A stretch of DNA of 11,922 bases from Spirochaetales bacterium. Lineage in GTDB: Bacteria > Spirochaetota > Spirochaetia > Treponematales > UBA12059. Positions within the stretch are counted from its first letter, which is position 1; each line of letters opens with the position of its first letter. Positions 1 to 11,922 of the stretch are shown here, piece after piece. Both the position numbers and the translations under genes were made by a program. The DNA is taken from assembly GCA_004525355.1 (NCBI GenBank), contig SPCK01000028.1, forward strand, positions 1 through 11,922, in the 5' to 3' direction. The notes under the pieces are model-generated. The model was given only the letters and a program-made list of their open reading frames with translations. It ran no database searches and was not told the DNA's origin.

Positions 1-344
1 AGCTACAGACGGCCGAAATGGGACGGGTACTGGTGACCGATACCGATCCGCCCGCCGTCGGCGCCAGGGTGAGCTGGACGGTACGCCCGGAAAAGATACG
101 CATTGAGCTCGACAAGCCGACCAAGGCGCGCGACGGTCTCAACATGGTTTCCGGCACCGTGGAAGAACCCATCTATTCCGGCTTCCAGAGCAAGTTCTAC
201 GTCAAGACGACCGCGGGAGCCACGCTCAAGGTGATCAAGCAGCACGCAGATTGGTCGGACGAGGGGCCGGAGATTGCCTGGAAGGACAAGGTGTGGCTGT
301 CCTTCAGCGCCGAGGACGCCTTCCTGGTGGAGGTCAAGCGATGA
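1..344 (+). CDS. potA: Polyamine ABC transporter ATP-binding protein PotA, C-terminal end (5' partial)
   Basis: This is the last 113 codons of a gene that enters from the left; the reading frame is open from base 3 and ends in TGA at 342-344. The visible part is the C-terminal regulatory (TOBE-like) domain found after the ATPase domain in PotA/MalK-type subunits. The segment VSWTVRPEKIRIEL is the typical strand entering that domain, and a second beta-rich stretch follows (GTVEEPIYSGFQSKFYVKT). Walker A, Walker B and the ABC signature lie outside the window. The assignment rests on this tail and on the immediate downstream order potB-potC-potD. The family role is ATP hydrolysis at the inner face of the membrane to drive polyamine uptake. 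The internal ATG at 18 is not the real start. The stop overlaps the potB start (ATGA), so the two are probably translationally coupled. Confidence 0.85.
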   Translation, partial: LQTAEMGRVLVTDTDPPAVGARVSWTVRPEKIRIELDKPTKARDGLNMVSGTVEEPIYSGFQSKFYVKTTAGATLKVIKQHADWSDEGPEIAWKDKVWLSFSAEDAFLVEVKR

Positions 345-1285
345 AACGGGGGCCCGGCAGCCTGTACGCTGCCCCGTCCATCCTATGGCTGTCGGTATTC
401 TTCATCGCTCCGTTGTTCATCATCGTGATCTACAGCTTTCTGACCTCGGGGCCACGCGGCGGCGTGATATGGCGCTTTACACTCGATGCCTACCGGGCCA
501 TCATCAATCCGACCTTCGCCAAAGTGACCCTGAGCACCATTGTCGTGGCCCTGGGTTCTACTGTGGTTACCCTGCTCATCGCACTGCCCTGCGGATATTT
601 CATGGCCCGAAGCCAGAAACAGAATGTGTTGCTGCTTTTGGTCATCATCCCTTTCTGGACCAATTTCCTGATACGCATCTACGCGTGGATAGCCATCCTG
701 GGCAACGAGGGTTTCCTGAACGATCTCCTGCGCGCGCTCGGACTGGCCAATGACTCGATCCGTTTCCTGTACAACCGTTGGGCGGTGGCCCTCGTCCTGG
801 TGTACAGCTATCTGCCCTACGCGATACTGCCGCTGTTCTCTACCATAGACAAGTTTGACTTTTCTCTCCTGGAAGCAGCGCGCGACCTTGGCGCGAGCAA
901 GCTGGGCGCTATCTGGCGCGTGCTCCTGCCCAATATAAAAGGCGGCGTGCTTACGGCCTTCCTGTTCACGTTCATACCTATCTTCGGAGCCTACGCCGTG
1001 CCTCTGCTGGTCGGAGGCACAGAGTCCTACATGCTGGGCAACCTGATAGCCGACGAACTGACCAAGGCCAGGAACTGGCCGCTGGCATCCGCGATATCCT
1101 TGGTCATCACCCTGGTGACCACGCTTGGCGTACTCCTCCTGCTGCGGGCCAATGGGACCAGTGTCCTTGGCGGAGGGCGCGTGGAAAACGAGGTTGGGCT
1201 CATCGCCGAGCCGGCGATCGCCGAGCCGTTGGTCGCCGAGCCGTTGGTCGCCGAGCCGGCGATCGCCAATGGAAACGGCACATGA
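341..1285 (+). CDS. potB: Polyamine ABC transporter permease PotB
   Basis: A 314-residue inner-membrane permease. The ATG at 341 overlaps the potA stop and has GGAGG at 329-333, seven bases upstream, so it is preferred over the in-frame ATG at 251 inside potA. The N-terminus (SILWLSVFFIAPLFIIVIYSF) is the first membrane helix. Further hydrophobic segments lie near residues 64-88, 96-121, 148-166, 203-224 and 248-268. The cytoplasmic loop that docks on the ATPase, the EAA loop, is at residues 178-197 (EAARDLGASKLGAIWRVLLP). The family role is one half of the membrane channel, paired with PotC. Unusually, the protein ends in a hydrophilic tail with a pentapeptide repeat, AEPAI-AEPLV-AEPLV-AEPAI (residues 289-308), after the last helix; I know of no such tail in characterised PotB proteins. 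The gene overlaps potC by 4 bp. Confidence 0.93.
   Translation: MKRGPGSLYAAPSILWLSVFFIAPLFIIVIYSFLTSGPRGGVIWRFTLDAYRAIINPTFAKVTLSTIVVALGSTVVTLLIALPCGYFMARSQKQNVLLLLVIIPFWTNFLIRIYAWIAILGNEGFLNDLLRALGLANDSIRFLYNRWAVALVLVYSYLPYAILPLFSTIDKFDFSLLEAARDLGASKLGAIWRVLLPNIKGGVLTAFLFTFIPIFGAYAVPLLVGGTESYMLGNLIADELTKARNWPLASAISLVITLVTTLGVLLLLRANGTSVLGGGRVENEVGLIAEPAIAEPLVAEPLVAEPAIANGNGT
1205..1264 (+). repeat. Four 15-bp tandem repeats in the 3' end of potB
   Basis: Four contiguous 15-bp units (1205-1219, 1220-1234, 1235-1249, 1250-1264). Units 1 and 4 are identical (GCCGAGCCGGCGATC) and units 2 and 3 are identical (GCCGAGCCGTTGGTC), giving an A-B-B-A order. The unit length is a multiple of three, so the copies translate to AEPAI/AEPLV repeats and a change in copy number would keep the frame. 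They encode the hydrophilic C-terminal tail. Confidence 0.95.
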
Positions 1286-2061
1286 GGCGGAGAAGCTCCT
1301 TCTCCCGGGCCGTGTTCACTGGGACTATTGTCTTCCTGTTCCTTCCGCTGGCGGTGCTCGTCTTTTATTCGTTCAACGCGTCAAAGTCGGGATCCTGGGG
1401 AGGTTTTTCGCTGCGCTGGTACGTCAAGCTGTTCACCGACTCCCCGGACCTGTGGCGGGCGTTTGGGAACAGCGCCATCGTGGCACTCGGATCCGCCCTT
1501 GTGGCGACGGCCATCGGCACGTTGGGGGCGGTGGGTGTCAATTGGTACCGCTTCCGCCTGAGATCCTACTTACGTACGATAACCTTCCTGCCCATGATTC
1601 TGCCTGAGATCATCATCGGCGTGTCCCTGCTGGTGTTCTTCTCTGGGATCGGGCTCAGGCTGGGACTGTTCACCATATTCGTGGCCCACGTGTCCTTCAA
1701 CCTACCGTTCGTGTTCCTTTTAGTGCTGGCTCGCCTGGAGGAGTTCGACTTCTCCATCATCGAGGCGGCGCGGGACCTGGGAGCCAACGATTCGCAGACC
1801 CTGCTGCGGGTGATACTGCCCATGTCCATGCCGGGTATCGTATCCGGGTTTCTGACGGCCGTGACGCTCTCCCTGGAGGACTTCGTCATCACGTTCTTCG
1901 TGACCGGCCCGGGAGCCACCACGTTGCCCCTGTACGTCTATTCCGCCATCCGCTTCGGCGTCTCTCCGGTCATCAACGCGCTCTCGGTCGTGATGATCCT
2001 TGGGACCGTAGCGCTTACGTGGTCCATGCGCAATTTCCTCAAGTACATAGCGGCTAAGTAA
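1282..2061 (+). CDS. potC: Polyamine ABC transporter permease PotC
   Basis: A 259-residue inner-membrane permease, the normal length for PotC. The N-terminus is basic (MRRRSSFSRA) and followed by a first helix at about 11-31 (FTGTIVFLFLPLAVLVFYSF, including the 'FYSFN' typical of the family). More hydrophobic segments occur near 64-86, 99-120, 126-149, 188-206 and 232-250. The EAA loop is at residues 161-180 (EAARDLGANDSQTLLRVILP), closely matching the one in PotB. It forms the membrane channel with PotB and receives polyamine from the PotD lipoprotein. The start overlaps the potB stop (ATGA, 1282-1285), and only a weak purine stretch (GGAAA) lies upstream, so it probably depends on coupling to potB translation. 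The TAA stop (2059-2061) overlaps the potD Shine-Dalgarno. Confidence 0.94.
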   Translation: MRRRSSFSRAVFTGTIVFLFLPLAVLVFYSFNASKSGSWGGFSLRWYVKLFTDSPDLWRAFGNSAIVALGSALVATAIGTLGAVGVNWYRFRLRSYLRTITFLPMILPEIIIGVSLLVFFSGIGLRLGLFTIFVAHVSFNLPFVFLLVLARLEEFDFSIIEAARDLGANDSQTLLRVILPMSMPGIVSGFLTAVTLSLEDFVITFFVTGPGATTLPLYVYSAIRFGVSPVINALSVVMILGTVALTWSMRNFLKYIAAK

Positions 2062-2066
2062 GGAGG
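2060..2066 (+). promoter_or_regulatory. Ribosome binding site fixing the GTG start of potD
   Basis: AAGGAGG overlaps the last two bases of the potC stop codon and lies six bases before GTG at 2073. No ATG in this frame lies near it, so this strong site supports the GTG start and a coupled potC-potD unit. Confidence 0.85.
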
Positions 2067-2072
2067 CCCATA

Positions 2073-3104
2073 GTGGCAAAAAAGGTATTTTGGGGCGTAG
2101 CCCTCGCATCGATCGTCATCATGCTTTCGGCCTGCGGAGGGAGCAAGGACAAGCTCTACCTGTACAACTGGACGTATTACATCCCCGATGACGTGATCGA
2201 GGACTTTGAGAAGGAATTCAAGGTCGACGTCATTGTGGACGCGTATTCATCCAATGAGGAAATGTACAGCAAGCTCGTCGCCGGCGGATCGGGTTACGAT
2301 TTGGTGGTTCCCTCTGGCGACTACGTATCCATCATGATAGACGAGTCCCTGCTGGAGCCGATCGACTTGGCAATGGTGCCAAATTTAAGGAACGTGGACC
2401 CATCCGCAATCGCCCGCATCGGCTTCGACCCGGGCAACAAGTACAGCGTACCCTTCATGATGGGCGCGGCGGGCGTTTCGGTGAACACGACCAGGGCCTC
2501 CGGCTACGAGCACAGCTGGGATATCTTTTCCAAGCCCGAGTTCAAAGGCCGCATGACCATGCTGGACGACATGCGCGAAGTCCTGGGCGCCGCCCTGAAA
2601 TACCTGGGATACTCGGTCAACGATGTCGACCCCGCACACCTGGAAGAAGCTCGACTCGTCGTGGAGTCATGGAAACCCAACCTGGTCAAGTTTGACGCGG
2701 AGGCATTCGCCAAGGGCTTCGCCGGCGGCGAGTTCTGGGTGGTCCAGGGATATGCCGAGAATGTTTACCTTGAGTACGACGAGGCGCGCTGGGGCGAGAT
2801 CGATTTCTTCTTCCCCAGGGAAGGCGTGCCCATGTACTTGGACAGCTTCTGCATACTCAAGGGCGCCAAGAATGCCGATACGGCCTACGACTTCATCAAC
2901 TACATGCTGCGGCCTGACATTGCCGCCCGAGTGTCCGACTACCTTATGCTACCGTCCCCGAACGTTCCCGCTCGGGCGTTGATGACTGAGAAACCCAACT
3001 ACAGCTTCGCGGATCTCGCCGCCGGGGAGTTCAAGGAGGACCTGGGACAGGAAGGACTCGCGCTGTACAACGAGATATGGCGGCGTATCCGCGTCGGTAA
3101 CTGA
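2073..3104 (+). CDS. potD: Polyamine-binding lipoprotein PotD (periplasmic/extracytoplasmic substrate-binding protein)
   Basis: A 343-residue extracytoplasmic solute-binding protein. The N-terminus is a lipoprotein signal: basic MAKK, a hydrophobic core, then the lipobox LSAC with Cys21 as the lipidation site, which supports the GTG start. The mature part opens with LYLYNWTYYIP (residues 28-38), the PotD/PotF hallmark that contributes aromatic residues to the polyamine site. YDLVVPSGDYV (75-85) and LDDMREVLGAALKYLGYS (164-181) are also family landmarks. As I remember E. coli PotD, the acidic ligands of the second segment correspond to Asp166 and Glu169, and both are kept. A further acidic ligand is probably Asp257 in MYLDSF. 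Some aromatic or acidic positions differ: Tyr35 where E. coli has Glu, Tyr255 where it has Trp. Substrate preference among polyamines therefore cannot be read from sequence. It is the last gene of the pot operon. Confidence 0.93.
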   Translation: MAKKVFWGVALASIVIMLSACGGSKDKLYLYNWTYYIPDDVIEDFEKEFKVDVIVDAYSSNEEMYSKLVAGGSGYDLVVPSGDYVSIMIDESLLEPIDLAMVPNLRNVDPSAIARIGFDPGNKYSVPFMMGAAGVSVNTTRASGYEHSWDIFSKPEFKGRMTMLDDMREVLGAALKYLGYSVNDVDPAHLEEARLVVESWKPNLVKFDAEAFAKGFAGGEFWVVQGYAENVYLEYDEARWGEIDFFFPREGVPMYLDSFCILKGAKNADTAYDFINYMLRPDIAARVSDYLMLPSPNVPARALMTEKPNYSFADLAAGEFKEDLGQEGLALYNEIWRRIRVGN

Positions 3105-3167
3105 GGCCGTAGCATTATCCGCCAAGGCTTGGTATCGCAATCGAACCTGGATTTCAAGCCCGAGCTC

Positions 3168-3189
3168 TGTCCCTCGTTTGTCCCTCGTT
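3168..3189 (+). repeat. Perfect 11-bp tandem duplication at the element edge
   Basis: TGTCCCTCGTT occurs at 3168-3178 and again, directly abutting, at 3179-3189. The first copy overlaps the GCTCTGTCCC box, and the duplication directly precedes the hairpin that starts at 3191. Confidence 0.9.
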
Positions 3190-3190
3190 A

Positions 3191-3233
3191 GAGTTCATCC
3201 GTCGTCGTCCTGAACGGCGACGGGTGAGAACTC
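3191..3233. repeat. Imperfect hairpin on the 3' side of the Y1 transposase
   Basis: GAGTTC (3191-3196) pairs with GAACTC (3228-3233). Inside it, CCGTCGTCG (3199-3207) pairs with CGGCGACGG (3215-3223) with one T-G wobble, leaving a seven-base loop (3208-3214). The two stems are separated by a small internal loop (two bases against four). Y1 transposases of the IS200/IS605 and RAYT groups recognise such single-stranded hairpins at element ends, so this is a candidate transposase binding site. Confidence 0.75.
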
Positions 3234-3377
3234 ATCAGGTAGAGTTTGGTGCCTGGACATATTGTGCGGCTTCCCTTTCGAGCTTGGTGCAAGGCCAGCG
3301 GGTAAGCAGGGTCTCGGGGCGATGCCGACGAAAACATATAGCCAACTCGGCTCCTCTTCCGGATCAGGGAATGGCAT

Positions 3378-3914
3378 CTATTCGGGCAACAATAGTATGC
3401 AGTGTTCCGGGAACGCCCATGCCGCGAATCCGTCCAGCTTCTCGCACAAGCTTGGTATACCCGTCCGATGATGCCACAAACCACCGTGTCGCCAGTCGCG
3501 CGCGTTCCCAACCTGATGTGATTCAACGGGATTCTCGTCGATATACTTGAATATCTTAATGAACTCTTGCATGCCGGAGACGATCCTCGAGAAGAAGCGC
3601 TCGCCCCATACATGTCCGACGTACCCATGAATACGATTGAACGCCATTGCGAACACGCTCATGATCCACTGCATGAGCCTGGACAACGAAGTATTCTGAC
3701 CGGGCCGTATCATCAGGTGGAAATGGTTACCCATGATGCAGAAGTTATCCAGCTTGAAGTCGTACTTCAGTTTTGCGCGCTGGAGAACCTCAAGGAATAG
3801 CTCCTTCATCGAGCACGGATCGAGGATCATTTCCTTCCGATTGGCACGAGCGGTCACGTGATACAAGGCACCATCCTGTAGAATTCTTGATTTTCGCATG
3901 CCTGATATACGCAT
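3378..3914 (-). CDS. Y1 (HUH) transposase of the IS200/REP-associated (RAYT) type
   Basis: A 178-residue single-domain transposase. The HUH motif is His64-Phe-His66 within IMGNHFHLMI, and the probable catalytic tyrosine is Tyr124 in KYIDENPV, the equivalent of the YIxxNPV tyrosine in REP-associated transposases. Other family landmarks are ILQDGALYHVTARAN (11-25), MQWIMSVFAMAFNRIHG (81-97), GHVWGERFFSRI (100-111) and DWRHGGLW (140-147). All catalytic residues are present, with no internal stop or frameshift, so the gene looks intact. These enzymes nick single-stranded DNA through a 5' phosphotyrosine link and act on hairpins. The start is uncertain: ATG at 3914 or ATG at 3899 (Met6), neither with a good Shine-Dalgarno. 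The TAG stop is followed in frame by another ATG and about 60 open codons that I do not recognise. It runs opposite to the pot operon and to the next gene. Confidence 0.9.
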   Translation of the reverse strand: MRISGMRKSRILQDGALYHVTARANRKEMILDPCSMKELFLEVLQRAKLKYDFKLDNFCIMGNHFHLMIRPGQNTSLSRLMQWIMSVFAMAFNRIHGYVGHVWGERFFSRIVSGMQEFIKIFKYIDENPVESHQVGNARDWRHGGLWHHRTGIPSLCEKLDGFAAWAFPEHCILLLPE

Positions 3915-3935
3915 AGAGGTGCAGTTTTAATTGCG

Positions 3936-3953
3936 ATTGGCTCTGTCCCCAAT
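3936..3953. repeat. Short hairpin around the 5'-side GCTCTGTCCCC box
   Basis: ATTGG (3936-3940) pairs perfectly with CCAAT (3949-3953), leaving an eight-base loop CTCTGTCC. Most of the box GCTCTGTCCCC (3940-3950) is thus presented as a loop. It lies about 22 bp upstream of the first possible start of the transposase and is a candidate left-end recognition site. Confidence 0.5.
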
Positions 3954-3984
3954 GGAGTTTAAACCGCATGAACGTGAATTTAAC

Positions 3985-4013
3985 TTGACATAGTCATATA
4001 TAAGATCGAAAAT
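3985..4013 (+). promoter_or_regulatory. Possible promoter for the small membrane protein gene
   Basis: A perfect TTGACA (3985-3990) is followed after 17 bases by GAAAAT (4008-4013, four of six matches to TATAAT) in an AT-rich stretch about 200 bp ahead of the 4208 gene. A second TTGACA lies at 4130-4135 but has no acceptable -10 partner. This is a motif match only. Confidence 0.35.
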
Positions 4014-4207
4014 TCTATCTCCAGCGTTGCCAGGTACAAATACTAGTAGCGAAGTTAACTGAGTGCGAAATTGGTTTAGAGGTAGGTGGTTTTTTACGCC
4101 GCCCACCGGAAATAACATTTTCCGCTCGGTTGACAGTTACTATCAATCCGTTAGCCCGCCTGCATGGCACCCGCTTGGAAGAAGGAACATGAAGGGGGGA
4201 ATCCAAA

Positions 4208-4594
4208 ATGAAGCTTAAGCATTGGATGATCGTAGTCGCAGTCCTGGCGTTCGTATTCGGTTTCGGTTTCCTGCTCCTACCAATGCAGATGATGGCCCTA
4301 TATGCACTTAGCAGCAACGAAGTTGTTCTTCACATGAATCGTATGTTCGGAGCCGCCCTTTTGGGAATGGCCGCCATGGCTTGGTTGGCAAGGGACGTAC
4401 CCGAGTCAAAGCCGCTGAGGGCCATCGTGCTCGCTATTTTCACCTATTTTACACTAGGCTCAATCAGTATACTGGTGTTTGGATTGCAGGGGATAGCCAA
4501 TGTCATGGTTTGGTTCAGCCTTGGCTTCCACCTTCCCATTGCGATTGCATTTGGATACTACTTCTTCGCCAGGCGGGAGATGGCTTCCCCGTAA
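4208..4594 (+). CDS. Small four-helix membrane protein of unknown function
   Basis: A 128-residue protein that I cannot assign to a characterised family. It has four clear hydrophobic segments at about residues 6-29, 47-61, 72-92 and 97-120, with short polar links, including ARDVPESKP (61-69) between helices two and three. The C-terminus is basic (FARREMASP), suggesting a cytoplasmic end. The N-terminal pattern FGFGFLLLPMQMMALYAL, followed by MNRMFGAALLGMAAMAWLAR, resembles widespread uncharacterised small integral membrane proteins. No catalytic or metal-binding motif is visible. The ATG at 4208 is well supported by AAGGGGGGA (4192-4200) seven bases upstream. It stands alone, between the Y1 element and a solitary copy of the element's box (4925), and converges on the gene at 5021-7270. 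Its AT-rich upstream region contrasts with the pot operon. Confidence 0.8.
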   Translation: MKLKHWMIVVAVLAFVFGFGFLLLPMQMMALYALSSNEVVLHMNRMFGAALLGMAAMAWLARDVPESKPLRAIVLAIFTYFTLGSISILVFGLQGIANVMVWFSLGFHLPIAIAFGYYFFARREMASP

Positions 4595-4712
4595 GAGGCC
4601 ACCAAGCGAAGCCCGGGCGTTCCAAAGCCGGGTCACAATCAGCCAAAGGATGTGCAGAGCGACTCCAGGCGGGCTACAACCTCGCTGATGCTGATCCGGC
4701 TGGTTGGTGAAT

Positions 4713-4736
4713 AGGGCAGGCTGCTTGGCCTGCCCT
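4713..4736 (+). terminator. Strong hairpin, possible terminator after the membrane protein gene
   Basis: AGGGCAGGC (4713-4721) pairs perfectly with GCCTGCCCT (4728-4736) around a six-base loop, a nine-base-pair GC-rich stem 119 bp after the stop of the 4208 gene. No T-tract follows on either strand, so it is not a canonical intrinsic terminator; it could be a transcript-end stabiliser or a relic repeat. Confidence 0.4.
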
Positions 4737-4904
4737 GTCGCGGGACAATTGACTGGCATGAGTCCAAGCTACCGAGCAGCATAGCTCAAGACCGTCCTTC
4801 CACATGAGGGAATTCTAGCTGATTTTAACAACTCATCTTCTGTATGCTACCCGATATCAGAGCATCTCCAGGGAACAATTCGTGGAATCCATATTCTCAA
4901 GCGA

Positions 4905-4935
4905 CTTGTAGCTTATTTATACAAGCTCTGTCCCC
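4905..4935. repeat. Solitary element box GCTCTGTCCCC with an adjoining hairpin
   Basis: GCTCTGTCCCC (4925-4935) matches the box at 3940-3950 over all 11 bases. It directly adjoins a hairpin, CTTGTA (4905-4910) with TACAAG (4920-4925), nine-base loop. On the minus strand it reads AATTCAGGGGACAGAGCTTG. No transposase is next to it, so it looks like a dispersed REP-like end or a remnant. Confidence 0.6.
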
Positions 4936-4962
4936 TGAATTTTAATCACGGTTTCCGGAACC

Positions 4963-4996
4963 GCTGGCAGACGGGGTTGCCATCCCGCCTGTCAGC
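4963..4996 (-). terminator. Long hairpin just after the 5021-7270 gene
   Basis: On the minus strand GCTGACAGGCGGG pairs with CCCGTCTGCCAGC across an eight-base loop: 13 pairs with one A-C mismatch and one G-T wobble, beginning 24 bases beyond the stop codon. A second small hairpin (CGGTT/AACCG, 4949-4963) overlaps its foot and is followed by the moderately T/A-rich TGATTAAAATT. Placement fits a transcription end, though the T-tract is poor. Confidence 0.5.
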
Positions 4997-5020
4997 GCTG
5001 CCGCCTGTTCCGACGCTTTG

Positions 5021-7270
5021 TCAGTCCTTGAAGATCGCCGCCATGGCCTTGATGTCGCCAGCGCCGAGGGCAGCGCCCCAGCCGAGCCGGCCCGGCGAGG
5101 CGGAGAACCATGTAAGCAGCCCGGCCATCTCGTCGTAGCTGAAGGGAAGCGGACCGGACTGGTCCTTGAACTGCAGGATCAGCTTGGCCAGACGCCTGGT
5201 GGACAGGTAGAAGATCGCCTTGGTGTCGACCGGCGCTCCCGCCCGTAGCGTCCGGAAGCTGACGTCAGCTGCGAGGCTCTTGGCCGGGGCGTTCCTGCGA
5301 GCCTGCTCCAGCGCGTCCTTGACGGGTCCGAGATAAACATAGGCCTTGTCGCCCGAGTAGGTATACACGAACGACGAGAACTTCTTGAGCATGATCTCCA
5401 CTGCGCCGTCGGTCTCGTCACCGGTGACCGGGACGGCAATGTCGAGGCTGTACTGTTCCCAGGGCATGGTGCCACTGGATCCAACCTGGCGTGTCGTCGA
5501 GATCTTCATCTGTGAAGCAGACATGAGTTCTTGATAAGCGGGCAAATTGATCATGTTCATGGATTCCTGCAACGCATTCCGGTACGCCTGCCTGTCGCGA
5601 ACCTGGAAAATCCCGTTCATGTCGATGGTCAGTCCTCGTTCAAGCAACCCAGCCGCCTCGGGACCTGCGGGATCGCCCGATCTGAGGGCGGCCGCTAGAT
5701 CGTCGCTAACGGTCAGGTCCAGCGCAAATGCGCCGTTGGAGCCAGAGGCAGCGGCGGATTTTGACATCAGCCCGATCATCAGCTCTGCGAACTCGCCTTC
5801 GGGGACCATGGCTCGGTAAAAGGGTTCAAAGATGCCCAGTGCCCATTCAGGCGACGTGGACCAGACGCCCGAGGCCAGCGCGTCGGTCTCCAGCCAGGAG
5901 ATGTAGGGCAGGGAGGCCTCTCCGCGGGAGGCGGCCTCGGTGGCGGTCGTAAGGACGGTGCCTGCAACGGCGCCCACTCCGGCTCGTAGCCATACCCTGT
6001 CTTTGGTGATGGTTACGCCGAAATCAACGGAGCCAACGCCCTCCATGAAGCTCACAAAAGAATCCTTGAGCTTTCCGAGCATCTCCAGCGAGCGGTCGTC
6101 GATACCGGAATCGGCGTAGTCGTCGTATCCCTCGGCGTCCCAGTCCTCCTCGTAGGATTCCCCGTCATAGTCTTCTTCGTAGTCCTCGCCATCGGCATAC
6201 TCATCGTCCTCAGCCGGCACGTAATCGCCTATCTCGTTGTCCCACACGTAGTATGTACCGGTGTCTTCGTCGTAGTACCAGTCTTCGGAATCGTCGTCCT
6301 CGCCTTCGTCGAAGGGAACGTACTCACCTGACTCCGCATCCCATTCGTAGTACATGCCCTCAAGAGAGTCGTAGAAATATTCTGCCACGCCGTTGCCGGG
6401 ATATACCTCACCCTCATCGGACAGGAATTCGCCTGCCGATTCGTCCCAATAATAATAGGCATCATTGTCCTCGTCGTAGTACCAGTCCGGGTCCTCCCAG
6501 TTCTCGTATTCGTCGCTCTCGTACTCGTCAGTGCTGTAATCCTCGTCGTCTTCGTAGTCGTACTCGTCATCCAACCATTCCTCATCCGGCGATGGTACGA
6601 GCGAAGATAGCGCGCCGCCTATCAGGTCGCCAAGCTGCGACTGGGCTTTGGCCCGGTCGAGCCAAACGGCAATGCTGGAGGAAGGATAGGCGGCCAATGA
6701 GGAGAGGTCGGCCGCGTCGGTCTTTGCGGCCGGAGCCGCATCCATGCCCAAGCCTATGGCAAGGTAGCCGGGCAGGGCATCGGAGTATATCGGCGCGGGT
6801 GCGGACGAGCCGGCCAGCGCATCGGATAGCGCGGCCTGGATCGCGGCGCGGTCCCGGACTGGCAGGTACAGTAGCACGGCGGGTTCATTCCCATCGCCGC
6901 TGCCCACCGAGTATATCGCCGCCACGAATCGGCGGCCCAGGTCCAGGTTTTTCAGGAGACCCAGCACCGCTTGCATGCTCCCGTCTGCTTGGTCCTCATT
7001 CTGGCCTTGGTCCTGGCCCGTTCCTTCGAGCATGTCTTTCAGTTCGCGCACCTCGTCGCCGATGCTCGCGAGGCCGGTCGCGTCGACGAAGGACCCCAGG
7101 TTGTCCAGGAGGGCCTGCGGATTATCCAGGCTGATCACCGCCAGGGGCCCAGACGGCAGCACTGCCAGCGGGTCGGCAGCGGGGGCCGGGGAAGCGCTCA
7201 CGAGGAGCAGGGCAGCGGCTGCGACGGCCAGGGTGGTCATGATGGTTCGGTACGGATGACGAGTGAACAT
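5021..7270 (-). CDS. Secreted protein of unknown function with an acidic, Tyr/Trp-rich repeat block
   Basis: A 749-residue exported protein that I do not recognise as a characterised family. It begins with a Sec signal peptide: MFTRHPYR, a hydrophobic core at about 11-25, and a probable signal peptidase I site near residues 31-33 (PAPAA/DP). There is no lipobox cysteine and no later membrane helix. Residues 33-228 (DPLAVLPSGPLAVISLDNP...) and 392-749 form two ordinary-composition alpha/beta-looking halves. They loosely recall DUF3352-type proteins, which is only an impression. Between them, residues 229-391 are dominated by D, E, Y and W and include three aromatic repeats (262-283, 297-319, 330-352). 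The mature protein contains no cysteine that I can find. The ATG at 7270 is supported by AGGAG (7276-7280), five bases upstream. It is a single-gene transcription unit, divergent from iorA and convergent with the 4208 gene. A cell-surface or periplasmic binding role is conceivable but unproven. Confidence 0.85.
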   Translation of the reverse strand: MFTRHPYRTIMTTLAVAAAALLLVSASPAPAADPLAVLPSGPLAVISLDNPQALLDNLGSFVDATGLASIGDEVRELKDMLEGTGQDQGQNEDQADGSMQAVLGLLKNLDLGRRFVAAIYSVGSGDGNEPAVLLYLPVRDRAAIQAALSDALAGSSAPAPIYSDALPGYLAIGLGMDAAPAAKTDAADLSSLAAYPSSSIAVWLDRAKAQSQLGDLIGGALSSLVPSPDEEWLDDEYDYEDDEDYSTDEYESDEYENWEDPDWYYDEDNDAYYYWDESAGEFLSDEGEVYPGNGVAEYFYDSLEGMYYEWDAESGEYVPFDEGEDDDSEDWYYDEDTGTYYVWDNEIGDYVPAEDDEYADGEDYEEDYDGESYEEDWDAEGYDDYADSGIDDRSLEMLGKLKDSFVSFMEGVGSVDFGVTITKDRVWLRAGVGAVAGTVLTTATEAASRGEASLPYISWLETDALASGVWSTSPEWALGIFEPFYRAMVPEGEFAELMIGLMSKSAAASGSNGAFALDLTVSDDLAAALRSGDPAGPEAAGLLERGLTIDMNGIFQVRDRQAYRNALQESMNMINLPAYQELMSASQMKISTTRQVGSSGTMPWEQYSLDIAVPVTGDETDGAVEIMLKKFSSFVYTYSGDKAYVYLGPVKDALEQARRNAPAKSLAADVSFRTLRAGAPVDTKAIFYLSTRRLAKLILQFKDQSGPLPFSYDEMAGLLTWFSASPGRLGWGAALGAGDIKAMAAIFKD
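6215..6487 (-). repeat. Three 22-23-residue aromatic repeats inside the acidic block
   Basis: Repeat 1 covers residues 262-283 (DNA 6422-6487), repeat 2 residues 297-319 (6314-6382), repeat 3 residues 330-352 (6215-6283), so starts are 35 and 33 residues apart. Shared pattern: [DE][WY][YF]YD, four residues with Gly or Asp third, then YY, one residue, WD, three residues, G[ED][YF][LV]. Repeats 1 and 3 share a 17-bp identical DNA stretch (6267-6283 and 6471-6487, offset 204 bp or 68 codons), arguing for internal duplication. Confidence 0.85.
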
Positions 7271-7283
7271 GGGCGCTCCTGTA

Positions 7284-7318
7284 TTTCCGAATTATCCGGT
7301 AGGCGATCCATTCGGAAA
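7284..7318. promoter_or_regulatory. Perfect 9-bp inverted repeat in the leader of the secreted-protein gene
   Basis: TTTCCGAAT (7284-7292) and ATTCGGAAA (7310-7318) are exact inverted copies separated by 17 bases. They lie between the putative promoter (7367-7395) and the ribosome binding site (7276-7280) of the minus-strand gene. An overlapping direct repeat TCCGGTA occurs at 7295-7301 and 7321-7327. The inverted repeat could be an operator or a leader stem close to the ribosome binding site. Confidence 0.5.
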
Positions 7319-7366
7319 GGTCCGGTATGGCGGTCCGTATGACGCGCCGTATCTGTGCTATAGAAG

Positions 7367-7395
7367 AACATAGTCGATATTGGCCTGTTTTTCAA
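7367..7395 (-). promoter_or_regulatory. Probable sigma-70-type promoter of the secreted-protein gene
   Basis: Read on the minus strand, TTGAAA (7395-7390; five of six to TTGACA), a 17-base spacer, then TATGTT (7372-7367; four of six to TATAAT). Transcription would start near 7360, giving a leader of about 90 bases that contains the 9-bp inverted repeat. Confidence 0.5.
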
Positions 7396-7441
7396 TAAAC
7401 CATCGCGCGTGTGCGAATCAACTTGCTCCGGCTACAAGTTT

Positions 7442-7447
7442 TATGAT
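7442..7447 (+). promoter_or_regulatory. Possible -10 element of the ior operon
   Basis: TATGAT matches TATAAT at five of six positions and lies 91 bp before the iorA start. No good -35 is found 16-18 bases upstream (only CAACTT at 7419-7424), so this is a weak call in the divergent intergenic region. Confidence 0.25.
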
Positions 7448-7538
7448 TGCGCGGGCGCGGTTCCGCGGCTACCATTGTAGTCGATGAACCGTACCTTGGG
7501 CGCGCGGCCCGGATCACCACAGGTCAAGGAGTGATACC

Positions 7539-9431
7539 ATGAAGGATATGGGGCGAATGCTCGTTCGTCGCGAAGCGTTCTCCGAGCTGGCCATCGGGAA
7601 TACCGCTATTGTACGTGCGATGGTGGAGGCCGGAGTCAGGGTCGTGACCTCCTATCCCGGCTCGCCGACGCCGGAGATAGCGGAGGCGATCAAGTCCATC
7701 GCCCCGGATGAACGGCCGTTCTATTTCGAATTCTCCACCAACGAGAAGGTGGCTACCGAGGTGGCCTTCGGGGCGGCCATCAATGGCCGGCTGTCAGTGG
7801 CGTTCTTCAAGAGCGTCGGGCTCAACGTGGCGGCTGACAGTTTCGTGCAGCTGCCCCTCATGGACATTGGCGGCGGCATGGTGATTATCCTGGGCGACGA
7901 CCCGGGAGCCAATTCAAGCCAGAACGAGCAGGACAACCGCCACTATGCCAAGCTGTCGTACTGCCCGCTGTTGGAGCCCGCGAGCGCCCAGGAAGCATAC
8001 GACATGTTCAAGAAGGCAGCATCGCTGGCCAGGGAACTGCGGACGGCTGTCATTCTCAGGCTGACGACGCACGTATGCCACGCCAAGGAGAAGCTTCGCT
8101 TCGACGCCTGGGAACCCGCGACCCCCGACGATACCCCGCGATTCGACCCGGATTCTTCCAGTTTTATCCCGATAGCCGCCTCCGTATTCCCCATGAAACG
8201 GCGCGCGCTGGAACGGCTGGCCGACATTGAGAAGCGCCTGCCTTCACTCGGGCTGGATACCTTGGTCGACAATGGGAACGGGGAGCGCGGCATCGTGGTC
8301 GCCGGCCTGCCGTTCGCGTCGGTCATGGACGCACTCGAGCTCTGTCCCCCAGGGGCAAGGCGCCCGGACATCCTCAAGCTTGGAGCCGTCTACCCCTTTG
8401 ACCGGGCACTGGTGCGCTCGTTCCTTGAAAGCCATGCTGAAGTCAAGGTCATCGAGGAACTGGATCCCATTCTGGAGGGCGACTTCAAGGCGCTCGCTTA
8501 TGACTTGGGACTCCATTGCCGCATTATCGGCAAGAAGGATATCGACGAGACCATGGGCGAATGCACCCCCGGCAAGGCTCGCGCGATACTCGCCGCCGCA
8601 TGGCCCGACCTGTTTCCGCCCGAACCTGAGACGGCGGCCGGAATCGGGGAGACCGACAAGGCGCCGCCGCCCCGACCCGCGCAAATGTGCCCGGGCTGCG
8701 GCCATCGATCCGCCTTCTACGCCATCAAGAAGGCCCTGCGGCCCGACGACATTACCGTGGCGGACATTGGCTGCCACACGCTGGGCCACCTGCCACCCTA
8801 CCGAATGGGCCGCGTGCTCCTGTCAATGGGGCACTCGACATCCACCGCCTCGGGTCTGGCCCTCATGAACGATTCGCGCCGCGTTGTCTGCTTCATCGGC
8901 GATTCCACCTTCTTCCATGCGGGACTACCGGGAATAACCAACGCGGTGTACAACGGCCACCGCGTGCTCCTCATCGTCATGGAAAACGGCACCACCGCCA
9001 TGACCGGACACCAGGACCACCCCGGCACCGGCAGGAATTTCAGCGGAGTCACCGAAAAACTGTCGGTCAGGGCCGCCCTCGAGGGCCTTGGCGTCAAGAA
9101 TATCCGCGAGGTGGACACCTACAAGCAGCAGGAGCTGACTGGCATGGTCGGGGAGGCCCTGGACGAGCCGGGCTTCAAGGTGATCATCGCCCGGCACCCC
9201 TGCATGCTCAAGTTCACCCGCGAAGCCAGGCGGAAACCTGGCTGGAGCGCCAGGCGCGTTATGATCGACCTGTCGATCTGCACCCAAAACCACGAGTGCA
9301 TCGAGCGTTTCGCCTGTCCCACGTTCCAGCGGACCGAGGACGGGACCATCATGGTAAACGCCGACCTGTGCATCGGCGACGGCTCGTGCAGGCAGACCTG
9401 CCCTGTACAAGCCATCGTACCGGACGCGTAA
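7539..9431 (+). CDS. iorA: Indolepyruvate:ferredoxin oxidoreductase, alpha subunit
   Basis: A 630-residue subunit, the usual IorA length and order. The N-terminal pyrimidine-binding domain starts with SYPGSPTPEIAEAI (38-51) and includes NEKVATEVAFGAAINGRLS (68-86). The TPP domain carries CPGCGHRSAFYAIKKAL (384-400), DIGCHTLG (409-416) and the TPP/Mg segment GDSTFFHAGLPGITNAVYNG (454-473) through MENGTTAMTGHQDHP (481-495). The C-terminus is a two-motif ferredoxin domain, but each motif lacks its second cysteine: CTQNHECIERFACP (581-594; Asn584) and CIGDGSCRQTCP (611-622; Asp614). With IorB it oxidatively decarboxylates aryl-pyruvates (indole-, phenyl-, hydroxyphenylpyruvate) to aryl-acetyl-CoA, reducing ferredoxin in the cytoplasm. 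ATG at 7539 follows AAGGAG (7526-7531) by seven bases. iorB begins 21 bp after its stop. Substrate range is inferred from the family only. Confidence 0.93.
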   Translation: MKDMGRMLVRREAFSELAIGNTAIVRAMVEAGVRVVTSYPGSPTPEIAEAIKSIAPDERPFYFEFSTNEKVATEVAFGAAINGRLSVAFFKSVGLNVAADSFVQLPLMDIGGGMVIILGDDPGANSSQNEQDNRHYAKLSYCPLLEPASAQEAYDMFKKAASLARELRTAVILRLTTHVCHAKEKLRFDAWEPATPDDTPRFDPDSSSFIPIAASVFPMKRRALERLADIEKRLPSLGLDTLVDNGNGERGIVVAGLPFASVMDALELCPPGARRPDILKLGAVYPFDRALVRSFLESHAEVKVIEELDPILEGDFKALAYDLGLHCRIIGKKDIDETMGECTPGKARAILAAAWPDLFPPEPETAAGIGETDKAPPPRPAQMCPGCGHRSAFYAIKKALRPDDITVADIGCHTLGHLPPYRMGRVLLSMGHSTSTASGLALMNDSRRVVCFIGDSTFFHAGLPGITNAVYNGHRVLLIVMENGTTAMTGHQDHPGTGRNFSGVTEKLSVRAALEGLGVKNIREVDTYKQQELTGMVGEALDEPGFKVIIARHPCMLKFTREARRKPGWSARRVMIDLSICTQNHECIERFACPTFQRTEDGTIMVNADLCIGDGSCRQTCPVQAIVPDA

Positions 9432-9452
9432 GCCGGCGCAAAGGAGAACACG

Positions 9453-10016
9453 ATGAACGGAACCTTCAATATATACATGGCCGGCGTGGGTGGGCAGGGC
9501 ATAGGGCTCCTGGCCGAGCTCCTCGCACGAGCGGCGGATCATGCGGGTCTGTCCCTGCGTGGTTGCGATACCCACGGCTTGGCGCAGCGCGGCGGCATGG
9601 TCACCAGCCACCTGCGCCTGGGCGTGGCCTATTCCCCGCTGATACCCGACGGGCAGGCCGACCTCGTCATAGCCCTGGAGCGCACCGAGGCGCTCAGGTC
9701 CGCGCGCTCAATGCTCAAGGAGGGAGGCGCCGTGATCTGGTACGATGCAACCTGGCAGGCGCTGGACGTACGCACGGGAGCCAACCCTCCGGTCGCGGCC
9801 GACGACGTGCGAAAGGCTGCCGAGTCAAAGGGAGCAGCGGCCCATCCGGTTCGGCGGGACGACCTGCCCGATACCCGAATGCAGAACGTGGCCGTTGTGG
9901 CGGAGGCGCTCAGGCTGGCCCTCATCCCCGGCATCGAGCTCGACCACGTGAAGGCCGCCATGTCCGACCTGATGGCTGGCCCGGGACTGGAAACGAACCT
10001 GGCGCTGCTCGGTTGA
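9453..10016 (+). CDS. iorB: Indolepyruvate:ferredoxin oxidoreductase, beta subunit
   Basis: A 187-residue protein of the pyruvate-ferredoxin-oxidoreductase gamma-domain family, the partner of IorA. It opens with the family signature MAGVGGQGIGLLAELLARAA (9-28), a glycine-rich loop thought to contribute to CoA binding. This is followed by DTHGLAQRGGMVTSHLRLG (39-57), which is highly typical of IorB. A central segment LIPDGQADLVIALERTEALR (63-82) is also characteristic. The C-terminal third (QNVAVVAEALRLALIPGIELD) is the usual helical closing part. The ATG at 9453 has AAGGAG at 9441-9446, six bases upstream, and lies 21 bp after iorA, so the two are surely cotranscribed. No truncation or unusual feature is visible. 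Confidence 0.93.
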   Translation: MNGTFNIYMAGVGGQGIGLLAELLARAADHAGLSLRGCDTHGLAQRGGMVTSHLRLGVAYSPLIPDGQADLVIALERTEALRSARSMLKEGGAVIWYDATWQALDVRTGANPPVAADDVRKAAESKGAAAHPVRRDDLPDTRMQNVAVVAEALRLALIPGIELDHVKAAMSDLMAGPGLETNLALLG

Positions 10017-10061
10017 CCAGGCGTACACGCTGATGGAATATGGAACGCACAAGGAGCACTC

Positions 10062-11922
10062 ATGAACCTACCGATAGACGACGCCGCCATCGAGAAGACC
10101 GTACGTTCGATAACGGAGGCCAATGGCAACGATTGCCGCGACCGGGCTCTGCAGGGCGTGCGTTGCGCCGCGTCGTTCTGGTGCGAGGCGGACGGCGACC
10201 AGGCGGACTTCACTGAATTCTGCCTGCGGCACTTCGCCTGCGACGGTGAAAAGAAGGACGAGCTGTTCGCCCGCCTGGAACCGGTGGCGGAGACGCTGTA
10301 CGGTTCCATGCACCTGATCGGCAAACGCCTGGAATGGGCCGTCCACGTTGACCAGGGACCCTTGTTGCCGGTGGACGACATCCTGTCCGCATGGTCGCCG
10401 GGCGCCCACATATCGGACGACCTGTACGCCAACAAGCTGGCGTTCGTCATTCACCTCAACTTCCCGTACAGGGACCTGGACCGCAAGATCAAGGAAGGCC
10501 CGTCCTGGAACCGTCGCCAGTGGGCGGAGGCGCGGCTCGGCGACATGCTGAGTGAACGCGTACCCGCCGACGCGTCGCAGAACTTGGCCGCGGCGTTCTC
10601 GGCCGCCCAGAACTATATAGCCGCCTACAACATCTACCCGGCGGCCTTGTGCGATGGCGACTGCGCCCCGCTCTTCCCCGCCGACAAATGCCTGCTCATG
10701 CACTGGAACATGCGAGACGAGATCAAGGCCTGGTATGGGAGGGACAGAGCTCTGCGCAGGCAGCGCCTGCTGTACCGCGCCATGGAGCGGGTCGTGGACG
10801 GCGGCATCCCCCTTTCCGCCATCGACTCTGCCGATCACCCGTGGGACCCATCCACTCTGGCGCGGGCGCCCGAAGGCGACCGGCGCTACCAGAAACTCCT
10901 GAACATCTTCAAGGCCGAGCGTGGCCTTGACCCCTGGTGTCCGGAAAATCCCACGCTGATCGCGCGCCGATTCAATGTGGATCGCGAGATACCCGAGAAG
11001 GAGGTTGAGCGCCTGTTCCACGATCTCCTCTCGTCGCCCACGTTCGCGAGGACCGTAAAACTCGTTGCCGCCAAGGTGGATCGGCCGCTCGAAGCCTTCG
11101 ATGTGTGGTACCGGGACTTCGCGACACAGACCAAACCCGACGAGGCCGAGCTGGACGCCTTGACCCGCGAGCGATACCCCGACGCGCGCGCCTTCAAGAC
11201 AGATATACCGCGGATCCTGCGCGTTCTGGGTTTTGAAGGCGACGTGGCCGACTGGCTCGCCGGACGTATCGAGGTGGACCAAGCTCGCGGCTCGGGCCAC
11301 GCCATGCCGGCCGCCATGCGCAGCGATACCGTGCGCCTGCGTACCCGCGTACCTGCCGGCGGCATGGACTACAAGGGCTTCAATATCGCCTGCCACGAGC
11401 TGGGCCACAACGTGGAGCAGGTGTTCTCGCTCCACGGCATCGACGAGTACTTCCTGTCGGGCGTACCCAACACCGCATTCACCGAGGCCTTCGCTTTCGT
11501 GTTCCAGGCACGCGACATGCTCATCCTGGGCCGTAGCGACGCGCCGCAGGAGCCAACCGCCCTGGCCGATTTCTGGGCCACCTGCGAGATTGCCGGTGTG
11601 GCCCTCGTGGACATGGAGCTGTGGCGCTGGATGTATGAGCACCCCGACTGCAACGCCGGGGAACTCAGGCAGGCCGCCCTGGATATATCGCGCTCGGTGT
11701 GGAACCGCTGGTTCGCCCCGGCCTTCGGCTTCAGGGACGCGCTGGTCCTGGGTGTATACTCCCACATGATCGAGCACGGCATGTACCTGCCCGACTACCC
11801 GCTGGGGCATATCATCGCCTTCCAGATAGAGGCAGCCATGCAGGGCAAGACCGTCGGGTCCCAGATGGGCCGCATGTGCGCTCTGGGCCGCCTGACTCCG
11901 GGGCAATGGATGCGGCAGGCCG
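10062..11922 (+). CDS. HExxH zinc metallopeptidase, divergent M3-like gluzincin (3' partial)
   Basis: An open frame of 620 codons that leaves the window without a stop. The start ATG at 10062 has AAGGAG (10051-10056) five bases upstream. There is no signal peptide, so the enzyme is probably cytoplasmic. The zinc site is HELGH (residues 445-449, catalytic Glu446) in FNIACHELGHNVEQVFSLHG. The likely third ligand is Glu475 in NTAFTEAFAFVF, 26 residues after the second histidine, the arrangement of M3-type gluzincins (thimet oligopeptidase/oligoendopeptidase F). The rest, rich in helices (for example ERLFHDLLSSPTFARTVKLV), shows no motif I can name, and similarity to classical M3 enzymes looks low. 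It follows iorB by 45 bp in the same direction and is probably in the same operon. That context suggests oligopeptide hydrolysis feeding amino acids into IOR. M32 or an unnamed family remains possible. Confidence 0.75.
   Translation, partial: MNLPIDDAAIEKTVRSITEANGNDCRDRALQGVRCAASFWCEADGDQADFTEFCLRHFACDGEKKDELFARLEPVAETLYGSMHLIGKRLEWAVHVDQGPLLPVDDILSAWSPGAHISDDLYANKLAFVIHLNFPYRDLDRKIKEGPSWNRRQWAEARLGDMLSERVPADASQNLAAAFSAAQNYIAAYNIYPAALCDGDCAPLFPADKCLLMHWNMRDEIKAWYGRDRALRRQRLLYRAMERVVDGGIPLSAIDSADHPWDPSTLARAPEGDRRYQKLLNIFKAERGLDPWCPENPTLIARRFNVDREIPEKEVERLFHDLLSSPTFARTVKLVAAKVDRPLEAFDVWYRDFATQTKPDEAELDALTRERYPDARAFKTDIPRILRVLGFEGDVADWLAGRIEVDQARGSGHAMPAAMRSDTVRLRTRVPAGGMDYKGFNIACHELGHNVEQVFSLHGIDEYFLSGVPNTAFTEAFAFVFQARDMLILGRSDAPQEPTALADFWATCEIAGVALVDMELWRWMYEHPDCNAGELRQAALDISRSVWNRWFAPAFGFRDALVLGVYSHMIEHGMYLPDYPLGHIIAFQIEAAMQGKTVGSQMGRMCALGRLTPGQWMRQA

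Follow-up and report, generated by a model that had tools for sequence, protein, structure and literature searches.

Does a strongly acidic block rich in tyrosine and tryptophan, lying in the middle of a spirochaete protein, form a folded module, and if so, how did it arise and what might it bind? The gene in question is found in a stretch of 11,922 nucleotides from a Spirochaetales bacterium (the window, meaning the whole stretch of DNA analyzed). The features on which the argument rests are as follows, in window coordinates.

5021 to 7270, minus strand: gene of a probably exported 749-amino acid protein (from the open reading frame list and Pfam)
7175 to 7270, minus strand: probable signal peptide, residues 1–32 (from the sequence; helix at 7–24 in the model)
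6587 to 7174, minus strand: N-terminal alpha/beta half, residues 33–228 (from the full-length model; aligned in orthologues)
6098 to 6586, minus strand: acidic aromatic block, residues 229–391, where orthologues have a variable acidic linker
6422 to 6487, minus strand: unit 1, residues 262–283, DWYYDEDNDAYYYWDESAGEFL, the weakest OCRE match
6317 to 6382, minus strand: unit 2, residues 297–318, EYFYDSLEGMYYEWDAESGEYV, OCRE 25.5 bits
6218 to 6283, minus strand: unit 3, residues 330–351, DWYYDEDTGTYYVWDNEIGDYV, OCRE 24.6 bits
5024 to 6097, minus strand: C-terminal half, residues 392–749, best structural match TP0453

A Probably Exported Protein with Two Halves

Residues 1–32 have a basic start, a hydrophobic stretch and an A-x-A motif followed by ADP, indicating that the protein is probably exported, as the first-pass annotation had supposed in calling it secreted. 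The Cys of a lipobox is absent from this region of the window copy. The N-terminal half is modeled with ten-residue means of mostly 69–93 in the full-length model, with dips at residues 81–100 and after 211. For the C-terminal half, the best structural match is TP0453 of Treponema pallidum (PDB 3k8g–3k8j), a proposed lipid carrier; modeling suggests a weak resemblance over model residues 455–737, in the neighborhood of the Mog1/PsbP fold. TP0453 is 287 amino acids long (PMC5421087) and therefore has no room for an N-terminal half and linker, and the window copy differs from it in lacking the lipid-attachment Cys. A profile of our 18-sequence homologue alignment matched 17 PDB sequences at E ≤ 10, and TP0453 was not among them.

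Both halves are of ordinary composition (10.5% D+E in the N-terminal half and 11.5% in the C-terminal half). The block between them (163 residues, corresponding exactly to window positions 6098–6586) comprises 39 D, 34 E, 27 Y, 8 W, and 13 G, with neither Lys nor Arg and with His and Cys also absent. D+E account for 45% and Y+W+F for 23% of its residues (73 acidic and 38 aromatic), giving a net charge of −73. It had been described as almost entirely D/E/Y/W/G; these residues make up 74% of it, so that the acidic aromatic character holds and the wording is slightly strong.

The repeat motif given in the first-pass annotation matches at residues 263–282, 298–317, and 331–350, at spacings of 35 and 33 residues. 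When the best triple of 22-residue windows was sought without supervision, the same three places emerged with a score of 215, which none of 400 shuffles reached (mean 101, SD 11, maximum 145). The triple aromatic repeat between two ordinary halves is thus real. Each of its units is 22 residues long, starting at residues 262, 297, and 330, and seven columns (Y, D, YY, WD, and G) are invariant across the three.

DNA shared between units 1 and 3 had been read as a sign of recent duplication. These two are the nearest pair, with 49 of 75 nucleotides identical over 25 codons, but the recency is not supported, because codon sharing is about as expected from the gene's codon usage and the synonymous differences are 0.52–0.94 per site. 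The same codon is used at 9 of 12 identical residues in units 1 and 3 (7.9 expected), at 3 of 8 in units 1 and 2 (5.0 expected), and at 7 of 12 in units 2 and 3 (6.7 expected). Synonymous differences per site are 0.94 (units 1 and 2), 0.52 (1 and 3), and 0.72 (2 and 3), and nonsynonymous differences 0.40, 0.26, and 0.35, respectively, all of which are rough figures with 22 codons per unit. Duplication of the units, if any, would accordingly be old. The excess of synonymous over nonsynonymous differences in every pair would also be expected if the protein simply required D, E, and Y; taken with the codon use, it suits an amino acid pattern kept for some time.

Likeness of the Units to OCRE

OCRE (PF17780) is the only family that Pfam lists for the whole protein at E ≤ 10, its score of 31.1 bits passing the cut-off of 24.7. 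For the isolated piece containing the three units the score is 45.5 bits (E 7.6e-12), and OCRE is the top Pfam family for every unit taken singly, with 25.5 bits for unit 2, 24.6 for unit 3, and 17.1, below the cut-off, for unit 1. When the block was compared by phmmer with 177,635 distinct PDB sequences at E ≤ 10, two matches were found, RBM10 (E 0.013) and RBM5 (E 0.042), and both are OCRE domains. The first-pass annotation had noted this likeness as superficial; the likeness stands, and with the Pfam cut-off passed and OCRE domains as the only PDB matches the qualifier does not.

The likeness exceeds what composition would give, because full shuffles, the reversed block and control stretches all fail. 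With a two-sequence profile made from the RBM10 and RBM5 chains, 0 of 3000 block shuffles reached the real score (full or best domain), and the reversed block scored −20.4 bits versus 8.5 forward. This profile is crude, giving 5.2 bits for the whole protein and 2.1 for an orthologue, L014 (best domains 10.4 and 1.1). Pfam OCRE matched none of the eight stretches tested among nine found in unrelated bacteria that are rich in Y and W and have the same core spacing. Shuffles in which only the aromatic positions were fixed did reach the real score (2 of 3000 for the full score and 9 of 3000 for the best domain), so aromatic spacing accounts for much of the likeness. By these sequence comparisons, it rests largely on that spacing together with the G-x-Y-V-P end of units 2 and 3, the Y-V-P end being missing from unit 1.

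The units share with the OCRE domains of RBM5 and RBM10 (PDB 5mf9/5mfy and 2mxw) the register [WY]-x-Y-[DN]-x5-Y-x2-W-D-x5-[YF], which in units 2 and 3 continues with V-P, and are identical to RBM5 residues 486–507 at 6 (unit 1), 11 (unit 2), and 10 (unit 3) of 22 positions. RBM5 OCRE is described as having a negative surface with exposed tyrosines (470, 479, 486, 488, and 495) that grip a proline-rich motif, W498 in its core, and a proline-rich tail flanked by arginines as its ligand (PMC5127646, whose residue numbering is used here). The counterpart of Tyr486 is W, Y, and W in units 1 to 3, Tyr488 and Tyr495 are Y in all three, and the core W498 is kept, while Tyr470 and Tyr479 belong to the unmatched half and have no counterpart in the units.

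Each unit corresponds to the second half of the domain only. The matches span OCRE profile positions 27–51, 28–51, and 29–48 of 52 (25–51 at most in the genome scan), and a complete domain of ~52 positions, with its N-terminal octamers as well as its C-terminal half, is absent. The RBM5 domain, presented in the same source as a unique fold with no significant structural relatives (PMC5127646), is one twisted six-stranded sheet with an N-terminal extension, whereas three separate units with acidic spacers are predicted here. It also belongs to a eukaryotic multidomain protein, a splicing factor known from humans, whereas the present protein is bacterial, probably exported and has homologues in its own family. 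We considered filing the units as OCRE domains proper and rejected this, because each unit lacks one half of the domain and the predictions contain no six-stranded sheet.

Predicted Structure of the Units

AlphaFold2 run on the lone sequence gives, in the best of five models, a three-stranded meander in every unit, at the places of β4 to β6 of OCRE. The strands are predicted at residues 263–266, 271–276, and 281–284 (unit 1), 298–301, 306–311, and 316–319 (unit 2), and 331–334, 339–344, and 349–352 (unit 3). Ten-residue means within the units are mostly 72–82, and the pTM of 0.31 is as would be expected of independent beads. The other four models have mean pLDDT of 63.7 to 55.6 versus 69.4 for the best. 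In the full-length model, unit 3 has the same strands (means 81 and 84) and unit 1 nearly the same (means 71–75), whereas unit 2 has a helix at 295–303 and strands only at 308–311 and 316–319 (means 47–63). Three separate three-stranded beads are thus predicted, most weakly for unit 2, and the repeat is predicted to be largely beta, its units mostly folded and not disordered. Neither Foldseek nor VIA-align returned a significant match for the repeat model; the OCRE domain of RBM10 ranked fourth in Foldseek (E 0.18, nonsignificant).

Three-stranded aromatic meanders that bind proline-rich ligands are also described for the WW domain and for a WW-like segment of a mycobacterial mannosyltransferase (PMC12331936). 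No WW family appears in the Pfam results at E ≤ 10, whether for the whole protein or for single units, and the stretch between Y-Y and the final aromatic residue is ~2 residues shorter in the units than in the typical WW pattern.

A Variable Acidic Linker in the Relatives

Homologues of the protein were found in 22 of the 58 genomes searched, its own included, and those within its own bacterial family match over both halves. Three nearer homologues in the protein collection, one of them labeled Spirochaetaceae, share 46–48% identity over the C-terminal half. In the 18-sequence alignment, all 17 other sequences (two of them fragments) carry an acidic linker in the position of the block, differing in sequence, in length (31–133 amino acids), and in acidity (29–64% D+E). 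The block thus occupies the position of a variable acidic linker, and the units are missing from the orthologues tested: Pfam OCRE gave no match at E ≤ 5 in nine homologues (seven of them among the 17), nor in P0003. The first-pass annotation had named predicted disorder and orthologues that are acidic without the aromatic spacing as signs of a low-complexity linker; the second was found, but the units are mostly predicted as folded.

Other linkers of the family carry repeats of other kinds, IDN[STA]G in L008 and L011, YAEDYE in L006, and EEYLDEE in P0004. In L008 and L011, runs of IDN[STA]G (e.g., GIDNTGIDNAG) stand in place of the aromatic units. Of the 11 other linkers tested, four (P0002, P0003, P0004, and L011) have internal repeats above their own 60 shuffles, and the best-triple score is 257 for P0003 and 215 for P0004, against 215 for the block. 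The presence of a repeat in this linker is therefore not special. The acidic linker itself is likely dispensable for the family, because the distant homologues L016–L020 have, by eye, little or none.

The units themselves are far more restricted than the family. In genome scans with OCRE, one of the 58 relatives and one of 392 genomes from the phylum gave a score above the cut-off, in both cases at this gene, and a unit profile run over 291 genomes of the order found only this gene strongly. The sole genome with units is a draft of 506 contigs. A search with residues 255–366 at E ≤ 10 among 77 candidates returned only the query itself. A motif scan of an 84,980-species collection, which may omit records of or near the genome of the window, found nine places that appear unrelated.

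Several look-alikes were seen elsewhere. A 505-amino acid frame of the same order (L076) contains one sequence, MYNWDHESGSYVPV, that resembles the second half of the unit and scores 21.2 bits with the unit profile. Three Bacteroidota proteins (L050, L052, and L054) have an acidic tyrosine-rich stretch with YYYDx5YYxWD spacing directly before a sub-cut-off match to the bMG3 domain of alpha-2-macroglobulin, a possible parallel case. Kryptonia-type proteins (L049, L051, and L055) have extreme Y/W-rich stretches, WWYYDPYWFDYYWWDW, with no Pfam match at E ≤ 10 in the stretches tested.

Possible Roles of the Block

A possible reading, and the one that we tentatively favor, is that the block comprises docking beads resembling half of OCRE that arose inside the fast-changing acidic linker of an exported two-half protein. 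In this lineage the hypervariable linker, joined to a TP0453-like C-terminal half, would have turned into three small beta-meander beads strung together by acidic spacers, with a bead sequence converging on the C-terminal half of OCRE (β4 to β6). In each bead an aromatic face would stand out from a strongly negative surface, and the three together may offer a strip to which an extended partner, proline-rich, rich in Arg and Lys, or otherwise cationic, docks weakly and multivalently. Such a partner could be periplasmic or located at the outer membrane, and docking would position both halves of the protein near it. The model for this docking is the RBM5 OCRE domain holding its proline-rich, arginine-flanked tail (PMC5127646). 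An origin within the linker, by convergence and old duplication, is most likely, as opposed to gene transfer from a eukaryote.

Almost as likely, the block is an acidic low-complexity spacer without a specific ligand, which would separate or solubilize the two halves or hold counter-ions, its aromatic register being an accident of tandem expansion as in the relatives with other linker repeats. The uniform acidity of the aligned linkers despite their varying length and repeat, the four other linkers that exceed their shuffles (with P0003 outscoring the block), and the near absence of a linker in L016–L020 all agree with this. The maintenance of seven invariant positions and of aromatic classes in the face of 0.52–0.94 synonymous differences per site speaks against it, as do the predicted beta meanders where disorder would be expected and an OCRE likeness above that of full shuffles.

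Hairpins of the choline-binding or YG type, whose aromatic cages would bind cell wall or lipid head groups by cation–pi contacts, are improbable, although the choline-binding autolysin LytC ranked first in Foldseek with the repeat model (E 0.018, probability 0.80), with Pce at E 0.47. The LytC match is nonsignificant with a poor superposition (rmsd 10.5), and neither the protein nor any unit has a choline-binding or YG family listed by Pfam at E ≤ 10, so that the resemblance to YG repeats suggested by the first-pass annotation is not borne out at the sequence level. Both systems have short aromatic beta-hairpin repeats, but choline-binding repeats form a contiguous solenoid and are not especially acidic, whereas separate beads are predicted here. 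Aromatic and acidic residues would suit a quaternary amine or polyamine, and transporter genes like those at window positions 3–3104, which we take to be for polyamines, are nearby in 9 of 19 neighborhoods, the window included; however, they lie on the opposite strand, tail to tail with the gene, and in one clade.

The same neighborhood has other features of its own. A 15-bp tandem repeat of 4.4 copies (1202–1267) encodes an AEPLVAEP-type C-terminal tail of a transporter permease, and a single IS200-like transposase (Y1_Tnp; 3378–3914, minus strand) is located between the transporter operon and the gene studied here. A 620-amino acid open frame that runs off the contig end (10062–11921, plus strand) has a zinc peptidase-like C-HELGH-N motif and no Pfam match at E ≤ 1e-3, and related frames are present in 6 of 19 neighborhoods, the window included.

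Less probable still is that the block is a true OCRE domain of eukaryotic origin that continues to bind proline-rich tails, for example those of Sm proteins. The Pfam cut-off is passed and units 2 and 3 share 10–11 of 22 residues with RBM5 486–507, but what is there is a threefold second half of the domain, without the first, at a position where relatives have other acidic sequence. Furthermore, the gene has homologues over both halves in its own bacterial family, and residues 255–366 match only themselves among the 77 candidates. A redox-active or metal-holding tyrosine cluster, for which 27 tyrosines and 8 tryptophans near 73 carboxylates could be cited, is hardly credible, as the block has no His or Cys and the sole redox system nearby, a pair with Pfam TPP and POR domains that is presumably indolepyruvate-ferredoxin-oxidoreductase-like, lies on the other strand.

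Implications

The broader proposition that follows from the docking beads is that, within an acidic linker, bacteria can evolve tandem 22-residue beads that grip proline or cations and correspond to one half of OCRE, with no eukaryotic contribution; we consider it unlikely. If true, small aromatic sheets that recognize polyproline would have been reached independently once more, in addition to WW and OCRE, in this case in an extracytoplasmic compartment of a spirochaete. An independent origin of half-OCRE beads would mean that the smallest unit of the OCRE fold is shorter than thought and attainable from acidic aromatic repeats. The emergence of a folded module from low-complexity sequence would become testable, with three natural copies at hand and with linkers of relatives, which carry other repeats, as controls. 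The block may also provide a handle on an uncharacterized family of exported proteins with a TP0453-like half that is present in 22 of 58 related genomes.
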